A stretch of DNA of 64,000 nucleotides from Fructilactobacillus cliffordii (GTDB taxonomy: Bacteria > Bacillota > Bacilli > Lactobacillales > Lactobacillaceae), in assembly GCF_024029355.1 (NCBI RefSeq), contig NZ_CP097117.1, forward strand, positions 248,001-312,000, written 5' to 3'. Position 1 is the first letter of the stretch. The number at the start of each line of letters is the position of its first letter. The translations under genes were made by a program, and so were the position numbers. The notes below the pieces were generated by a model. It searched no databases and had not been told where the DNA came from. It worked only from the letters and a program-made list of their open reading frames with translations. Positions 1-64,000 of this stretch are shown here, one piece after another.

Positions 1-566
1 GCTTGTACAAGGACAATAACATCAGTATGACCGGTGGAATTGGCTGTCTGCCGCTTTTAATTCAGTTACCAGTGTTTGCTGCTCTATACGCAGCCATTCG
101 GTACTCACCACAACTGTCCCACACCGTTTTCATGGGGATTCAACTAGGACAAAAGAGTTTATTACTCGCCATTTTATCCTTGATTGTCTACGGAATTCAA
201 GGTTACCTGTCTATGATTGGGATGCCCAAGGATCAACGAAAACAAATGGGCTTCATGATGTTAATCAGTCCCATCATGATTTTCTTTGTAACCATGTCCT
301 CTCCAGCCGGATTAGGAATCTACTTCTTCATCGGTGGACTCTTCGCCATCTTACAACAATTAATCGTTAATGCTTATCGGCCTAAAATCGTGGCGCAGGT
401 TAATGCCGAAGCCAAACGTAACCCACCAAAAGTGGTCGTTCCAGATGAGATTGTTAAGGCAGAGGATCAGATTGAAACGGAAGAAAAAGCAGAAACCAAG
501 GAATCTGAAGCAACCAATCACCATCCACGCAATCAGAATAAACAACGTCATCATCATGATGACTAA
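1..566 (+). CDS. yidC: Membrane protein insertase YidC/Oxa1 family, 3' portion (5' end outside window)
   Basis: The frame is open to the left edge, so only about the last 187 residues are present. YidC inserts and folds inner-membrane proteins, alone or with SecYEG. The fragment carries the family's GCLPLLIQLPVF segment, which begins a transmembrane helix, followed by three further hydrophobic segments. It ends in a long hydrophilic cytoplasmic tail (from about residue 125) that starts basic (KRNPPK), becomes acidic, and closes with a His-rich end (HHPRNQNKQRHHHDD). Extended tails that can contact ribosomes are known in YidC2-type paralogues of lactic acid bacteria; that this is the YidC2 paralogue is inference. 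A strong terminator begins right at the stop codon. Confidence 0.93.
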   Translation, partial: LYKDNNISMTGGIGCLPLLIQLPVFAALYAAIRYSPQLSHTVFMGIQLGQKSLLLAILSLIVYGIQGYLSMIGMPKDQRKQMGFMMLISPIMIFFVTMSSPAGLGIYFFIGGLFAILQQLIVNAYRPKIVAQVNAEAKRNPPKVVVPDEIVKAEDQIETEEKAETKESEATNHHPRNQNKQRHHHDD

Positions 567-599
567 AAAAAGTCGTTCCCGCTGGGAACGACTTTTTTT
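565..599. terminator. Bidirectional rho-independent terminator (yidC / Bax-inhibitor gene)
   Basis: Stem AAGTCGTTCCC / GGGAACGACTT with a GCT loop, flanked by an A-run on the left and a T-run on the right, so it can stop convergent transcription from both sides. Confidence 0.92.
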
Positions 600-609
600 G
601 ATTTAATCA

Positions 610-1311
610 CTAATTATTATTGTTTTGACCCATTCCGATTAATTCAACCAGAATTTCAAACAAGTTCAAAACATCCAGGTAGATGTTTAAAGCACCTAAA
701 GTACTGAATTTTTCTAACTGAGCTTCTGAACTAACTTGGTTGGCAAACCGTTTCACACTCTGCGTATCCACGATGATGTAGAAGGCAAAGATAACTAACA
801 TGATTACATCAATCAGTAAGTAGAAACCTGGAACTCGAATGAAAACTGCCACAACTGAAAGAACAATGGCAGCTAACAAACCCCAGAACAAGTAGATAGA
901 CATCGGAATGTAATCCTTCTTGGTGTGGTTAGCGTAGTATGTCAAGCCCCCAAACATAACGGCAGTTGCCAACATGGCTAATCCAATCGTGTTGATATTG
1001 TAAATCACCAACAACGGACTCACGGAAACCCCAAACAATACCGTCATTGTGTAATAAATCGCATTGGCGGTCGAAGGACTTGAGTTTTCATTACTAATTG
1101 AACGCGATAACATAAACATTAGTGCCAACATGATTACTAGGAAAATCAAAGATGTTCCTAATCCCATCGACATAATAAAGTTACGCATGAACGTGGCCAT
1201 AAAGGCCATTACTAATCCAGTAATAATCAGTCCAATCGTCACTTTTTGGTAAGTTTTCGCGATCAAACGTTGTGCTAGATCTTGAGTGTTACCCAAAATT
1301 TCACCATTCAT
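610..1311 (-). CDS. Bax inhibitor-1 / YccA-type integral membrane protein
   Basis: 233 residues with about seven hydrophobic transmembrane segments starting near residue 22, the topology of the BI-1/TMBIM family (Pfam UPF0005). Bacterial members such as BsYetJ behave as pH-sensitive calcium leak channels and E. coli YccA modulates FtsH; the role in this organism is unknown. The C-terminus ends in an Asn-rich stretch after the last helix. The ATG is preceded by AAAAAGGGGG. It lies just downstream of gshA on the same strand with no terminator between, but has its own extended -10 promoter. Confidence 0.88.
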   Translation of the reverse strand: MNGEILGNTQDLAQRLIAKTYQKVTIGLIITGLVMAFMATFMRNFIMSMGLGTSLIFLVIMLALMFMLSRSISNENSSPSTANAIYYTMTVLFGVSVSPLLVIYNINTIGLAMLATAVMFGGLTYYANHTKKDYIPMSIYLFWGLLAAIVLSVVAVFIRVPGFYLLIDVIMLVIFAFYIIVDTQSVKRFANQVSSEAQLEKFSTLGALNIYLDVLNLFEILVELIGMGQNNNN

Positions 1312-1343
1312 AGTGAAACCCCCTTTTTAATTGTAATGCTTGA

Positions 1344-1352
1344 ATTGTACCA
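1344..1352 (-). promoter_or_regulatory. Extended -10 promoter of the BI-1 gene
   Basis: On the minus strand the sequence reads TGGTACAAT, an extended -10 element about 33 bases before the start codon. No convincing -35 is seen. Confidence 0.5.
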
Positions 1353-1375
1353 CATTTGTTGGGAAACAGTTACCT

Positions 1376-2821
1376 TTAACCCTTGTCGTGGTTGTCATAG
1401 CGGGACTGTAACGTCGTCAGTGATGTTTTATCAGTGACTGTCATTATCTGCTCAGAATCTGGTTGCACAGTAAACTTCGTTGGGGAGTCAACCACAAACG
1501 GAATTCCCGTCTCCGCTAAGTAACGATACTGGGGAATCAACTCTGGCGCAATCTCTCGAAATTGTTCCTGCGGTGGTACTTGCGTCCGCATTTGCTTGAA
1601 CCGTTCACCCTGCCGGAACCCGAATTCCATTAAGGAATTGTCCTTAATCTCATCCACTAATCGGGCCCCAATGGTCTGCTTCGGATCATTAATTTGTTCC
1701 TGTACTAAAGCTAGTGCTGCTTGCCATTCTGAAGCATTTGGCAGTTGATCCAGTACCGATTGTAACTGATCAATTAACTGCTGGGCTTGCAGGTGTAACT
1801 TAGCTGGCAACGGTTCAGTAGGAGCGGACACGGCCACCTGCTGATTAGCATTGGCAGCCTGTTGCAGCTTCTCTTTATCCCAATCACGTGGAAAGAGAAT
1901 TCCCGATATTATCAGTAGTTTAACAAACTGTAACGTGCTTAGTTGCATCCCATCTAATGCAAACGGATCATCATCTAGCACGCGTAACTCCAAATATTGA
2001 ATTCCGGTGTCCAAAAGCGTATCTAAATCATCACTGCCCTTTAACCGGACTGGTCCGTAGAATTCGCTAGGAGCAAATAATTGTCCCGTTTTAATTGCAT
2101 CCGCTTGGGCTTGAATGAAACCGGTCAGAGTATTGTATTCAATGTGAACATCCGGTAAGTTAGCAAATCCTTTCCGACTAGCCCGAATTGAACGAACTGG
2201 CTTTTGGGGACCGGCTTGATTCTCATCCAAAGGACTTGCTCCGTATAAATAGGTCAAGAGCCAGCGAAAGCCTACTAGATGCTGAGTAATTTGAAATAGC
2301 AACTGATTCTTCGCGGTCGTAAAATTATCCAGGTGATGCTGTTCCTGGTACCACGTCACAATTGCTGGATCCGGTGAATAACTCACGTGAATCCCACACA
2401 TAATGTGTCGTAACGGCCCATATTTGGCCAATAACAAATCACGATAGCCCTGATACCATTCCCGTTTAAAGGTTTGTTCTAAAAAGGTGACGTCATCCGC
2501 TTGTAACCGAGGTGGCATGGACAACGGCCATATAATCTCATTGGGTTGCAGCTGTTCGTTTAACAATTGTTGTAAATTGTGAAGTTGATTCGTAACCCCC
2601 ACGAGCCGGTGATGTGGCGCTGTGATTAGTTCCTCCATACTTTCAGAAAAATCGGTTTGAAAATAAGGTTGATGGCGCCGATTACCTAGTTGCTGGGGAT
2701 GATCAAATTGAGAAAGACTCTGACGTTCTTGATCAACACGATGTTCTTCAATCTCAATCCCCATTTTCCCTTTAAATAAAAACTGCAACACTGATTGGTT
2801 TATTTGATTTACTTGCGGCAT
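1376..2821 (-). CDS. gshA: Glutamate-cysteine ligase (GshA-type, no glutathione synthetase domain)
   Basis: 481 residues that match the gamma-glutamylcysteine synthetase half of the bifunctional GshF/GshAB enzymes: an early GKMGIEIEEHRVD segment (ATP/metal-binding glutamates), then FSESMEELIT and a later GFANLPDVHIEYN region. It condenses L-Glu and L-Cys with ATP to gamma-Glu-Cys in the cytoplasm. GshF proteins run to about 750 residues with a C-terminal ATP-grasp domain; that domain is absent here, so the product should be gamma-glutamylcysteine unless a separate synthetase exists elsewhere. The start ATG has GGAAG upstream. It is monocistronic or runs into the BI-1 gene. Confidence 0.85.
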   Translation of the reverse strand: MPQVNQINQSVLQFLFKGKMGIEIEEHRVDQERQSLSQFDHPQQLGNRRHQPYFQTDFSESMEELITAPHHRLVGVTNQLHNLQQLLNEQLQPNEIIWPLSMPPRLQADDVTFLEQTFKREWYQGYRDLLLAKYGPLRHIMCGIHVSYSPDPAIVTWYQEQHHLDNFTTAKNQLLFQITQHLVGFRWLLTYLYGASPLDENQAGPQKPVRSIRASRKGFANLPDVHIEYNTLTGFIQAQADAIKTGQLFAPSEFYGPVRLKGSDDLDTLLDTGIQYLELRVLDDDPFALDGMQLSTLQFVKLLIISGILFPRDWDKEKLQQAANANQQVAVSAPTEPLPAKLHLQAQQLIDQLQSVLDQLPNASEWQAALALVQEQINDPKQTIGARLVDEIKDNSLMEFGFRQGERFKQMRTQVPPQEQFREIAPELIPQYRYLAETGIPFVVDSPTKFTVQPDSEQIMTVTDKTSLTTLQSRYDNHDKG

Positions 2822-2843
2822 AACTTCCTACTTTCACCTTTGC

Positions 2844-2873
2844 ATTTTACTAACCAGCTTAACTGGCTTGCAA
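2844..2873 (-). promoter_or_regulatory. Promoter of gshA
   Basis: On the minus strand: TTGCAA, 18 bases, TAAAAT, about 22 bases before the gshA start. The spacer contains an imperfect palindrome (CCAG TTAAG CTGG) that could be an operator; the leader would be very short. Confidence 0.5.
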
Positions 2874-2982
2874 AATTTAAGGAGGGTAAATTTGAATAAT
2901 AAAAATTAGCACCAAAAATAACTTGAACAACTACTTATTTTTAGTTACCCGTATTCTAGCAAAGGCCCCTCGAAAGTCAAGA

Positions 2983-3027
2983 TGAATAAAAAAGAACCAA
3001 GAAAACCCATGGTGTTTTCTTGGTTCT
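2983..3027 (-). terminator. Terminator of the ylbN-rpmF operon
   Basis: Minus-strand hairpin AGAACCAAGAAAAC / GTTTTCTTGGTTCT followed by TTTTTTATTC, directly after rpmF. Confidence 0.9.
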
Positions 3028-3037
3028 AATCAATTAA

Positions 3038-3220
3038 TTAGTTGTTCTTTTGCGCAACGACTTCTTTGCCGTTGTAGTAGCCACAGCTAGGGCAAACGTA
3101 GTGAGACTTACGTAATTCACCACAGTTAGGACATGGGCTCATGCCTGGCACTGTCAGCTTAATGTGTCCCCGACGCATATCTCTTCTTGCTTTAGAAGTT
3201 TTTCTCTTTGGTACAGCCAT
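3038..3220 (-). CDS. rpmF: Large-subunit ribosomal protein bL32
   Basis: 60 residues, standard length. Begins [17 protein letters not shown] and carries two Cys pairs (CPNCG and CPSCG) that form the zinc site of the Zn-containing L32 form, so this is not the Cys-free paralogue used under zinc starvation. It sits 41 bases after ylbN on the same strand, the usual ylbN-rpmF pair, and is followed by a terminator. Confidence 0.97.
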
Positions 3221-3261
3221 TAGTAATAACCTCCCTTTAATTAATTTCCACTAGTGAATTT

Positions 3262-3816
3262 TTAAGCCTTGTCGTCATCATCCGCATAAAACTGTTTCAG
3301 ATTAGCAAGACGTGGATCAACTTGATTAGATTCCTCGTGCTGATGCTTGTAATCAGCGTCAGAAATCACTTCCCAGTCGTCACCGGTTGGCATTGCTGCC
3401 CCAGCTTGTTCATCTGGAGAAAGTAAATGCATCGGAATCTGAATAATTACATTATCTGCCACTGCCTTACTAAAATCAACCTCGCCGTCGTCATCAACTT
3501 TAATCACGACAACATCGTTTTCATAACGATTCAAGGCTGCTTTTGTATTAACGTAAACTTCTGTAAAGTGAAACTGGAGTGGCAACTTAAATGGAGTTAG
3601 GGAACGTGATGAAGGAACCGTAACCGTTCCCTGCACGTCCGCATCCACAATTACATCACCATGATCGGCCATCGCTGAAACATTCACCGTAAACGGCGTC
3701 GCATCCAAAATTTCATCTGGATATCGGGTCGTTAAATCGGACTTTAAATCCAACTCCCCCTGTTCCTCAAACGGTGCCTTTTGATAGCTTTGTAATTTTT
3801 CAAAGGACCATTTCAT
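3262..3816 (-). CDS. ylbN: DUF177 / YceD family protein
   Basis: 184 residues, largely hydrophilic, with an acidic C-terminus (YADDDDKA). The DUF177 family (YceD in E. coli, YlbN in B. subtilis) is almost always encoded upstream of rpmF, as here, and is linked to 23S rRNA accumulation or ribosome assembly in other species. A GGAGG ribosome binding site lies upstream of the ATG. A consensus promoter precedes it, so ylbN-rpmF is a separate transcription unit. Confidence 0.9.
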   Translation of the reverse strand: MKWSFEKLQSYQKAPFEEQGELDLKSDLTTRYPDEILDATPFTVNVSAMADHGDVIVDADVQGTVTVPSSRSLTPFKLPLQFHFTEVYVNTKAALNRYENDVVVIKVDDDGEVDFSKAVADNVIIQIPMHLLSPDEQAGAAMPTGDDWEVISDADYKHQHEESNQVDPRLANLKQFYADDDDKA

Positions 3817-3843
3817 GTAAATACCTCCAATGCAACAACCCCA

Positions 3844-3872
3844 ATTATACTGACAATAAAAATCGATGTCAA
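3844..3872 (-). promoter_or_regulatory. Promoter of ylbN-rpmF
   Basis: Perfect consensus on the minus strand: TTGACA, 17 bases, TATAAT. It lies between the tmcAL stop codon and ylbN, with no terminator separating it from the upstream operon. Confidence 0.9.
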
Positions 3873-3875
3873 GGT

Positions 3876-5021
3876 CTACTCCTTGATAGCTTCCGTTCTA
3901 ATCACAGAACGCCGGCGGTCCTGAACTACCCCGGTGACCATTTCGGTAATTAATCCCGCTCGGTTTTCCAGTTGCAGTTCGTTTTCTAAAAACGACTTCG
4001 TAACCGTGGTAATCAACGGCATGGGCAACTGTTTTTTGAGTTCGTGCAGATAACCTTGCCCGGCCGTAGACATCCCTAGAATCCGCAGGACCGGTTGATA
4101 AGCAGCCACGGCGGTTGTTTGGTAGTTTAACAAGATATACGTACACAAGCGTTGCAACCGCGGATAAGTGTATCGTTTGGTTTTAATTAACTCCAGAAAT
4201 TCGGTAAAGGAATGAGCGGCCACGGCAGCTCGTTTGATTCGATGCTCGAGACCCTCTGTCATTTGATAAGCATTCCGTAATTCTGCTAACGAGTGGGAGC
4301 TGATGGCGTACTTCAAGTATGGCCAATACTGTTCCCACGTAACGGGTTGAGCCGTGGCCATTAACTGAGCCGTGGCCGCTGGTACACTGGTTAAATAGTT
4401 CCGATTCTGTGCCAACAAGGCTTTTCGAATCGCCGTTCCACTAGAAATCGTGGCATGTAGATCCTGTTCCTGATGCCCGCTCACCCGTCGTTTGATGGGA
4501 ACTAATTGCAACGAAGCATTGTGTGCCGCCACCGCCTGCGCATACCAAAACCCAAGGGTGTCGTTGGGTTCCGTCAGTTCAATTTCCAGTTCGCGTTGCA
4601 GAGCTTGTTGAAAAGCTTCAGGAAAGGAACGGTGATGATCTGCAAATTCCGTTCCACTAGGTTGCACTTGCTGCTGCGTAAATTGATTAAAATCCCACTC
4701 AGCATGTTCACAGCCAAAGGCCAAATAGTCACAATCCAGCGCTTGGACCAGTTCGATTGCATTCTGAGCAAACAAGTGGGCCGGTTGAACGGCAGCCACG
4801 GCTGGCAATTCCACCACTAAATCAATGCCACTGGCCAACGCCATTTTCGTCCGCGTCCACTTATCAAAAATGGCTGGCTCCCCTCGTTGGGTCCAATTAC
4901 CACTCATAATCGCTACGGTAACATCCGCCTGGGTTCGTTGCTGGGCTTGCTGCAACTGAAACACATGACCATTATGAAAGGGTACGTATTCAGCAATGAT
5001 TGCTACGGCCGTTGGTTTCAT
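3876..5021 (-). CDS. tmcAL: tRNA(Met) cytidine acetate ligase TmcAL
   Basis: 381 residues (YlbM family). TmcAL activates acetate with ATP to acetyl-AMP and forms N4-acetylcytidine at the wobble position of elongator tRNA-Met. The nucleotidyltransferase signature HNGH is at about residues 16-19 (FHNGHVFQL), followed by MSGNWTQRGEPA and DLVVELP segments typical of the family. The start overlaps the stop of the methyltransferase gene by four bases (ATGA), indicating translational coupling at the end of the yqeG operon. Confidence 0.93.
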   Translation of the reverse strand: MKPTAVAIIAEYVPFHNGHVFQLQQAQQRTQADVTVAIMSGNWTQRGEPAIFDKWTRTKMALASGIDLVVELPAVAAVQPAHLFAQNAIELVQALDCDYLAFGCEHAEWDFNQFTQQQVQPSGTEFADHHRSFPEAFQQALQRELEIELTEPNDTLGFWYAQAVAAHNASLQLVPIKRRVSGHQEQDLHATISSGTAIRKALLAQNRNYLTSVPAATAQLMATAQPVTWEQYWPYLKYAISSHSLAELRNAYQMTEGLEHRIKRAAVAAHSFTEFLELIKTKRYTYPRLQRLCTYILLNYQTTAVAAYQPVLRILGMSTAGQGYLHELKKQLPMPLITTVTKSFLENELQLENRAGLITEMVTGVVQDRRRSVIRTEAIKE

Positions 5022-5752
5022 GCCTTAACTCCGTGGAAAAACCACCGGGTGGTTTGCTCCGTAACCGGTTGTTCCCCGAAGTCGGCCCGAACCGTAACGT
5101 TGGTAAACCCGGCCGCTTGCAAGGCTTGTTGATATGCTTCTAGTTCATAGGTCCGTTCGTAATGGGTTTCAGAATAAGACTGGTAAGCATCTAAATCTGC
5201 TTGATACAGGAAAAAGGTTAAATCATGTTCCACCGAATGCGGCCATTCCCCGGCGTAAGTGGTCCACATAAAGGCCTGCTCCTCGTCTTGATAGTTATAC
5301 ATATATCCTGGGTACTTAACGTCGGTTTGATAAGGGGTAATCACATCAAAACAAAATTGACCACCGGTAACCAGATGCTGGGCAACTTGCTGGAAAGACT
5401 GGGTAACTTCATCTAAATCAGATAGGTAACACAGAGAATCATCAAAACAGGTCACCGCATCAAATTCACCCAAGCCATCCAAAGCTAACATATTGAGTTG
5501 AAACAACGGAATTTCTAAATCAGCTGCCTCAGCATGTTGATTAGCCAAAGCGAGCATCTCACTCGACAAATCGACCCCCGTTACCGTATAACCAGCTTGG
5601 CCTAACAACACCAGTAAGCGACCTGTACCACAAGCAAGGTCCAAAACGTTCGCACCAGGTTGCACGTATTTTTGCAGATAATTCACCCACCGCGGATACA
5701 GGTCGTTGTCAAACAACTGATCATAAAAAGTAGCAAACTGACTGTAAATCAT
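5018..5752 (-). CDS. yqeM: Class I SAM-dependent methyltransferase (YqeM-like)
   Basis: 244 residues. The SAM-binding motif I is VLDLACGTGRLLVLL (about residues 36-50) followed by motif II VTGVDLSSEML. The substrate is unknown for this family. It occupies the place of B. subtilis yqeM, directly after rsfS (yqeL), 3 bases away, and overlaps tmcAL. The symbol is based on synteny as well as the fold. Confidence 0.87.
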   Translation of the reverse strand: MIYSQFATFYDQLFDNDLYPRWVNYLQKYVQPGANVLDLACGTGRLLVLLGQAGYTVTGVDLSSEMLALANQHAEAADLEIPLFQLNMLALDGLGEFDAVTCFDDSLCYLSDLDEVTQSFQQVAQHLVTGGQFCFDVITPYQTDVKYPGYMYNYQDEEQAFMWTTYAGEWPHSVEHDLTFFLYQADLDAYQSYSETHYERTYELEAYQQALQAAGFTNVTVRADFGEQPVTEQTTRWFFHGVKA

Positions 5753-5755
5753 TGC

Positions 5756-6115
5756 TTAATCCTCGGTGATCCAGGCAGAAACATCTTCCACCTGTGCATC
5801 CGCCCACAATTTTTCTAGGTTGTAAAATTCACGGGTTTCTTTTTTAAACACATGAACAATGACTTCCCCAGATTCGATTAAAATCCAGTTCGCCTGATCT
5901 TTTCCTTCGACGTGACTAATGGAAATTTGTTGTTCTTCTAACTTATCAATAATGTTATTGGCAATTGCTTTGACCTGCCGATCAGAATCAGCATCCATAA
6001 TGACAAAGTAGCGGCCCATTACACTTAATTTTTCAATGTTTAAAACGACAATGTCGTGTGCCCGCCGCTCATCGGCAGCCTTCACAACTGTTTCTAAAAT
6101 GGCTTGATTATTCAT
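5756..6115 (-). CDS. rsfS: Ribosome silencing factor RsfS
   Basis: 119 residues, the usual size. RsfS (YqeL/YbeB) binds uL14 on the 50S subunit and blocks subunit joining when nutrients are low. Family features visible are the KLSVMGRYFVIMDADSDRQVKA core and the WILIESGEVIVHVF strand region. It lies 8 bases after yqeK and 3 bases before yqeM, inside the operon. Confidence 0.95.
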   Translation of the reverse strand: MNNQAILETVVKAADERRAHDIVVLNIEKLSVMGRYFVIMDADSDRQVKAIANNIIDKLEEQQISISHVEGKDQANWILIESGEVIVHVFKKETREFYNLEKLWADAQVEDVSAWITED

Positions 6116-6123
6116 TAATCCTC

Positions 6124-6726
6124 CTATTTTTGACCAGCCGCAATTACGTTGTAAGCAACGATTGCAGCTGGATAAATGGCTTGTTGGTTATTCACTAATC
6201 GTTTCATCGTTTGGGCGTTTTGGTAAACGACCCCGTCCCACAGGTTATGATGGGTAATTGCGCGAGCTTCATCAACCCCGGAAAAATCACGTTCCGGTTC
6301 AATGTAGTCTGCCATATAGACAATTTGCGCGTACACGTCCATCACGGGAGCCCCAATGGTGTGGTATTTGACGGCCCGGAGAATCCGGTTATCATTAATG
6401 CCAAGTTCCCGTTGGATCATTAAGTAACCCACGTACCCGTGCCAGATCGCTCGACCATACTTTAAGAGTTCTGGATCAAGGTGGTCCTGCTTAATTAAGG
6501 CCGTAAACTCATCTACATCACGCTGCTTGGCATAATCATGCACCAAACCAGCTAATCCGGCCACGGTCACATCCGCGTCATTTTCCTGGGCCAGCTCAAG
6601 GGCGGTCTGTTCAACGCGCAAACAATGGTCGAGTCGAGATTGCTTGAGATGCTTGCTCATCTTAGCAATGATTTCATCCCGATTAAAAGCTGCATAGGCT
6701 TGATAATTTAAATTAACGTGTGCCAT
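6124..6726 (-). CDS. yqeK: HD-domain nucleotide hydrolase YqeK (symmetrical Ap4A hydrolase family)
   Basis: 200 residues. HD-domain metal ligands are visible as HCLRVEQ (about residue 34), GLVHDYAK (about 63) and later HGYVGY and YHTIGA histidines. YqeK enzymes hydrolyse diadenosine tetraphosphate to two ADP using a di-iron site. The gene overlaps nadD by 14 bases and precedes rsfS, the conserved order. Confidence 0.93.
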   Translation of the reverse strand: MAHVNLNYQAYAAFNRDEIIAKMSKHLKQSRLDHCLRVEQTALELAQENDADVTVAGLAGLVHDYAKQRDVDEFTALIKQDHLDPELLKYGRAIWHGYVGYLMIQRELGINDNRILRAVKYHTIGAPVMDVYAQIVYMADYIEPERDFSGVDEARAITHHNLWDGVVYQNAQTMKRLVNNQQAIYPAAIVAYNVIAAGQK

Positions 6727-7291
6727 AAAGTTGATGCTCCTTAATGTAATCTAAAACTAAATCTGGTAATAAGTAACGAACGGCTCTTCCTTGACTGAGA
6801 TTGGTACGAATCAATGACGAAGACACCGCAAAAGCCGGCACTTTAATCCATTGGACTGGGTAGGGAGAATCTGCCGTTGTTTCCGGTCGGTTCACCCCCA
6901 CAAAGGTGACCAGCTGGATTAAATCAGCAATCCGATACCATTTATCAAGGTAGGCAACCATATCGCCGCCAATGATGAAATAGTATTCCACGTTAGGATG
7001 CTGGGATTGCAGCTCTTTCATCGTATCATAACTATAACTTTTTCCTTGGCGTGCAATTTCTGCTAGTTCTAGACCAAAGTGTTCGTTCTTTTGGATTGCC
7101 AATTGCAACATGGCCACCCGATGATGAGCCGCAATGGCTTCTTTATGATCCACATGGGGTGGCAAAAAGTCCGGAAGAAAGTCCACTCGATCTAACTGCA
7201 GTTGAGCTAAAGCCTGCTCTGCAATGATTAAATGTCCCTGGTGGACCGGATTAAAGGTCCCCCCGAGTAATCCTACTTTTAATTTTCGCAT
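6713..7291 (-). CDS. nadD: Nicotinate-nucleotide adenylyltransferase
   Basis: 192 residues from the ATG chosen; a GTG one codon earlier sits inside the ribosome-binding region and is less likely. NadD transfers AMP to nicotinate mononucleotide in NAD synthesis. Motifs: GLLGGTFNPVHQGH (nucleotide-binding T/HxGH) near the N-terminus and SSSLIRTNL near residue 157, the ISSTxIR-like phosphate-binding signature. Operon neighbours are yhbY and yqeK. Confidence 0.95.
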   Translation of the reverse strand: MRKLKVGLLGGTFNPVHQGHLIIAEQALAQLQLDRVDFLPDFLPPHVDHKEAIAAHHRVAMLQLAIQKNEHFGLELAEIARQGKSYSYDTMKELQSQHPNVEYYFIIGGDMVAYLDKWYRIADLIQLVTFVGVNRPETTADSPYPVQWIKVPAFAVSSSLIRTNLSQGRAVRYLLPDLVLDYIKEHQLYGTR

Positions 7292-7300
7292 CACACAGTC

Positions 7301-7612
7301 CTATAGTTGGTAAACTCCGTGAGAGATGTCCCGGTGGTTCGGCTGACTAGATTCATGAAAAAGTAAGACCGTTTTCCCAATCGTTTGAACCACCTGGATG
7401 TCACTGTTAGCCTCAATAAAGGCTTTCACATCTGCCGGAGCAACGTCCGCACTTTGTTGGATGCTGACCTTCACCAATTCTCGCTTATCAACTGCCTGAG
7501 CGACTTCTTTCAACCAGACGTCATTGAGCCCGTTTTTCCCCACCGAAAAAATCGGCCGGAGTTGGTTTGCATTGGACCGTAAAAATCGCTTTTGTTTCCC
7601 TGTTAGTTGCAT
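7301..7612 (-). CDS. yhbY: CRM-domain RNA-binding protein YhbY/YqeI
   Basis: 103 residues forming a single CRM domain: LTGKQKRFLRS at the start and the GKNGLND loop (about residue 26), a GxxG RNA-binding turn. The family associates with pre-50S ribosomal particles. It lies between yqeH and nadD; the shikimate dehydrogenase gene found at this point in B. subtilis is missing. Confidence 0.93.
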   Translation of the reverse strand: MQLTGKQKRFLRSNANQLRPIFSVGKNGLNDVWLKEVAQAVDKRELVKVSIQQSADVAPADVKAFIEANSDIQVVQTIGKTVLLFHESSQPNHRDISHGVYQL

Positions 7613-7625
7613 AGTTTCCCCTTTG

Positions 7626-8759
7626 TTAAAACATTGATTTTCTAATTAAAACGGCCACACCCTTCGGCGCCCACCCGGCTACGACACTGCCCTTGGGCAC
7701 AGTAATCCAACCTAATCCTTCAATCACTAAATCAGAAGTATCGGTCACCTTAAACTCATGGCGTTGCAGTGGAATGACATTTTCTGCTCCTTCTGGTGGA
7801 GTTAGTAATTCTCCCGCGTGCTTTTCAAAAAACGCATCAGCATTCTCCAATTTGGTCCGGTGAATCATGAGGTTATTATCAACGTAGACCGTGAACCCTG
7901 CTTTGGTTCCGCTCACGTAATCAAACCGACCTAACGCCCCTAAAAAAAGAGTTTGCTCCGCATTTAACTGGTAAGAACGGGGTTTAATCCGTTTTTGGGG
8001 TGAAACGTATTTTAAGTCATGACTATTTAAGTAATGCGCCATTTGACTAGCGTGAATAATTCCTGGCGTATCAACTAAATCATGCCCGTTATCCAATGGA
8101 ATCTTGATCAAATCAAGCGTAGTGCCCGGGAACTTGGACGTGGTGATAACCTGTTCCTCGCCCGAACTTTGATGAATGATTTGGTTAATTAACGTCGATT
8201 TACCCACGTTAGTGACTCCAACGACGTAAACATCTCGATTACGGGCATTTTGATTAATGACTTTTAATAAATCATCGACCGACTGATTGGTCCTGGCTGA
8301 AACCAGTTCCACGCCCACCGGACGAATTCCGGCCCGATTGACCATTTGCCGTAGCCAATCTTTGACCTTCTTGGGTTTAAATGATGCCGGGAGTAAGTCG
8401 ACCTTATTGCCCACTACAAGCACCGGATTATCACCGACAAAGCGTTGCAAACCGGGAATCAAACTCCCGTTGACGTCAAAAATATCAACCACATAGACTA
8501 CCAGTGAGTTGGTTGTCCCAATTTGACTCAGTAAATTTAAAAATTCATCATCAGAAACGCTCACTGGTTGGATTTCATTGTAATGACGCAACCGAAAACA
8601 GCGTTGGCAATACAATTCTCCGGTTTCCAGTCCTTTCGCTAAGGCTCCTTTCGGAGTATATCCCGGTGCTTCTGGAGCCGTGGTTTGAATCTGAGCCCCA
8701 CAACCGATGCAAAGCAATGGTTCTGTTTCAGTTGGCTCTTTTCCTTGGTTTTGATTCAT
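7626..8759 (-). CDS. yqeH: Ribosome-assembly GTPase YqeH (circularly permuted)
   Basis: 377 residues. An N-terminal treble-clef zinc finger (CIGCG and CQRCF) is followed by a circularly permuted GTPase: G4 GNKVDLLP comes before G1 GVTNVGKSTLIN and G3 DTPG. YqeH is needed for 30S subunit assembly. The start codon overlaps the yqeG stop by one base (TAATG), so translation is coupled. A GGAAG site lies about 10 bases upstream. Confidence 0.95.
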   Translation of the reverse strand: MNQNQGKEPTETEPLLCIGCGAQIQTTAPEAPGYTPKGALAKGLETGELYCQRCFRLRHYNEIQPVSVSDDEFLNLLSQIGTTNSLVVYVVDIFDVNGSLIPGLQRFVGDNPVLVVGNKVDLLPASFKPKKVKDWLRQMVNRAGIRPVGVELVSARTNQSVDDLLKVINQNARNRDVYVVGVTNVGKSTLINQIIHQSSGEEQVITTSKFPGTTLDLIKIPLDNGHDLVDTPGIIHASQMAHYLNSHDLKYVSPQKRIKPRSYQLNAEQTLFLGALGRFDYVSGTKAGFTVYVDNNLMIHRTKLENADAFFEKHAGELLTPPEGAENVIPLQRHEFKVTDTSDLVIEGLGWITVPKGSVVAGWAPKGVAVLIRKSMF

Positions 8760-9283
8760 TAATCAATATCTTCCTTCCACTGTAAGTGATATTTCTTGCG
8801 AATTAAACGGTAGACCAGTTTTTCTAACTGACGGTTAATCTTGGTGGGTAATAAATCAGTTTTCACGAGGGGTTTAACCCAAATACTCTTAATCTTACAG
8901 TTATTGGCCGCTAATACGTCGGTTAATAGTTGGTCACCCACCATCACCACTTCACCTCGATTGAGATGATCCCGTTTCAGCACCCGTTTAATCCCGACCG
9001 GTAGTGGTTTTAGAGCATGGGCCACGAACGGCAACTGCAGATCAGCCACTGCGTGTTTGACGCGACGCGGATTATTGTTGGAGACCACCACTAACTTGAT
9101 TCCGGCGGCATGTAAGGATTCCATCCAGTGCCGTAATCTTTGCGTACTGGTTTTATTGTTCCAAGGAATGAGGGTATTATCTAAATCAGCCAAAACAGTC
9201 GTAATCCCGTGCCGCTTTAGTTTTTGGGGGGAAATATGAAAAACACTTTCCACCATCCAGGTTGGTTTAAAAACTCTTAACAT
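8759..9283 (-). CDS. yqeG: HAD-superfamily phosphatase YqeG (class IIIA)
   Basis: 174 residues with the HAD motif I DLDNTLIPW near residue 34, motif II VVSNN and motif III GDQLLTDVLAAN. Homologues dephosphorylate phosphatidylglycerophosphate in plants and cyanobacteria; in Firmicutes the substrate is not settled. First gene of the yqeG-tmcAL operon; GAGAGGG lies five bases before the ATG. A -10-like TAAAAT about 45 bases upstream is the likely promoter. Confidence 0.92.
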   Translation of the reverse strand: MLRVFKPTWMVESVFHISPQKLKRHGITTVLADLDNTLIPWNNKTSTQRLRHWMESLHAAGIKLVVVSNNNPRRVKHAVADLQLPFVAHALKPLPVGIKRVLKRDHLNRGEVVMVGDQLLTDVLAANNCKIKSIWVKPLVKTDLLPTKINRQLEKLVYRLIRKKYHLQWKEDID

Positions 9284-9356
9284 AAAAACCCTCTCTTCTT
9301 TGTCATTTATCCTTTATTTTAAAGCATCTGCTGGAGAAATAGTAGCCCCGTGAAAG

Positions 9357-9391
9357 CAAAAAAACTTCCACCAGTCATCACTAGCAGAAGT
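9357..9391 (-). terminator. Terminator of infC-rpmI-rplT
   Basis: Minus-strand ACTTC TG CTAGT / ACTGG TG GAAGT hairpin with an internal loop, followed by TTTTTTT; immediately after rplT. Confidence 0.8.
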
Positions 9392-9405
9392 CTTTTACGC
9401 TTATT

Positions 9406-9759
9406 TTATAAAGCTTTTTTTGCTTCGGCAACTAAGGCTGCAAAAGCATCAGCATCATTCACAGCTAAGTCAGCCAACATTTTCCGGTTTACGTCAATGT
9501 TAGCGGCCTTTAAACCGTGCATTAATTTGCTGTAGCTAATGTCGTTCATCCGAGCTGCTGCGTTGATCCGAGTAATCCAAAGTTTCCGGAAGTTACCCTT
9601 GTTGTTACGACGATCACGGAAAGCATATTCCCGTGATTTCATTACTTGATCTTTAGCAGTTTTAAAGAGCCGGTGTTTTCCACCGCGGTATCCTTTAGCT
9701 AATTTAAGGACGCGTTTGCGCCGGTTCCGTGTAGTAGTTCCGCCTTTTACTCGTGGCAT
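9406..9759 (-). CDS. rplT: Large-subunit ribosomal protein bL20
   Basis: 117 residues, the usual length. Begins [19 protein letters not shown] and carries the [10 protein letters not shown] segment. bL20 is an early 50S assembly protein and, in Bacillus, the autogenous repressor acting on the infC leader; a matching leader is present upstream of infC here. Last gene of infC-rpmI-rplT. Confidence 0.98.
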
Positions 9760-9793
9760 ATTAAAATCCCCCTAGATTAAAATTTAACTTAGT

Positions 9794-9988
9794 TTATTTC
9801 TTTAATAATTCAGTGTAGGTCTTAACCCAAATGTTGTTTAACATGTGAGTCCCACGTAAGTGACGACGTTGTTTCTTCGTCTTTCCGTGGAAACGGTGAC
9901 TAGTAAAGGCGTGGGCACTCTTTAAACCACCCTTGGAAGTTTTCTTGAACCGCTTAGCAACTGCACGGTTTGATTTCATTTTTGGCAT
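9794..9988 (-). CDS. rpmI: Large-subunit ribosomal protein bL35
   Basis: 64 residues: begins [17 protein letters not shown], strongly basic, with the [15 protein letters not shown] segment. Lies between infC and rplT in the universal order with 34-base gaps on both sides. Confidence 0.98.
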
Positions 9989-10022
9989 AACAATTTCCTC
10001 CTCTTTGGTTTACAAACGTAAA

Positions 10023-10547
10023 CTAATTTTTAATTTTATTACTTGGTGCAAGCATCAAGAACATACTCCGGCCATCCATTTTAGCTCGTTGCGTAACGGT
10101 CGCAATGTCAGACAGCGCATCAGCCATCCGATTCAAGACGTTTCGACCAATTTCTTTATGCGTGATAGCCCGACCTTTAAATCGAATTGAAACCCGGACC
10201 TTTTCGCCCTTCGTTAAGAACTTTTGCGCATTCTTCAACTTCGTGTTGAAGTCATTGGTATCAATCGTTGGACTCAACCGAATTTCCTTCACACTCACCG
10301 TTTTTTGCTTCTTACGGGCTTCTCGTTCTTTCTTTTGCCGATTGAATCGGTACTTCCCGTAATCAAGAATTTTAGCAACCGCTGGCTTAGCGTTTGGTGC
10401 GACTAAGACTAAGTCCAAGTTGGCATCCTCAGCAATTTGCATTGCTTCCGCCTTTGATTTCAAACCAAGCTTGTTTCCTTGATCATCAATAACCATCATT
10501 TCACGAGCTTTAATTCCATCGTTGACCATTTGATCTCTTTTTGCTAT
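10023..10547 (-). CDS. infC: Translation initiation factor IF-3, probably initiated at AUA
   Basis: IF-3 prevents premature subunit joining and checks start codon-anticodon pairing. The product is 174 residues if initiated at ATA (10547-10545), or 168 from the first in-frame ATG at 10529. A strong GGAGGTG lies nine bases before the ATA, whereas the ATG has only a weak AAGAG. The six added residues read I-A-K-R-D-Q before [10 protein letters not shown], similar to the usual N-terminus of IF-3 in this group. IF-3 genes commonly use rare starts (AUU) because IF-3 discriminates against them, giving autoregulation. Both N- and C-terminal IF-3 domains are complete. Confidence 0.93.
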
Positions 10548-10702
10548 GGTGATTCACCTCCAAGTAAATTTCAAAGCAGAAAAAAAGCGGAAACTCAACC
10601 GAGCTCCCGCCTTTTTCTATGGGATTACCCATAGAATTGCATCCGATTAGCCCAGCAACCATTTGTCACTAAGGCGAGAAGCGGGAAGCCTCTGCTTTTA
10701 AC
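10548..10702 (-). promoter_or_regulatory. L20-type ribosomal protein leader with attenuator (infC operon)
   Basis: About 155-base leader. From the 5' side: a CTTCCCGC segment (10681-10688), a perfect hairpin CTATGGG-TAAT-CCCATAG (10617-10634), then a rho-independent terminator GCGGGAGCTC / GAGTTTCCGC with seven U (10580-10610). The early TTCCCGC can pair with GCGGGAG of the terminator, a possible antiterminator. This is the layout expected of the Firmicute infC leader controlled by bL20; the match is by architecture, not by covariance search. Confidence 0.75.
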
Positions 10703-10708
10703 CATTTA

Positions 10709-10737
10709 ATCATATCAAGGCTACAATTACTTGTCAA
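10709..10737 (-). promoter_or_regulatory. Promoter of infC-rpmI-rplT
   Basis: Minus strand TTGACA, 17 bases, TATGAT. The -35 hexamer is made of the last sense codons of thrS (Val-Asp-Lys), so the promoter overlaps the end of that gene. Confidence 0.9.
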
Positions 10738-12703
10738 CCTTTTCTTTTGTTTTATCATCTTTAGTCTCATCGCGTGAGTAACTAGCGATGTCTTTCATGA
10801 TTTCAACCGTGAAGTCATCCATTGATAACTCCCGACTGTCGTCTTCTCCGTACTTACGAACCGAAATCGTGTCGTTGTTAACTTCATCGTCACCAACCAC
10901 AATTGTGTATGGAATTTTGTGCGTCTGCGCATCCCGAATTAAGTAACCCATCTTTTCGGAACGTTCGTCAACTGCCGACCGGATGTGCATGGCTTGCAGT
11001 TTTTCATTGATTTGGCGCGCGTATTGACCGTGTTTTTCATCACTAACTGGAATGATTTGCACTTGTTTTGGTGCTAACCAAGTTGGGAAAGCTCCCTTGT
11101 ACATTTCAATTAGGTAAGCCGTGAACCGTTCCATCGTTGAAACTAAACCACGGTGAATCATAACGGGACGGTGTTCTTGACCGTCTTCCCCCACGTAGTG
11201 TAAATCAAACCGTTCAGGTAGCATGAAGTCCAGTTGAATCGTTGACAACGTTTCTTCGTTGCCAAGGGCCGTCTTCGTTTGTACGTCTAGTTTAGGACCG
11301 TAAAAGGCTGCTTCCCCTTCGGCTTCGACGTAGTCTAACCCTAATTCATCCATGGCACCCTTCAACATCGTTTGCGCTTTGTTCCACATTTCGTCATCAT
11401 CAAAGTATTTTTCCGTGTTTTCTGGATCACGGTAACTAAGCCGGAACGTGTAGTTGTCAATGTCAAAGTCATGGTAAACTTCCATCATCAAGTTCAGGAT
11501 CTTCTTAAATTCATCCTGGATTTGATCCGGAGCCACAAACGTGTGACCATCGTTAAGCGTCATTTCCCGAACCCGTTGCAATCCACTGAGGGCTCCCGAT
11601 TTTTCGTAACGGTGCATCATTCCTAGTTCTGCAATCCGGAGTGGTAATTCCCGGTAAGAACGGATGTGGTGGTTGTAAATTTGAATGTGGGAAGGACAGT
11701 TCATCGGCCGTAATTCCAACATTTCATCGTCGTCCATTTTCATTGGTGGAAACATGTCATCACGGTAGTGTTCCCAGTGACCAGACTGTTTGTACAGATC
11801 CAAGTTAGCAAGGACTGGAGTATAAACGTGTTGGTAACCGTTAGCAACTTCCTTGTCAACAATGTAACGTTCAATCGTCCGCCGAATCGTAGCCCCGTTT
11901 GGCATCCAGTATGGTAATCCAGCTCCGACCTTTGGATCAACGAAGAACAGGTCTAAGTTATTTCCAATCACCCGGTGATCACGTTCGCGGGCTTCTTGCC
12001 GTTTCTTTAAGTCTGCTTCTAAGTCAGCAGCTTTGAAAAAGGCCGTTCCGTATAACCGTTGTAACATGGGGTTAGACGACTTGCCTTCCCAGTATGCTCC
12101 GGCTACAGATAACAGTTTAAAGTGCTTTAAATCCTTAAGACTAGGAGCAGCAACAACTTGAGCGTAGACTAATTGACCACCAATTTCGTAGAAAGGAATT
12201 TCATCACTATCAAGTGTCTTGATTAATTCCGTCTGGTATCGATCACCACTAACTTCATTTAAAGCATCATCTTTGCTTAAAGTTACTCGTTTAACGGATG
12301 CGTTATCCTTGATGACCCGCTGCATCTTGTCAGCTAGGCCATTTAATTCATCGGCACTAATTTGCCGTTCATCTTTTTCCGTATCAACGTAAAATCCGTC
12401 TTCATCAGCAGCTAAGCGACCAAGTCGAACTCCGGGAAATTCTCGTTTTACTACCGCTGCCAGTAGTTCAGCTGCACTTTGGCGTAACACAGTTAAACCA
12501 TCTTCTGAATCAGCCGTAATAATTTCTAACTTACCACCAGCCGTTAACGGAGCTTGGACGTCCACTAACTGACCATCAACTTTTCCGGCAATGGCTTTTT
12601 TAGCTAAGCTAACTGAGATTGATTTAGCAATTTCAGCAATCGTAATTCCATTCTCAAACGCTTGGTTGCGTCCGTCTGGAAATTCAAACGTAATTTGTGC
12701 CAT
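10727..12703 (-). CDS. thrS: Threonyl-tRNA synthetase with degenerate editing domain
   Basis: Class II synthetase that charges tRNA-Thr; 658 residues from the ATG preceded by GGAGG at seven bases. The open frame continues 36 codons upstream into the T-box and that part is not coding. Domains: TGS (1-62), N2 editing domain (about 63-220), catalytic core and anticodon-binding domain. Core zinc ligands are kept (Cys in RPMNCPSH, His in NDGHTF, His in VMIHRG). In the editing domain the HxxxH pair of E. coli (His73, His77) is Gln75 and Glu79 (LRQSAAELL), and the DMCRGPH motif is replaced by VYAQVVA (179-185), so proofreading of Ser-tRNA-Thr should be lost. Confidence 0.96.
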
Positions 12704-12915
12704 TTTCATTCCTCCTAAATAAAAAGCCCCCTGGTAAAAATACCAAGGGACGTCGTTTTGACGCGGTTCCACCCAAATTATCCGAAAATCGGATATCTCT
12801 GTTAACCACATTTATTCACGTTATTTTAAGTAAGGCGGTAAGTTAAATCCGCCGACAAGTAGCTTCCAGAATTAAACTACTCTCTCTGTGAATTTAGATT
12901 TAACTCATATCCTTA
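12704..12915 (-). promoter_or_regulatory. T-box riboswitch leader of thrS
   Basis: The T-box sequence GGGTGGAACCGCGT is at 12761-12774 and is followed by a terminator hairpin CCCTTGGTA / TACCAGGGG with a U-run (12721-12749). Stem III TATCCGA-TTT-TCGGATA precedes it and Stem I closes with ATTCAC / GTGAAT. Uncharged tRNA-Thr is expected to promote readthrough. The Thr specifier codon is not resolved by eye; ACT or ACC in the 3' half of Stem I are candidates. Confidence 0.93.
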
Positions 12916-12921
12916 TTTAGT

Positions 12922-12950
12922 AGTCTAATCACCCGACGAAAAAGTGTCAA
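12922..12950 (-). promoter_or_regulatory. Promoter of thrS
   Basis: Minus strand TTGACA, 17 bases, TAGACT, right after the dnaI stop codon. Confidence 0.88.
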
Positions 12951-12960
12951 GCGTCAGGAC

Positions 12961-13884
12961 TTAATTCCTTAAATTATTGCCATTCAAATAAACGGGACGA
13001 GCTAAGAATTTAATTCGTTCCATTAGTCGTTGGGCTTTGAGTGGTTCCGCTTCGTTACGGGCGGTAACTGCTAAATGTTCTTTGGCTAATTCATCCATGG
13101 AGAAGTTAGAAGTGAAAAACGTGGATAGCTGATTCTGCATTCGATATTCCAAAATAACGCCTAGCACGTCATCCCGAATCCAAGCAGACATCGAATCTGC
13201 ACCGATATCGTCAATAATCAAAACCGGCATCTTTTTCACCTGATCAACCTTGGACTTAAACGTATTGTCGCCAATCGCGTTTTTTAGTTCTACTGCAAAC
13301 GACGGGAAGTGAACTAACATGGTTTTTACCCCATGATCAGAGAGACGGTGGGCCATGGCGGCCATCACAAATGTTTTACCGACCCCAAATGGCCCGTATA
13401 AATACACTGATTTTTGGTGTTCCTGGGGATCATTCTCGTAATTTTCAATGAAGTTAATTAAATCAATAATCACCTCTTCTTGATCAGGAGTCGGATCATA
13501 ATCTTCAAAGTTAACCCGTTTGATTTCGGGTGTCATTCCCACGGTCACAAAGTTATTCTTCATGCGTTGATCACGTTGCCGCCGTAAAAAGTCTTTAGTT
13601 GGTTGGTAGGCAACCTCAATTAAATGGTCGTTTACCACTAGTTGCGGTGCATATCCGGGGGCAAAAGTAGTCTGTCCCGCTGCCATTTTCTTTTTCTCAT
13701 TCACAAATTCATAGAGCTTCGATGCTGATTTTTGCACCGCTTGGGGAGCTAAATCCTCCTGATGCTCTTGAACAAATTCCTGCACGTCCGGATCAGCATA
13801 AACGGATTGCAACAGTTTTTGGTACTGTTCGGTCAAATGATGGTTTTGCATGGAAGTCTTCAACCCCTTCCCCACGTTTCTCAT
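12961..13884 (-). CDS. dnaI: Primosomal helicase loader DnaI
   Basis: 307 residues. An N-terminal helicase-interacting region is followed by an AAA+ ATPase with Walker A GPFGVGKT (about residue 168) and Walker B VLIIDDIGADSM. DnaI loads the replicative helicase onto DNA with DnaB and DnaD. It starts 2 bases after dnaB, the conserved dnaB-dnaI pair. The family's N-terminal zinc-binding Cys cluster is not evident here. Confidence 0.94.
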   Translation of the reverse strand: MRNVGKGLKTSMQNHHLTEQYQKLLQSVYADPDVQEFVQEHQEDLAPQAVQKSASKLYEFVNEKKKMAAGQTTFAPGYAPQLVVNDHLIEVAYQPTKDFLRRQRDQRMKNNFVTVGMTPEIKRVNFEDYDPTPDQEEVIIDLINFIENYENDPQEHQKSVYLYGPFGVGKTFVMAAMAHRLSDHGVKTMLVHFPSFAVELKNAIGDNTFKSKVDQVKKMPVLIIDDIGADSMSAWIRDDVLGVILEYRMQNQLSTFFTSNFSMDELAKEHLAVTARNEAEPLKAQRLMERIKFLARPVYLNGNNLRN

Positions 13885-13886
13885 TT

Positions 13887-15215
13887 CTATTCACTCCCCT
13901 CTGATTGATTATTCCGTAACTTTGCTAGTTTTTCTTTAATTAATTTCCGATTAGCAGCCGAGGCCTGCTTCGTAGACCGTTGATGATCAGCTTTATAAGC
14001 CCATTCTGGCAAGGTTTCTTTTACTGTTTGTTGTTTTTGCTTCGTTCGCTTGGTGCGCTGCTTCGTTATCCGTCGCTCACGTTGCTTAATTTCTGTCAGC
14101 GCCTGATCTGCCGTTTGAATGTGGCGCTGGGCCCAGTCATTGGCAATCGTATCTAACAGATTTTTATTCAGCGTGGGATTTTCCCGATCAACCAGCAATA
14201 AGTAGATGAGCATGTTAACTACCGCACTGGGTAAAACGTTTTGTTCCAACAATTGGCGTAACGAACGTTCTTCGGCAGCCGTTGCATACCCACCTTTTTC
14301 TTGTTTGATGGCCCCTAAAAAAGGAACAGGAGCGGTGGTTTCAGCCACTTGTAGCAACTCGCGTTCTTGAACAGTAAAACTAGTATGTTTGTCACTAGCA
14401 GGTGTAGTTGTTATTTGCGGTTCAGACGGAGTGGCTGGCGTAGACTGATATTTTCTCGCAATTAATAACTGAAACTTTTGCTTATCAAAGTGATTGGTCG
14501 TGAGATTGGTCGCCTGCTCTACTACCCGGGCCATTTCCGCTTCCTCAACTCCATAAAGTTGTTTAGTTACTGCAAACAAAGGTTGATTCTTCTTTACATC
14601 CGCTAAATTAACAAACGAACTCTGTAAGATACTAAGCATTAACTGAAGATCAATGGTGGGTAAATCTGACTTAGGTCCCGTTGATTGAGTGGCTTGAGCT
14701 CGCTTTTGCGTTGTTTGGACTAAAGCGGAATCAGCGGTCGGTTGTGCTGCAAAAACCTGCCAAAAGCTGTGGGTCTGATCATCAAAATTGCTTATATCAA
14801 CCGGAGTCGGCAACAATTGCTGCGTTAGTTCTACAAACTGATTCTCGCCCACCATTTCCAGCAAGAATTGACTTAACGTGTCATTTTGGAAAAAGGTAAC
14901 TGGCGTCAGTGGATCCACCAGCCGGTAATGAAACTGGGTTTGCTCCGTATACACCTGCAATAACCCGGCTCCTTCTAACTTTAATCGAGCTTGATACAAG
15001 GCTTCTGCATCAATTTGTAACGTACTCATCAAGGCAAAATGACCTTGAAATTGTTGCGATTGGTGCCACAGTAAATTAATCAACGCGTACGCATCATTGC
15101 CAATCATTGGTAAATACAAACGATCCAGGCTCATTCGCTGTTCTGTGGTCAAATCGTGCGCTCGTAATACTTGAAACTTACTTTGCGGATCAATTGAATG
15201 CTGATTATTTGTCAT
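13887..15215 (-). CDS. dnaB: Replication initiation and membrane attachment protein DnaB
   Basis: About 443 residues from the ATG at 15215, with AAAGTG six bases upstream; an ATG 33 bases further upstream has poor spacing. Firmicute DnaB (not the helicase) works with DnaD and DnaI in helicase loading at oriC. Two DnaB/DnaD-like winged/helical regions flank a low-complexity Thr/Pro/Ser linker around residue 270-300, and the C-terminus is highly basic. It overlaps the nrdR stop by about 11 bases. Confidence 0.92.
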   Translation of the reverse strand: MTNNQHSIDPQSKFQVLRAHDLTTEQRMSLDRLYLPMIGNDAYALINLLWHQSQQFQGHFALMSTLQIDAEALYQARLKLEGAGLLQVYTEQTQFHYRLVDPLTPVTFFQNDTLSQFLLEMVGENQFVELTQQLLPTPVDISNFDDQTHSFWQVFAAQPTADSALVQTTQKRAQATQSTGPKSDLPTIDLQLMLSILQSSFVNLADVKKNQPLFAVTKQLYGVEEAEMARVVEQATNLTTNHFDKQKFQLLIARKYQSTPATPSEPQITTTPASDKHTSFTVQERELLQVAETTAPVPFLGAIKQEKGGYATAAEERSLRQLLEQNVLPSAVVNMLIYLLLVDRENPTLNKNLLDTIANDWAQRHIQTADQALTEIKQRERRITKQRTKRTKQKQQTVKETLPEWAYKADHQRSTKQASAANRKLIKEKLAKLRNNQSEGSE

Positions 15216-15702
15216 CATGATCACTTTCTGGTGATGAAGTTGTTTCATTTCCCATTAATTCTTGCATTTTGGCATAAAACTCGTTCATGTCTTTAAACTG
15301 CCGGTACACACTCGCAAATCGGATGTATGCAATTTCATCCACGTCCTTGAGACCGTTCATGACGGACTCGCCAATTACCTTACTAGAAACCTCATGACCA
15401 CCGTTATCCTGATTCTCAATGTTTTGTTTGGTCTGATTAACAATCTCGTTCATCTGCGCCATTGACACCGGCCGTTTTTCACACGAACGAATAATGCCCC
15501 GCAGCAGTTTATCAGTACTAAATTCTTCCCGATCGCCGTTTTTCTTAACGACCAATAACGGGGTGGCTTCAATTGTTTCAAACGTGGTAAATCGATAACC
15601 ACAGTGCTCACATTCTCTTCGTCGTCTAATTTCTGTTCCGCCAACTAGAGGACGGCTATCAATCACTTTAGAAGAAGCCTGGTGACACCTTGGACACTTC
15701 AT
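15205..15702 (-). CDS. nrdR: Transcriptional repressor NrdR
   Basis: 165 residues. An N-terminal zinc ribbon (CPRCH at the start, CEHCGYRF about residue 33) is followed by an ATP-cone. NrdR senses dNTP/ATP levels and represses ribonucleotide reductase genes by binding NrdR boxes. It is located between coaE and dnaB, as in B. subtilis and other lactobacilli. Confidence 0.97.
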   Translation of the reverse strand: MKCPRCHQASSKVIDSRPLVGGTEIRRRRECEHCGYRFTTFETIEATPLLVVKKNGDREEFSTDKLLRGIIRSCEKRPVSMAQMNEIVNQTKQNIENQDNGGHEVSSKVIGESVMNGLKDVDEIAYIRFASVYRQFKDMNEFYAKMQELMGNETTSSPESDHDDK

Positions 15703-15706
15703 TATC

Positions 15707-16279
15707 TCACCTCAGATTTTCAATAAAACGCTGGAGTTCCCGGTAAAGTTTTTGTTTACCTTGGGTACTATCAACGACTTGATCGGCTAAAGCGGCCTTA
15801 GTTCGTTGGGGCCACTGAGCCCCGATTAATCGACTGGCCCAACTGATCGAAACCTGATCCCTAGTAATCAACCGCTGCATCTGGATCATAGGTTCACAGG
15901 TCACCATTAAAATTAAATCTACATAACTGGTAAACCCGTTTTCAAACAAGGTCGGAGCATCCAGAATCAACCAGTCAGGAGCAGTCTTTTCCGCGATAAC
16001 TTTTAATAAGGCCGGATTGATAATCCGAACTAGTTGTTTTAGCAGATGCGGGTCAGCAAAAACAATGCGACCCAATTTTTTACGATCAATCTGTCCATCC
16101 GTTTGCACCGCTGGACCAAAAACGGCCGTAATCTGTTGAATCACGTCTTGATCGTGGGCTTCTAACTCATGCGTCAGCTGATCTAAATCCAGAACCGGAA
16201 ATCCTTGTTCCCGCAAATAAGCAGCCGCCGTTGATTTACCGGTGGCAATGCCGCCCGTTAACCCAATTATTCTAGTCAC
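15707..16279 (-). CDS. coaE: Dephospho-CoA kinase
   Basis: 190 residues; final step of coenzyme A synthesis, phosphorylating the 3' hydroxyl of dephospho-CoA. P-loop GLTGGIATGKST at residues 6-17 and the WLILDAPTLFE core are visible. The start overlaps the end of mutM by eight bases; nrdR follows after four bases, so mutM-coaE-nrdR-dnaB-dnaI look like one operon. Confidence 0.96.
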   Translation of the reverse strand: MTRIIGLTGGIATGKSTAAAYLREQGFPVLDLDQLTHELEAHDQDVIQQITAVFGPAVQTDGQIDRKKLGRIVFADPHLLKQLVRIINPALLKVIAEKTAPDWLILDAPTLFENGFTSYVDLILMVTCEPMIQMQRLITRDQVSISWASRLIGAQWPQRTKAALADQVVDSTQGKQKLYRELQRFIENLR

Positions 16280-17114
16280 TTAAATCACCGTGAACCACTT
16301 GGCATTTCGGACAGAAGGTCGTTCCCCGTTGAGCCACTTTAATTTTTTCCATGGGTGTTCCACACCGACGGCACGGTTCACCTTTTCGACCGTAAGCTTG
16401 CAGTTGATTTTGAAATTCGCCAGCTTCCCCAAAGGCATTGGAATACGAGTGCACCGTGGTTCCATGTCCCTGAATGGCAGCGGCAATTTCTTTAATAATG
16501 TTTTGCCGGAGCGTTTCAATCTCCGCATCACTAACGTAGTTGGTCATCTGTTCGGGATGAATTTTAGACATCCATAGTACCTCGTCACAGTAAATGTTTC
16601 CAAGACCCGCTACTTGAGATTGATCTAATAAAAACGCCTTGATTTTACGATGTGATTTATGCAGTCGTTCTTTAAGATACGTAAAACTTAAGTCCGCATC
16701 GGTCGGTTCCGGCCCAATTTTATTTAATCCTGATAAATTCATGACCTCGTCATCCTTTACGAGCGCCATTTTGCCAAACATCCGGGTATCCTTGTACCAC
16801 AACTCGCGACCATCGTTGAGATGGAAAACGATATTGGTATGTTTAGGTCGTGGTGACCCTTCTGGTTCAACTTCGTACTTTCCTTCCATCCGCAAATGCG
16901 AAACTAGGGTTAAATCATCGCTAAGTCGAAATAATAAATACTTTCCCCGGCGATCAATCCGAATAATTTGTTTGCCTGCAAGATCCTTTTCAAAGTCAGC
17001 AGCAGGGAGGTTAATCATTTTTGGGTACAATACTTCAACGGATTCAATTGTTGCACCTTGCACTAATTTAGTTAGTCCGGAACGGACGGTTTCTACTTCT
17101 GGTAATTCAGGCAT
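16272..17114 (-). CDS. mutM: Formamidopyrimidine-DNA glycosylase
   Basis: 280 residues. Removes 8-oxoguanine and Fapy lesions and cleaves the abasic site. The catalytic N-terminus is MPELPEVETVR (Pro after the initiator Met, Glu3), the H2TH region carries GLGNIYCDE, and the C-terminal zinc finger has CRRCG and CPKCQ. Adjacent to polA by 19 bases, a conserved repair pair. Confidence 0.97.
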   Translation of the reverse strand: MPELPEVETVRSGLTKLVQGATIESVEVLYPKMINLPAADFEKDLAGKQIIRIDRRGKYLLFRLSDDLTLVSHLRMEGKYEVEPEGSPRPKHTNIVFHLNDGRELWYKDTRMFGKMALVKDDEVMNLSGLNKIGPEPTDADLSFTYLKERLHKSHRKIKAFLLDQSQVAGLGNIYCDEVLWMSKIHPEQMTNYVSDAEIETLRQNIIKEIAAAIQGHGTTVHSYSNAFGEAGEFQNQLQAYGRKGEPCRRCGTPMEKIKVAQRGTTFCPKCQVVHGDLSD

Positions 17115-17133
17115 TTTTCCACCTACATTCGTT

Positions 17134-19821
17134 TTATTTTTTTATATTATACCAATTGTCACCGGAATGACTCTCAACTTTTAACGGAACGTCGAAATTA
17201 ACGGCCGCTTTTTGGAGTAACGGATCCGTTTGCATAATCGAATCCATGACCTCCGGCACAATTTTAGTTAACGTTGCCACTTCTGTTTGGGGCGCTTCCA
17301 AAATTAGCTCATCATGAATTTGCAACAACATCCGCGCCTGTAATCCTTCCGTTGCCAACACGTGATTCATGCGAATCATGGCAGCTTTAATGATATCAGC
17401 CGCACTCCCCTGAATCGGGGAATTCATGGCGATTCGTTCCGCAAACTGACGTTGGTGAAAACTTCGGGATTTAATTTCCGGGATGTAACGCCGGCGTTTC
17501 GAAATCGTTTCAACATATCCATGTTGTTTAGCAAATGCCACGCTCCCATCCATGTATTCCTTTACTCCCGGATATTCATGAAAGTACTTATCGATAAAGC
17601 GTTTGGCATCTGGATTAGAAATTCCGGTGTTGTGCGCCAATCCGTACGAACTAATTCCATACACAATCCCAAAGTTAACCGCTTTGGCCTGCCGTCTTAG
17701 GTTTGCATCTACGGTCGCCGTTTCTCCTAGTTCAAAAATGCGGCGGGCAGTGACCGCATGGATATCTTCATCACTAGCAAAGGCTGCTTTCATGTTCTGG
17801 TCGCCGGAAATGGCAGCCAACACCCGCAATTCGATTTGGGAGTAATCTGAAGAGAATAGAACCCAGTCTGGATGGGATGGAACAAAGGCTTCGCGAATTT
17901 TACGTCCTTCTTCCGTCCGTACCGGAATGTTTTGTAAGTTCGGATCAACGGAAGACAACCGTCCCGTCTGGGTTAATGTTTGCAGGTAACGAGTGTGCAC
18001 CTTTTGATCACTAAGGATATCGCTCTTAATCCCATCAATATAGGTTGAAATTAACTTGGTTAACTGTCGGTAGGCTAAAATCTTTTCGATGATGGGATGT
18101 TCAGGAGCTAATTTTTCTAACACGTCGACCGAGGTTGAATAACCGGTCTTGGTCTTTTTAATTACCGGGAGCTTGAGTTTTTCAAAGAGAATTTCTCCCA
18201 GTTGTTTCGGAGATCCAATGTTAAATTCCTGACCGGCGTCCTGGTAAATGCCCTGCTGTAACTCAGAAACTCGTTCTTGAAACTTACTCTTTAACTCATC
18301 TAGACGTTCTGGATCAACCTTAATTCCGGTAATTTCCATCTGCGCTAGTACTTCCGATAACGGTAGCTCCATTTCTCGGTATAAATTGGACTGTTGGTGT
18401 TCCGTTAGCCCCGTTAACATTTGGTCCTTTAACGAACTAATCGCTAACGCTTTGCGCACCAAATGGACATAAAATGCGGGTAATTCCGGTAACTTGAGAC
18501 TTTTCCCTTTCCCATAGACATCTTGATCTGGCAAAACTCCATGATAATCGTGTTGCCGGGCCACCTCGCCCACATCATCAGCGTTATTCAAGGTATTTAA
18601 CAGATACGAGACCAGCAACATATCAAAACCAACGTTTTGTAACCGAACTCCATCCCGCTGCAAAGCGACACGTTGCGCTTTATTATCAAAAACGTTCTTT
18701 TTGACAGTGGTACTCTCTAACAATCGTTTAACGTGCTCATTTTCCACTAAGTCAATGTCATTTGTTACGTACCAGTGATCTGGAGTCCCTAGTACCAAGC
18801 CGACTTGATCCGCCACGTGATAATTAGCCGTCAACATTTCCACGTTAATTGTAATTTCGGTAGTAAACTGATCTAATTCCACTGCATTTTCAGCAGTCAA
18901 AATCGTGTATTCTACCTCCGGCAGTTCTGTAGTTAATGTTTTTTCTGTTCCAGCTTCCGTTAAGAAACTGCGAAAGTTCATTTTTTGGTAAAAATCTTGC
19001 AATGCTGGTTCTTGATCACCCAAATATTTCATGTCGGCTAATTCCACCGTGAGAGGCGCATCACGCTTGATGGTTGCCAATTCTTTGGATAAAAAGGCCT
19101 GTTTTTGATCTTGCACCAGATGTTCCTTCAACTTTTTCCCGGAAACTTCATCCAGATGCTGATACAGATTATCAATCGTCCCAAACTGCTTAACTAATTT
19201 GAGCGCGGTTTTGGGACCGACCTTTTCTACCCCCGGATAATTATCTGAGGTATCGCCTTGTAAACCCTTCACATCCACGATTTGAGCGGGCTTAATTCCC
19301 ATCGTTGCTTCCACGTATTCAGGGGTGTAAGCTTCAATATCACTAACCCCCTTTTTCGAAACTTTCACTGTGGTTTGTTCCGAACAAAGTTGGGTTAAAT
19401 CCCGATCACCCGTCACGACCGTCACTTCATATCCGACTGCTTCGGCCTGCTTGGCGGTCGTTCCAATGATATCATCAGCTTCAAAGTTATCGAGTTCGTA
19501 GGTCTTAATCCCCCGATCCTTCAGTAGATCCATCACATACGGAAATTGTTCCCGTAGTTCTTCCGGCATTTTATCACGGCCACCCTTGTACTCGTCATAC
19601 ATTTTTGTCCGAAAGGTAGTTTGACCGGCATCAAACGCCGCTAAGACTGCATCAGGTTGCACCCGAGCTAACATATCATTTAACATCCGGTTAAACCCAT
19701 ACAAGGCATTGGTATGCAACCCTTCTTGATTAGTAAACCGGTCTAACGATTGATAGAGAGCAAAAAATGCCTTATAAAATAAGGAATTGCCATCAATCAA
19801 TAGTATCTTTTTGGCACCCAT
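17134..19821 (-). CDS. polA: DNA polymerase I
   Basis: 895 residues in three parts. The 5' nuclease domain (1-290) has IDGNSLFYKAF, NFEADDIIG and VTGDRDLTQL acidic residues. The middle 3'-5' exonuclease fold has lost the DxE motif (ITINVEMLTANYHV where the catalytic Asp/Glu should be), as is usual in Bacillus-type enzymes, so it should not proofread. The polymerase domain has motif A DYSQIELR, motif B RRQAKAVNFGIVYG and motif C QIHDELILE. GGAGG lies eight bases before the ATG. Confidence 0.97.
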   Translation of the reverse strand: MGAKKILLIDGNSLFYKAFFALYQSLDRFTNQEGLHTNALYGFNRMLNDMLARVQPDAVLAAFDAGQTTFRTKMYDEYKGGRDKMPEELREQFPYVMDLLKDRGIKTYELDNFEADDIIGTTAKQAEAVGYEVTVVTGDRDLTQLCSEQTTVKVSKKGVSDIEAYTPEYVEATMGIKPAQIVDVKGLQGDTSDNYPGVEKVGPKTALKLVKQFGTIDNLYQHLDEVSGKKLKEHLVQDQKQAFLSKELATIKRDAPLTVELADMKYLGDQEPALQDFYQKMNFRSFLTEAGTEKTLTTELPEVEYTILTAENAVELDQFTTEITINVEMLTANYHVADQVGLVLGTPDHWYVTNDIDLVENEHVKRLLESTTVKKNVFDNKAQRVALQRDGVRLQNVGFDMLLVSYLLNTLNNADDVGEVARQHDYHGVLPDQDVYGKGKSLKLPELPAFYVHLVRKALAISSLKDQMLTGLTEHQQSNLYREMELPLSEVLAQMEITGIKVDPERLDELKSKFQERVSELQQGIYQDAGQEFNIGSPKQLGEILFEKLKLPVIKKTKTGYSTSVDVLEKLAPEHPIIEKILAYRQLTKLISTYIDGIKSDILSDQKVHTRYLQTLTQTGRLSSVDPNLQNIPVRTEEGRKIREAFVPSHPDWVLFSSDYSQIELRVLAAISGDQNMKAAFASDEDIHAVTARRIFELGETATVDANLRRQAKAVNFGIVYGISSYGLAHNTGISNPDAKRFIDKYFHEYPGVKEYMDGSVAFAKQHGYVETISKRRRYIPEIKSRSFHQRQFAERIAMNSPIQGSAADIIKAAMIRMNHVLATEGLQARMLLQIHDELILEAPQTEVATLTKIVPEVMDSIMQTDPLLQKAAVNFDVPLKVESHSGDNWYNIKK

Positions 19822-19870
19822 CTAAACTTCCTCCGTTATTTTAACTTCATTTTACCTGATTAATTATGCG

Positions 19871-19901
19871 AAAAAAAGCATGACTCCCCGCCATGCTTTT
19901 C
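19871..19901 (-). terminator. Terminator of the ytpP-ytpR-sftA-murC operon
   Basis: Minus-strand AAAAGCATG / CATGCTTTT stem with a GC-rich loop and following T-run, right after murC. Confidence 0.9.
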
Positions 19902-19903
19902 TG

Positions 19904-21253
19904 CTAATTAACTTTTTTACTCAAATGACTCAGTAAATCTTCATAAGTACGTTCGTACTTTTGGATGTCACCGGCACCCATGAAGATAACAACGTCGTCA
20001 TGGAAATCTAAAAGCGGTGACATATTATCTTCAGTAATCAGCGCACTACCCGGAATCTTATCAACTAAATCTTGGCTAGAGACATCACCCGATTTTTCTC
20101 GCGGAGAACCGTAGATTTTTGTGACATAAACCTGATCCGCCTTCCCAAGCGTTTCAGCAAAATCATCTAAGTATGCAATGGTCCGACTGAAGGTATGCGG
20201 TTGGAAAACTACCACAATTTTCTTATTCGGATATTCCTGTCTAGCAGCATCTAAAGTGGCTCGAATTTCTGAAGGATGATGGGCATAGTCATCAATTATG
20301 GTCATGTCGTTAACCTTCACTTGAGCAAACCGGCGTTTAACCCCCTTAAACGTCATCAGTTCCCGACGAATTTCTGCTAAATCAACCTCTTCAAAGTATG
20401 AAACGGCGATTACGGCCAGCGCGTTTAACACGTTATGTTCCCCAAACAGCGGAATTTCAAAGCGACCTAGGTCACGACCACGAAAGGCTACGTTAAAGGT
20501 GGAGCCAGTCGTCGTCCGTTTCACGTCAAAAGCGCGAAAGTCATCCTTTTCACCCGTTCCGTAGTAGTAAATCGGCACGTCCACTTGTAGTTTCCGCAGA
20601 TAAGGATCATCCCCCCACGCAAAAATTCCCTTTTTAACGTGACCAGCAAAGGTTTGAAAAGCATTAAACACGTCATCAATTCCGGTATAATAATCCGGAT
20701 GATCAAAATCAATGTTGGTCATGATAGCGTAGTCAGGGTAAGTCGGCATAAAGTGGCGCTGGTATTCATCTGCTTCATAAACAAAAAAACGAGCATCGGG
20801 AACTGCATTTCCCGATCCATCTCCGATTAAATAATCGGTCGGAGCAATTCCACTCAACACGTGGGCTAACAATCCCGTCGTGCTGGTTTTTCCGTGCGCA
20901 CCACAAACTGCGATGCTGGTATACCCCTTAATTAATTGACCTAAAAATTCTGGGTAGCGGTAAATCGGTAGACCTAATTCCTTGGCCCGTAAAACCTCTG
21001 GTTGATCATCCTTAAACGCATTCCCAACGACCAATGCCATGCCCGGTTTAATGTTATCTGGATCAAAGGAGTGAATCGGAATCCCGGCATCTTCTAGACC
21101 CTTTTGGGTAAAGGTATATTTGTCAATATCTGATCCTTCAACCTGAAAGCCCATATCCTTCACTACGAGGGCCATGGCACTCATCCCGGTCCCTTTAATC
21201 CCCACAAAATAATAAGTTAATTCCTTGGTTAACTTTGGTTCTGTTTCTGTCAT
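19904..21253 (-). CDS. murC: UDP-N-acetylmuramate-L-alanine ligase
   Basis: 449 residues; adds the first L-Ala to UDP-MurNAc in peptidoglycan synthesis. [11 protein letters not shown] near the N-terminus and the ATP loop GAHGKTSTT (about residue 113) are family marks, and FQPHTFSRT lies in the C-terminal domain. It follows sftA by 33 bases as in B. subtilis. The nearest GAAGGG Shine-Dalgarno is about 16 bases from the ATG, unusually far, and no other in-frame start fits because a stop codon lies just upstream. Confidence 0.96.
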
Positions 21254-21286
21254 AATTTTTAAACTGGTTCCCTTCTATGTTGTTAG

Positions 21287-23614
21287 TTAGAGGTTAAGTT
21301 GTGCGTACTGCTCTTTGGTTAGATAAATTTCCCGTGGCTTGGATCCTTGTTGCCCAGAAATGAAATTATGCTGTTCTAGGTCATCAATGATGCTGGCCGC
21401 ACGGTTATATCCAATCGAAAAGACCCGTTGCAATTTCGAGGTCGACACCGTATCTTCTCCGGCAATGTACTCTAAAACCGAATCCCATAGTTCATCATGG
21501 GTAGCGGCTTGATCAGCACTCTTTAAAAGGCCGGCTGGCTGAAACTCATAGTGAGCTGGTCCCTGCGTTCGAACGAAATCGGTCACCTTTTCAACTTCTT
21601 CGCTGGTTACAAACGCCCCTTGTAGTCGTTCTGGTTTATTTGCACCATTACCAAGATACAACATATCACCCTTACCTAACAAGCGTTCAGCGCCAGCTTG
21701 GTCAATAATCGTCCGGGAATCCACCTGGCTAGAAACCATAAAGGCCACCCGGGTCGGAATGTTATTTTTGATGGTTCCCGTCACAATGTCCACACTAGGA
21801 CGCTGCGTGGCCACTACGAGGTGGATTCCGGCAGCCCGAGCCTTTTGGGTAATCCGAACGATATAATCCTGAACTTCATTGGCAGACGTCATCATTAAAT
21901 CGGCCAATTCGTCGATTACAACCAAGATATATGGTAACCGATCGGCAGCATGGTCCGTCTTTTGTGCTTGACGATTATATTGCTCAATGTTTCTAACCCC
22001 AGCAGCCGTTAGCCGTTCGTAGCGCCGATCCATTTCTTCTGTAACCCACTTTAAGGCGGCCGCCGCTTCTTGTGGTTGCGAGATGACCGGAGCCAGTAAA
22101 TGAGGAATTTCGTTGTAAGGCGCCAGTTCAACCGCTTTCGGATCAATTAAAATCATCCGCAAATCGCGGGGGGTGGCATGATACAGTAACGATAATAGTA
22201 AACTATTAATAAAGACACTTTTCCCTGAACCGGTGGCCCCGGCAATCAAAGCATGCGGCATCTTCTTTAAATCAGCCGTGACTGGTTGGCCCTCAATGTT
22301 CATTCCCATGGCAATTTCAGTTTTAGCTGTGTCTGTTTGAAAATGTGGATCAGCTAAAATTTCTCTTAACATAACGGGATGCGGCTTAGGGTTCGGAATT
22401 TCGATTCCAACCGTGGACCGTCCAGGAATGGGCGCCTCAATCCGAATGTCTTTTGCCGCCAAAGCTAATTTCAGATCATCGTTCAGATTAGTAACCTTGC
22501 TGACTTTGACTCCCAATGCCAGTTTAACTTGAAATTGAGTAACCGTCGGTCCATTCGTCCAATCAACCACATGACCATCAACGTTGAAGGCCTGTAAAGT
22601 ATCATCGAGTTTTTCGGCTTGATCAGCAATCCAGTTATCTAAGTCGGCTTCATCGACTTGAACTGGTGGCTTTAATAGGTCTAATTGCGGAAAGTGGTAC
22701 CCCAGTTGTTCAGTAGCAACCGGCTGATCTTTAGCAGTTACAATGGTGCTAGTGGATAGCGAAGTTGCCGGTTGTGCTGATTCCGAATCACTAACACTAA
22801 TTGCTGATTGCTCTGATTCAGAATGAGCAGTCACTGTTTTCGACGTCGCTTCGGTTGCAGAAGCTACTTTGGTAGCTGTTGTTTGTGACTCTGGTTGTGT
22901 CGGAGTAGCATTGTCATTTTCAAACAAACTTAAGTGGTCTGCTTGCCCCCGTTCCGCCTGTAAAATATCTGCCAGCGAATGACCCAATCCCTTGCTATGA
23001 TTGGGTTTTGTGGGGCTTATCTGCGAGTTATCCACAGTGCTTTCATTTTCGTTTTCATTTCGTGATTCATCCGCTTGAGGAGCTGCAACTGAAGCTGATG
23101 TAGTTGGTTGCTCCTTTACAATCGGAATAGTGGAAGTCGATTGAGCTGGATCAATAACCGTCGAAATAACAATCTCTGGTTCCTCAGCTGCCTCTTCTAC
23201 CTGCGTAGCTGCCAGTAAAATCAGTTCATCTGCAGCTGGTTCTAACGCGGTAATCGCACGTTGATAATCATGATTAAATTCAGTTCGTTGGGTACCATAA
23301 AAAGTTGATTTATCGGGCACAAATTGGGGTTGAAAAGCGCGCGTTTTCTCAACGAGGTTCGTCGGGTGCGACTGCTTATTCAATCCCGTTTGCAACTTAG
23401 GAATCCCCTGATTTCTTTTTTTCGACTGATTGGTTTCAGCTGTGGCCGTACTTTTAGTAGTATCCAACCGTTCCTGCTGCCTGGTTACTGGTGCAGACCA
23501 ATCAGACCGCTCTAGATTATTGGGGTCAAAATCAGACGCTTTAATCCCCAGGCTCTTTCGTTCCGCATAGAACTTCCGAAAGAAAGCCGGACCATCGTAA
23601 TGATTCATTGTCAT
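21287..23614 (-). CDS. sftA: DNA translocase SftA (soluble FtsK/SpoIIIE family)
   Basis: 775 residues from the ATG at 23614 (AAAGG seven bases upstream); the open frame extends 35 codons further but overlaps ytpR. There are no transmembrane segments at the N-terminus; instead a soluble head and a long Ser/Thr/Glu/Gln-rich linker (about 50-310) precede the motor with Walker A GATGSGKSVF, Walker B VVIDELADLM and a C-terminal winged-helix gamma domain. This and the ytpP-ytpR-x-murC synteny indicate SftA (YtpS), which clears chromosomal DNA from the closing septum, rather than membrane-anchored SpoIIIE. Confidence 0.9.
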   Translation of the reverse strand: MTMNHYDGPAFFRKFYAERKSLGIKASDFDPNNLERSDWSAPVTRQQERLDTTKSTATAETNQSKKRNQGIPKLQTGLNKQSHPTNLVEKTRAFQPQFVPDKSTFYGTQRTEFNHDYQRAITALEPAADELILLAATQVEEAAEEPEIVISTVIDPAQSTSTIPIVKEQPTTSASVAAPQADESRNENENESTVDNSQISPTKPNHSKGLGHSLADILQAERGQADHLSLFENDNATPTQPESQTTATKVASATEATSKTVTAHSESEQSAISVSDSESAQPATSLSTSTIVTAKDQPVATEQLGYHFPQLDLLKPPVQVDEADLDNWIADQAEKLDDTLQAFNVDGHVVDWTNGPTVTQFQVKLALGVKVSKVTNLNDDLKLALAAKDIRIEAPIPGRSTVGIEIPNPKPHPVMLREILADPHFQTDTAKTEIAMGMNIEGQPVTADLKKMPHALIAGATGSGKSVFINSLLLSLLYHATPRDLRMILIDPKAVELAPYNEIPHLLAPVISQPQEAAAALKWVTEEMDRRYERLTAAGVRNIEQYNRQAQKTDHAADRLPYILVVIDELADLMMTSANEVQDYIVRITQKARAAGIHLVVATQRPSVDIVTGTIKNNIPTRVAFMVSSQVDSRTIIDQAGAERLLGKGDMLYLGNGANKPERLQGAFVTSEEVEKVTDFVRTQGPAHYEFQPAGLLKSADQAATHDELWDSVLEYIAGEDTVSTSKLQRVFSIGYNRAASIIDDLEQHNFISGQQGSKPREIYLTKEQYAQLNL

Positions 23615-23657
23615 TCCCTTTCCTTTTTCCGTTTCAGTACAAAAAAGCGAATAGAAA

Positions 23658-24293
23658 CTATTCGCTAAAAAGGGTTTGTGCTTGTTTAAAATCAAATGGT
23701 TGACCCACTTCGTATTCATCCGGCAGGATTAAAGCTCCAGGCTTATCTGGCGCGTTGGGAATCCGTAATTCCCGTCCAGAACAAATCATGCCATCACTTT
23801 CAACGTCTTTTAAGGTGCTTGGCCAAATAATTAGCCCATCTGGCATCATGGCACCAACTTCAGCCACCACGACCTTGATTCCTTCCTGCATGTTCGGAGA
23901 ACCACTCACGATTTGTAGCGTACGGCCGTCTTCAACTTCGGTCGTAGTAATGTGTAAATGAGAAGACTTGGGGTGTTCTTTCATTTCCTTAACATAACCC
24001 ACCACGAACTTTGAAGTTTCAGTCTCTGGTAATCCTGTTTCAAAACCAGCAGCTTGCAGTTGTTGATTAAGAATTTGAATTTGTTCTGGGGTCAACTTGA
24101 CCTGTCCATTTTGATCAACTAATTCCGGTAAAAGTGCTTGGGCTGCAAAAAAATTGTAACCAATCACTTTCCCATTTTGATCTTTAATTTCAACGATTTG
24201 ATCACGCTGGGTAACCTGTTGGGGACCATCATCAGGGCCCAAAACAACCACCAAAACGTCACCAATTTGTGCGGGGTTATAACTTGCAATCAT
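23658..24293 (-). CDS. ytpR: tRNA-binding domain protein YtpR
   Basis: 211 residues with a C-terminal OB-fold of the EMAP/PheT-N type (tRNA_bind): FVVGYVKEMKEHPKSSHLHI and LQIVSGSPNMQEG are the recognisable strands, followed by MICSGRELRI. The N-terminal DUF4479-like half is family-specific. Function is unknown, though the fold binds tRNA. AGGAGT lies eight bases before the ATG. It follows the thioredoxin gene by 16 bases. Confidence 0.92.
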   Translation of the reverse strand: MIASYNPAQIGDVLVVVLGPDDGPQQVTQRDQIVEIKDQNGKVIGYNFFAAQALLPELVDQNGQVKLTPEQIQILNQQLQAAGFETGLPETETSKFVVGYVKEMKEHPKSSHLHITTTEVEDGRTLQIVSGSPNMQEGIKVVVAEVGAMMPDGLIIWPSTLKDVESDGMICSGRELRIPNAPDKPGALILPDEYEVGQPFDFKQAQTLFSE

Positions 24294-24309
24294 GTTCTTT
24301 TACTCCTGT

Positions 24310-24636
24310 TTATTTTGCTGGTAGACTTTCAATGAACGTTTCGACTTCAGCTTGTGTTTTTCTCGCTTTGTTAACGAGCCGGCCAATTTCAGTGCCGTGA
24401 TCATAAGCGATGAAGCTAGGAATCCCAAACACGTCTAATTCTTTACATAAGTCGATGTTATCATCCCGATCCACTTTAATAAAAGTGTATTCGGGAAAGT
24501 CCTTTTCAATGAGTGGCATGAACGGTTTAATGAAATTACAATCGGGGCACCAACCTGCAGTAAAGAAGAGGATGTACTTGCCATCCTGGAGGTGCGTTTC
24601 TAGTTGATCTTGATTCATAATTGGTAATTCTTCCAT
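24310..24636 (-). CDS. ytpP: Thioredoxin-like protein YtpP
   Basis: 108 residues from the ATG at 24636, which has AGGAG eight bases upstream; the apparent GTG start three codons earlier lies in that site. The thioredoxin active site is WCPDC in AGWCPDCNFI, and the cis-Pro segment is FGIPSF. The CPDC dithiol is the variant of the YtpP family rather than CGPC of TrxA. First gene of ytpP-ytpR-sftA-murC; its redox partner is unknown. Confidence 0.9.
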   Translation of the reverse strand: MEELPIMNQDQLETHLQDGKYILFFTAGWCPDCNFIKPFMPLIEKDFPEYTFIKVDRDDNIDLCKELDVFGIPSFIAYDHGTEIGRLVNKARKTQAEVETFIESLPAK

Positions 24637-24733
24637 AATAAACACTCCTATTTAATTTTTTACGATTATAACCCGTGAACAATTAAAATGTTATATAATT
24701 AAAAGGATAAAAGCAAAAGAAAGGATTTTAAAA

Positions 24734-25054
24734 ATGGCTAAGCATAAATATCTAGTTCCCACCACCCTGCTCTCGCTAGTTGGTACCGCCGCCTACGTTT
24801 TCACTAAGAAACGCAGACGAGCCCAACAAATCGCCATTCAAGACGGATTAACCGAAGCAATCGCTGCTGAATTTGGCGACCAAGATTTTAGTGGTTACTG
24901 GATTGATTTTGATAATCACGCCGGCTTGGAATATGAGTGCGGGGTCAGTTTTATCAATCAAGAAACTGGCTTAAAGGAATCATACTCATTTCTCTACAAT
25001 CCAGATGAACAGGAACTATACCGCATTAAACCACTCTCAGATCAAATTAATTAA
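24734..25054 (+). CDS. Conserved hypothetical protein, single N-terminal membrane anchor
   Basis: 106 residues. Residues 7-24 form one hydrophobic segment followed by a basic stop-transfer patch (KKRRRA), then a soluble domain of about 75 residues with WIDFDNHAGLEYECG and a Tyr-rich YSFLYNP strand. I do not recognise the family; the soluble part could be a small beta-rich domain. AAAGGA lies upstream and a -10 TATAAT is at 24694-24699. It is divergent from ytpP and its end overlaps the end of trmB by eight bases on the opposite strand. Confidence 0.8.
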   Translation: MAKHKYLVPTTLLSLVGTAAYVFTKKRRRAQQIAIQDGLTEAIAAEFGDQDFSGYWIDFDNHAGLEYECGVSFINQETGLKESYSFLYNPDEQELYRIKPLSDQIN

Positions 25055-25700
25055 TCCGGAATCGGGCCCTAATCTTATAGATGGGGCCTTTTTCTTTGAA
25101 CTTTTCCTCATATTCTGTCTCCACGTTTGCGGCTAATTCTTCCGCGTTTCCATGGTGTAAATCCAAGTTAACCCGTTCAAACTGTAATCCAAAGTTATTC
25201 AAACTAACCAAGGAGTACTCAAACAGACCACGATTATCGGTTTTAAATTCCAACGGCGCATCGGCAGGTAAAATTCGTTGATAACTAGTTAAAAAGTTAG
25301 GCGAGGTTAACCGTCGTTTGGTGTGTCGCTTCTTCGGCCAGGGGTCCGAAAAGTTCAAATACAGTTGTTGCACTTCTCCCTTTTCAAATAAATCCGCTAC
25401 GTCGCCACCATTGGTTAAAACCAATTGGACGTTCTTTAATCCAGCGTTAACCGCCTTTTTAACTGCCATTGCTAAAACTGAATCTTCTAAATCGATGCCA
25501 ATGTAGTTAACATCTGGATGTTTTTGGGCCATACCAATGATAAATTGCCCCTTTCCCGAACCAATTTCCAAGTGAATGGGTGCTTTGGGATTAGCAAACC
25601 GACTAGCCCACTGACCTCTGTATCGACCTGGTTCTAGCACAGCAAAATCCGGGTGGTCCTGCATGTAGGGCAAAGCCCACTTCTTTTTGCGAACTCTCAT
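25047..25700 (-). CDS. trmB: tRNA (guanine-N7)-methyltransferase
   Basis: 217 residues. Forms m7G46 in the variable loop of tRNAs using SAM. Motif I is LEIGSGKGQFI (about residue 41) and the family signature NFSDPWPKKRH (about 117) is complete. The start codon directly follows the ecsB stop (TAAATG on the minus strand), so ecsA-ecsB-trmB appear co-transcribed. Confidence 0.97.
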   Translation of the reverse strand: MRVRKKKWALPYMQDHPDFAVLEPGRYRGQWASRFANPKAPIHLEIGSGKGQFIIGMAQKHPDVNYIGIDLEDSVLAMAVKKAVNAGLKNVQLVLTNGGDVADLFEKGEVQQLYLNFSDPWPKKRHTKRRLTSPNFLTSYQRILPADAPLEFKTDNRGLFEYSLVSLNNFGLQFERVNLDLHHGNAEELAANVETEYEEKFKEKGPIYKIRARFRIN

Positions 25701-26924
25701 TTAGTTATTTCCTTCCTGTTTTTGATTTCTACTAACAAACCGCGTCATTAACCACCAGATAATGGCTAAGCCACCCACCAAACTGATAAAGGTGGCGCTA
25801 ATTGGTGCTTCTCCAAGTAGCAAGACTACTACTTCTAGTGCCAATTCGATTATCAAGAGCCACTGCCAAAACCGCCGAAAATTATGCACTTGATCAGTGG
25901 TTGGGACTGGGTAAAGATGGGTAAACACGTTATTGGCAAAAAAGGTAAAGAAAGGGCGCAATTGGATTCCCGTTAAATATAACAACGTAAGGGCCACAAT
26001 CACCGCCACAACCGAGTTATTTAAGAAAAAGAGAATGACCGCAGCAACCACCAATAACCGAACATACATCGAACTGGTTTCTCCGTCCCGGAAAAAGGTG
26101 CGAACGTACAAATTCGTGTATAAATGTTGCTGATCTTGGGGAATCCTCCGGAAAAGCCGGTCCAAATATCCCCGACGCTTAGGTTGTGGATCCACCGTAG
26201 GAACATCCGTAAAGAGGGCAAAAAAGCGGTAGATTCGAATCATCCGGAGTCGTTCGGCAGCCACTATTCTTTGCCAGTTTAACGGTGGAACCTGCTTTCG
26301 AATTAACCAACCACTAATCACCAGTAATCCAACGGCTAATCCCAATGCCAACCATAAGTTAACAATGATGCCAATGCTAAAAATTAAGAGCGGAAGGAGC
26401 CACTGAAATAGTGGTTTACGCCACCATTCTAAGCGCTGATGATTTCGCAATATCCAGAATTGATAGCTCAACCAGTCCCACTTTAAAAGCAAACTAAGGC
26501 AAAAGCCCGTAGCTAGTTGCATTAGATTCCAACTCAAACTAACACTTACAAACGGAAGTAAAACAAACCACACGCCTGCTTGCATGAGACCGCCCATCAA
26601 AAAACTATATATAAATGATTGGCGAAAGTAACTTTGTAATTGACCTTCCTGAGGAGCCAAAAAAACTCGATCAGGCGCCATGATTAAGGTTGCCAAGCGG
26701 CCCAGTTGTAGTCCGAGTTCAAGAACCGCAACAATAATGATGAATTGCCACCATTGATGGGGAGCCAATCCCTTCAAAAAATTAGAATAAGCTAATCCCA
26801 AAGCCCCCACAAAAAACATCAAGGCAATGACAAAGAAATCATTAAAAACGTAGCGCAGATACTTCGTTAATTGCATCCAGTGGTCCACTAACCGGTGCTG
26901 AAACAAATTATGCATCTTAATCAC
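25701..26924 (-). CDS. ecsB: ABC transporter permease EcsB
   Basis: 407 residues with about ten hydrophobic segments separated by basic loops, as in the EcsB family. EcsAB affects protein secretion, competence and regulated intramembrane proteolysis in Bacillus, and has been linked to peptide pheromone export in enterococci. Overlaps ecsA by eight bases. There is no extracytoplasmic binding protein gene nearby, consistent with an exporter. Confidence 0.9.
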   Translation of the reverse strand: MIKMHNLFQHRLVDHWMQLTKYLRYVFNDFFVIALMFFVGALGLAYSNFLKGLAPHQWWQFIIIVAVLELGLQLGRLATLIMAPDRVFLAPQEGQLQSYFRQSFIYSFLMGGLMQAGVWFVLLPFVSVSLSWNLMQLATGFCLSLLLKWDWLSYQFWILRNHQRLEWWRKPLFQWLLPLLIFSIGIIVNLWLALGLAVGLLVISGWLIRKQVPPLNWQRIVAAERLRMIRIYRFFALFTDVPTVDPQPKRRGYLDRLFRRIPQDQQHLYTNLYVRTFFRDGETSSMYVRLLVVAAVILFFLNNSVVAVIVALTLLYLTGIQLRPFFTFFANNVFTHLYPVPTTDQVHNFRRFWQWLLIIELALEVVVLLLGEAPISATFISLVGGLAIIWWLMTRFVSRNQKQEGNN

Positions 26925-27675
26925 CCTTTACATTCGATTTTGACCGGTCTTGCTGGCGCGCTAGTGCCAAATAAATATCGGTTAATGAATCGCCTAGTTC
27001 ATGATAGCGTTCCTTAATTTGGGGCATCGTCCCCTCATAGCTTACCTGACCATCATTAATGAGGACAAAGCGATCACAGTGTTTCTCGGCCGTATCCAAA
27101 ACATGGGTCGACATCAAGACGCTAACTCCTTCTTCCTTCTTTTGATCAATTAGGTTCAGTAAGTCGTCAACAGCCAGTGGATCTAACCCTAAAAAGGGTT
27201 CATCAATAACTAATAGTTGGGCATTGGTGATGAAAGCACAGACAATCATCACCTTTTGGCGCATTCCCTTCGAAAAATTAGCTGGAAACCAATCTAGCTT
27301 ATTTTCAAGACGAAAGAGTTTCAACAACCGCTCAGCCCGTTCCCAAGCTACTGATTGATCTAAATTATAGGCCATAATTGTCGTCTCAACGTGCTCTCGT
27401 AAGGTTAATTCCGGATACAATACCGGCATTTCAGGCACATAGGCAATTTGTTGTTTGTAACGCTGAACGTCATCTTGAATTTGGAGTCCATTCAAAGTAA
27501 TCGTTCCAGAAAATGGAGTCATTAATCCAATGATATGGTTAATCGTGGTTGATTTCCCCGCTCCATTTAGTCCGATTAACGAAACCAATTCTCCATCTTG
27601 AACGTCAAAAGTTTCCGCCTTTAAAACCGGAATACTGGAATATCCTCCCGTTAATTGATTAACTTTTAAAGTCAT
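26917..27675 (-). CDS. ecsA: ABC transporter ATP-binding protein EcsA
   Basis: About 252 residues from the ATG at 27675; a GTG three codons earlier is also possible. Walker A GLNGAGKST, signature FSKGMRQKV (variant of LSGGQ), Walker B LLVIDEPFLGLD and a switch His in MSTHVLD are present. Partner of EcsB. The ribosome binding site is a weak GAGAG. Divergently transcribed from hit. Confidence 0.93.
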   Translation of the reverse strand: MTLKVNQLTGGYSSIPVLKAETFDVQDGELVSLIGLNGAGKSTTINHIIGLMTPFSGTITLNGLQIQDDVQRYKQQIAYVPEMPVLYPELTLREHVETTIMAYNLDQSVAWERAERLLKLFRLENKLDWFPANFSKGMRQKVMIVCAFITNAQLLVIDEPFLGLDPLAVDDLLNLIDQKKEEGVSVLMSTHVLDTAEKHCDRFVLINDGQVSYEGTMPQIKERYHELGDSLTDIYLALARQQDRSKSNVKGD

Positions 27676-27709
27676 TAAATTCACTCTCTCATTCGTTGTT
27701 TTATGAATG

Positions 27710-27718
27710 ATTATACCA
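27710..27718 (-). promoter_or_regulatory. Extended -10 promoter of ecsAB-trmB
   Basis: Minus strand TGGTATAAT, about 35 bases before ecsA; no good -35 hexamer. Confidence 0.6.
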
Positions 27719-27779
27719 TAAGGTAATAAAAACTTTCGGTCGATCTAGTGTATAATGTGGAATCAAAGGAGTGATTAAA

Positions 27780-28220
27780 ATGCCAAAATTTGACGACCAA
27801 TGCGTTTTTTGCAAAATCATTCAAGGGGAGATTCCCAGTTATCCGGTTTACGAAGATGACCAAGTCCTCGCCTTTTTAGATATTTCGCAGGCAACCCCGG
27901 GTCATACATTGGTAATTCCGAAACATCACATTCAAGATATTTTTGCCTTTGATGCAGACCAAGCTGGTCAAGTGTTTGCGCGAATTCCACAAATTGCCCG
28001 GGCAATTAAGGCGTCTAACCCTAAAATTACCGGAATGAACATTGTCAATGATAACGGAAAAATCGCCTATCAATCGGTCTTTCACGCTCATTTTCATTTA
28101 ATTCCGCGTTATACCATAGATGACGATTTCTTCATTCACTTTGGTGATCATACTAAAGAATACACCCAGGCCAAATACGAAACCTTGCAAACGGCAATTC
28201 GAGAGCAATTAAAGGCTTAG
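27780..28220 (+). CDS. hit: HIT-family nucleotide hydrolase
   Basis: 146 residues from the ATG at 27780 with GGAG eight bases upstream. The histidine triad is HAHFHLIPRY (about residue 102), an N-terminal CVFCKI zinc half-site and the TPGHTLVIPKHH segment are present. HIT proteins hydrolyse AMP-linked nucleotides. The hit gene beside ecsAB and prsA is the conserved Firmicute order. A TATAAT -10 is at 27751-27756. Confidence 0.95.
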   Translation: MPKFDDQCVFCKIIQGEIPSYPVYEDDQVLAFLDISQATPGHTLVIPKHHIQDIFAFDADQAGQVFARIPQIARAIKASNPKITGMNIVNDNGKIAYQSVFHAHFHLIPRYTIDDDFFIHFGDHTKEYTQAKYETLQTAIREQLKA

Positions 28221-28340
28221 TTTAAATTATTTTTAAGTTTACTGGAACAAATGGCAGATAATAACAAGTATGTTATATTGTTAAAAGAGTTGCTTTGCCA
28301 ATTCTATAATTTTTAAAGAAATGGATGTGGATATATTATT

Positions 28341-29225
28341 ATGAATAAGAAAAAATGGGCTATTGGTGCCGCGGGATTATTGCTTAGTCTATCCCTAGCT
28401 GCCTGTGGTCAAGGTAAAACCGTTGCTACTACCGACGGGGGTAAGATTACCCAAGAACAATTTTACGACAAAATGAAGTCGACCCAACAAGGGAAAGCCC
28501 AATTACAACAAATGATTCTAAACAAATGTTTGGAACACGAATACGGTAGTAAAGTTAAACAATCCGATGTTGACAAACAATTTGATCAATACAAAAAACA
28601 ATACGGACCTCAATTTAACACTATCTTACAACAACAAGGAATGACCGAAAGTCAACTGAAGGAATCTATTCGTAACAACCTCTTATTAAAGGAAGCTGTC
28701 ATGGATAAAACAGATTTCTCAAACAAGCAATTAGAAAAACAATTTAAGAAGTACCAACCTAAGGTTACGGTTAAGGAATTAGCCGTAAGCGATAAAGACA
28801 CTGCTCAAAAAGCCATTTCTGACTTAAACAACGGAACTAGTTGGAAAGATGTCGCTAAACAGTACGGTGCTGACGACACTACCAAGAAAAACGGTGGTCA
28901 AGAAGTTAGCTTCGACAATTCCACTTCTGGTGTTGATAACTCCGTCAAAAAAGCAGCTTACAAACTTAACAACGGTGATTACTCCAAGGAACCAATTAAG
29001 ACCCAGAGCGGTTACGTTGTGATTCAGATGGTTAAACACCCTAAGAAGGGAACCTTAAAGGAACACAAGAGCGAAGTTAAGGAACAATTAGCTAACGAAC
29101 GCTTGAGTGACCAAAAGACGGTTCACAAGGTTGTTTCTGAAGTACTGAAGGACGGTCACGTTCAAATCGAAGACTCCAGCATGAAGAATATCTTATCTGG
29201 TTACATTGACACTTCCAAAAAATAA
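28341..29225 (+). CDS. prsA: Foldase lipoprotein PrsA (peptidyl-prolyl isomerase)
   Basis: 294 residues. The lipoprotein signal peptide ends in the lipobox LAAC with Cys22. A parvulin-like domain spans about 135-235 (KVTVKELAVS to GYVVIQMVKH), flanked by helical N- and C-terminal chaperone parts. PrsA folds secreted proteins on the outer face of the membrane. The ribosome binding site is poor (GGATGTGGA about 12 bases upstream). An extended -10 TGTTATATT lies about 80 bases upstream. Confidence 0.95.
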   Translation: MNKKKWAIGAAGLLLSLSLAACGQGKTVATTDGGKITQEQFYDKMKSTQQGKAQLQQMILNKCLEHEYGSKVKQSDVDKQFDQYKKQYGPQFNTILQQQGMTESQLKESIRNNLLLKEAVMDKTDFSNKQLEKQFKKYQPKVTVKELAVSDKDTAQKAISDLNNGTSWKDVAKQYGADDTTKKNGGQEVSFDNSTSGVDNSVKKAAYKLNNGDYSKEPIKTQSGYVVIQMVKHPKKGTLKEHKSEVKEQLANERLSDQKTVHKVVSEVLKDGHVQIEDSSMKNILSGYIDTSKK

Positions 29226-29232
29226 CTAGATT

Positions 29233-29264
29233 AAAAAAACTCAGACATTTGTCTGAGTTTTTTT
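29233..29264. terminator. Bidirectional terminator between prsA and yhaN
   Basis: ACTCAGAC-ATTT-GTCTGAGT stem with A-run before and T-run after; serves both convergent genes. Confidence 0.93.
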
Positions 29265-29270
29265 AGTTGC

Positions 29271-31805
29271 TCAAAGTTCAATTCGATGCTTGACCGCCGC
29301 TTCCTTAATTGGGCTTTGGTTGGCAGTGAAATAAATAATTTGGGTAGTTTGCGAGAGCGTTTCTAGTAGTTCTAACGCTCGCTGCGTTCGTATCTCATCG
29401 AAATCAGCAAACCCATCATCAATTATGATTGGAAATGGAAATTCATCGCTAAACGAAACCGTTAAGGCAAAAACTAGAGCTAGGTAAAGCTGTTGCATCG
29501 TCCCGCGTGATAATTCGGCCACCTTGAACCGCTGACCATCTTTGGTAACGACTTCTAACTTTTGCTGATAGCGAATTTGTTGATAATGTTGATCGGTTAA
29601 GATGGCAAAGTAGCGTTGTGCTAATTCCTGCACCTTTGGGAAACGACCATGACTAGCTTCATTTAGTACCCTTTCAATCCAATCAAAGGAAAGTTGTAAC
29701 ACGAGCCATTGTTTCGATAAATCAATAATTTCAGCTTCCAAATTTGCCTGCTGTTGTCTTAACTTGGCAAGCGTGCCATCCCGACTAATTTGCTGTAATT
29801 GTGTCTTTTGGACGGTAGTTGTTTGCACCACTTTACTAAGCTGCGTCTGAATCTGTTGCAACTGATTTTCTAAACGTTGAACTTGTCCTTCTAGTTCTGC
29901 CTTGGTGCTAAATTGCTGCAACCGACTAACTAACGCGGGTGTAAACTTCTGCTGCAACCGTTGTTTCTGCTGGTTCAGCTGCCGATGCTGTTGTTCCTGT
30001 TCCAGTTGGGCGTTAAATTCTTTTAAGTTAGCAACCTTTCTTTGGGTTAGTTCAGCGTGCAGTTGTTGCTCTCGTTGTTGCAGTTTCTGCTCTAGTTGGG
30101 TTAGTTGCTGTTCATCTTCACGCAATCGTTGATCTAACTGATCTTGTCGTTGCCGCTCATCCTTAAGTCCTGCCAGCCACTTTTGAATGGTGCTTAATTG
30201 TTGAGCAACTGGTTGTTCTTGCAGGTGCAAAAATGTTTCGCAAAACTGCCACTGCTGGAGGTAGTCCGTCAACTGTCGAGCTAATTGATTAGCTTGTTGC
30301 TGCAACTTCAACACGCGTGCTTTTTGTTGCTCTCTTTTTTTGATACTTGTTTGTAGAGTAGTCAACCACAACGATTGGTTCACGCCAGAGATATGATACT
30401 GTTCCCCAAGCTGCTGTAATTGGTCTGCAATCCGTTGAAGTTGCCCTGCATTTTTCTCATCTTGATGAGTAGCACTGGATTGCGATCCTGCTTGCCATTG
30501 CAGATATCCTCCATAACCCAACAATAAGAGCCCGACCAATCCGAGAACAATTAACAGACTTTTACCCAAGACAACTCCTAAACAGAGCAACCCGGCTCCT
30601 AAAATCATTAGAATGATTGGTAAATGTGACGGAGTTGCGTTTGCTTGTCTGGTAGGCACCTGTTCAGCGTTTTGGAGCATAGTTTGCTGCTGGAGGAGTT
30701 GTTCCACCCGTTGATAATCGGCGTCAGTAAATGGCTGGGCTGTCGCTCCTCCCGTTTCTAGCTCATCATCATGTAAACGACTGGTTTCTGAATCCAGTTG
30801 CCCCTGCAGATTTCGCTGCTGTTGCCACTGATCCTGAGCTTGCGCTAGTTGATCGCTTAAATTATCAATTTGATGTTGATGCTGTAAGTAAAATTGATAG
30901 TGATTCGGAACCGTACGTTGTTGTGCTTTTTGCACCTGCTCGCGCCCTTTTGCTACGTTTTGCTTCAAAAAATCAATTTCCGTTTGCAAGCGTTGCAATT
31001 GATCTAAATCCGCCTGCGTATAACCGGGCTTGGGAGTTAAATCCTGCTGATCTAGTTGTTGCAGTTCTTGATATTCGGACCAATCCTGCTGGTCCTTGTA
31101 AGTTTTTTGTAATTCCTTTTGCGTAGTTGCTTCTTGTTGCTGTAATTTTTTTACTTCGGTTTGTCCCTGAACAATTTGCTGCGTTAATTCTAGGTACTCT
31201 GTATACTGCATTTGCGCCCGTTGAATCTCCTGGCTTAATTCATCATATTCCTTCAATTTTTGATTGAGTTCCGGCTTTTTCCCACGCAGTTTGTATAGAT
31301 CATCTGTTTCTGACTTAATCTCCTTTTCTAATCCCAACCATTGATTAATGCCGACAACCCCAATCCGACGAATTCGTTCTTCTAATTCCGTCGTAGTTAA
31401 TTTTTGGATAGTTTCGACAGCACTAGCATCAAAATAAAACAATTTGTTATATACATCACGGTTAATTGGTCCTAGCAACTGTTGTAGGCGTTCGTTTGCA
31501 ACCGAATTACCCTGAGCATCAAATAAGGACAAATCGCCCCCTTTTTTTCCTTCCACTCGTTCAATCACTAATCGTTCTGAACTGGTGGAGACCGTCAACT
31601 TGCCCCCCATTTGACTTTTATCCTTAGGAGCATATGGGTGGTTGGCCTGCCGGTTTTTGAAGCCAAACAAAATATCTAAAATGAAATTAATCAGAGTCGT
31701 TTTCCCTGCTTCATTATTACCGTAAATAACCTGCAAATCAGTAAACTGGAGGTGCAGATGGTGCAATTTTCCATAGTTGTAAACATCAATTGTGTCAATC
31801 TTCAT
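29271..31805 (-). CDS. yhaN: SbcC/Rad50-like ATPase YhaN with internal membrane segments
   Basis: 844 residues from the ATG at 31805 (GGAGG nine bases upstream); 15 further codons upstream in frame are not coding. Walker A GNNEAGKTT at about residues 29-37, Walker B PIIIDDGFADFD near the C-terminus, and long Gln-rich coiled coils between. Two hydrophobic segments (about residues 393-435) interrupt the coiled coil, as known for YhaN relatives, so the complex is probably membrane-linked. It overlaps yhaO by 11 bases; together they resemble the SbcCD/Rad50-Mre11 nuclease. Confidence 0.9.
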   Translation of the reverse strand: MKIDTIDVYNYGKLHHLHLQFTDLQVIYGNNEAGKTTLINFILDILFGFKNRQANHPYAPKDKSQMGGKLTVSTSSERLVIERVEGKKGGDLSLFDAQGNSVANERLQQLLGPINRDVYNKLFYFDASAVETIQKLTTTELEERIRRIGVVGINQWLGLEKEIKSETDDLYKLRGKKPELNQKLKEYDELSQEIQRAQMQYTEYLELTQQIVQGQTEVKKLQQQEATTQKELQKTYKDQQDWSEYQELQQLDQQDLTPKPGYTQADLDQLQRLQTEIDFLKQNVAKGREQVQKAQQRTVPNHYQFYLQHQHQIDNLSDQLAQAQDQWQQQRNLQGQLDSETSRLHDDELETGGATAQPFTDADYQRVEQLLQQQTMLQNAEQVPTRQANATPSHLPIILMILGAGLLCLGVVLGKSLLIVLGLVGLLLLGYGGYLQWQAGSQSSATHQDEKNAGQLQRIADQLQQLGEQYHISGVNQSLWLTTLQTSIKKREQQKARVLKLQQQANQLARQLTDYLQQWQFCETFLHLQEQPVAQQLSTIQKWLAGLKDERQRQDQLDQRLREDEQQLTQLEQKLQQREQQLHAELTQRKVANLKEFNAQLEQEQQHRQLNQQKQRLQQKFTPALVSRLQQFSTKAELEGQVQRLENQLQQIQTQLSKVVQTTTVQKTQLQQISRDGTLAKLRQQQANLEAEIIDLSKQWLVLQLSFDWIERVLNEASHGRFPKVQELAQRYFAILTDQHYQQIRYQQKLEVVTKDGQRFKVAELSRGTMQQLYLALVFALTVSFSDEFPFPIIIDDGFADFDEIRTQRALELLETLSQTTQIIYFTANQSPIKEAAVKHRIEL

Positions 31806-33033
31806 CTGTAAAATCCTCCTGATTCGTTTTTCCTTGCAGGAACGTTTCACTGTGGCGGCGTAATTCAGTCAGTTCGCTTGGATTCCCGAGAGCTTGATAA
31901 ATAAAATCATGTTGAAATAGTTTTTTCGCCAACTCATTAACATGGCTTTCGTTAAAAACCTCCGCTTGCGTATGCTGCCAAAAAGCCTCATCTAAATCAG
32001 CAAACTGTAGGGACTCGGTTTCATTGACCGTTAATTCGTAAACCCACGCGTTTAATTGGTCGTACTGCGAACGTAGTACTTGTTGTAGTTGCCCCAGCAA
32101 AATTCCATTTTGGGCATTAATCGCCACGACAGCATTAACTCCAGCTGTAGTGGCATTCAAAATGACATTTAACAGATGTAATTTTGAAAAATCTGACTGT
32201 TGAATGGTCGAAACCAGTTGTTCAACTACTTCGGTTACATTCATAGCTTGTGTAACTGTGATTTCTAAAGGTGCATAAACTACGGGTGCGGTCGCAATAA
32301 ATTCGGTAGTAAGCGCATGTTCGTCTGCATTGGTGGTAACCAGCAGGTATCCCTTTTCACCCGGCTCATTCTTGTGCCGTCCCTGAATATCACCCGGATA
32401 GTTAATCGGCGGATTTGCATCTAATTGCTGTCGCTTATGAATGTGACCTAGAGCCCAGTAGTCATAACCTTTTTCCTCTAATTCTGGTACGGTAAAGGGT
32501 GCGTACCGTGAGTCGGTTCCAGACTTAACCGCTCCGTGCAACATTCCGATTGTAAAATCGGCTTGACTTCCGGTCGGATAGTCACGAACCATGTCGGCAG
32601 CAATAGCTTGCTGGTCATAACTAAAACCATTAATGGCAACGGTAGTTCCGTCTTTCAAAGTTAAGTGTTTTGTTTCCACTTGGGGCCCAAAAACCTGCAC
32701 GTTTTCCGGAAAGTGTAACTGTGCTTTCCCATTCGGTTGGAAGTCATGATTCCCAAACGACAGAAAAACCGGAATCTGTTGCTCATTTAACCGCTGTAGT
32801 TGTTCCAACAGAAAATTATGCGCCGCCGCACTCGGATTTTTACTATCAAACACATCTCCTACGATTAATACAAAGTCAACGGATGCTTGAATTGCATCCG
32901 TTACAATTCGTTCAAAAGAAACATAGGGCGCATCGTGCAACATCTTCCACAGAGCAGTAGGTGCTGCTTCGTCATCCCTAATTCCGGTAAACGGCGTATC
33001 TAAATGTAAATCAGCAGTATGAATAAACTTCAT
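31795..33033 (-). CDS. yhaO: SbcD/Mre11-like metallophosphoesterase YhaO
   Basis: 412 residues from the ATG at 33033 (AAGGAG upstream). Metallophosphoesterase motifs in order: HTADLHLD (residues 4-11), VGDVFDSKNP, SFGNHDF and ALGHIHKRQ. It is the nuclease partner of YhaN, predicted to process DNA ends. The start codon is only about 20 bases downstream of the U-run of a terminator that follows the YlbF-family gene, so expression seems to depend on readthrough. Confidence 0.92.
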   Translation of the reverse strand: MKFIHTADLHLDTPFTGIRDDEAAPTALWKMLHDAPYVSFERIVTDAIQASVDFVLIVGDVFDSKNPSAAAHNFLLEQLQRLNEQQIPVFLSFGNHDFQPNGKAQLHFPENVQVFGPQVETKHLTLKDGTTVAINGFSYDQQAIAADMVRDYPTGSQADFTIGMLHGAVKSGTDSRYAPFTVPELEEKGYDYWALGHIHKRQQLDANPPINYPGDIQGRHKNEPGEKGYLLVTTNADEHALTTEFIATAPVVYAPLEITVTQAMNVTEVVEQLVSTIQQSDFSKLHLLNVILNATTAGVNAVVAINAQNGILLGQLQQVLRSQYDQLNAWVYELTVNETESLQFADLDEAFWQHTQAEVFNESHVNELAKKLFQHDFIYQALGNPSELTELRRHSETFLQGKTNQEDFTDED

Positions 33034-33052
33034 TACTTTCTCCTTTTGCCAC

Positions 33053-33082
33053 AAAAAAAGAAGCACCGTTTCCAGCACTTCT
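33053..33082 (-). terminator. Terminator or attenuator between the YlbF-family gene and yhaO
   Basis: Minus-strand AGAAGTGCTG-GAAA-CGGTGCTTCT hairpin (several GU pairs) followed by seven T. No promoter fits between it and yhaO. Confidence 0.8.
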
Positions 33083-33089
33083 CTTTGAA

Positions 33090-33437
33090 TTAGCCTTCGT
33101 AAAGTTGACGCAATGGTTCAGTGATTACCATATTAGCATCATCAATTAATTTACCCATGGCCTTTTCCCGTTCCATTAACACTTTAATGGCTGGAAGATC
33201 ATTCATTTTGTCGGCAAGTTCACGAGCATACTTCATGTCATCTGGAGTAATTTCTTGACCAGCCATTTGTTTTTGCCGTAAGTCACTTTGGTTCTTTTGA
33301 AAGTCAGTGAAAACTTTGTATGATTCTTTTTCGTTCTTTAAAGCTTCAAAAGCATTCTTTAAGTTGGTAAATTCTTCTGATTTAACCACTGCTTCCTGCA
33401 TTTTTTGCGCTTGTTCCATAATCTTATTATCTGACAT
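33090..33437 (-). CDS. YlbF/YheA family (DUF964) helical protein
   Basis: 115 residues from the ATG at 33437, which has GAGGAG seven bases upstream; an upstream in-frame ATG lies before that site. All-helical, with KIMEQAQKMQEAVVKSEEF and DMKYARELADKMND regions typical of the YlbF/YmcA/YheA family. YlbF and YmcA work with YaaT to control RNase Y in Bacillus; whether this paralogue does so is unknown. The gene regularly precedes yhaON in this group. Confidence 0.88.
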   Translation of the reverse strand: MSDNKIMEQAQKMQEAVVKSEEFTNLKNAFEALKNEKESYKVFTDFQKNQSDLRQKQMAGQEITPDDMKYARELADKMNDLPAIKVLMEREKAMGKLIDDANMVITEPLRQLYEG

Positions 33438-33486
33438 TATCATTCTCCTCTTCATTTAAGTCACTTCAATTCTAACATACTGGCTG

Positions 33487-35598
33487 TTAAAAACCTAACA
33501 AACTCCGTGCCTTTTCAATCGCTTTATCGGTCAAGTTACTTCCCCTATTCAATAATTTTTGGTTCAATTCCTCTGCCTTTTGCATCCATTCGCTACTATT
33601 AGTAGCGGTAATTTTGTTCGTTCGGCTCCGCTTGGCAGCTACCATTGTAGCAGAATCTTGTACCTTAAATTGTGTCTGGGCGGTGTCAGGTAAGATTTGT
33701 TCCATCTGGTGTTTAAATAACGAGTTAACTCCCGTTCCACTCAAATTTTCCAAGTGGTGTTCAGCGTTTGTGCTATCAAAACCTTCCCAAGTAGCAACCA
33801 CCACGTCAGGCGTATACCCCACGATCCACTTATCTCGCGTCGCATCCGCATCGGTACTACTATCAGCCTCGGTACTCCCAGTTTTCCCGGCTACTTGATA
33901 ACCAACTGGTTTAGCCGTGGTTCCCGTCCCGTAGTCAAAGACCCCCAGCATCATGCTGGTCATCTGGCGAGCAGTGTCTTTAGACATTACTTGACTCGGA
34001 GTGGCTCCCTCGTTTTGCACAATCGTTTTTCCGGTTGAATCAACAATTTTCGTAATGTAAAACGGCTTCGTTAGTTTTCCTTGATTAGCAAATGCCGTAT
34101 AGGCACCTGCTAACTGCTGTGGTGAAACTCCCGTGGAAAGACCCCCTAAGGCTAAGGCCAGGTTATCATCCTTTTTGGTAACCGGCAAATTAAACTTCTG
34201 CACGGCTTCATAACCCTTGTTTACCCCAATTTGATCCAATGTCCACACAGCGGGCGCATTTAGACTTTGTGCGAGGGCTTGATACATGGGAACCTTGCCG
34301 GTGTAAACGTCATTGATATTTTTCGGCGTATAGTGATTTTTCCCGTATGATAACTTTTTATTAACTAATTCCGAATCATACTTAAATCCGTTTTCTAGTG
34401 CGGGAGCGTAAACAGCAAGGGGTTTCATCGTGGATCCAGGTTGCCGTTTAATGTCAGTCGCCCGGTTAAAGCCTCGAAAAACATCCTTATTTCGGCCACC
34501 GACAACGGCCTGTACTCCCCCGCTCTTTGGATCCAAGGCAACTGAGGCGGCTTGCACCTTCGTTCCATCCGCAGCATTTTGGGGAAAAAGATTTGGATTT
34601 TTAAAGTCTGTTTGGAAACTTTGCTGTTGTTGTTGGTTCAAATTAGTGTAAATTTTGTAGCCATTATTCATAATAGCCTTTTCGGATAAGCCGTATTTAT
34701 TAATGGCTTCATTAATTACTGCATCAAAATAGTACGGGTATTTGTAGTTATTACCCACCGTAAAGGTATCCTTCGTTCCTAACGGGAGCGATTGATAGTA
34801 TTTAACCTTACTTTGCGGAATCTTTTTGTTATCGGCCATCAACTGTAAAACGACGTTACGACGTTCTTTAGCGGCTTCCGGGTGATCAATTGGATTATTA
34901 CTAGGATTTTGTAACATTCCCGCGAGCACCGCGGCATCCTGCACCGGTAACTCATCAGCATCCATCCCAAAGTATTTTCGGGAAGCATCCTGCACCCCGT
35001 AGACTCCGTTACCAAAGTAAGCATTATTCATATACATCGTTAGAATTTGCTGCTTCGAATAGATGTTTTCAATTTCAATGGAAATAAACAGTTCTTTGAA
35101 TTTTCGTGATAGAGTTTGCTGTTGGGAAAGGAAAGTATTTTTCGCTAGTTGCTGGGAGATCGTACTTCCACCCCCACTAATCTGGTTCTTGCCGGTTAAT
35201 TTATTGGTAATTACTAATAACAATGCGCGTCCGTATCCTTTTACCGAAAAACCATGCTCATGATAAAAATTACGGTCTTCCGTGGAAATAATGGCATTCG
35301 CAATGTCTGGGGAAATTTTATCTGCTTTTACGTAGGTCCCCTTTTGGGCATACAGCTTGCCAGCCTGCGTTCCATTTTGATCATAAATCACCGTGGACCG
35401 GGAGAGGTTTGATTCAAGATCACGGACGTGAGCGGTTTTGGCCACCACCGTTAGATACGTTACTGAGACTAACGTAATTAGCAAAACGATGATAATTAAC
35501 CAGTGTGTCAATAAAAAACGGTGATTTAATCGTTTTAATTGATTCCAACTGGCGCGTAAGAATCGTTTCCACCAAGTGGTTTGCTTCGTTTGCATCAT
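33487..35598 (-). CDS. Class A penicillin-binding protein (PBP1A/2A family)
   Basis: 703 residues: a cytoplasmic basic N-terminus, one transmembrane helix (about 30-52), a GT51 transglycosylase domain with the catalytic STEDRNFYHEHG motif and GGSTISQQLAKN, and a transpeptidase domain with SxxK (GSTMK), SxN (SLN) and KTG (AGKTGST). It polymerises glycan strands and cross-links stem peptides at the outer membrane face. The C-terminal tail is short, without PASTA domains. AGGAG lies eight bases before the ATG. Confidence 0.95.
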   Translation of the reverse strand: MMQTKQTTWWKRFLRASWNQLKRLNHRFLLTHWLIIIVLLITLVSVTYLTVVAKTAHVRDLESNLSRSTVIYDQNGTQAGKLYAQKGTYVKADKISPDIANAIISTEDRNFYHEHGFSVKGYGRALLLVITNKLTGKNQISGGGSTISQQLAKNTFLSQQQTLSRKFKELFISIEIENIYSKQQILTMYMNNAYFGNGVYGVQDASRKYFGMDADELPVQDAAVLAGMLQNPSNNPIDHPEAAKERRNVVLQLMADNKKIPQSKVKYYQSLPLGTKDTFTVGNNYKYPYYFDAVINEAINKYGLSEKAIMNNGYKIYTNLNQQQQQSFQTDFKNPNLFPQNAADGTKVQAASVALDPKSGGVQAVVGGRNKDVFRGFNRATDIKRQPGSTMKPLAVYAPALENGFKYDSELVNKKLSYGKNHYTPKNINDVYTGKVPMYQALAQSLNAPAVWTLDQIGVNKGYEAVQKFNLPVTKKDDNLALALGGLSTGVSPQQLAGAYTAFANQGKLTKPFYITKIVDSTGKTIVQNEGATPSQVMSKDTARQMTSMMLGVFDYGTGTTAKPVGYQVAGKTGSTEADSSTDADATRDKWIVGYTPDVVVATWEGFDSTNAEHHLENLSGTGVNSLFKHQMEQILPDTAQTQFKVQDSATMVAAKRSRTNKITATNSSEWMQKAEELNQKLLNRGSNLTDKAIEKARSLLGF

Positions 35599-35700
35599 TA
35601 ATCATTCTCCTCTTTGAGCTTACCAATAATTGTAACCTATCTCAGCCCCAAAAACATATTTCTCAGATGAACTTTGCCTCCAATTTACGGATTCTTAACC

Positions 35701-35735
35701 AAAAAAGCAAGGACCACTTCCGTGATCCTTGCTTT
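35701..35735 (-). terminator. Terminator of argS
   Basis: Minus-strand AAAGCAAGGA / TCCTTGCTTT stem followed by TTTTTT, 14 bases after the argS stop. Confidence 0.9.
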
Positions 35736-35748
35736 AAAAGTGATCAAC

Positions 35749-37440
35749 TTACATCTCATCAGGAGCTTGAACCCCTAATAACCGTAGCGATTCTTTTAGA
35801 ATGATGGAAACACTCTTAACCAGTGCTAAACGGGCATCAAGTTGTTCATCATCCGTCAAAATTTTCGTATGAGCGTAGTACTTATTGAATGCCTTCGCTA
35901 ACCGTAAGGAATATTTAGCAATCACAGATGGTTCAAATTCAGCGTTGGCTTTTTTAACCACGGCTGGAAATGATTGTAATAATTTCACGATTTCCCAAGC
36001 TTCGTCACCGGTTAATTGATGATTACCGGCTTGATAATCCCGTTTGCCAGCCTTAGCCAGAACACTTTCTGCCCGAGCATGAGCGTATTGAACGTAAGGA
36101 CCAGTTTCTCCCTCAAACTTAAGTTGATCCTGGAGGTTAAAGTCGATACTATCAATCCGAGAATTCTTCAGGTCACCAAAAATTACAGCGCCCACCCCCA
36201 CTTCTTCAGCAACCTGTTGCTGATTAGGTAAAGTGGGATTCTTTTCCTTAATTTGTTGGGCGGCCATTTTAACGGATTCATCCAAAACTTCGTTTAACAA
36301 CACGATGTTTCCGTGTCGCGTGGACAACTTCTTTCCGTTCACGGTAATCAATCCAAACGGAACGTGATGCAATCCAGCTGCAGATTGTAGACCCATCTTC
36401 TGTAAAACGGCTTTTAATTGTTTAAAGTAGTAGGTTTGTTCTGAACCCACAACGTACAGGTTCATCACCGGGTGGTAAGTTTCATCCCGATAAATGGCCG
36501 TTGCAATGTCCCGGGTAACGTACAAAGAGGCCCCATCCGTTTTCAAAATCAAGGCTGGATTTAAGTCCTGATCACTAAGATCAACCACTGAAGCTCCTTG
36601 TGATTTTTCGAGTAAGCCATCCTTTTTCAGAGTATCAACCACGTCTTGCAGCTTATCGTTGTAGAACGATTCTCCGTTGTAGGTGTCAAAATCAACGCCC
36701 AGCTTTTTGTAAGTTTGGTTAAAGGCCTTTAAGGAAACGTCGCGGAACCACTTCCACAACTTAACGGCTTCTGGATCCCCATCTTCTAACTTTTTGAACC
36801 ATTCTCGCGCTTCTTCATCTAAAGCAGGGTCTTGCTCATCACGCTGGTGAAATTCAACGTAGTATTTCACCAAGTAGTGGATGGGATCACGTTTAACGTC
36901 TTCTTCATTTCCCCACTTCAGGTACGCCGTAATTAACTTTCCAAATTGGGTTCCCCAATCACCTAAGTGGTTGTCTTTAATGGGACGGTAACCATTTTTA
37001 GTTAAAATTTTGGCAATTGAATTCCCAATCACCGTGGATCGCAAGTGACCCATGGACATGGGTTTAGCAATATTTGGAGATGACATGTCAATCGTAACCA
37101 CGCCGTTATCACCATCGTGGTTGTCTCCGTAATGATCCTTCTCCGTTAAAACGGTTTCTAGCACCTGTGAACTAACTTGTCCCTGATTTAAGAAAAAGTT
37201 CACGTAAGGGCCGACTGCTTTAACTTGCGCAAAGGCATCCGTATTAATCTCACTGGCAATTTGTTCTGCAATTATCTTTGGATTTTGGTGCATGGCCTTT
37301 GCCAACATAAAAGCAGGAAAGGCTAAATCCCCATTTTGCGCCGTTTTCGGCGTTTCAATTTTTGCATAAATATCACTGGAACTAACTTGGTTGTCAACTG
37401 CATCAGCCACAACATCAGCTACTAGTTGTTTGTAATCCAT
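35749..37440 (-). CDS. argS: Arginyl-tRNA synthetase
   Basis: 563 residues, class I synthetase. HIGH-type motif MGHLRST (about residue 129), KMSK-type LSTRHGN (about 350), and the C-terminal anticodon-binding DALR domain ending LLGVQAPDEM, plus an N-terminal Add-1 domain. Controlled by a T-box leader. A tRNA-Gly gene lies directly upstream of the leader on the same strand. Confidence 0.96.
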   Translation of the reverse strand: MDYKQLVADVVADAVDNQVSSSDIYAKIETPKTAQNGDLAFPAFMLAKAMHQNPKIIAEQIASEINTDAFAQVKAVGPYVNFFLNQGQVSSQVLETVLTEKDHYGDNHDGDNGVVTIDMSSPNIAKPMSMGHLRSTVIGNSIAKILTKNGYRPIKDNHLGDWGTQFGKLITAYLKWGNEEDVKRDPIHYLVKYYVEFHQRDEQDPALDEEAREWFKKLEDGDPEAVKLWKWFRDVSLKAFNQTYKKLGVDFDTYNGESFYNDKLQDVVDTLKKDGLLEKSQGASVVDLSDQDLNPALILKTDGASLYVTRDIATAIYRDETYHPVMNLYVVGSEQTYYFKQLKAVLQKMGLQSAAGLHHVPFGLITVNGKKLSTRHGNIVLLNEVLDESVKMAAQQIKEKNPTLPNQQQVAEEVGVGAVIFGDLKNSRIDSIDFNLQDQLKFEGETGPYVQYAHARAESVLAKAGKRDYQAGNHQLTGDEAWEIVKLLQSFPAVVKKANAEFEPSVIAKYSLRLAKAFNKYYAHTKILTDDEQLDARLALVKSVSIILKESLRLLGVQAPDEM

Positions 37441-37646
37441 TTTCTTTTCACTCCTTAAAATAAAAAAACTCCTACATTAAATCGATAATGTAAGAGACGA
37501 GAAGCCCGCGGTACCACTCTATTTGGTTATAACCCACTCAATTATTCATTTAATCCCTAAAAAGCACGCCTTCATCATCTCAACCTAACCTAGCTTACAC
37601 CATCCTAGGATCGCTCAATAAGTTTTAAAGTTACTACTCTTTTATC
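37441..37646 (-). promoter_or_regulatory. T-box riboswitch leader of argS
   Basis: T-box sequence AGAGTGGTACCGCGGG at 37505-37520, followed by a terminator CTCTTACATTA / TAATGTAGGAG with seven T (37462-37496). A CGT triplet at 37566-37568, in the 3' half of the long Stem I region, is a candidate arginine specifier. Confidence 0.92.
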
Positions 37647-37659
37647 AGTGGAATTATAA

Positions 37660-37730
37660 AGCGGGTGACGGGAATCGAACCCGCGACGCAAGCTTGGGAA
37701 GCTTGAATTTTACCACTAAACTACACCCGC
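37660..37730 (-). tRNA. tRNA-Gly (anticodon CCC)
   Basis: Cloverleaf with 7-bp acceptor GCGGGTG / CACCCGC, anticodon stem CAAGC / GCTTG around loop TTCCCAA giving anticodon CCC, T loop TTCGATT and discriminator T. CCA is not encoded. Its anticodon reads only GGG codons. Located immediately upstream of the argS T-box leader. Confidence 0.95.
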
Positions 37731-37742
37731 GATACAAATAAG

Positions 37743-37771
37743 ATTATAACACGTCTTTAGTTCCATGTCAT
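37743..37771 (-). promoter_or_regulatory. Promoter of tRNA-Gly (and probably argS)
   Basis: Minus strand ATGACA, 17 bases, TATAAT, with an extended TG before the -10. A second TATAAT (37653-37658) lies just after the tRNA 3' end but has no good -35. Confidence 0.82.
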
Positions 37772-37820
37772 TCCCAATCTTTGAGTGTGATAGAATTAAG
37801 ATAATTTGGAGGTTAATGCA

Positions 37821-38156
37821 ATGTTAGTTCCCGTAATTCTGTGCGCCTGGCTGCTCTTGCTAGCTTCAACCTGCTGGGGAATTTTCCTCCATCAGGATAA
37901 ACAAGTGGTCAAGGCGCTTATCATTAGTCGTGGTTTATACATCATTATTTTAATTCTTGAGGTGGTCTTAGTGTTACACCACTTTAACCAACAACCGTGG
38001 TTAGCTGGCGCCAATTTTGTCGCCAGTGTGGTCGCCGCCTCGCTGATCGACATCACCTTTCAACGTAAATTCCTAGGTTTGCTTACCAGAGCCATTGCCA
38101 TTACGACTATCATCAGTATCATTGTCGCAATGGGATTAGCCCTGGGTTTACTCTAA
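37821..38156 (+). CDS. Small four-helix membrane protein (possibly DUF1516/YisL)
   Basis: 111 residues from the ATG at 37821, with GGAGG eight bases upstream. Four hydrophobic segments fill nearly the whole protein. Size and helix layout resemble the DUF1516 (YisL) family, but the sequence match is weak by eye and the function is unknown. An extended -10 TGATAGAAT lies upstream. It is divergent from tRNA-Gly and ends in a bidirectional terminator shared with racD. Confidence 0.8.
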   Translation: MLVPVILCAWLLLLASTCWGIFLHQDKQVVKALIISRGLYIIILILEVVLVLHHFNQQPWLAGANFVASVVAASLIDITFQRKFLGLLTRAIAITTIISIIVAMGLALGLL

Positions 38157-38190
38157 AAAAACTGCAATCGATTCGATTGCAGTTTTTTTA
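38155..38190. terminator. Bidirectional terminator
   Basis: ACTGCAATCG-ATT-CGATTGCAGT stem with A-run before and T-run after, between the small membrane protein gene and racD. Confidence 0.94.
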
Positions 38191-38191
38191 A

Positions 38192-38911
38192 TTAATTATT
38201 TTGTTGGCGAGCGTCTAGGGCTAACCTAATCGATTCGTCGACTAGTTCCCCTTGGGCATCAATTACCGGAAAATCAGCATGACCCGCTCGTTCTTCGGCC
38301 ACTGAAATTTCGGTACAACCTAAAATGACGACATCACAATTCAAGTCCTCTACCATTTGTTGCAAAATGTGATGGTACAAGTCAGCATCCACCCAATTTT
38401 GTGCCTTAACGTCATCATAAATCAGCGTCATAGTTTCCTGGGCAATTTCAGGTGTAGGCATCACAAACTGATAACCGGCAGCTTGAATTGGAACTTCATA
38501 AACCCGATCTTTGAGCGTTCCATCGGTAGCAATCAGTCCCACACGTTTTGCGTTGGGAAATTTTCGCGCTACAGCTGCAATCGCCAAATTAGGCATGTGT
38601 AAGATTGGAATCTCCGTTAAATCTTGCAATTGATTATAAAAATAATGTGCTGTGTTACACGGTAATGCAAAAAATTGGGGGCCTAACTGACTTTGTTGCT
38701 GCACGTCTTCTGCTAGGGGAATCAATGGATTAGGCTGATGTTTGGGATCAACAATGTAATCAGTTCGGTCGGGAACCGTCGCATGGTTCACCAAGATGTA
38801 ATTCAAATAATCTTGATCGCGATGCGCTGGCGTCCGTTCATTCAATAAATGAATGTAGGCTTCCGTTGCTTCCGTACCCATCCCACCTAAAATCGTAAAA
38901 AAGTCTTTCAT
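38192..38911 (-). CDS. racD: Aspartate racemase (Asp/Glu racemase family)
   Basis: 239 residues, cofactor-independent two-cysteine racemase. GGMGTEATEAY lies at the N-terminus; catalytic Cys are in PCNTAH (about residue 84) and GCTEIS (about residue 198). Interconverts L- and D-aspartate. It lies six bases after the D-aspartate ligase gene, as in Enterococcus faecium, so its role is most likely to supply D-Asp for the peptidoglycan cross-bridge. Confidence 0.9.
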   Translation of the reverse strand: MKDFFTILGGMGTEATEAYIHLLNERTPAHRDQDYLNYILVNHATVPDRTDYIVDPKHQPNPLIPLAEDVQQQSQLGPQFFALPCNTAHYFYNQLQDLTEIPILHMPNLAIAAVARKFPNAKRVGLIATDGTLKDRVYEVPIQAAGYQFVMPTPEIAQETMTLIYDDVKAQNWVDADLYHHILQQMVEDLNCDVVILGCTEISVAEERAGHADFPVIDAQGELVDESIRLALDARQQNN

Positions 38912-38917
38912 CTTTCC

Positions 38918-40171
38918 TCATCCTTTTTCTAAATGGAAGTACTTCGCAAAATTTTGCGCGTACTTATGATCCATCCATTTCCAGAGCAACCAACGCATCG
39001 GGTTCTCGTCCTTATTGTACCAGAACGTATTTCCGTATTGGCCCTGCTGGATTAATTCGACCGCTAAATCTTTTTCGTGGTTATTAAGAGCGTACTCTTC
39101 AAACGTTCGTTTGGAAACTCCTAACCAGAGCTTCCAGTTCTTGGGGTCTTGATTTCCTAACACGATGGGTCGATCTTTCAAACTGTCCGCAACATAATCT
39201 GCTACTAGATATTGCGCTAAGTTACAGCCGTTCAGAGTCACGTAAAAACTACTCCGACCCTGGCGCAGATTAATTTCAAACACCTTATATGTTTGGTCCC
39301 GTTCGTCCCATTTTAAGTCAAAATCAGCATAGCCCACGTAGTTAAGCTGCTCCAAAAATTGCTTGAGTTGTTGATAAATGGCCTCGTTATATTCCGGCAA
39401 AATGGCAACGTAATTACCAATTGCGCCAGGGGCTGGATCTTCCAGTAACGGATGGCCGAGGTTCATCATTTTGACGTGATGATATTGGTCAACATAGGCA
39501 TTGACCACTCGCATGCGACTGTCGTCTCCTGGAATAAAATCCTGCACAATCACATCGGATTTGTAACCATTGTCAAAAATTTTCCCAATTACCGACCGGT
39601 ATTCGGCCTCATCATGAATGATAAAGGCCTTTTTCCGTCCTTCAAACTGAATGTCAACCCATTCGACACTGTTAGCAGGTTTGACCGCCACTGGGTACCC
39701 AAATGGTTGATCAATCCGATTTTGTTGGTAGTCCGCGCGCGAAATAATTTTAGTGCCAGGATACGGTAAGTCGTACTTTTCACAGAGCTGATAGAAATTT
39801 TCCTTATCGTTTAACTGCTTCAACAATTGATAATCGACATATGGACACACAAATACATCCTCTAATTCGTCCTTATGCTTAGCAATTAACTCCGCATACC
39901 CATCGCTACAACCGATTAAGAGGACAGGTTCTGGATGATTAGCATACTCCTGCTTTAACTTCCGCATGGCATTAATCCAAGCCGGGTCCTCACTAAAACC
40001 GGGAATAAAGGTTAAATCCACAATTTTAGAATAGCGCGTCGGTGCTAATCTTTTTTGGGCAATGGCGCGAACCGGTTTTCCATTTAGTTCATAAAAAGAA
40101 CGCGCCATTCCATAAACGTTAAAATCACTCCCTAATAGGATCGGAGTAAAGTTTGGAACTGCATTTTTCAT
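38918..40171 (-). CDS. asl: D-aspartate ligase (ATP-grasp), peptidoglycan cross-bridge enzyme
   Basis: 417 residues. Closely resembles E. faecium Aslfm in block order: ILLGSDFNVYGMARSF, LAPTRYSKIVD, GCSDGYAELI, FEGRKKAFI, VQDFIPGDDSRMRV and FEINLRQGRSSFYVTLNG are recognisable along the ATP-grasp fold. Aslfm attaches the beta-carboxylate of D-Asp to the epsilon-amino group of L-Lys in UDP-MurNAc-pentapeptide. Lies between murE and racD with AAGAAGG before the ATG, so all three genes probably form one cell-wall operon. Confidence 0.93.
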   Translation of the reverse strand: MKNAVPNFTPILLGSDFNVYGMARSFYELNGKPVRAIAQKRLAPTRYSKIVDLTFIPGFSEDPAWINAMRKLKQEYANHPEPVLLIGCSDGYAELIAKHKDELEDVFVCPYVDYQLLKQLNDKENFYQLCEKYDLPYPGTKIISRADYQQNRIDQPFGYPVAVKPANSVEWVDIQFEGRKKAFIIHDEAEYRSVIGKIFDNGYKSDVIVQDFIPGDDSRMRVVNAYVDQYHHVKMMNLGHPLLEDPAPGAIGNYVAILPEYNEAIYQQLKQFLEQLNYVGYADFDLKWDERDQTYKVFEINLRQGRSSFYVTLNGCNLAQYLVADYVADSLKDRPIVLGNQDPKNWKLWLGVSKRTFEEYALNNHEKDLAVELIQQGQYGNTFWYNKDENPMRWLLWKWMDHKYAQNFAKYFHLEKG

Positions 40172-40222
40172 TTTCTGCCTTCTTTACTTAGATTTAGCCG
40201 GGATCAAATCCGTTCAGTTTAA

Positions 40223-41758
40223 TTACTGCAGCTGGTCTAAAAAGTTGCTGACGACCACTGAATCAGTGGGATAAGGAGTATCGACTCCTTGAATCTTTTG
40301 ATAAGGATCTTGTCCTTTCCCTAGAACCACGATTATATCACTAGGCGTACCCATTTGGATTGCTTTTTGAATCGCTTTTTCCCGATCCATTTCGTAATGG
40401 ACCTGCACCCGCTTGTGATCAATATGACGATCAATGGCTTTCGCAATCGCTACCGGATCTTCAAAGGCCGGGTCATCGGTAGTTAAAATTGCCACATCGG
40501 CTTCTTCACTCAGGGCTTTACCAAATCCTTCCCGCCGGTCAATCCCTTTATTACCAGGACTGCCAACCACGGCAATCGTTTTTCCTTTTGGCGACTGCGT
40601 CTTTAAAAATTGGAGCAAGGCCTTTGTACTAGCGTAATTATGCGCATAATCAACGTAAACCGTCCCGTGACCGCGACTCACGTAGCGTTCCATCCGACCC
40701 GGAATCTGGGTTTCCGCTAATCCGGTTAAAAGTTGTTCCCGCTGAAAGCCAGCCAAACCGGCGTTAATGATTGCATCCACCGCATTGGTTTCATTGTAAT
40801 CACCAGGAATCCCAATTCGATATTTACCGTCCAATTTTAGCGCCTGTGCCTTAGGCGTTAAGGCCCGAAGGTAAATCTCATTATCCGTTAGCGTATCGGC
40901 TTCGCTATCAAAGGTAAAGTCCAATTGAACGGGTAGTGACGTTTCGGTCCCATTGCGGGCATATAGGTAAATGTTTTCTGGATCAGTAGTGGTTTTAGCC
41001 GCAAAATAAACGTCTTGTAGCTGGTCAGTGGCAGCGTTAATCACCACTTGTTTGGAATTTACCAGTAACTGTTCCTTGCAGTGCAAGTAGTTCGCAAAGG
41101 TAGGATGTTCATTTTCCCCCACGTGATCCGGTGAAATATTTAAAAAGCTACCTACATCAAAGTGCAAATTAAATACCCGATTTTTCAAGTAAGCCTGCGA
41201 GGACACTTCCATTACCAAAAATTTCATTCCCTGGTCAACGGCCGTCCGCATGTTTTTAAACAAATCTAACGATTCTGGGGTAGTTAACGCCGACTTAAAC
41301 GTATCATTCGGCTCCGATCCTAGAATGGTGTTAACGGTTGAAAATAAAGCCGTCCGATTTTCAGTAGCTGCATTAATAGCTTCGCGTAAGAAATAAGCCG
41401 TGGTTGTTTTCCCTTTGGTTCCAGTAATTGCGAATATCATTAATTCATTTTGAGGAAAATCAAAGAAAGCGGCCGATAACAAAGCCATCGCTTTTTGTAC
41501 GTTGCTAACTACAAATTCAACTAAATTTTTCTCCGTTGGTTGATGTTCTTCTGCTACAAAACCTGTGGCGCCCTGTTGTTGAGCTTCAGTTAGATAAGCC
41601 GGCTGAAAATTACCCTTACAAAAAAAGAGTGTCCCCTTTGTAACCGCACGAGAATCATAGCTAACGTCCTGAAATATAATTTGCTGATCAGTAGCATTCG
41701 TTGATTTTAATAAATGATGTTCTTGTAATAACTTTATAATTTCTGCAACGCTCAACAT
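40223..41758 (-). CDS. murE: UDP-MurNAc-tripeptide synthetase MurE (L-lysine-adding type)
   Basis: 511 residues. ATP loop ITGTKGKTTT (residues 111-120), VDYAHN and the substrate motif TDDPAFEDP. L-Lys-specific MurE carries D(N/D)PA here, whereas meso-DAP enzymes have DNPR, so lysine is predicted at position three. This agrees with the following D-aspartate ligase, which acts on lysine. First gene of murE-asl-racD; a promoter is seen about 90 bases upstream. Confidence 0.93.
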   Translation of the reverse strand: MLSVAEIIKLLQEHHLLKSTNATDQQIIFQDVSYDSRAVTKGTLFFCKGNFQPAYLTEAQQQGATGFVAEEHQPTEKNLVEFVVSNVQKAMALLSAAFFDFPQNELMIFAITGTKGKTTTAYFLREAINAATENRTALFSTVNTILGSEPNDTFKSALTTPESLDLFKNMRTAVDQGMKFLVMEVSSQAYLKNRVFNLHFDVGSFLNISPDHVGENEHPTFANYLHCKEQLLVNSKQVVINAATDQLQDVYFAAKTTTDPENIYLYARNGTETSLPVQLDFTFDSEADTLTDNEIYLRALTPKAQALKLDGKYRIGIPGDYNETNAVDAIINAGLAGFQREQLLTGLAETQIPGRMERYVSRGHGTVYVDYAHNYASTKALLQFLKTQSPKGKTIAVVGSPGNKGIDRREGFGKALSEEADVAILTTDDPAFEDPVAIAKAIDRHIDHKRVQVHYEMDREKAIQKAIQMGTPSDIIVVLGKGQDPYQKIQGVDTPYPTDSVVVSNFLDQLQ

Positions 41759-41847
41759 CTCTTCGTTACCTCATTTTAGTTGGATTTGTAGTTTCATTAA
41801 AAATAATTTAAAATTCATCATCGGTATTTTGCTACCAAACCTTTTTA

Positions 41848-41876
41848 ATTCTAGCAAAAAAAGCACCAAGATACAA
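41848..41876 (-). promoter_or_regulatory. Promoter of murE-asl-racD
   Basis: Minus strand TTGTAT, 17 bases, TAGAAT with an extended TG. The -35 overlaps the end of the upstream terminator T-run. Confidence 0.75.
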
Positions 41877-41908
41877 AAAAGGAAAGTAGCCAAATCGACT
41901 ACTTTCCC
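41874..41908 (-). terminator. Terminator of the OhrR-like regulator gene
   Basis: Minus-strand GGAAAGTAG / CTACTTTCC stem followed by TTTTTTG. Confidence 0.9.
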
Positions 41909-41935
41909 AGGGTTTTAATTTTATTGGGGTCACTT

Positions 41936-42433
41936 CTAGTTAAACTGCTTCAGATCTAAATTATCTAATTTTTTCGAGATACTATAAAGACCTTCCATTG
42001 ATTCTTGAACGTCATCCTTGTCTAATCCAAGGACTTCAAATGCTTGGGCCACGTGATCACGAATTCTATCTTTCATTTCTTCTGCATAAGGCGTCAACGA
42101 AACATTTACCACCCGTTCGTCTTCAGTGGAGCGTGTCTTGGTAATCCACCCCTTTTTCCCAAGCCGTTTCAGTAAGGGGGTCAAAGTTCCGCTATCAAGG
42201 TCAATGCTTTGACCTAATTGATGAACCGTAATCGGAGAATATTCCCAGAGCACAATCATCACTAAGTACTGTGGATATGTAAGATCAAAGCTCTTCAAAA
42301 CTTCCTGATAAAAATGATTGAATTTTTTATTGGTACTATAAATCGCAAAACACAACTGGCTCTTTATATCTTCCAAATCTTCATTCGATAGATAAACGTT
42401 TTTGGTCGCTTTTTTCGCACTGTTTGCTGACAT
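41936..42433 (-). CDS. ohrR: MarR-family regulator of OhrR type (one-cysteine peroxide sensor)
   Basis: 165 residues from the ATG at 42433 (AAAGG seven bases upstream); an ATG ten codons earlier has GGAG only two bases away. The OhrR signature is intact: QLCFAIYS carries the N-terminal redox Cys, followed by Tyr residues in HFYQEV and TYPQYLV, then the winged helix with DSGTLTPLLKRL and STEDERVVNV. OhrR is inactivated by organic hydroperoxides and derepresses ohr. No ohr gene is in the window; a palindrome upstream suggests autoregulation. Confidence 0.87.
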   Translation of the reverse strand: MSANSAKKATKNVYLSNEDLEDIKSQLCFAIYSTNKKFNHFYQEVLKSFDLTYPQYLVMIVLWEYSPITVHQLGQSIDLDSGTLTPLLKRLGKKGWITKTRSTEDERVVNVSLTPYAEEMKDRIRDHVAQAFEVLGLDKDDVQESMEGLYSISKKLDNLDLKQFN

Positions 42434-42499
42434 TGTAATCCCTTTTCTTTCTAAATTTGTCATTACTCCTTAAGTTAACCCAGATTAAAACCCAATTTG

Positions 42500-42514
42500 T
42501 GAAGTCGAACTTCA
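42500..42514. promoter_or_regulatory. Candidate operator: perfect 15-base palindrome upstream of ohrR
   Basis: TGAAGT-CGA-ACTTCA, located between a TTGACT-17-TGTAGT promoter (minus strand) and the ohrR start codon. A second palindrome TGTTAACA follows at 42528-42535. MarR-family repressors often bind such sites in their own leader. Confidence 0.5.
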
Positions 42515-42633
42515 TCACTCCCATTGCTGTTAACAACTTGTGATAATTTCCTTTTATGTTACTACACATTCCGAAAAAAAAGAAGTCAATTTACTGTTTA
42601 TTTTCAATTTTTTCTGTGGTACAATCAATTTAT

Positions 42634-42718
42634 GCCCTGGTGGCGGAACTGGCAGACGCGCAGCGTTCAGGTCGCTGTTTGATTTAATCAAGTGTGAGTT
42701 CGAATCTCACCCAGGGCA
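42634..42718 (+). tRNA. tRNA-Leu (anticodon CAG)
   Basis: 85 bases with a long variable arm. Acceptor GCCCTGG / CCAGGGC, anticodon stem CAGCG / CGCTG around TTCAGGT giving CAG, T stem GTGAG / CTCAC, discriminator A. CCA is not encoded. An extended -10 TGGTACAAT lies about 13 bases upstream. Confidence 0.96.
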
Positions 42719-42726
42719 CTATATAT

Positions 42727-42758
42727 GGAATCGATGGATTTTACATCGATTCCTTTTT
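42727..42758 (+). terminator. Terminator of tRNA-Leu(CAG)
   Basis: GGAATCGATG / CATCGATTCC stem followed by TTTTT. Confidence 0.9.
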
Positions 42759-42767
42759 AGTTAGAAT
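42740..42767 (+). promoter_or_regulatory. Promoter of the crcB operon
   Basis: TTTACA, 16 bases, TAGAAT. The -35 lies in the loop of the preceding tRNA terminator. No fluoride riboswitch-like structure separates it from the first gene. Confidence 0.65.
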
Positions 42768-42800
42768 AAATAATAGCATTATTAAGCAAAGGAGTATGCC

Positions 42801-42947
42801 ATGAAATCAATCAAATACAAGAATACCCCCCTCCTCGTTGAATCTTTAATAGTCGGTGGGCTGGGAATTTGTTTACAAGTAGTAGCATTAGCCAGTTTAA
42901 CACACTGGTCTTTAACTACTAAGTCTAAATCAGAAAGGAAGAATTAA
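42801..42947 (+). CDS. Small single-pass membrane protein upstream of the CrcB pair
   Basis: 48 residues. GGAG lies six bases before the ATG. Begins MKSIKYKNTPLL, followed by one hydrophobic segment (about residues 12-33) and a basic C-terminus (KSKSERKN). The stop is three bases before crcB1, whose ribosome binding site lies inside this gene, so the two are translationally coupled. It shares the KY-x-TPLL-x-S motif and layout with the small gene at 44512. I do not recognise the family; an accessory or regulatory peptide of the channel is conceivable. Confidence 0.75.
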   Translation: MKSIKYKNTPLLVESLIVGGLGICLQVVALASLTHWSLTTKSKSERKN

Positions 42948-42950
42948 CCA

Positions 42951-43331
42951 ATGGAAACCATCTTAGTTTTCATCGGCGGAATTGTCGGTGGTGGCTTTCG
43001 GATTGGCTTAACTGACGCACTCCCGGATCTTGCTTTCCCTTACGTTACTTTATTGATTAACCTAAGTGGGGCTTTTCTGCTGCCGCTATGGAATAATTAC
43101 TGGGGATTTAAATTCCATTTTCGTCCTGCGGTTCGTAAAGCTGTTGGTGTCGGTGGCATTGGATCCTTTACCACTTTTTCTGGAATCACACTTGATGCCG
43201 GTCATCTCCTGCTTAGTCAACATTATGCTAGCTTAGCAATCTATCTTTTGATTACCATCATCGGTGGCGTAATCTGTGCCATTTTAGGGGATCAATATTC
43301 TAACTCCTTACGAGAAAGCGAGGCCATCTAA
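42951..43331 (+). CDS. crcB: Fluoride exporter CrcB/Fluc, subunit 1
   Basis: 126 residues, four transmembrane segments. Fluc marks: GGGFRIGL near residue 13, the pore Asn in LINLSGAF, and GSFTTFSG (about residue 70) with the central Na+ site/Phe box region. In species with two adjacent crcB genes the channel is an antiparallel heterodimer; the second gene follows after one base. It exports fluoride by channel-mediated diffusion. Confidence 0.94.
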   Translation: METILVFIGGIVGGGFRIGLTDALPDLAFPYVTLLINLSGAFLLPLWNNYWGFKFHFRPAVRKAVGVGGIGSFTTFSGITLDAGHLLLSQHYASLAIYLLITIIGGVICAILGDQYSNSLRESEAI

Positions 43332-43332
43332 C

Positions 43333-43677
43333 ATGTTTTTAACGCTGGTCTTAGGTAGCGGCATTGGTGCCGTCGGTCGTTCGACCATCACTAATATTAT
43401 GAAGACCAAACGACGGGGACTATGGGCCACTTTATTGGTCAATTTGCTCGGCTGTTTGATTGCAGGTTTACTCCTTGGTGTCAATTCTTCCAGTCTTATT
43501 GCTTCCTTATTAATTGGATTTATTGGTGGATTTACCACCTACTCCACCTTTAACGGCGAACTAGCTTCCTTCTTCTTTCAGCAGCAGTATCTTCGTTTGT
43601 GTACCTACCTACTGGTTAGTTACGGCGGTGGTTTACTAGCCTGCTATCTCGGTTATCAATTCATCCAAATCATTTAG
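43333..43677 (+). CDS. crcB: Fluoride exporter CrcB/Fluc, subunit 2
   Basis: 114 residues, four transmembrane segments, with GAVGRSTIT at the N-terminus, the pore Asn in LLVNLLGCLIAG and GGFTTYSTF. Partner of the preceding gene; together they should form the dual-topology pair. Ends at a terminator that begins within its stop codon. Confidence 0.94.
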   Translation: MFLTLVLGSGIGAVGRSTITNIMKTKRRGLWATLLVNLLGCLIAGLLLGVNSSSLIASLLIGFIGGFTTYSTFNGELASFFFQQQYLRLCTYLLVSYGGGLLACYLGYQFIQII

Positions 43678-43703
43678 TCTTACTTAATTAAGTGAGACTT
43701 TTT
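43676..43703 (+). terminator. Terminator of the crcB operon
   Basis: AGTCTTACTT-AATT-AAGTGAGACT stem (one GU pair) followed by TTTTTG. Confidence 0.85.
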
Positions 43704-43740
43704 GTTTACCTTCAAATAACTGTAAATTAAAAATAATCAA

Positions 43741-43768
43741 TTAATGAAGCAGCATTTAGGCTTATAAT
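43741..43768 (+). promoter_or_regulatory. Promoter of the TMEM175 gene
   Basis: TTAATG, 16 bases, TATAAT. A second -10-like TAGAAT overlaps the palindrome downstream. Confidence 0.55.
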
Positions 43769-43790
43769 TAATTTGAATAAGAGTGAATAA

Positions 43791-43800
43791 CTAACGTTAG
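43791..43800. promoter_or_regulatory. Palindrome upstream of the TMEM175 gene
   Basis: CTAACGTTAG, a perfect 10-base palindrome in the leader, about 25 bases after the -10. Followed by an imperfect repeat GAATTGC...GCATTC. Possible operator; unproven. Confidence 0.4.
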
Positions 43801-43870
43801 AATTGCAAGCTAGCATTCTTTGCCATAATTCATTCTTAAAAATTAATGTTTAAATAAAAAGGAGCAGTTT

Positions 43871-44470
43871 ATGAACAAATCACGTTTAGAGGCCTTTACC
43901 GATGCCATCATTGCCATCATCGTTACCATTATGATTTTAGAGTTAAAAGCGCCAGAAAATCCCCATTTTGTGGCGCTGTTTGAAGAGGCGCCGTACTTCT
44001 TTGCTTACATTGTAAGCGCCCTCTTCATTGCCGTAGCTTGGTATAACCAGCACTACATGTTTATGTTGGCCACCCATATTTCGAAAAAAATTTATTGGCT
44101 CAATAACCTCTGGTTGTTTTCCATGTCATTGATTCCCGTTTCAACAGCCTGGGTTGGTCGTTACATTAATGATCCGGATCCGGAAATTTTTTATCTATTA
44201 GTCTTTGCGTTTTGGAGCTATGCCTATCTTTTCCTAAGTAAGTCAATTGCCGACGAATTGGAAAAGACGGGTGGCTCAGCTGCTAAAGTTAGAAGCATGT
44301 TTATTTATCGTTTCATCGGAAGCGTGTGGTTCCCAGTAATCTTAGTTGTTCTAATCGTCGTGGTTTTTTTCTTCCCTCCTGCTGGCTTGTTCATCGGCTT
44401 CATCGAGGTAATATTGAACGGAATTCGGACTAATGATGACAGTGATAAGTTAGATCAAGCAAGTAATTAA
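43871..44470 (+). CDS. TMEM175-family potassium channel (DUF1211)
   Basis: 199 residues with six hydrophobic segments, a single-repeat bacterial TMEM175. The family motif FSDA..A in helix 1 appears as FTDAIIAIIVTIM (residues 10-22), followed by LELKAPE and the WYNQHYMF segment. Bacterial members assemble as tetramers and conduct K+. The ribosome binding site is AAGGAG. A 42-residue membrane peptide gene follows 41 bases later. Confidence 0.88.
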   Translation: MNKSRLEAFTDAIIAIIVTIMILELKAPENPHFVALFEEAPYFFAYIVSALFIAVAWYNQHYMFMLATHISKKIYWLNNLWLFSMSLIPVSTAWVGRYINDPDPEIFYLLVFAFWSYAYLFLSKSIADELEKTGGSAAKVRSMFIYRFIGSVWFPVILVVLIVVVFFFPPAGLFIGFIEVILNGIRTNDDSDKLDQASN

Positions 44471-44511
44471 TCTTTCAATCAAAAACTTTTAAATTTAATT
44501 AGGTGATATTT

Positions 44512-44640
44512 ATGAATAAGCCAAAATACCATGGAGATACTCCCCTTTTAATTGGATCAATCGTTTTAGGAGTGGTTGCATTACTGGGGATTACTAGATG
44601 GTCCTATACGTATGGCAATCCCAAATTCAACAGAAAATAA
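44512..44640 (+). CDS. Small single-pass membrane protein downstream of TMEM175
   Basis: 42 residues. AGGTGA lies six bases before the ATG. Begins MNKPKYHGDTPLL, then one hydrophobic helix (about residues 12-28), then a polar basic tail ending KFNRK. Same length class and N-terminal motif (KY-x-TPLL-x-S-I) as the gene at 42801; the two look like paralogues. Function unknown. Confidence 0.7.
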   Translation: MNKPKYHGDTPLLIGSIVLGVVALLGITRWSYTYGNPKFNRK

Positions 44641-44713
44641 ACTAATCCATTTAGATGAGTACTTCCAATCGTAAATTTATAAAACGTCTATTTGTGATTG
44701 TTTGTTTCAATAA

Positions 44714-44763
44714 TTAAGCAACCATTTCTCCACTTAGAATGGGAAATTAGTCGCTCAATTTTT
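44714..44763 (+). terminator. Probable terminator after the TMEM175 cluster
   Basis: Imperfect hairpin: GCAACC ATTTCTC with GGGAAAT TAGTCGC, then AATTTTT. Internal mismatches make it less certain. Confidence 0.45.
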
Positions 44764-44800
44764 ATCTCTTCTTTACAAAGATCATTAGACCATGATTAAC

Positions 44801-44844
44801 AAAAAAATCGGCAACTTCATTAAAATTAAAGAAGTTGCCGATTT
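44801..44844 (-). terminator. Terminator of the tRNA operon
   Basis: Minus-strand AAATCGGCAACTTC / GAAGTTGCCGATTT hairpin followed by TTTTT, just after tRNA-Leu(CAA). Confidence 0.93.
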
Positions 44845-44851
44845 AACTTAA

Positions 44852-44936
44852 TGCCGAGAGCGGGGGTCGAACCCGCACGATCGCAATGATCACTGGATTT
44901 TGAGTCCAGCGCGTCTGCCAATTCCGCCATCTCGGC
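44852..44936 (-). tRNA. tRNA-Leu (anticodon CAA)
   Basis: 85 bases, long variable arm. Acceptor GCCGAGA / TCTCGGC, anticodon loop CTCAAAA giving CAA, T stem GCGGG / CCCGC, discriminator A. Last gene of the tRNA operon. Confidence 0.96.
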
Positions 44937-44955
44937 AAAAGATTGATTGAGCCAA

Positions 44956-45026
<71 letters not shown>

Positions 45027-45081
45027 AGAAAAACATTTAAGTTTAAATGCCCTCTTCTTGCAGATGCAAGACAATCAAAAG

Positions 45082-45155
45082 GGCGGTAGGTGGGAATCGA
45101 ACCCACGCGTGTCGGTACCACAAACCGATGTGTTAACCACTTCACCACTACCGCC
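45082..45155 (-). tRNA. tRNA-His (anticodon GTG)
   Basis: 74 bases including an encoded G at position -1 paired with C73, as needed for histidine identity. Anticodon loop TTGTGGT gives GTG; T stem GTGGG / CCCAC. Confidence 0.96.
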
Positions 45156-45168
45156 ATAACATCATAAA

Positions 45169-45239
45169 CAGGGATAGCAGGAATCGAACCCGCATCAGCG
45201 GTTTTGGAGACCGACATACTACCGTTGTACTATATCCCT
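45169..45239 (-). tRNA. tRNA-Trp (anticodon CCA)
   Basis: 71 bases. Acceptor AGGGATA / TATCCCT, anticodon loop CTCCAAA giving CCA, discriminator G, the expected identity base. Confidence 0.96.
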
Positions 45240-45242
45240 ATA

Positions 45243-45328
45243 TGGTGGAGGGGAGTGGATTCGAACCACCGAACCCGAAGGAGCGGATTTACAGTCCGCC
45301 GCGTTTAGCCAGACTTCGCTACCCCTCC
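45243..45328 (-). tRNA. tRNA-Tyr (anticodon GTA)
   Basis: 83-base body plus an encoded 3' CCA, the only tRNA here with it. Acceptor GGAGGGG / CCCCTCC, anticodon loop CTGTAAA giving GTA, long variable arm, discriminator A. Confidence 0.96.
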
Positions 45329-45333
45329 ATAAA

Positions 45334-45406
45334 TGGCGCGGGACAGAATCGAACTGCCGACACACGGAGCTTCAATCCGTTGCTCTACCAACTGAGCTAC
45401 CGAGCC
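45334..45406 (-). tRNA. tRNA-Phe (anticodon GAA), acceptor stem with a U-C mismatch
   Basis: 73 bases. Anticodon loop TTGAAGC gives GAA; D and T arms are normal (GGCAG / CTGTC). The acceptor reads GGCTCGG on the 5' side but CCGCGCC on the 3' side, leaving U4 opposite C69. The usual partner would be A69. Discriminator A. Confidence 0.93.
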
Positions 45407-45463
45407 AAACCATTTATGACATGTTAATAACGCTATTCAATTAATGTTGCATTGCTGCAACAA

Positions 45464-45539
45464 CGGTTCGTACGAGACTCGAACTCGTGATCTCCTGCGT
45501 GACAGGCAGGCGTCTTAAACCGGACTGGACCAACGAACC
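45464..45539 (-). tRNA. tRNA-Asp (anticodon GTC)
   Basis: 76 bases. Acceptor GGTTCGT / ACGAACC, anticodon loop CTGTCAC giving GTC, T stem ACGAG / CTCGT, discriminator G. Confidence 0.95.
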
Positions 45540-45544
45540 AGAAG

Positions 45545-45617
45545 TGGAAGATACAGGGCTCGAACCTGTGACCCTCTGCTTGTAAGGCAGACGCTCTCCC
45601 AACTGAGCTAATCTTCC
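45545..45617 (-). tRNA. tRNA-Val (anticodon TAC)
   Basis: 73 bases. Acceptor GGAAGAT / ATCTTCC, anticodon loop CTTACAA giving TAC, T stem ACAGG / CCTGT, discriminator A. Confidence 0.96.
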
Positions 45618-45625
45618 AAAATGAG

Positions 45626-45697
45626 TGACCCGCACGGGATTCGAACCCATGTTACTGCCGTGAAAGGGCAGTGTCTTAACCACTTGACCAGCGGGTC
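45626..45697 (-). tRNA. tRNA-Glu (anticodon TTC)
   Basis: 72 bases. Acceptor GACCCGC / GCGGGTC, anticodon loop CTTTCAC giving TTC, T stem ATGGG / CCCGT with one GU pair, discriminator A. Confidence 0.95.
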
Positions 45698-45708
45698 ATT
45701 AATGAATA

Positions 45709-45799
45709 CGGAGAGTGAGGGATTCGAACCCTCGAAACAGGCTTTTACCCGTTTACATCATTTCCAATGATGCTCCTTCGGCCTCTCGGACAACTCTCC
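45709..45799 (-). tRNA. tRNA-Ser (anticodon GGA)
   Basis: 91 bases with a long variable arm. Acceptor GGAGAGT / ACTCTCC, anticodon loop TTGGAAA giving GGA, T stem GAGGG / CCCTC, discriminator G. Confidence 0.96.
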
Positions 45800-45805
45800 A
45801 TAATA

Positions 45806-45878
45806 CTCCGACAGGCGGGCTCGAACCGTCGACAACCTGATTAACAGTCAGGTGCTCTACCAACTGAGCTATGTCGGA
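45806..45878 (-). tRNA. tRNA-Asn (anticodon GTT), T stem with an A-C mismatch
   Basis: 73 bases. Acceptor TCCGACA / TGTCGGA, anticodon loop CTGTTAA giving GTT, discriminator G. The T stem is GACGG / CCGCC, leaving A50 opposite C64. First gene of the tRNA operon (Asn-Ser-Glu-Val-Asp-Phe-Tyr-Trp-His-Cys-Leu), whose order resembles the large Bacillus tRNA clusters with several members missing. Confidence 0.94.
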
Positions 45879-45899
45879 ATAATTATCTTAGGATTACAA

Positions 45900-45939
45900 G
45901 ACAACTATAATATAATATCATAAATTTGTCTTAGTTGTC
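45900..45939. repeat. Inverted repeat framing the tRNA operon promoter
   Basis: GACAACTA (45900-45907) and TAGTTGTC (45932-45939), eight perfect bases with a 24-base gap, overlapping the -35 and lying just past the -10. Confidence 0.6.
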
Positions 45940-45941
45940 AA
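45912..45941 (-). promoter_or_regulatory. Promoter of the tRNA operon
   Basis: Minus strand TTGACA, 18 bases, TATTAT, about 33 bases before tRNA-Asn. The spacer is very AT-rich. Confidence 0.82.
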
Positions 45942-46117
45942 TCAATTCTTTGTTCAAAGCAATCAAAAAACTAGCTCTCAACAACATAAATTATCTTATC
46001 AAGAATGCACGTAGCAGTCAACACTTTTTTTATATTAAAATATCCTTAATTCGATTTTTTCATCTAATTTATTTGCTAGAATAAAGTAAGACAACTTTTT
46101 AGAAATGGAGTTTAAGC

Positions 46118-46759
46118 ATGCATTTTTTAATCGACTTTTTTTTACATATCGATAAACATCTGATTTATTTAGTGAACGTCTTTGGTAATTGGACCTATCT
46201 AATTTTATTCCTCATCATCTTTGTGGAAACCGGAGCGGTGATTCTTCCCTTCTTGCCAGGTGATTCACTCTTGTTTGCGGCGGCAGCCCTTGCTGCTAAC
46301 CCCCAATATGGTTTAAACATTTGGATTTTTGTATTCTCCTTCCTAATAGCTTCTATTTTAGGTGATTCACTAAACTTTATGATTGGTCGTAAGGTGGGCA
46401 TGGGAATCACAAAAAACCGCTTTTTCGGTCGATTCATTAAGGAAAAAGATTTACAACGCGCTCGTTCCTTCTTTGATAAATACGGGGCGGTTGCAATCTT
46501 CATTGCCCGTTTTATTCCCATCGTTAGAACCTTTGCCCCCTTCGTTGCTGCTAGCAGTGACTACAGTTACCAAAAATTTATTAAGTACAACTTGGCGGCT
46601 TGTTTAGCCTGGGTCATCCTCTGTTGCGGGGGCGGCTACTTCTTTGGAAACATCCCCTTCGTCCAAGAACACTTCTCTTTAGTAGTTATTTCCATCATCG
46701 GAATATCATTAATCCCAGCTGTGGTTGGGATTTTAAAGGAACGTTATTCAGCTAAATAA
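46118..46759 (+). CDS. DedA/SNARE-associated family membrane protein
   Basis: 213 residues. DedA marks: PFLPGDSLLFAAAALA (about residue 44), ILGDSLNFMIGRKVG and FIARFIPIVRTFAPFVA with the conserved Arg/Pro. Membrane-embedded proteins of this family act as undecaprenyl phosphate or phospholipid flippases/transporters in several bacteria; which substrate is used here is not evident. GGAG lies seven bases before the ATG. An extended -10 TGCTAGAAT lies upstream. Confidence 0.92.
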   Translation: MHFLIDFFLHIDKHLIYLVNVFGNWTYLILFLIIFVETGAVILPFLPGDSLLFAAAALAANPQYGLNIWIFVFSFLIASILGDSLNFMIGRKVGMGITKNRFFGRFIKEKDLQRARSFFDKYGAVAIFIARFIPIVRTFAPFVAASSDYSYQKFIKYNLAACLAWVILCCGGGYFFGNIPFVQEHFSLVVISIIGISLIPAVVGILKERYSAK

Positions 46760-46765
46760 GTAAGT

Positions 46766-46802
46766 AAAGGCAGGTTCTTTTTCTAAGAACCTGCCTTTTT
46801 TA
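46766..46802. terminator. Bidirectional terminator overlapping a coding end
   Basis: AAAGGCAGGTTCTT / AAGAACCTGCCTTT stem. The minus-strand gene at 46783 stops inside the loop, so its last four codons (Lys-Ala-Gly-Ser) lie in one arm of the hairpin. Confidence 0.92.
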
Positions 46803-47427
46803 GTTGGTGATAGGCAACAATCCGTAATATTAACAATGCAACTAAAAATGTGACTGCGATTAATCCAAATACGGCTGCAAAGTATTGGTCTGGTAACACA
46901 TTAATAATCGGGTCTACCCGTGGATTAAAAATCCAATTCTGATTCCGAAAAACCAGGCGATGAAAATAAATAAAGCAATCTTGAAAATCAACTAGGAGAA
47001 GCCCAGCTACCACAATTAAACCAACGATGGTTATGTTCAAAAGCCCTTCTAGCCGCCAAATTTGCTGATTAAGTTGTTGCTTAAAAATCGCCCAGCCTAG
47101 CCATCCAGTGAGCAAAATAAAGCCTAATTCAATTTTTTCAACTAACCCCTTCACGTCTCGAAAATGGGATTGAGCCGCTGGAGATAACTGATAGACCTGT
47201 AAGTGCATCGATTGCTTCCAGGGTAATTGGATGTATGCAATCATCTGGTTCAGATTCCGTTGTAACGTGACAACGGAAACGTGGAAGTGCTGGTCTAAAT
47301 TCAGTTGTAAGACACAAAGATGGTATACCCACCCGGAATTAATTCCCACGATGATCGCAAAACCAAGGAGCCACGCTAGTAATAAACAATACGAAAGCAG
47401 CAACCGCCCATCAAATTTGCCAATCAT
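46783..47427 (-). CDS. TIGR01906/DUF1461 family integral membrane protein
   Basis: 214 residues from the ATG at 47427; five hydrophobic segments. The C-terminal half contains the family block FHRLVFRNQNWIFNPR and PIINVLPDQYF. The N-terminal extracellular loop lies between helices 1 and 2. Function unknown. It overlaps the end of yutF by 17 bases, a conserved pairing in lactobacilli. The ribosome binding site is weak, so translation is probably coupled. Confidence 0.87.
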   Translation of the reverse strand: MIGKFDGRLLLSYCLLLAWLLGFAIIVGINSGWVYHLCVLQLNLDQHFHVSVVTLQRNLNQMIAYIQLPWKQSMHLQVYQLSPAAQSHFRDVKGLVEKIELGFILLTGWLGWAIFKQQLNQQIWRLEGLLNITIVGLIVVAGLLLVDFQDCFIYFHRLVFRNQNWIFNPRVDPIINVLPDQYFAAVFGLIAVTFLVALLILRIVAYHQLKKAGS

Positions 47428-48190
47428 CAAAACTCTCAATTTCGTGGGTTGGTTTGTGCTCTTCTTGTTGAACTTGCTCTCGCTTCGAAACCCCAGTGTA
47501 AACCAATATAGTATCGATTCCCGCTTTCATCCCAGCTTTAATGTCTGTTTGATAATTGTCTCCTACCATCACTACTTGATCTGCAGGCAATTGCAATAAT
47601 TTAATTGCATTTTTAATAATCAAATCGTTGGGCTTGCCAATTAAAACCGGATCCACTTGAGTGGCATATCGCAATAATTCAATAATCGAACCAGCGCCCG
47701 GTAACTTACCCCGTTCCGTTGGAATCAATGTATCAGCATTCGTCCCAATGAAGCGCGCCCCCTTTTGAATGGCAAGCGCTGCTTGAGCGACCTTTTCATA
47801 GGTTAAATCATAATCTAGCGCGGCCACCACGTAGGCCGGATCATTAGCAAAAACATCAAAACCGGCCTGACTAATTAAACTCTTTAAATCTGGTTCGCCA
47901 ATTACATTGGCCGTCAGTGGTAAGCCTCGCTGCTCGGCATCGTTCTGTAAATATTCAGCCGTTGCCATCCCCGCGGTATAAACATTAGCTTCTTGCACAT
48001 AAATGTCATGATTATGTGCCAAGTTAGCGACTACCTCCGCCGGCTTTTTCGTAGTGTTGTTCGTTACAAACAGAAAAGGAATCTTATTTTCCTGCAGGCG
48101 AGCAATAAACCGCTGAGCTGCGGGAATTTGTGTTTTTCCTTGGTAAACCGTTCCGTCTAAATCAATTAGGTAACCTCGATACTGGGCCAT
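47411..48190 (-). CDS. yutF: HAD-IIA family sugar-phosphate phosphatase (NagD/YutF type)
   Basis: 259 residues. HAD motif I is LIDLDGTVYQG (about residue 8), motif II FVTNNTTK, motif III GKPNDLIIKNA and motif IV MVGDNYQTDI; a C2-type cap lies between. Members remove phosphate from small phosphometabolites. It starts two bases after yutD, as in Bacillus. Confidence 0.92.
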   Translation of the reverse strand: MAQYRGYLIDLDGTVYQGKTQIPAAQRFIARLQENKIPFLFVTNNTTKKPAEVVANLAHNHDIYVQEANVYTAGMATAEYLQNDAEQRGLPLTANVIGEPDLKSLISQAGFDVFANDPAYVVAALDYDLTYEKVAQAALAIQKGARFIGTNADTLIPTERGKLPGAGSIIELLRYATQVDPVLIGKPNDLIIKNAIKLLQLPADQVVMVGDNYQTDIKAGMKAGIDTILVYTGVSKREQVQQEEHKPTHEIESFDDWQI

Positions 48191-48192
48191 CG

Positions 48193-48729
48193 TTAATCCT
48201 CACTTCTTTGTCGAATGGTAAATTGCCGCTTCCGCCGGTGCTTTCCCGTCTGAAACGATTTAGGTGGTCGCGACTGATTCCGCGTTCGATTCGGTCGCTT
48301 TCTTTTATTGTGTTTATCTTTGGGACGCTGGTTCGCTTGAAAACTAGTTTTTCCACCCCCAGGTCGTACGACTGGATCCAGATTTTTAATGATGAAATAA
48401 TTTGTCCCCAGATTAGCGACTTCCAACAAATAGTCCTGAATCGTGCGGTATCGTAAGTCTTCACTGACGTTTCGATCATCCCGGTAAAAACCAGTTAATC
48501 GCAGCTGTCCGTACCCCCAATCCCCCACAATATAATCGTAATGAGTAAAAATGGGGTTAAAGCGGTTGCTAAATTCACCGAGGTCAAAAGCATCCCGCAC
48601 GTTCATTTCAATCGAATAGATATGTCCATTAATGTTTAAGGTTGTCTCGTCGACCCGCTGAATTTCGGCATATGGAGTTCTCTCTGCCTTACGTTGCTCA
48701 ATTAAATCTTCAATCTGACTATGATCCAT
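48193..48729 (-). CDS. yutD: YutD family protein (DUF1027) with a long basic tail
   Basis: 178 residues. Residues about 1-110 form the DUF1027 fold with the block FTHYDYIVGDWGYGQLRLTG. The last 60 residues are an unstructured, Arg/Lys-rich tail (KHNKRKRPNRTRNQSR, KHRRKRQF) not typical of a small enzyme and suggesting nucleic acid or ribosome binding; that is inference. Overlaps yunD by 11 bases. Confidence 0.88.
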   Translation of the reverse strand: MDHSQIEDLIEQRKAERTPYAEIQRVDETTLNINGHIYSIEMNVRDAFDLGEFSNRFNPIFTHYDYIVGDWGYGQLRLTGFYRDDRNVSEDLRYRTIQDYLLEVANLGTNYFIIKNLDPVVRPGGGKTSFQANQRPKDKHNKRKRPNRTRNQSRPPKSFQTGKHRRKRQFTIRQRSED

Positions 48730-50113
48730 GTTGCTCTCCTTGAATCGGATAATGGCGACTCAAATAATCAGCCAAAACCGTTTTTAAAGTTTTATCAAAA
48801 TAAATGGTATTCTCACCCACTAAATCAATGGTCGGGAAAAAGGGAATAAATTGATAGTGATCTAACAAGCCAATCTCATACCGTTTTTGGGGTTCCACCA
48901 GTTCATCGTGCCACAACAACTGTCCCTGATCATTAAAATGCAATCCAGCAGCGACTAAGCGGCCAAACTGGCTTCCTCGAAAGCCCATTCCCTTTTGGGG
49001 AAAGGCAATCAAGAAGTTGCGATTCTTTTGCATTTCTTTCATCAACCGCCAGAGATCATATCCCCATAATTTGGTTTTCATGACGTGAATATTATGCGGT
49101 AAAATCCGTTGAATTTGTTCCATGTTAACAATGCCAGCTGGTAAGTCATGTAAAAACAGCCCAGTATTCAAGACGGCTGCCTTAACTCCTAAACTTTCTT
49201 CTACCGCTCGTAAACCTAACTGCACCAGCGAATTATCGTCTACAAACGATGTTTGAAAAGCGTGGGGTAATTCCGCCACCAGTTGGTTAGCTAAGAGGTC
49301 ACGACCTCGTTTCCGCCATTGTTCAACTTGCATTTGCTCGTCTGAATCAGTGGATAACGGTGAAATTGGGATCACCCGAGCTGTTTGATCTTGAATCCGG
49401 TGGTTTTCCACCGTAAACGTAATTTCACCCACATAGTGTCCCCATTTTTCCGCCGCGGTCAACAAAGTGTGATGACGCAGTTCTCCGTGTGGTAAAAGGT
49501 GATGCGTGTGCCCGCCAACTAAAATGGAAATTTCAGGAAACTGGTCCGCAATCTGCCGATCCTGATTGATGCCCAAATGGGATAACAAAATTAGAATATC
49601 ATATTGCCCCTGCCACCGTTTTAAACAATTGGTGATTGTGGGTAAAACCGGTTGGGCAATCCAATCCATAAAACGGAAAGTAGGATATGGAAAGGTTAGC
49701 CCCATGAACCGCACCCGGGTCTGATCCGGCAGCTTGTAATCTACAAATGGTTGGGTCCACGTCGGAACCTGGCCGGTCGTTGCATCTAACACATTGTCTA
49801 ATACAATTGGGAAGTTTGCCTGGTCATATAAATGACTAAGTTCTTCGTGCGAAGTGGTCAATGCTTCGTTATTGCCAATTGTGGCCGCATGGTAATGAAT
49901 TTGATTTAAAAATTCAATGTTTGCTTGACCCCCAGTTGCATCCGTGAGCGGTTCAAACCGGTCGATGGCATCCCCATCGTCAACACGAAAAACGGTGTAA
50001 CCCGCTCGCTCTAATTCTTGGGTTCGCATTTTAATTAACTGAATAATCTGAGGGAAATTTTCAAAATGCGAGTGTAAATCGTTCGTGTGTAAAATGGCAA
50101 CTTTTGTTTTCAC
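48719..50113 (-). CDS. yunD: Cytosolic 5'-nucleotidase-like metallophosphoesterase YunD
   Basis: 464 residues, no signal peptide. N-terminal calcineurin-like domain with ILHTNDLHSHFE, DDGDAID, IGNNEAL and VGGHTHHLL, then a 5'-nucleotidase C-terminal domain. YunD of B. subtilis has the same size and lacks an export signal. Substrate is probably a nucleotide or nucleotide sugar. First gene of the yunD-yutD-yutF-DUF1461 operon. Confidence 0.9.
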   Translation of the reverse strand: MKTKVAILHTNDLHSHFENFPQIIQLIKMRTQELERAGYTVFRVDDGDAIDRFEPLTDATGGQANIEFLNQIHYHAATIGNNEALTTSHEELSHLYDQANFPIVLDNVLDATTGQVPTWTQPFVDYKLPDQTRVRFMGLTFPYPTFRFMDWIAQPVLPTITNCLKRWQGQYDILILLSHLGINQDRQIADQFPEISILVGGHTHHLLPHGELRHHTLLTAAEKWGHYVGEITFTVENHRIQDQTARVIPISPLSTDSDEQMQVEQWRKRGRDLLANQLVAELPHAFQTSFVDDNSLVQLGLRAVEESLGVKAAVLNTGLFLHDLPAGIVNMEQIQRILPHNIHVMKTKLWGYDLWRLMKEMQKNRNFLIAFPQKGMGFRGSQFGRLVAAGLHFNDQGQLLWHDELVEPQKRYEIGLLDHYQFIPFFPTIDLVGENTIYFDKTLKTVLADYLSRHYPIQGEQHGS

Positions 50114-50181
50114 GTTTTTACCTCTAATCGTTGAAGTTCAGTCTGAATCCATTCTACCATTGATAGCTAACTCTTTTGTAA

Positions 50182-50219
50182 CAAAAAACCGCCTGCCTCA
50201 TCCGAGACAAAGCGGTTCT
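50182..50219 (-). terminator. Terminator of the amino-acid permease gene
   Basis: Minus-strand AACCGC / GCGGTT outer stem with an imperfect inner stem and a following TTTTTT. Confidence 0.75.
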
Positions 50220-50230
50220 TTGGAAAATAA

Positions 50231-51598
50231 TTAAGCGACTCTCGTCCGATAAGCTTCGAACAGGTACAAACCAATTAACCAAACGACGGAACCAATTAAG
50301 GCAATCAGAGTTTGAGTTTGGAAAAGTAAGATAACTGCCACAAAAATCATAAAGAAAATGGTAAAGAAGTCCGCAAACGGAAAGAACGGCATTTTAAAAG
50401 TTAACTTGCTGGTTGCTTCTGGGCTTAGTTGCTTCCGGTAACGATAATGAGCTACTACAATCAAAGACCAAATAAATAAGAAACAAGTCGTAGCCACACT
50501 AGAAATGAATTCAAATACTCCGCTGGGCACAATAATATCGAGAATAACCGATAATCCAATCATTACCGTAGAGAAAAAAATAGCATTGGTTGGTAAACCA
50601 CGATGTGACAACTTTCCTAATTGCTTTCCGAGTTTATTGTCTGATTTTTGCGTAAGCGAATATAACATCCGTCCTGTAGTAAAAATAGCACTGTTACAAG
50701 ATGAAGCAGCGGCCGTTAACACTACGAAGTTAATGATGGCAGCGGCTGGACGAATCCCTAATCCTTGAAAGACCTGCACAAACGGACTTGATGATGGAGA
50801 AATGTATTGCCATGGGAAAATACACATTAATGCCAACAATGATCCAACGTAAAAGAGGATGATCCGAATCGGCACATCATTAATACATTTAGGAATAATC
50901 TTTTGTGGGTCCTTGGTTTCTGAAGCGGTCATTCCAATCATTTCAATTCCCACGAAACTGAAAACCACCATTTGGAACGATAAAAAGAAACCACTTAATC
51001 CGTGCGGGAAGAAACTGCCGTTCGTTAGGTTAGAAACCGAAGCATAACCAACCGGAGTCTTGTAGTGAATGGCTACTAATACGACTCCCGTTAAAATTAG
51101 CAGTAAAATGGCGACTACCTTAATAATGGCAAACCAGAATTCGGTTTCTCCAAAGGCAGATACGGTAATAGAATTCATCAAGAATAGAATTACTAGTAGG
51201 AACAATCCGGTTACCCAGATTGGAAGTTTCGGGTACCAAAACTGCATGTACAAACCGGCAGCCGTTACTTCGGCCATCGCAATCGTAATCCAACAGACTA
51301 AATAGGTCCAGCCGGCTACAAATCCTGTTTTGGGGCCTAAATATTTTTCAATAAAATCAATAAAGGAAACACTCCGTGTGTTAGATAACAGCAGCTCCCC
51401 TAGGGCCCGCATCAAAAAGAAACATGCGATTCCCGCAATTAGATAGGCCAAAATTAAAGATGGCCCCGCGAGATGAATGGACTTGCCGGCCCCCAAAAAT
51501 AGCCCGGTTCCGATGGTTCCCCCTAAGGCAATTAATTGCACATGGCGACTTTTTAATCCCCGGTTCATCTCTGGGGTAGCTTCATTATCTTTACTCAC
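50231..51598 (-). CDS. Amino-acid permease (APC superfamily, AAT family)
   Basis: About 455 residues, twelve transmembrane segments. The AAT signature LKSRHVQLIALGGTIGTG lies just after a short polar N-terminus. Proton-coupled amino-acid symporter; the substrate cannot be told from sequence. An ATG three codons upstream touches AAAGG directly, so the GTG at 51598 with nine-base spacing is the better start. Monocistronic. Confidence 0.9.
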   Translation of the reverse strand: MSKDNEATPEMNRGLKSRHVQLIALGGTIGTGLFLGAGKSIHLAGPSLILAYLIAGIACFFLMRALGELLLSNTRSVSFIDFIEKYLGPKTGFVAGWTYLVCWITIAMAEVTAAGLYMQFWYPKLPIWVTGLFLLVILFLMNSITVSAFGETEFWFAIIKVVAILLLILTGVVLVAIHYKTPVGYASVSNLTNGSFFPHGLSGFFLSFQMVVFSFVGIEMIGMTASETKDPQKIIPKCINDVPIRIILFYVGSLLALMCIFPWQYISPSSSPFVQVFQGLGIRPAAAIINFVVLTAAASSCNSAIFTTGRMLYSLTQKSDNKLGKQLGKLSHRGLPTNAIFFSTVMIGLSVILDIIVPSGVFEFISSVATTCFLFIWSLIVVAHYRYRKQLSPEATSKLTFKMPFFPFADFFTIFFMIFVAVILLFQTQTLIALIGSVVWLIGLYLFEAYRTRVA

Positions 51599-51639
51599 GA
51601 CTGACATCCTTTCGTCTAGTGAAAATCTTAATCAACTCG

Positions 51640-51668
51640 ATTATACCCAATTCTTGAACATCTGTCTA
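51640..51668 (-). promoter_or_regulatory. Promoter of the amino-acid permease gene
   Basis: Minus strand TAGACA, 17 bases, TATAAT. Confidence 0.85.
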
Positions 51669-51671
51669 AGC

Positions 51672-51706
51672 AAAAAAGGAAGTTTCCCGAGGAAACTTCC
51701 TTTAAA
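51672..51706 (-). terminator. Terminator of ytxK-ackA
   Basis: Minus-strand AAAGGAAGTTTCC-TCG-GGAAACTTCCTTT stem followed by TTTTTT; the upstream promoter of the permease gene lies immediately beyond. Confidence 0.94.
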
Positions 51707-51712
51707 ATGCAA

Positions 51713-52912
51713 TTATTTGCTTTCTTTAGCTAGTTCAACTACGTCTCGAACAATCATTAATTCTTCGTTAGTCGGAACTAACATTGTCTTAATTTTCGAA
51801 CCAGCAGCACTGATATCACGTTCAACCCCACGAACGTTGTTCTTTTCTTCATCAACGCCGATGCCAAAGTAATGAAGTTGATCAGTTACTTCTTTTCGAA
51901 TCGTAATACTGTTTTCTCCTACTCCAGCCGTAAAGACAATTGCATCTGCCCCACCTAATTCAGCTAGGTAAGTTCCAATGTAGCGAACAATCCGGTTCAC
52001 ATAGATTTCCCGTGCAATTTTAGCCCGGTGGTTAGTGTCTTGTACCTTTTCCACATCTCGCATGTCAGCAGAAACTCCAGAAATCCCTAATAAACCTGAC
52101 TTATGATTCAAAACATCAATCATGTCTTCGATATCAGTCATTCCCTCTTTTTCCATGACGTATGCTAATAATGAAGGATCAACGTCTCCAGACCGAGTAG
52201 CCATGGTTACCCCAGTAACAGGAGTGAAGCCCATGGAAGTATCATAAGACTTACCACCCTTCACGGCACAGATAGAAGCTCCGGCCCCTAAGTGCATGAC
52301 GATTAAGTTCAGATCTTCAACAGGTTTGCCTAATAATTCGGCAGTCCGTTGAGAAACATACCGGTAACTAATTCCGTGAGCCCCGTACTTCCGGGCTTTG
52401 TACTTGTCGTAGTATTCATATGGCAAGCTGTACAAGTAATTCTTTTCTGGCATCGTAGCGTGAAAGGCCGTATCAAAGACCGCCACACTAATGATATCAG
52501 GTAAAATCTTCTTAAATGCTTTGATTCCCAGCACGTTAGCTGGTTCGTGTAATGGAGCAAATTCACTTATACTTTCAATTTTTTCCAACACTTCTGGGGT
52601 AATCACAACTGATTTATCAAAGTATTCTCCCCCAGCAACGACCCGATGACCGACCCCATTAATTTCGTTGTAATCATTAATAATCTTTAAATCAAGTAAT
52701 TGATCTAACAGAATTTGAATGGCAGCTTCGTGATCCTTAACTTCAGTAACCTGTTCAAATTTTTGTCCGTCCCCATATTTAATTTCAACGTGAGCATCAG
52801 GAAGAGCAATTCGTTCAATCACTCCTTCTGCGACAACTTCCTCAGCGGGCATTTCAAATAATTTAAACTTTAACGTTGAACTCCCGGCATTAACTGCAAT
52901 TACTTTACTCAT
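51713..52912 (-). CDS. ackA: Acetate kinase
   Basis: 399 residues. ASKHA-fold kinase converting acetyl phosphate and ADP to acetate and ATP. Visible: VNAGSSTLKFKLF at the N-terminus, HRVVAGGEYF, VAVFDTAFH and the HLGAGAS phosphate-binding loop, then FTAGVGENS. Lies ten bases after ytxK, a conserved pair in lactobacilli and Bacillus. Confidence 0.97.
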   Translation of the reverse strand: MSKVIAVNAGSSTLKFKLFEMPAEEVVAEGVIERIALPDAHVEIKYGDGQKFEQVTEVKDHEAAIQILLDQLLDLKIINDYNEINGVGHRVVAGGEYFDKSVVITPEVLEKIESISEFAPLHEPANVLGIKAFKKILPDIISVAVFDTAFHATMPEKNYLYSLPYEYYDKYKARKYGAHGISYRYVSQRTAELLGKPVEDLNLIVMHLGAGASICAVKGGKSYDTSMGFTPVTGVTMATRSGDVDPSLLAYVMEKEGMTDIEDMIDVLNHKSGLLGISGVSADMRDVEKVQDTNHRAKIAREIYVNRIVRYIGTYLAELGGADAIVFTAGVGENSITIRKEVTDQLHYFGIGVDEEKNNVRGVERDISAAGSKIKTMLVPTNEELMIVRDVVELAKESK

Positions 52913-52922
52913 AATAATCTCC

Positions 52923-53945
52923 TTATTGACGTTTATTCAGTAAATCTTGTTCTTCCCATTCCACAATTTCTGCCAAGAACTTTTGGAATGCTTCTGGATC
53001 TTTAAATGATGGAAATTCACCGAGCATCACTTGTCCGGCTTGTTGGGATCCGTTGCCGTGTTTTTGGACAATCATAATCGCCTTTTGGGCTGCTTCGTTT
53101 TGAAATAATTCTCCCGGTAAGTTGAGAATTCCCTGCAAATAAACATGATCCTGCATCCACCTTAACAATCCCTTTGTTTCTGGACTTTGGAATAACCCAC
53201 TAGGAACTAGGAAAACGCCAAATCCCCCGGGAACTAAGTAGTTCACCGCTTGTTCAATCAACAAGTTATGCACGTACGAATGCCCTTCATCAGAACGTGT
53301 CGCAAAGTTCTGTGCCCGTTCGTCAACTGGATAATAACCCACTGGTAGGTCTGAAACTACTAGGTCAACCGGAGTGGTTGGCAATTCATCTAGTGCATCC
53401 TGATGGACTAGTTCTAAATCAAGTTTCTGCATCTGGGCACTGATGCTGGCAACGGAAATCAAAGAATCGTCATTATCAATTCCAATTCCAGAGACTTTTT
53501 CGTGCGCTTCTTGTTGTAATTGATTCATCACTGCAGTCAACAAATTAGCGGATCCAACTGCTGGATCAAGAATTTTTACGGTTGATTGCTCCTTTACTAA
53601 CCGAATCACTAGGTAACCCATCGTGTATGCAATGGTATCGGGAGTAATTTGATGAATGGCCTGAATTTGATCTACTTTGATCGCTTTAATCATCACCATT
53701 TGAATCGCTTTTCGAATCGTAGTTGCATCTAGTTCCTGATAGTTAACCTGTTGATACAATTTGGTAATGGCTTGCACCTGTTGTTCATTGGGCACTCCAT
53801 TTTCAACTCGAACCTGATTATCATCAATCATATTATCAGCAGTTTCTATAAATGCATCTAGATAAGAAGCTCCCAGCGCCTGCTGTAAAATTTGTGCCGA
53901 TTGGTCAAAAACCTGAAATAACTGTGTTGTTTGTTCTTCTGTCAC
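52923..53945 (-). CDS. ytxK: N6-adenine-methylase-like protein YtxK
   Basis: 340 residues with a GTG start; GGAG lies eight bases upstream. Class I SAM fold of the DNA N6-methylase type: motif I LDPAVGSANLLTAV and a motif IV LVVSDLPVGYYP in place of NPPY, so the catalytic Asn-Pro-Pro is altered to Asp-Leu-Pro. Located between comGG and ackA. DNA or RNA methylation has not been shown for the family; it may be a non-specific or inactive relative. Confidence 0.87.
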   Translation of the reverse strand: MTEEQTTQLFQVFDQSAQILQQALGASYLDAFIETADNMIDDNQVRVENGVPNEQQVQAITKLYQQVNYQELDATTIRKAIQMVMIKAIKVDQIQAIHQITPDTIAYTMGYLVIRLVKEQSTVKILDPAVGSANLLTAVMNQLQQEAHEKVSGIGIDNDDSLISVASISAQMQKLDLELVHQDALDELPTTPVDLVVSDLPVGYYPVDERAQNFATRSDEGHSYVHNLLIEQAVNYLVPGGFGVFLVPSGLFQSPETKGLLRWMQDHVYLQGILNLPGELFQNEAAQKAIMIVQKHGNGSQQAGQVMLGEFPSFKDPEAFQKFLAEIVEWEEQDLLNKRQ

Positions 53946-54028
53946 TTAATCAGCTCCTTTAATGGGCGATCCATCTATGACCATAGTACCGAATCACCAC
54001 CTGTATTTCAAGATTAACCGTAGCTAAT

Positions 54029-54187
54029 CTACAGCTGACGTTGGTAGTATTTAATTCTAGTTTGATTGCTTTCAATGTACATATTAGCCATTTGAAACTG
54101 ATACAGCATTACCGTACAAATTAAAATTAAAAAATAAATTGAAAGCAAGGTTAAATTACCCTGACGCCAACCGTGCATGCACTTCAT
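54029..54187 (-). CDS. comGG: Short ComGG-like competence pseudopilus protein
   Basis: 52 residues. GGAGG lies nine bases before the ATG. The start overlaps the end of comGF. After MKCMHGWRQGN comes a hydrophobic helix (LTLLSIYFLILICTVMLY) then a polar tail, as in ComGG. ComGG proteins are usually near 90-120 residues, so this one is short or truncated. Last gene of the comG operon. Confidence 0.6.
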   Translation of the reverse strand: MKCMHGWRQGNLTLLSIYFLILICTVMLYQFQMANMYIESNQTRIKYYQRQL

Positions 54188-54599
54188 ACCATTTTCCCTC
54201 CATTAATACTCTGATGACTAACCACTGACGTTGCAATTTAAAATCCGTTTTTTCTACATCCATTAACAACGGCATATAGCCTCCCTGACTAGTCCGTAAT
54301 TTCAGGGTCTGTTTGGCCAGCACTAAATAGTAATGTTGTTGCTCCATCTGACTGGTTAAATTAATTGAACTGGTATTACAACTATCAACTTTAAAATTAA
54401 AATGATGCGACTCCAAGACATCCACAAATCGGTAAAATTGTAGTGAGTGACTTTGGGTTTTAACATCCGAGCGCATTAAACTAACTGTAATCAGCATCAA
54501 GCTAATCCCGACAGAAATTAGTCCCAGCGAAATAATGGTTTCAATCAACGTAAACCCAGAACGACTAGACTTCCACTTTGGTGTCCAAGTGTTGCTCAT
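54156..54599 (-). CDS. comGF: Competence protein ComGF
   Basis: 147 residues from the ATG preceded by AGGAGG. Prepilin-like N-terminus SGFTLIETIISLG followed by a transmembrane helix and a soluble domain. Minor pseudopilin of the DNA-uptake machinery. The frame extends 11 codons further upstream into comGE but without a ribosome binding site. Overlaps comGE by about 35 bases. Confidence 0.85.
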   Translation of the reverse strand: MSNTWTPKWKSSRSGFTLIETIISLGLISVGISLMLITVSLMRSDVKTQSHSLQFYRFVDVLESHHFNFKVDSCNTSSINLTSQMEQQHYYLVLAKQTLKLRTSQGGYMPLLMDVEKTDFKLQRQWLVIRVLMEGKWYEVHARLASG

Positions 54600-54762
54600 A
54601 TGCCCTCCTAACCACCCGTAATTGTTGGTCACAATCCTGCATTCGTTGCTGAATTATTTGCGTTCCTTCAAAGTAAAAAAGACTCCCAGCACAAATGACC
54701 AGGAGTCCCACTAACGAATCGGCAAATGTCATTCCCTTACGAATTCGTTTTATGTTTTTCAT
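54565..54762 (-). CDS. comGE: Competence protein ComGE
   Basis: 65 residues from the ATG at 54762 (GGAG eight bases upstream). Begins MKNIKRIRKGMTFADSLVGLLV, a prepilin-like helix in which the usual GFTLxE is modified to GMTFAD. Short even for ComGE. Lies between comGD and comGF with overlaps on both sides. Confidence 0.75.
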   Translation of the reverse strand: MKNIKRIRKGMTFADSLVGLLVICAGSLFYFEGTQIIQQRMQDCDQQLRVVRRAYEQHLDTKVEV

Positions 54763-55192
54763 TGACATAACTCCCCCATCCTAATTGAAATTTCTGCCAA
54801 ATCTCAGTATGACTAGCATTGGACAACCACCGAAGTGTCTGTGGTTTTACATATCCTTGATCAGTAATCTTAACCTCATACCAACGCACTGGGCTTAATC
54901 CGGACGGTAAGCTAACTCGCTTTTGAAACTGATTACCATGGTTGTAACTCCGAAAAATAACCTGATCGTTTGGTAAAAAGGTCACCGTTGCTGGAGTCTG
55001 ATTCTGCCGGGCCAAGACCAACGTTCGATTCCAGGTATTGGCAAAATCATGCCAAAAAGCCGTTTCGGTCACATTTGCCTCGTTAAACCAGCGTACCCCA
55101 ACACTCAAAGTGACCAACGTCAGCGTGGTTAAGCCCAACACAATTAAACTTTCTAACAACGTAAATCCCTGACGGTTACTTTTGGTAGGCAT
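54737..55192 (-). CDS. comGD: Competence protein ComGD
   Basis: 151 residues from the ATG at 55192 with GAGGGG upstream. Type IV prepilin N-terminus RQGFTLLESLIVLG for ComC peptidase cleavage, one helix, then a beta-rich domain. Minor pseudopilin. Overlaps comGC and comGE. Confidence 0.88.
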   Translation of the reverse strand: MPTKSNRQGFTLLESLIVLGLTTLTLVTLSVGVRWFNEANVTETAFWHDFANTWNRTLVLARQNQTPATVTFLPNDQVIFRSYNHGNQFQKRVSLPSGLSPVRWYEVKITDQGYVKPQTLRWLSNASHTEIWQKFQLGWGSYVNEKHKTNS

Positions 55193-55481
55193 GATTCCCC
55201 TCGATTGCAATGTTTTCTGCCTGGGCCTGTTGAACTTGTTTCTCGGTTAAATAATGATGTTCAACCAGTTTCGGAAAGTTTACGTTTCCGTCTCCCAGTT
55301 CATCACTATAGGAATCAATTTGAGTTTGTACCATGGAAGTCATCGCTGACCCATGCACCGAACGAGCGTGTTTTTTCTGGCTACCCAAATTAGGAATAAT
55401 AATCAAAATTAACAAAGAGATGATAAAAAGAACGATAGTCATTTCAATCAAGGTGAACCCTTTTCGTAATTTAATTAGCAT
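55176..55481 (-). CDS. comGC: Major competence pseudopilin ComGC
   Basis: 101 residues. Short basic leader MLIKLRK, processing site GFTLIEMT and the hydrophobic helix; the C-terminal domain is small. ComGC forms the pseudopilus body for DNA uptake. The start overlaps the comGB stop by one base (TAATG). Confidence 0.93.
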   Translation of the reverse strand: MLIKLRKGFTLIEMTIVLFIISLLILIIIPNLGSQKKHARSVHGSAMTSMVQTQIDSYSDELGDGNVNFPKLVEHHYLTEKQVQQAQAENIAIEGNHAYQK

Positions 55482-56500
55482 TAGTAAATTCCTTTCATGG
55501 CTTGATACATCGGCATCAACATTTGTAAATAGGTTAAAAAAATTAACGCGCCAATTGCTAAAAACGATAGTGGTTGAATCAGCTTAATGAGAGTATCGGA
55601 ACTCTGCATTAAGCGGCGAAAATACAGTTCACTGAGGGCTAGTAGATTTTGGCTCACCCGTTCTTGTTCACTTCCATTTTCCAAAAAGACCATCATTTCT
55701 GGAGCAATAAAATGATAATGCCGCAGACCGGCCAATAATCCAGATCCCTTTTGAATTGATTGTTCTGCTTGCACCCCCATCTCCCAGAGCAGACTATGAG
55801 GAGAAAATTGTTGGAACACTCTAATAATCTGTTGCAGATCAAGTCCATTTTTAAACATCAGGGCTAAGTTATTAGCTACGTAATAAGCATAATAATTCTG
55901 AAACAAACGTCCGACTATCGGCAAACCGACTAGTAGTTCGGCTCGTTTAATGCCCCGCCTGCGTTTTAACACAACCACCAGCATCAAAATCACTCCCATC
56001 ATTAGACCTCCTCCTAACCACCAAAGTGACTGTGAGCCCTGGGGCGTTGAATCTGCGGGCAGTAAACTAGCAGTTTGAGGCATAATCACTAGCTTAATCA
56101 GTAAGACCATCGCAACTAACAAACCCACTAATACCAAAGGATACACTACGATGGCTTTAATTTTTTGTCGTTGGTGCATGTTTAATTTAATAAACCGACT
56201 AATATCCAGCATTCCGTTAATTACATCCCCATGTTCATCAGCGATACGTAATTGCTGATACAAATCAGGGGCTAAGAAAAACTGCATCGCCCCAGACAGA
56301 CTCTGACCCTGATTAAGTCGTTGACGAATGGTTTGAATCAGTCCGTCATTTTGAGGAGTAATGGTTTCCATAAATTCTAGGCTCTCCACTAAGGAAAAAC
56401 CGTTCCTGATTAATTCTGATAAAGAAGCAAATAATTCGGCTTGCTTTTTCAACGAAATTTTTGCCTTTTTACCCGTTGGTAAACTTTTGAAAACACTCAT
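55481..56500 (-). CDS. comGB: Competence platform protein ComGB
   Basis: 339 residues, type II secretion F-domain family. Two GspF repeats, three hydrophobic segments (about residues 110-130, 150-175, 310-330). It anchors ComGA and the pseudopilus base. Overlaps comGA by 32 bases. Confidence 0.92.
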   Translation of the reverse strand: MSVFKSLPTGKKAKISLKKQAELFASLSELIRNGFSLVESLEFMETITPQNDGLIQTIRQRLNQGQSLSGAMQFFLAPDLYQQLRIADEHGDVINGMLDISRFIKLNMHQRQKIKAIVVYPLVLVGLLVAMVLLIKLVIMPQTASLLPADSTPQGSQSLWWLGGGLMMGVILMLVVVLKRRRGIKRAELLVGLPIVGRLFQNYYAYYVANNLALMFKNGLDLQQIIRVFQQFSPHSLLWEMGVQAEQSIQKGSGLLAGLRHYHFIAPEMMVFLENGSEQERVSQNLLALSELYFRRLMQSSDTLIKLIQPLSFLAIGALIFLTYLQMLMPMYQAMKGIY

Positions 56501-57428
56501 CCGTAATCAACCCTTTCTCCTTCGTCCATTGGAGTTCTACCTGCCAACTCCTCCCTTTGGTTTGTGTCTGCTGGCCACCCTGCCAAGCTACCAATGCCTT
56601 AGTTCCCGTTTGCGTACTCGGAAGCAGCCGCTGATAAATCGTCGCGGTCAAAGCCGCTTGGTATTGAGCTTTTGTCACTTTCAAATCCAACAGGCGGGCC
56701 TCAATCCCAGCTAAATTTTTAGCGTGGATGGTACTTAAAACCAGATGACCAGAAAGTGCGGCTCGAATTGCAATCTGGGCCGTTTCCTGGTCCCTGATTT
56801 CTCCAATAATAAAAACATCTGGTCGTTGCCGTAAACCCACCTTCAAGAGGTTAGAGTAAGTCATACCCGCTTGCTCGTTGACCTCTAATTGTAAAAAACG
56901 ATCTTCGAAGATCTCCACCGGATCCTCAATTGCCATGATCATTTCAGTAGCTGGTAGAGACCGGGCCAACTCGTAGATGGTCGTTGTCTTGCCAGATCCA
57001 GTGGGACCTGCAAACAACAGTAATCCACGGTGGTGGGTTAACTGGCGCAGTTGGGGCAAAATCTGGGGATTGAAAAATTGACAATGTTGGTCATCACCGT
57101 CGTAAATAATCCGAAGCACTAGTGATTCATGCTGATTAAAACTACCCACGGTGGCTAACCGAATTCGAAAAAAGCGGTCGCGCCATTGAAAGTGCAGTGA
57201 GCCTAGTTGGGGCCGTCGCTTTTCCGCGATTGACATCCCACCTCGATATTTACAATAGGTTAAGACTCGTTGTGCTGTTCCTTTGTCTAATTCTGAAAGT
57301 TGAATCACTCCTGCGACCGTGTGCATTTTAACCTCATAATTGGTACTTTTCGGTAAAAAGTACACGTCCGAAGCTCGCTTTTCGATAGCCAAGGTTAAAA
57401 TTTCCTGAAACAGTTGCTTAATTTCCAT
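56469..57428 (-). CDS. comGA: Competence ATPase ComGA
   Basis: 319 residues. Secretion ATPase with Walker A GPTGSGKTTT (about residue 141), Asp box and IIGEIRDQETA, HLVLSTIHA. Powers pseudopilus assembly for DNA uptake. First gene of the comG operon; only about 31 bases separate it from the yebC terminator, so its promoter must be very close to the start. Confidence 0.94.
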   Translation of the reverse strand: MEIKQLFQEILTLAIEKRASDVYFLPKSTNYEVKMHTVAGVIQLSELDKGTAQRVLTYCKYRGGMSIAEKRRPQLGSLHFQWRDRFFRIRLATVGSFNQHESLVLRIIYDGDDQHCQFFNPQILPQLRQLTHHRGLLLFAGPTGSGKTTTIYELARSLPATEMIMAIEDPVEIFEDRFLQLEVNEQAGMTYSNLLKVGLRQRPDVFIIGEIRDQETAQIAIRAALSGHLVLSTIHAKNLAGIEARLLDLKVTKAQYQAALTATIYQRLLPSTQTGTKALVAWQGGQQTQTKGRSWQVELQWTKEKGLITDECFQKFTNG

Positions 57429-57459
57429 GCTTATTCACATCCTTTGTCTGTAAATACGC

Positions 57460-57496
57460 AAAAAAAGTCGCAATCTTTTGTAAAGATTACGACTTT
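57460..57496 (-). terminator. Terminator of yebC
   Basis: Minus-strand AAAGTCGTAATCTTT / AAGATTGCGACTTT stem followed by TTTTTTT. Confidence 0.93.
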
Positions 57497-57514
57497 CCAG
57501 AAATTATTTAAATG

Positions 57515-58252
57515 TTATTCGACGTCTTCAGGCAAAACAGCAGCTTCATAAACGTCTTGAACGTCATCGTTATCGGAAAGTTCGTCAATTAAACCAGTGT
57601 ATTGACCAACCTTATCTTCTGGAACTTCCGTTATGGTTTGTGGGAACAAACGAACTTCAGAGTTATCCAATTGGTATCCAGCGTCTTGCAAAGCATCCCG
57701 AACGGCTGCCATGCTACTTGGTTCCGTAAAGATTTGATATTCATCCGCGGTAGCCTTCATATCGTCGGCACCAGCATCTAGTGCTGCCATTAACATGGAA
57801 TCTTCGTCATCATCAGTTTGGTCACGTAAAACAACAATGTAGCCCTTCCGATCAAACATATAAGAGACCGAACCATTAGTACCTAAAGAACCACCATGGT
57901 GAGAGAAGGCAGACCGAATTGCAGCTGCAGTCCGGTTTTTGTTATCAGTCAAAGTGGAAACCATTACCGCGGTTCCACCAGGCCCATAACCTTCGTAAGT
58001 TACTTCTTCGAACTTAGCTCCGCCGACTCCAGAAGCCTTATCTAAAGCACGTTGAACGTTATCTTTAGGCATGTTAGCTGCCCGAGCTTTTTCCAGTTCT
58101 AAACGTAATTGGGGGTTTCCATCTGGATCAACTCCACCTGCTTTAGCGGCTTGATATAAGTTTCTAGAAATTTTTTGGAAAATTTTTCCTCGCTTAGCAT
58201 CTTGAGCGTTTTTACGGCCCTGAATGTTATGCCATTTTGAATGTCCTGACAT
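57515..58252 (-). CDS. yebC: YebC/PmpR family protein (TACO1 family)
   Basis: 245 residues from the ATG beginning [14 protein letters not shown], the invariant family start; 14 upstream in-frame codons are not coding. The family binds DNA or rRNA, and members relieve ribosome stalling at polyproline or act as regulators. Blocks [11 protein letters not shown] and SYMFDRKG are present. Its promoter carries a perfect inverted repeat. Confidence 0.94.
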
Positions 58253-58293
58253 TTCTAAAGCACTCCTTCCGTAATTCGAAATTAACATTACCA

Positions 58294-58322
58294 ATTATAG
58301 CAACAACCATTGCTATAATCAA
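58294..58322 (-). promoter_or_regulatory. Promoter of yebC
   Basis: Minus strand TTGATT, 17 bases, TATAAT, just after the ccpA stop codon. Confidence 0.85.
58295..58318. promoter_or_regulatory. Perfect inverted repeat on the yebC promoter
   Basis: TTATAGCAA and TTGCTATAA, nine bases each, six-base gap. It spans from the -35 to the -10 of the yebC promoter. It has no T-run, so a terminator of ccpA is unlikely. Confidence 0.6.
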
Positions 58323-58323
58323 C

Positions 58324-59331
58324 TTACGCACCCTTCGTTGACCCGCGCTGTTTCATTCCGAATGGTAATAAAACTTGTTTTTGCTCAATTTCATCATTAT
58401 CCATTAATTTGGTCAATAACCGCATTGCCACCGCTCCCACGTCATACAAAGGTTGCGTAATCGTGGATAGGGTTGGTCTCGTCATTTCCGTAAGCTTAGT
58501 ATTATCACTAGTGGCCACTTCAAACTGTTCGGGAACCTGGACACCGCGGTAATTCATCCCATTCATAATTCCAGCGGCTGCTTCGTCATTACTAACCATT
58601 GCTGCCGTGGCTTGATGTGATAACAGCTGCTCACAGAGTTCATAGCCCTCGTCATAGTCAGCAGCTTCAAATAACAATTGCTCATCAAACGAAATTTGGT
58701 GTGCTTGGAGCGCTGCTTGATACCCCGGGATGCGAAAATCTTGGTTAATGGACCGGGTTAATTTTCCAGCCACAAAGGCCACTCGTTGGTTCCCATTGTC
58801 TAACAACTGATTAACCTGGCTAGAAACGGCTTGGCGATAATCAATGTTAACATTGGGAAAATCATTTTGGGGATCAACCGAACCAGCCAGGACGACCGGA
58901 ATCCGTTCGGCTTTAAACTCGTCGCGAACGGGCGCGCTAAGTTCATTACCCATAAAAATAATTCCATCAACCTGTTTGGAGTACAACGTGTTCAGGGCCT
59001 TAACCTCTTTTTGTTCATCTCCATCCGAATTGGTCAAGATAATGTTATATTGATACATTTCAGCAATGTCATCAATCCCCCGTGCCAACGCTGCAAAATA
59101 CGAATTAGTCACGTTAGGAATAATCACTCCCACCGTCGTGGTTTTTTTGCTAGCCAAACCCCGAGCAACGTCATTCGGACGATAGTTTAACCGCTTCACG
59201 ACCTCCATGACCTTTTTTTCTGTTGCTGGTTTAACGTTATGGTTGTGATTAACGACTCGAGAAACGGTTGCCATGGAGACCTGAGCCTCCCGGGCTACAT
59301 CATAAATCGTTACCGTCTGTTTTTTTTTCAA
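58324..59331 (-). CDS. ccpA: Catabolite control protein A
   Basis: 335 residues with a TTG start; GAGGGAG lies four bases upstream. LacI-family regulator: the helix-turn-helix with TIYDVAREAQVSMATVSRVV and hinge RGLASKKTTTVGV match CcpA, which binds cre sites together with HPr-Ser46-P. The periplasmic-binding-like core follows. A cre-like site lies in its own promoter. Adjacent ytxGH supports the assignment. Confidence 0.95.
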   Translation of the reverse strand: MKKKQTVTIYDVAREAQVSMATVSRVVNHNHNVKPATEKKVMEVVKRLNYRPNDVARGLASKKTTTVGVIIPNVTNSYFAALARGIDDIAEMYQYNIILTNSDGDEQKEVKALNTLYSKQVDGIIFMGNELSAPVRDEFKAERIPVVLAGSVDPQNDFPNVNIDYRQAVSSQVNQLLDNGNQRVAFVAGKLTRSINQDFRIPGYQAALQAHQISFDEQLLFEAADYDEGYELCEQLLSHQATAAMVSNDEAAAGIMNGMNYRGVQVPEQFEVATSDNTKLTEMTRPTLSTITQPLYDVGAVAMRLLTKLMDNDEIEQKQVLLPFGMKQRGSTKGA

Positions 59332-59369
59332 GGCGCTCCCTCTTTTCTAAAATGCATACACCTTCTTTT

Positions 59370-59398
59370 ACAATACCAAAGAAACCGTTTTCATTCAA
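59370..59398 (-). promoter_or_regulatory. Promoter of ccpA
   Basis: Minus strand TTGAAT, 17 bases, TATTGT with extended TG. Confidence 0.8.
59380..59393 (-). promoter_or_regulatory. cre site in the ccpA promoter
   Basis: TGAAAACGGTTTCT on the minus strand fits the cre consensus (TGWAANCGNTNWCA type). It fills the spacer between -35 and -10, so CcpA binding should block its own transcription. Confidence 0.78.
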
Positions 59399-59410
59399 GA
59401 AATTTGCCAA

Positions 59411-59434
59411 CAAAAAAAGCCCGTTACCGGGCTC
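59411..59434 (-). terminator. Terminator of ytxG-ytxH
   Basis: Minus-strand AGCCCG-GTAA-CGGGCT followed by TTTTTTTG. Confidence 0.92.
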
Positions 59435-59443
59435 TCCGTTCGT

Positions 59444-59899
59444 TTATTTTTGGTGATCAGCATGTGGAGGAACGACTGGGTCATCTCCATTGTTTTGGGG
59501 AGAAAACGCATCGTCCATGTCCACCGTAATGTCATCAGATTCATCAGCCTTTTCTTCGTCGGCCAATTGGTCTTTCGGAACTGGCGTCGTGTTTAAGTAG
59601 TCTTGTAATTGACTGAGGTCATCTTTTAAATCCGTCAACTTATCGTTAACCTTGGTCGATGTATCGGATAATGAATCTTTGTAATCCGTCACCTTGTCAC
59701 TTACCATTTCACGCGCATCCGCCAACGCATCAGCAGCGTAAAAAGCATAATCAACGGCCCGGTCTTTAGCATCTTCTGCAGATTCAATAATTCGATTCCG
59801 GATTTCTGCCTCTTTTTCAGCATCCAACGCCCGAAAAGCTAAGTATGCAGCAGCTCCACCTAAGACGCTTCCTAGCAATAAACCTTTTTTCATATCCAT
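59444..59899 (-). CDS. ytxH: YtxH-like general stress membrane protein
   Basis: 151 residues. One N-terminal hydrophobic segment (KGLLLGSVLGGAAAYLAF), then an amphipathic helical region and an acidic tail. YtxH/gas-vesicle-like stress proteins of Gram-positives have this layout. GGAG lies eight bases upstream. It follows the DUF948 gene by 27 bases, and both precede ccpA, as in B. subtilis. Confidence 0.83.
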   Translation of the reverse strand: MDMKKGLLLGSVLGGAAAYLAFRALDAEKEAEIRNRIIESAEDAKDRAVDYAFYAADALADAREMVSDKVTDYKDSLSDTSTKVNDKLTDLKDDLSQLQDYLNTTPVPKDQLADEEKADESDDITVDMDDAFSPQNNGDDPVVPPHADHQK

Positions 59900-59926
59900 T
59901 ATAGTTTCTCCTATAAATTAAATTAA

Positions 59927-60337
59927 TTATCCATTTTTATTAACTGCTTTGACCGCTTTTTTGTCCTTGCGTTTAGCAAAGTACTTGGAAATCCGGTTAG
60001 CAGCAATTCCCAAAACAGAAGTCTTTGTGAATAATTCCACCCGGTTTTTGATATTTTCAATGGTAGCCCGAGTCCCATTATTAACGTCTGAAACAGTCGT
60101 CCCCAGGTCAGCAGCTGCTTGAAATACAGGTTCCACTTGGTTCAACCGTTCGTTAACAGTAGTCAATAATTCATCCGTTTGGCGGCTGAGTTGATCAATG
60201 TTTCCAGTCACTTTTTCTAAGTTTTCCGAAACGCCATCCAAAACTTTGACCACACGAACTAAGGTAACGCATAAAAAGATTACTAACAGCAAAAATGCTA
60301 AAGCAGCAATTAAAGCTGCAATTCCTCCGATTGTCAT
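59927..60337 (-). CDS. ytxG: DUF948 membrane protein YtxG
   Basis: 136 residues. N-terminal transmembrane helix (about residues 5-30), then a long helical DUF948 region with VLDGVSENLEKVTGNID and a basic C-terminus (KYFAKRKDKKAVKA). Function unknown; linked to general stress in Bacillus. AGGAGG lies upstream. First gene of ytxGH. Confidence 0.87.
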   Translation of the reverse strand: MTIGGIAALIAALAFLLLVIFLCVTLVRVVKVLDGVSENLEKVTGNIDQLSRQTDELLTTVNERLNQVEPVFQAAADLGTTVSDVNNGTRATIENIKNRVELFTKTSVLGIAANRISKYFAKRKDKKAVKAVNKNG

Positions 60338-60369
60338 AACTTACCTCCTAGATGGTTTCTAACAGGTTA

Positions 60370-60398
60370 AGAATAGCATTAATCATAATTTAAAACAA
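60370..60398 (-). promoter_or_regulatory. Promoter of ytxG-ytxH
   Basis: Minus strand TTGTTT, 17 bases, TATTCT with extended TG. A second possible pair, TTGGTT-16-TATGAT, lies about 15 bases upstream. Confidence 0.6.
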
Positions 60399-60492
60399 TC
60401 TTAAACCAAGCTTACGTACAATATTACTTTAATTCACTAGTAAATCTTTGCTAGAATGGGATAATAAATCATTTTTAAAAAGGAGACTGATT

Positions 60493-61470
60493 ATGCAATT
60501 AACCACCTTACTCAGTCAAACATCCGCTAATTTAATCCAATATACTAACAATACCTTCATCAACCGGTACTTGAATAGTTTTAATTGGAATCAAATTCTG
60601 GCTGACTTGACTTCAAAAATTGTGACCATTATTTTACTTTCAATTCTGTTTTTAATCATTGCCAGAGTAGGTAAAAGCATTATTTACCACGTCTTTCACC
60701 ACCGTGACCTCAAACAGCAGAAAAAAAATAATGATTTACCCACTGATCCGGGAATCAAACGTAACAAAACCATCTATAGTCTCTTGGAAAATGCCTACAA
60801 CTACATTATTTTGTTCTTTTGGCTGTACTCCATCCTCTCCGTAATGGGAATCCCAGTCGGAACCTTGATTGCCGGAGCCGGTATCTTTAGTTTAGCAATT
60901 GGACTTGGAGCCCAAGGGTTTGTTAGTGACATTGTCAGTGGTTTCTTTATTCTTTCGGAAAGACAAATTGAAGTCGGAGAACACGTTAAAATCAACGGAA
61001 TTGATGGTTTCGTAGCAGCCGTAGGGTTACGAACTACTCAAGTCCGGAGCGGAACTGGAACCTTAAATTTTATTCCCAACCGTAACATCTCCACCATTTC
61101 CAATCTCTCTCGTGGTGATTTAACTAGTTTAGTTGACATCAGAATCACTCCAGAAGCCCCCATCAAGAGGATTGAATCAATCATGAAGGAGGTGAACCAA
61201 GAGAAGGCAGGTCAAGATAAAGCTGTCATTGGTGAACCACTAATCTTTGGAACTGTCTATCTTTCTGATGGTTCATTGGCAATCGAATCCTGCATTACTT
61301 GTAAGAGTGGCACGGAAGATGACGTCCAGGCCGATTATCTTCAGGCTTACCTGACGGCCATTCAAGCTGCTGGAATTGAATTGCCGTTATCGCCGCAAAC
61401 CGTTCAACCACCGAAAAAGCCAACTGCCCCAGCTAGCACACCAGTGGCAACTCCCTTTAAAACTAAATAA
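60493..61470 (+). CDS. mscS: Small-conductance mechanosensitive channel (MscS family)
   Basis: 325 residues from the ATG at 60493, with GGAG seven bases upstream; 15 in-frame codons before that are not coding. Three transmembrane helices, the last (pore) helix with AGAGIFSLAIGLGAQGF, then the beta domain ILSERQIEVGEHVKI and a C-terminal alpha-beta domain. Opens on hypo-osmotic shock to release solutes. An extended -10 TGCTAGAAT lies upstream. Confidence 0.93.
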   Translation: MQLTTLLSQTSANLIQYTNNTFINRYLNSFNWNQILADLTSKIVTIILLSILFLIIARVGKSIIYHVFHHRDLKQQKKNNDLPTDPGIKRNKTIYSLLENAYNYIILFFWLYSILSVMGIPVGTLIAGAGIFSLAIGLGAQGFVSDIVSGFFILSERQIEVGEHVKINGIDGFVAAVGLRTTQVRSGTGTLNFIPNRNISTISNLSRGDLTSLVDIRITPEAPIKRIESIMKEVNQEKAGQDKAVIGEPLIFGTVYLSDGSLAIESCITCKSGTEDDVQADYLQAYLTAIQAAGIELPLSPQTVQPPKKPTAPASTPVATPFKTK

Positions 61471-61510
61471 AAAAACAAACCTACTTTTAAAAAGTAGGTT
61501 TGTTTTTTTT
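61469..61510. terminator. Bidirectional terminator between mscS and rdgB
   Basis: ACAAACCTACTTT-T-AAAAAGTAGGTTTGT stem with A-run before and T-run after. Confidence 0.93.
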
Positions 61511-62102
61511 ACCACCAGTCGTTCAAAACTTGTTGTAACTTTTCTAAAGCTCGACCTCTATGACTAACTTGATTCTTTTCATCATCGGTTAACTCCGCTA
61601 ATGTTTTTTGCAGCGTAGGCACGTAAAATAATGGATCGTAACCAAAACCATTCTCACCGCGGGGTTCCGTCAGAATTTCTCCAGATACAATCCCCGTCAC
61701 GTGCAGTTTTTCTCCGGTCGGTTTCATAACCACGAGGGACGTGTGAAAGTAAGCATTACGATCATCTGAATGTTGCAATCGTTTCAATAACTTCTGGTTA
61801 TTGGCTTCATCATCATGATCTCCTGCATATCGAGCCGAATAAATTCCCGGTTCCCCGTTAATAGCAGGAACCACTAATCCAGAATCGTCGGCCAACACAG
61901 GAACTTGTAACGCCTGAGCCACCGTTTGCGCCTTAATCGTTGCATTCTCTTCAAAAGTTTTTCCGTTTTCATCAATCGCAGGAATATCATCAAAATCAGC
62001 AATGGATTTAATCGTAAAACCTAAGGGCTCCAACATCTCCTTAAATTCACGAATTTTATTCGGATTGCTTGATGCAATTACAATTTCAGGTTTAGTTGCC
62101 AT
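61509..62102 (-). CDS. rdgB: XTP/dITP diphosphatase (RdgB/HAM1)
   Basis: 197 residues. Hydrolyses non-canonical purine nucleoside triphosphates (ITP, XTP, dITP) to keep them out of DNA and RNA. SSNPNKIREF at the N-terminus, DDSGLVVPAI and the GFGYDPLFYV block are intact. The start overlaps the end of murI by 11 bases, the conserved racE-ysnA arrangement. Confidence 0.96.
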   Translation of the reverse strand: MATKPEIVIASSNPNKIREFKEMLEPLGFTIKSIADFDDIPAIDENGKTFEENATIKAQTVAQALQVPVLADDSGLVVPAINGEPGIYSARYAGDHDDEANNQKLLKRLQHSDDRNAYFHTSLVVMKPTGEKLHVTGIVSGEILTEPRGENGFGYDPLFYVPTLQKTLAELTDDEKNQVSHRGRALEKLQQVLNDWW

Positions 62103-62907
62103 AACTTAAAAGTTGGCTTGGCGTCACCAACTGTACGTCCACCTTTCTATTGAGCCATTGTGATCCCACTTGCTGAAATCGTTCGGGATCACTTGAAGTA
62201 TAAAAATCATGAAATGGATGCTGACTCTGAGCCAATAACTGCCGTCGTTCTAAAACTTGATGAGCTTCGGCAATCGTTTCTGCACCAGGATCAACGAGGG
62301 TTACTGTTGGTCCCATTACGGATTGAATCAAATCTCTAATAATGGGAAAATGCGTACAGCCTAAAACGAGCGTGTCAATTCCACTGCCCTGCAAGGGCGC
62401 TAAACCGTCGCTTACCATTTGTTGAACTCGTTCACTGTGGTAATCCCCTTGTTCTACCAACGGAATAAAGGTAGGACAGGCTAACTCAATCACTTCTGCT
62501 TGGGAAGAAAGCTGGTGAATGACACATTGATAGGCATGACTGTTAACCGTCGCCCGGGTTGCGATTATCCCAATCTTGTGATTATTTGTAGCCTGAATCG
62601 CCGCTCGACTGCCACCTTCCACAACTCCAAGCACTGGAATCGGTAATTCAGCCTGTAAGGTAGGCAATGCTAAAGCAGACGCGGTATTACAAGCAATAAT
62701 CATCATCTTTGCTTGTTTTTGCACAAAAAAACGCCCAATCTGCAAAGAATAATCAATTACTTGTTGGGGTTGTTTTTCACCGTACGGCAAATGAGCTTCA
62801 TCACCAAAAAACAGGGTATTTTCCGCGGGTAACTGGGCAAACGCTGGTTTTAAAATCGTAAGCCCGCCAACGCCTGAATCCATAAAAGCCAGTGGCGCTT
62901 CATTCAT
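62092..62907 (-). CDS. murI: Glutamate racemase
   Basis: 271 residues from the ATG at 62907 with GGGGAG six bases upstream; nine further codons upstream in frame are not coding. DSGVGGLTIL near the N-terminus, catalytic Cys in ACNTAS (about residue 73) and GCTHFP (about 184). Supplies D-Glu for peptidoglycan. Divergently transcribed from yslB. A -10 TATAAT lies about 25 bases upstream. Confidence 0.95.
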   Translation of the reverse strand: MNEAPLAFMDSGVGGLTILKPAFAQLPAENTLFFGDEAHLPYGEKQPQQVIDYSLQIGRFFVQKQAKMMIIACNTASALALPTLQAELPIPVLGVVEGGSRAAIQATNNHKIGIIATRATVNSHAYQCVIHQLSSQAEVIELACPTFIPLVEQGDYHSERVQQMVSDGLAPLQGSGIDTLVLGCTHFPIIRDLIQSVMGPTVTLVDPGAETIAEAHQVLERRQLLAQSQHPFHDFYTSSDPERFQQVGSQWLNRKVDVQLVTPSQLLSYGN

Positions 62908-63021
62908 TTTCATCTCCCCTTTCGTTAAATTCATTATACTATAAAAATAAATGATCCTTCTTTCGATCAGTCGTTATGATAAAATGAAGAGCGAAGTCTT
63001 TTGATTGGAGCAATTAACAAT

Positions 63022-63519
63022 ATGAGTAAACAAAACCCAAGTGATTTTAATAAGTACCAAGATTTAGTCCCAGATTTAACTGACTGGAATAACTTTATCC
63101 TTCGAGATGAATTGCTACCAGACCTGCTAAATGACGATTTAAGTGACATTTTATACTGGGCCGGAAAAAATTTAGCCATTAAATTTCCGGTTACTAATTC
63201 TGATTTACCGGCTTTTTTTGCTGCTAACCATTGGGGAACCCTTAATAAACAGAAGGAATCAAGTCAAAAAGTTGTTTGGCAATTAACCGGACAACCAATT
63301 AATAACCGGTTAAAGATGAATAAGAACTGCGAATTTATGTTAGAAACCGGATTCCTGGCCCAAACACAGGAACAAAACAGTGGCAGTCTATCGGAAGCCG
63401 AATACAAAAAGAAACTAACCGGTGGCATTGAAATTACCGTGGTTACCGATCCTAATCAACCAGCTCCTGAACAAGCTGCAAACCCCACGGTTGTCTTCCC
63501 ACAAACAGACCCTGAATAA
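63022..63519 (+). CDS. yslB: YslB family protein (DUF2507)
   Basis: 165 residues. The block LLPDLLNDDLSDILYWAGK and NHWGTL match B. subtilis YslB, which also lies next to racE/murI. Cytoplasmic, function unknown. The ATG at 63022 has GGAG about 11 bases upstream, on the long side; a TTG at 63001 would give seven more residues but without a good site. The C-terminus is extended and Pro/Ala-rich compared with YslB. Confidence 0.85.
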   Translation: MSKQNPSDFNKYQDLVPDLTDWNNFILRDELLPDLLNDDLSDILYWAGKNLAIKFPVTNSDLPAFFAANHWGTLNKQKESSQKVVWQLTGQPINNRLKMNKNCEFMLETGFLAQTQEQNSGSLSEAEYKKKLTGGIEITVVTDPNQPAPEQAANPTVVFPQTDPE

Positions 63520-63523
63520 TCAC

Positions 63524-63548
63524 AAAGAGGCTTTAAATACCTCTTTTT
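63524..63548. terminator. Bidirectional terminator
   Basis: AAAGAGG / CCTCTTT stem with a 9-base loop and TTTTT; lies between yslB and the convergent partial gene at the right edge. Confidence 0.8.
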
Positions 63549-64000
63549 ATTTTCGTCTAAATAACCAGTACTGCGTCGGGTTTCCCTGAGACAGTTGGGA
63601 ATGAGTTGCCACTAACCGATAATTCCGTTGGATCACGCGTACTCCTTGCTGTCCCTGCCGGGTTTGCAAACTCTTACCTCGTTTCCAGTCCTTAGTAGGA
63701 GGAGTCGCAATTACCACCCATTCAACCTGTTTTCGTTTCATCGCGTTAATCCCCGTCGCTAGCATCGCTGGGAGTTTTGTTTCGGGAATGTTATTTTTTT
63801 CAAAAAAGTAAACGGTTGGATATGCCCCAGAGGTTAGATAAAAGCCATTTTCCAAAAAATCAAACGTTAACAAGGTCGGTCGTCCCTGACTTCGTTGCCA
63901 CATAATTTTGCCAAATTGCAACTGGGCCGGTTCCTGACGCTGGGCAGTAGGATGGAGTGTAACCGAAGGATTATTGGGAACCAATCGCGAGGACCACGGA
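63547..64000 (-). CDS. C-terminal part of an unidentified protein, possibly a membrane glycosyltransferase
   Basis: About 150 residues; the frame is open to the right edge, so the N-terminus is outside. No hydrophobic segment is present in this part. The block LTFDFLENGFYLTSG followed by YFFEKNNI and a VEWVVIATPP strand resembles the extracytoplasmic C-terminal domain of multipass GT-C-like proteins I have seen, but the assignment is a guess. The last residues are WLFRRK. No function should be inferred without the missing part. Confidence 0.5.
   Translation of the reverse strand, partial: PWSSRLVPNNPSVTLHPTAQRQEPAQLQFGKIMWQRSQGRPTLLTFDFLENGFYLTSGAYPTVYFFEKNNIPETKLPAMLATGINAMKRKQVEWVVIATPPTKDWKRGKSLQTRQGQQGVRVIQRNYRLVATHSQLSQGNPTQYWLFRRK

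Follow-up and report, generated by a model that had tools for sequence, protein, structure and literature searches.

Loss of editing by threonyl-tRNA synthetase (ThrRS) has been described in mycoplasmas, in one cyanobacterial copy and in yeast mitochondria (PMC7373986, PMC4787780, PMC4267643). The mycoplasma enzyme has an editing domain that is degenerate, according to PMC4787780, PMC7373986 and PMC4014445, all of which cite Li et al. 2011. Mollicutes also have a single ThrRS gene, YbaK, ProX and AlaX are reported missing from them and other editing domains are changed (PMC4014445). ThrRS T2 of Anabaena, with its degenerate N2 editing domain, has an editing-competent partner, T1, and the same paper predicts, from an insertion, that ThrRS editing is impaired in mycoplasmas and in high-G+C Gram-positives (PMC4787780). 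The yeast mitochondrial enzyme MST1 (3ugq) combines a normal catalytic core with the absence of post-transfer editing domain activity, and has no N2 (PMC4267643). One paper among PMC7373986, PMC4787780 and PMC4267643 suggests that selection acts against a ThrRS that misacylates when it has to serve as the housekeeping enzyme. For lactobacilli, no title or abstract start among the papers listed from the open full-text literature describes loss of ThrRS editing (the subscription literature lies mostly outside this scope), and in three of the papers that contain both Lactobacillus and ThrRS editing terms the genus name appears only in a reference (PMC6765224), in a sentence on tRNA-Ile with a reference (PMC9976931) and in a figure legend on tRNA-Tyr (PMC13206607).

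Here we have analysed the thrS gene found in a 64,000-nt stretch of DNA from Fructilactobacillus cliffordii (the window), whose genome forms one contig of 1,459,401 bases. The gene product resembles the mycoplasma enzymes, since it is the sole ThrRS of its genome and retains N2 while its editing residues are gone; the earlier note on this DNA had mentioned such a loss in mycoplasmas, as PMC4787780, PMC7373986 and PMC4014445 indeed report. The surroundings differ from those described for Mollicutes: a mycoplasma-type genome would have no free-standing editing proteins, whereas the host genome encodes a YbaK-type protein and a DTD, its AlaRS keeps HxxxH and CGGDH, and its PheRS B3/4 and LeuRS CP1 domains lie above the Pfam cut-offs (domain scores of 214 and 219 bits). 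A degenerate N2 is shared with Anabaena T2, which has T1 at its side, whereas the host has one ThrRS at E <= 1e-60. As in MST1, a normal catalytic core is predicted to go with the absence of post-transfer editing domain activity, but the N2 that MST1 does not have is present here, predicted to be folded and under selection. The ThrRS of S. aureus (1nyq) has the same four domains and, unlike the window enzyme, keeps HxxxH and DLCRGVH.

Results

The thrS gene lies on the minus strand (the earlier note gave no strand) at 10727..12703, a span across which the plus strand is not open, and encodes a complete ThrRS of 658 amino acids, present in single copy and identified by Pfam, NCBIfam (TIGR00418, 654 bits against a cut-off of 384) and phmmer. 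AGGAGG stands at good spacing, 7 nt ahead of the ATG at 12703. The longest in-frame ORF spans 694 amino acids, so an upstream start is possible, although the MAQIT start of the 658-residue form coincides in the alignment with the start of S. aureus ThrRS. From their translations, we take the downstream neighbours to be infC and rplT and the upstream one to be dnaI. The protein comprises an N1/TGS domain (residues 8-63, 12515..12682, minus strand; PF02824, 44.9 bits), the N2 editing domain (about residues 64-225, 12029..12514, minus strand, with bounds set in this analysis), the class II catalytic core (residues 324-535, 11099..11734, minus strand) and the anticodon-binding domain (residues 547-632, 10808..11065, minus strand; PF03129, 72 bits). 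The TGS, class II core and anticodon matches are all above the Pfam cut-offs; tRNA_SAD reaches 15.8 bits against a cut-off of 24, and only the C-terminal part of that profile was matched. A putative T-box leader precedes the gene on the same strand (12743..12922; RF00230, 53.3 bits, E 1e-10, below the gathering score of 93), as it does in the two relatives tested (45.6 bits in L004 and 63.5 bits in L009). Judged by eye, its specifier loop has ACC (Thr) on the 3′ side. Such a leader senses uncharged tRNA, and Ser-tRNA-Thr would mislead the sensor.

Comparing the protein with the E. coli enzyme, the earlier note had claimed that the residues of the editing site have been replaced. Alignments by phmmer against 1nyq and 1qf6, and by MAFFT, bear this out: Gln75 (CAA, 12479..12481, minus strand) and Glu79 (GAA, 12467..12469, minus strand) stand at E. 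coli His73 and His77, and the heptapeptide Val179-Tyr-Ala181-Gln-Val-Val-Ala185 (12149..12169, minus strand) stands at D180-M-C182-R-G-P-H186, with Val179, Ala181 and Ala185 at the positions of D180, C182 and H186. The 11 residues 93-103 (12395..12427, minus strand; MAFFT) are found where the GxGPxI loop is expected, in agreement with the loop loss that had been noted. The phmmer alignment to 1nyq is gap-free across both motif blocks; N2 lacks the HxxxH and DxCxxxH that mark an editing-competent ThrRS. The zinc ligands for aminoacylation, Cys336 (11696-11698), His387 (11543-11545) and His517 (11153-11155), lie within the class II core on the minus strand and are intact, again as claimed. A predicted model of the protein aligned with S. 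aureus ThrRS 1nyq over residues 4-645 at 53% identity and its N-terminus matched 1tje; N2 is present and folded in this model, and some stretches of the modelled catalytic domain are weak.

In E. coli ThrRS, the substitution C182A/S lowers the editing kcat over 500-fold, H73A 7000-fold and H186A 70-fold (PMC4041444), and all three residues are missing from the window ThrRS. By analogy with these mutants, post-transfer editing, that is, hydrolysis of Ser-tRNA-Thr in cis, has very probably been lost. The proposal that the enzyme charges tRNA-Thr without clearing Ser-tRNA-Thr is supported by the alignment, the predicted fold and the published mutants: its aminoacylation half would be normal, and N2, stripped of its catalytic residues, would be unable to hydrolyse Ser-tRNA-Thr.

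The search for a second ThrRS or a free editing-domain protein that the earlier note had proposed was carried out on the whole host genome. It returned one ThrRS, one SAD protein at E <= 0.001 (AlaRS, with HxxxH and CGGDH kept, and no second one at this threshold) and two INS-domain proteins, namely ProRS and one free-standing protein of the YbaK type. There is one DTD, which also occurs in 8 of 14 control genomes.

The distribution of the loss was examined at several levels. In a scan of named GTDB genomes, restricted to the best 80 of 127 relatives (chosen by sequence similarity and so not sampled at random), none of the 21 Lactobacillaceae loci was canonical and all 59 loci from outside the family (from Bacillaceae, Staphylococcaceae, Listeriaceae and Aerococcaceae, among others) were, a split that is not due to chance. 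The closest named relative among the matches listed is Fructilactobacillus lindneri (83% identity), followed by F. sanfranciscensis, F. fructivorans and F. florum. Inside the family, a ThrRS was matched at E <= 1e-60 in 140 of 141 genomes: 139 contain a single one, G042 contains two, and G064, which is 65% complete, is the genome without a match. We read 130 loci, drawn from 129 of the 140 and covering all 40 genera; one of the 11 genomes left out belongs to the canonical genus g20. Three states were found. A canonical editing site is present in the four loci read from g20 (L171, L172, L176, L177), the sole such genus among the 40. Twenty loci from seven genera (g2, g7, g8, g17, g19, g29, g39), which look to us like the Leuconostoc-Weissella side of Lactobacillaceae, have HxxxH, Glu or Asp at 180, Asp182 and Leu186. 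In the remaining 106 loci (32 genera) neither C182 nor H186 occurs even once and H73 and H77 are never found together, while the zinc ligands are retained in 106/106. The largest genome read with loss of the editing site measures about 3.5 Mb (G108). The earlier note was right about the residue loss and spoke of lactobacilli only in general terms; it missed the scale (full loss in 32 of the 40 family genera read), the Asp182/Leu186 form of seven genera and the selection on the dead domain described below.

Some ThrRS in the family have unusual N-termini. Those of genus g3 (L157, L158, L166, L168, L178, L181) and of genus g6 (L175, L179, L182, L187) start near N2, seemingly without TGS, and no TGS match was obtained in L166 and L187, the two short forms scanned. 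The two genes of G042 are L157 and L158, and the editing residues are missing from both.

Outside the family, a DNA pattern for D-x-C-R-G-x-H was scanned genome-wide, so that matches need not all lie in thrS, and a reversed-pattern control gave occasional chance matches. The pattern was found in 1 of 48 family genomes (G019, of genus g20) versus 244 of 247 genomes of eight other Lactobacillales families; two of the three misses have a canonical site with Lys183 and the other (89% complete) has no ThrRS match. At class level 127/131 genomes matched, and among 40 loci read from 39 genomes 39 were canonical, the exception being L335, one of two ThrRS copies in G910 (class Bacilli), which has HQDYQ at the five editing positions and has thus lost the site; the other copy of G910 has the motif by pattern. 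Across the phylum only 167 of 398 genomes matched. We followed up 77 of the 231 pattern-less genomes (the host's own among the 231), about one per family, together with the three misses in the order. A ThrRS match was present in 73 of these 80, and all 70 loci read were canonical (three short matches were left unread), so the apparent phylum-wide absence is an artefact of the pattern. The strict pattern, good within the order, is misleading as a census tool for the phylum because position 183 varies, with Ala, Thr, Ser, Lys or others often found there. No mollicute is known among the phylum and class samples.

A tree of 53 rows was built from the catalytic and anticodon domains, leaving N2 out. 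The 32 genera with full loss form one clade (support 95/95), indicating that full loss occurred once, and their sister group consists of the Asp182/Leu186 genera plus g20 (96/89). Because canonical g20 sits beside g19, with weak support (82/45), the Asp182/Leu186 change needs two steps in this tree; one single change is found in 7% of bootstrap trees. To judge by these sequences, the Asp182/Leu186 change is separate from the full loss and would have taken one or two steps.

Conservation inside N2 was then scored at the 49 columns that seven reference enzymes share without variation. H77, P96, C182, R183, H186 and R207 are retained in none of the 106 clade members, and V187 (1/106), H73 (10/106), K156 (36/106) and D180 (53/106) only in part; the clade has G, S, A, E, T or V at 182 and F, Q, L, A, V, I, N, E or Y at 77. 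Scaffold positions such as F102, D105, G203-Y205, Q216 and R217 are retained in 106/106, and many positions of this kind in 104-106. Mean pairwise identity in N2 and the catalytic domain is 0.46 and 0.85 in the clade, 0.74 and 0.85 in the Asp182/Leu186 genera and 0.67 and 0.79 in five outgroup rows, giving ratios of 0.54, 0.87 and 0.85, with 0.94 for the canonical genus. The Asp182/Leu186 genera retain HxxxH, K156 and R207 in 20/20 loci and their N2 is otherwise well conserved. Within genera, dN/dS of N2 ranged from 0 to 0.23 in 47 clade pairs; whole-gene dS of these pairs was 0.05-1.2, and since N2 dS went above 1.2 in some of them, individual values are approximate. Drift of a useless N2 is rejected by these ratios, far below 1, which indicate that N2 is still needed.

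Discussion

Alongside the residue loss, its distribution, the predicted fold, the selection on N2, the unchanged zinc site and the single ThrRS per genome, the simplest reading, which we infer, is that Ser-tRNA-Thr is tolerated; the earlier note had put this forward as one of two possible consequences, next to a separate trans-editing factor, and either may hold. The full loss would have arisen once, in the stem of the 32-genus Lactobacillaceae clade, and the N2 scaffold would have been retained since it still helps to keep the enzyme in shape and to hold the acceptor arm of the tRNA. In this regard, deletion of the editing domain from yeast ThrRS impaired charging, possibly via acceptor-stem binding (PMC4267643); selection on N2 would also fit a new function. 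Because misactivated serine would not be cleared in cis, some of it is most likely incorporated at threonine codons and put up with. Taken jointly, a sole ThrRS with a dead N2, a single loss in the stem, a scaffold-kept N2 and tolerated serine make up the account that we consider probable. Against it stand the partial retention of D180, K156 and H73 in the clade, the weak stretches of the model, and the presence of a YbaK-type protein that could act in trans.

Several other explanations were weighed. Clearance of Ser-tRNA-Thr in trans by a separate protein is unlikely, though the least so of these alternatives. The candidate is the 165-residue YbaK-type INS protein (L003:1465-1962, minus strand; PF04073, 71.8 bits), matched in all 19 family genomes searched, and the proteins ProXp-ST1 and ProXp-ST2 of the same superfamily hydrolyse Ser- and Thr-tRNAs, tRNA-Thr included (PMC11295145). 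However, its occurrence extends beyond the clade and did not begin with the ThrRS loss, since a match is also present in 111 of 129 genomes from the other Lactobacillales families, whose ThrRS editing motif is present by pattern. Its motif HGANTPIGI is close to HGANNPVGI of a streptococcal family (f4), its best NCBIfam match is YbaK/EbsC (TIGR00011, 137.6 bits, just below the cut-off of 153.25), its nearest solved structures are YbaK proteins, and YbaK has been described as acting on Cys-tRNA-Pro with ProRS (PMC7373986). We thus rejected a clade-specific trans-editor, as this protein is common to motif-keeping families, DTD also occurs in 8/14 controls and there is no second SAD protein at E <= 0.001. 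Somewhat less probable still is that fidelity resides in the aminoacylation site, through stronger rejection of serine or pre-transfer hydrolysis of Ser-AMP. Yeast mitochondrial ThrRS, without N2, performs tRNA-dependent pre-transfer editing, but it still forms Ser-tRNA-Thr in vitro (PMC4267643). The zinc ligands show no clade-specific change, and the six clade-specific columns in residues 228-639 lie elsewhere, at sequence positions 255, 256, 265, 373, 376 and 494, with the Bacilli residue in the clade at 373 and 376. Compensation at this site was set aside on these sequence comparisons.

Purifying selection on N2 could also be read as a re-tooled site, in which other residues catalyse or another substrate is bound. 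The N2 of the Asp182/Leu186 genera, as conserved as the canonical one (ratio 0.87), suits a changed but working site there, and their form is possibly just that, to judge by its residues; in the window's clade no conserved replacement exists at the lost positions, 182 and 77 being variable, which makes a re-tooled site very improbable. Even further from likely is an artefact of alignment or assembly, for which we found no point: besides the gap-free alignment to 1nyq, the result is the same in 21/21 named family records and in the 106 loci. As to what might have driven the loss, lactobacilli make H2O2, as do aerococci and streptococci. Cys182 of E. coli ThrRS is oxidised by H2O2 (PMC4041444). 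Oxidation alone fails to explain the loss, given that H2O2-making Aerococcus (two loci read) and, by pattern, other Lactobacillales families are canonical, and H2O2 was rejected as the driver.

Serine tolerance following a single ancestral loss remains the account that we prefer, and we lean slightly towards its broadest form, in which most of the lactobacillus family would have lacked ThrRS proofreading from an early stage of its history and would have, for want of that proofreading, proteomes with standing serine at threonine positions. If true, a free-living, industrially central family without ThrRS proofreading would break the picture of a trait that is selected against, and lactobacilli look like a counter-example to the statement in the Anabaena paper (PMC4787780). 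It would rank with the most extensive natural losses of a synthetase editing step in free-living organisms, in genomes of ordinary size and with other editing domains in place. The family offers a natural experiment among close relatives, with one canonical genus, seven with Asp182/Leu186 and 32 in which the site is erased, and genus g20 is a natural control for experiments. Tolerance of mistranslation, and cover for ThrRS by the YbaK-type protein, thereby become directly testable with non-hazardous laboratory strains, and protein production in lactobacilli may be affected.
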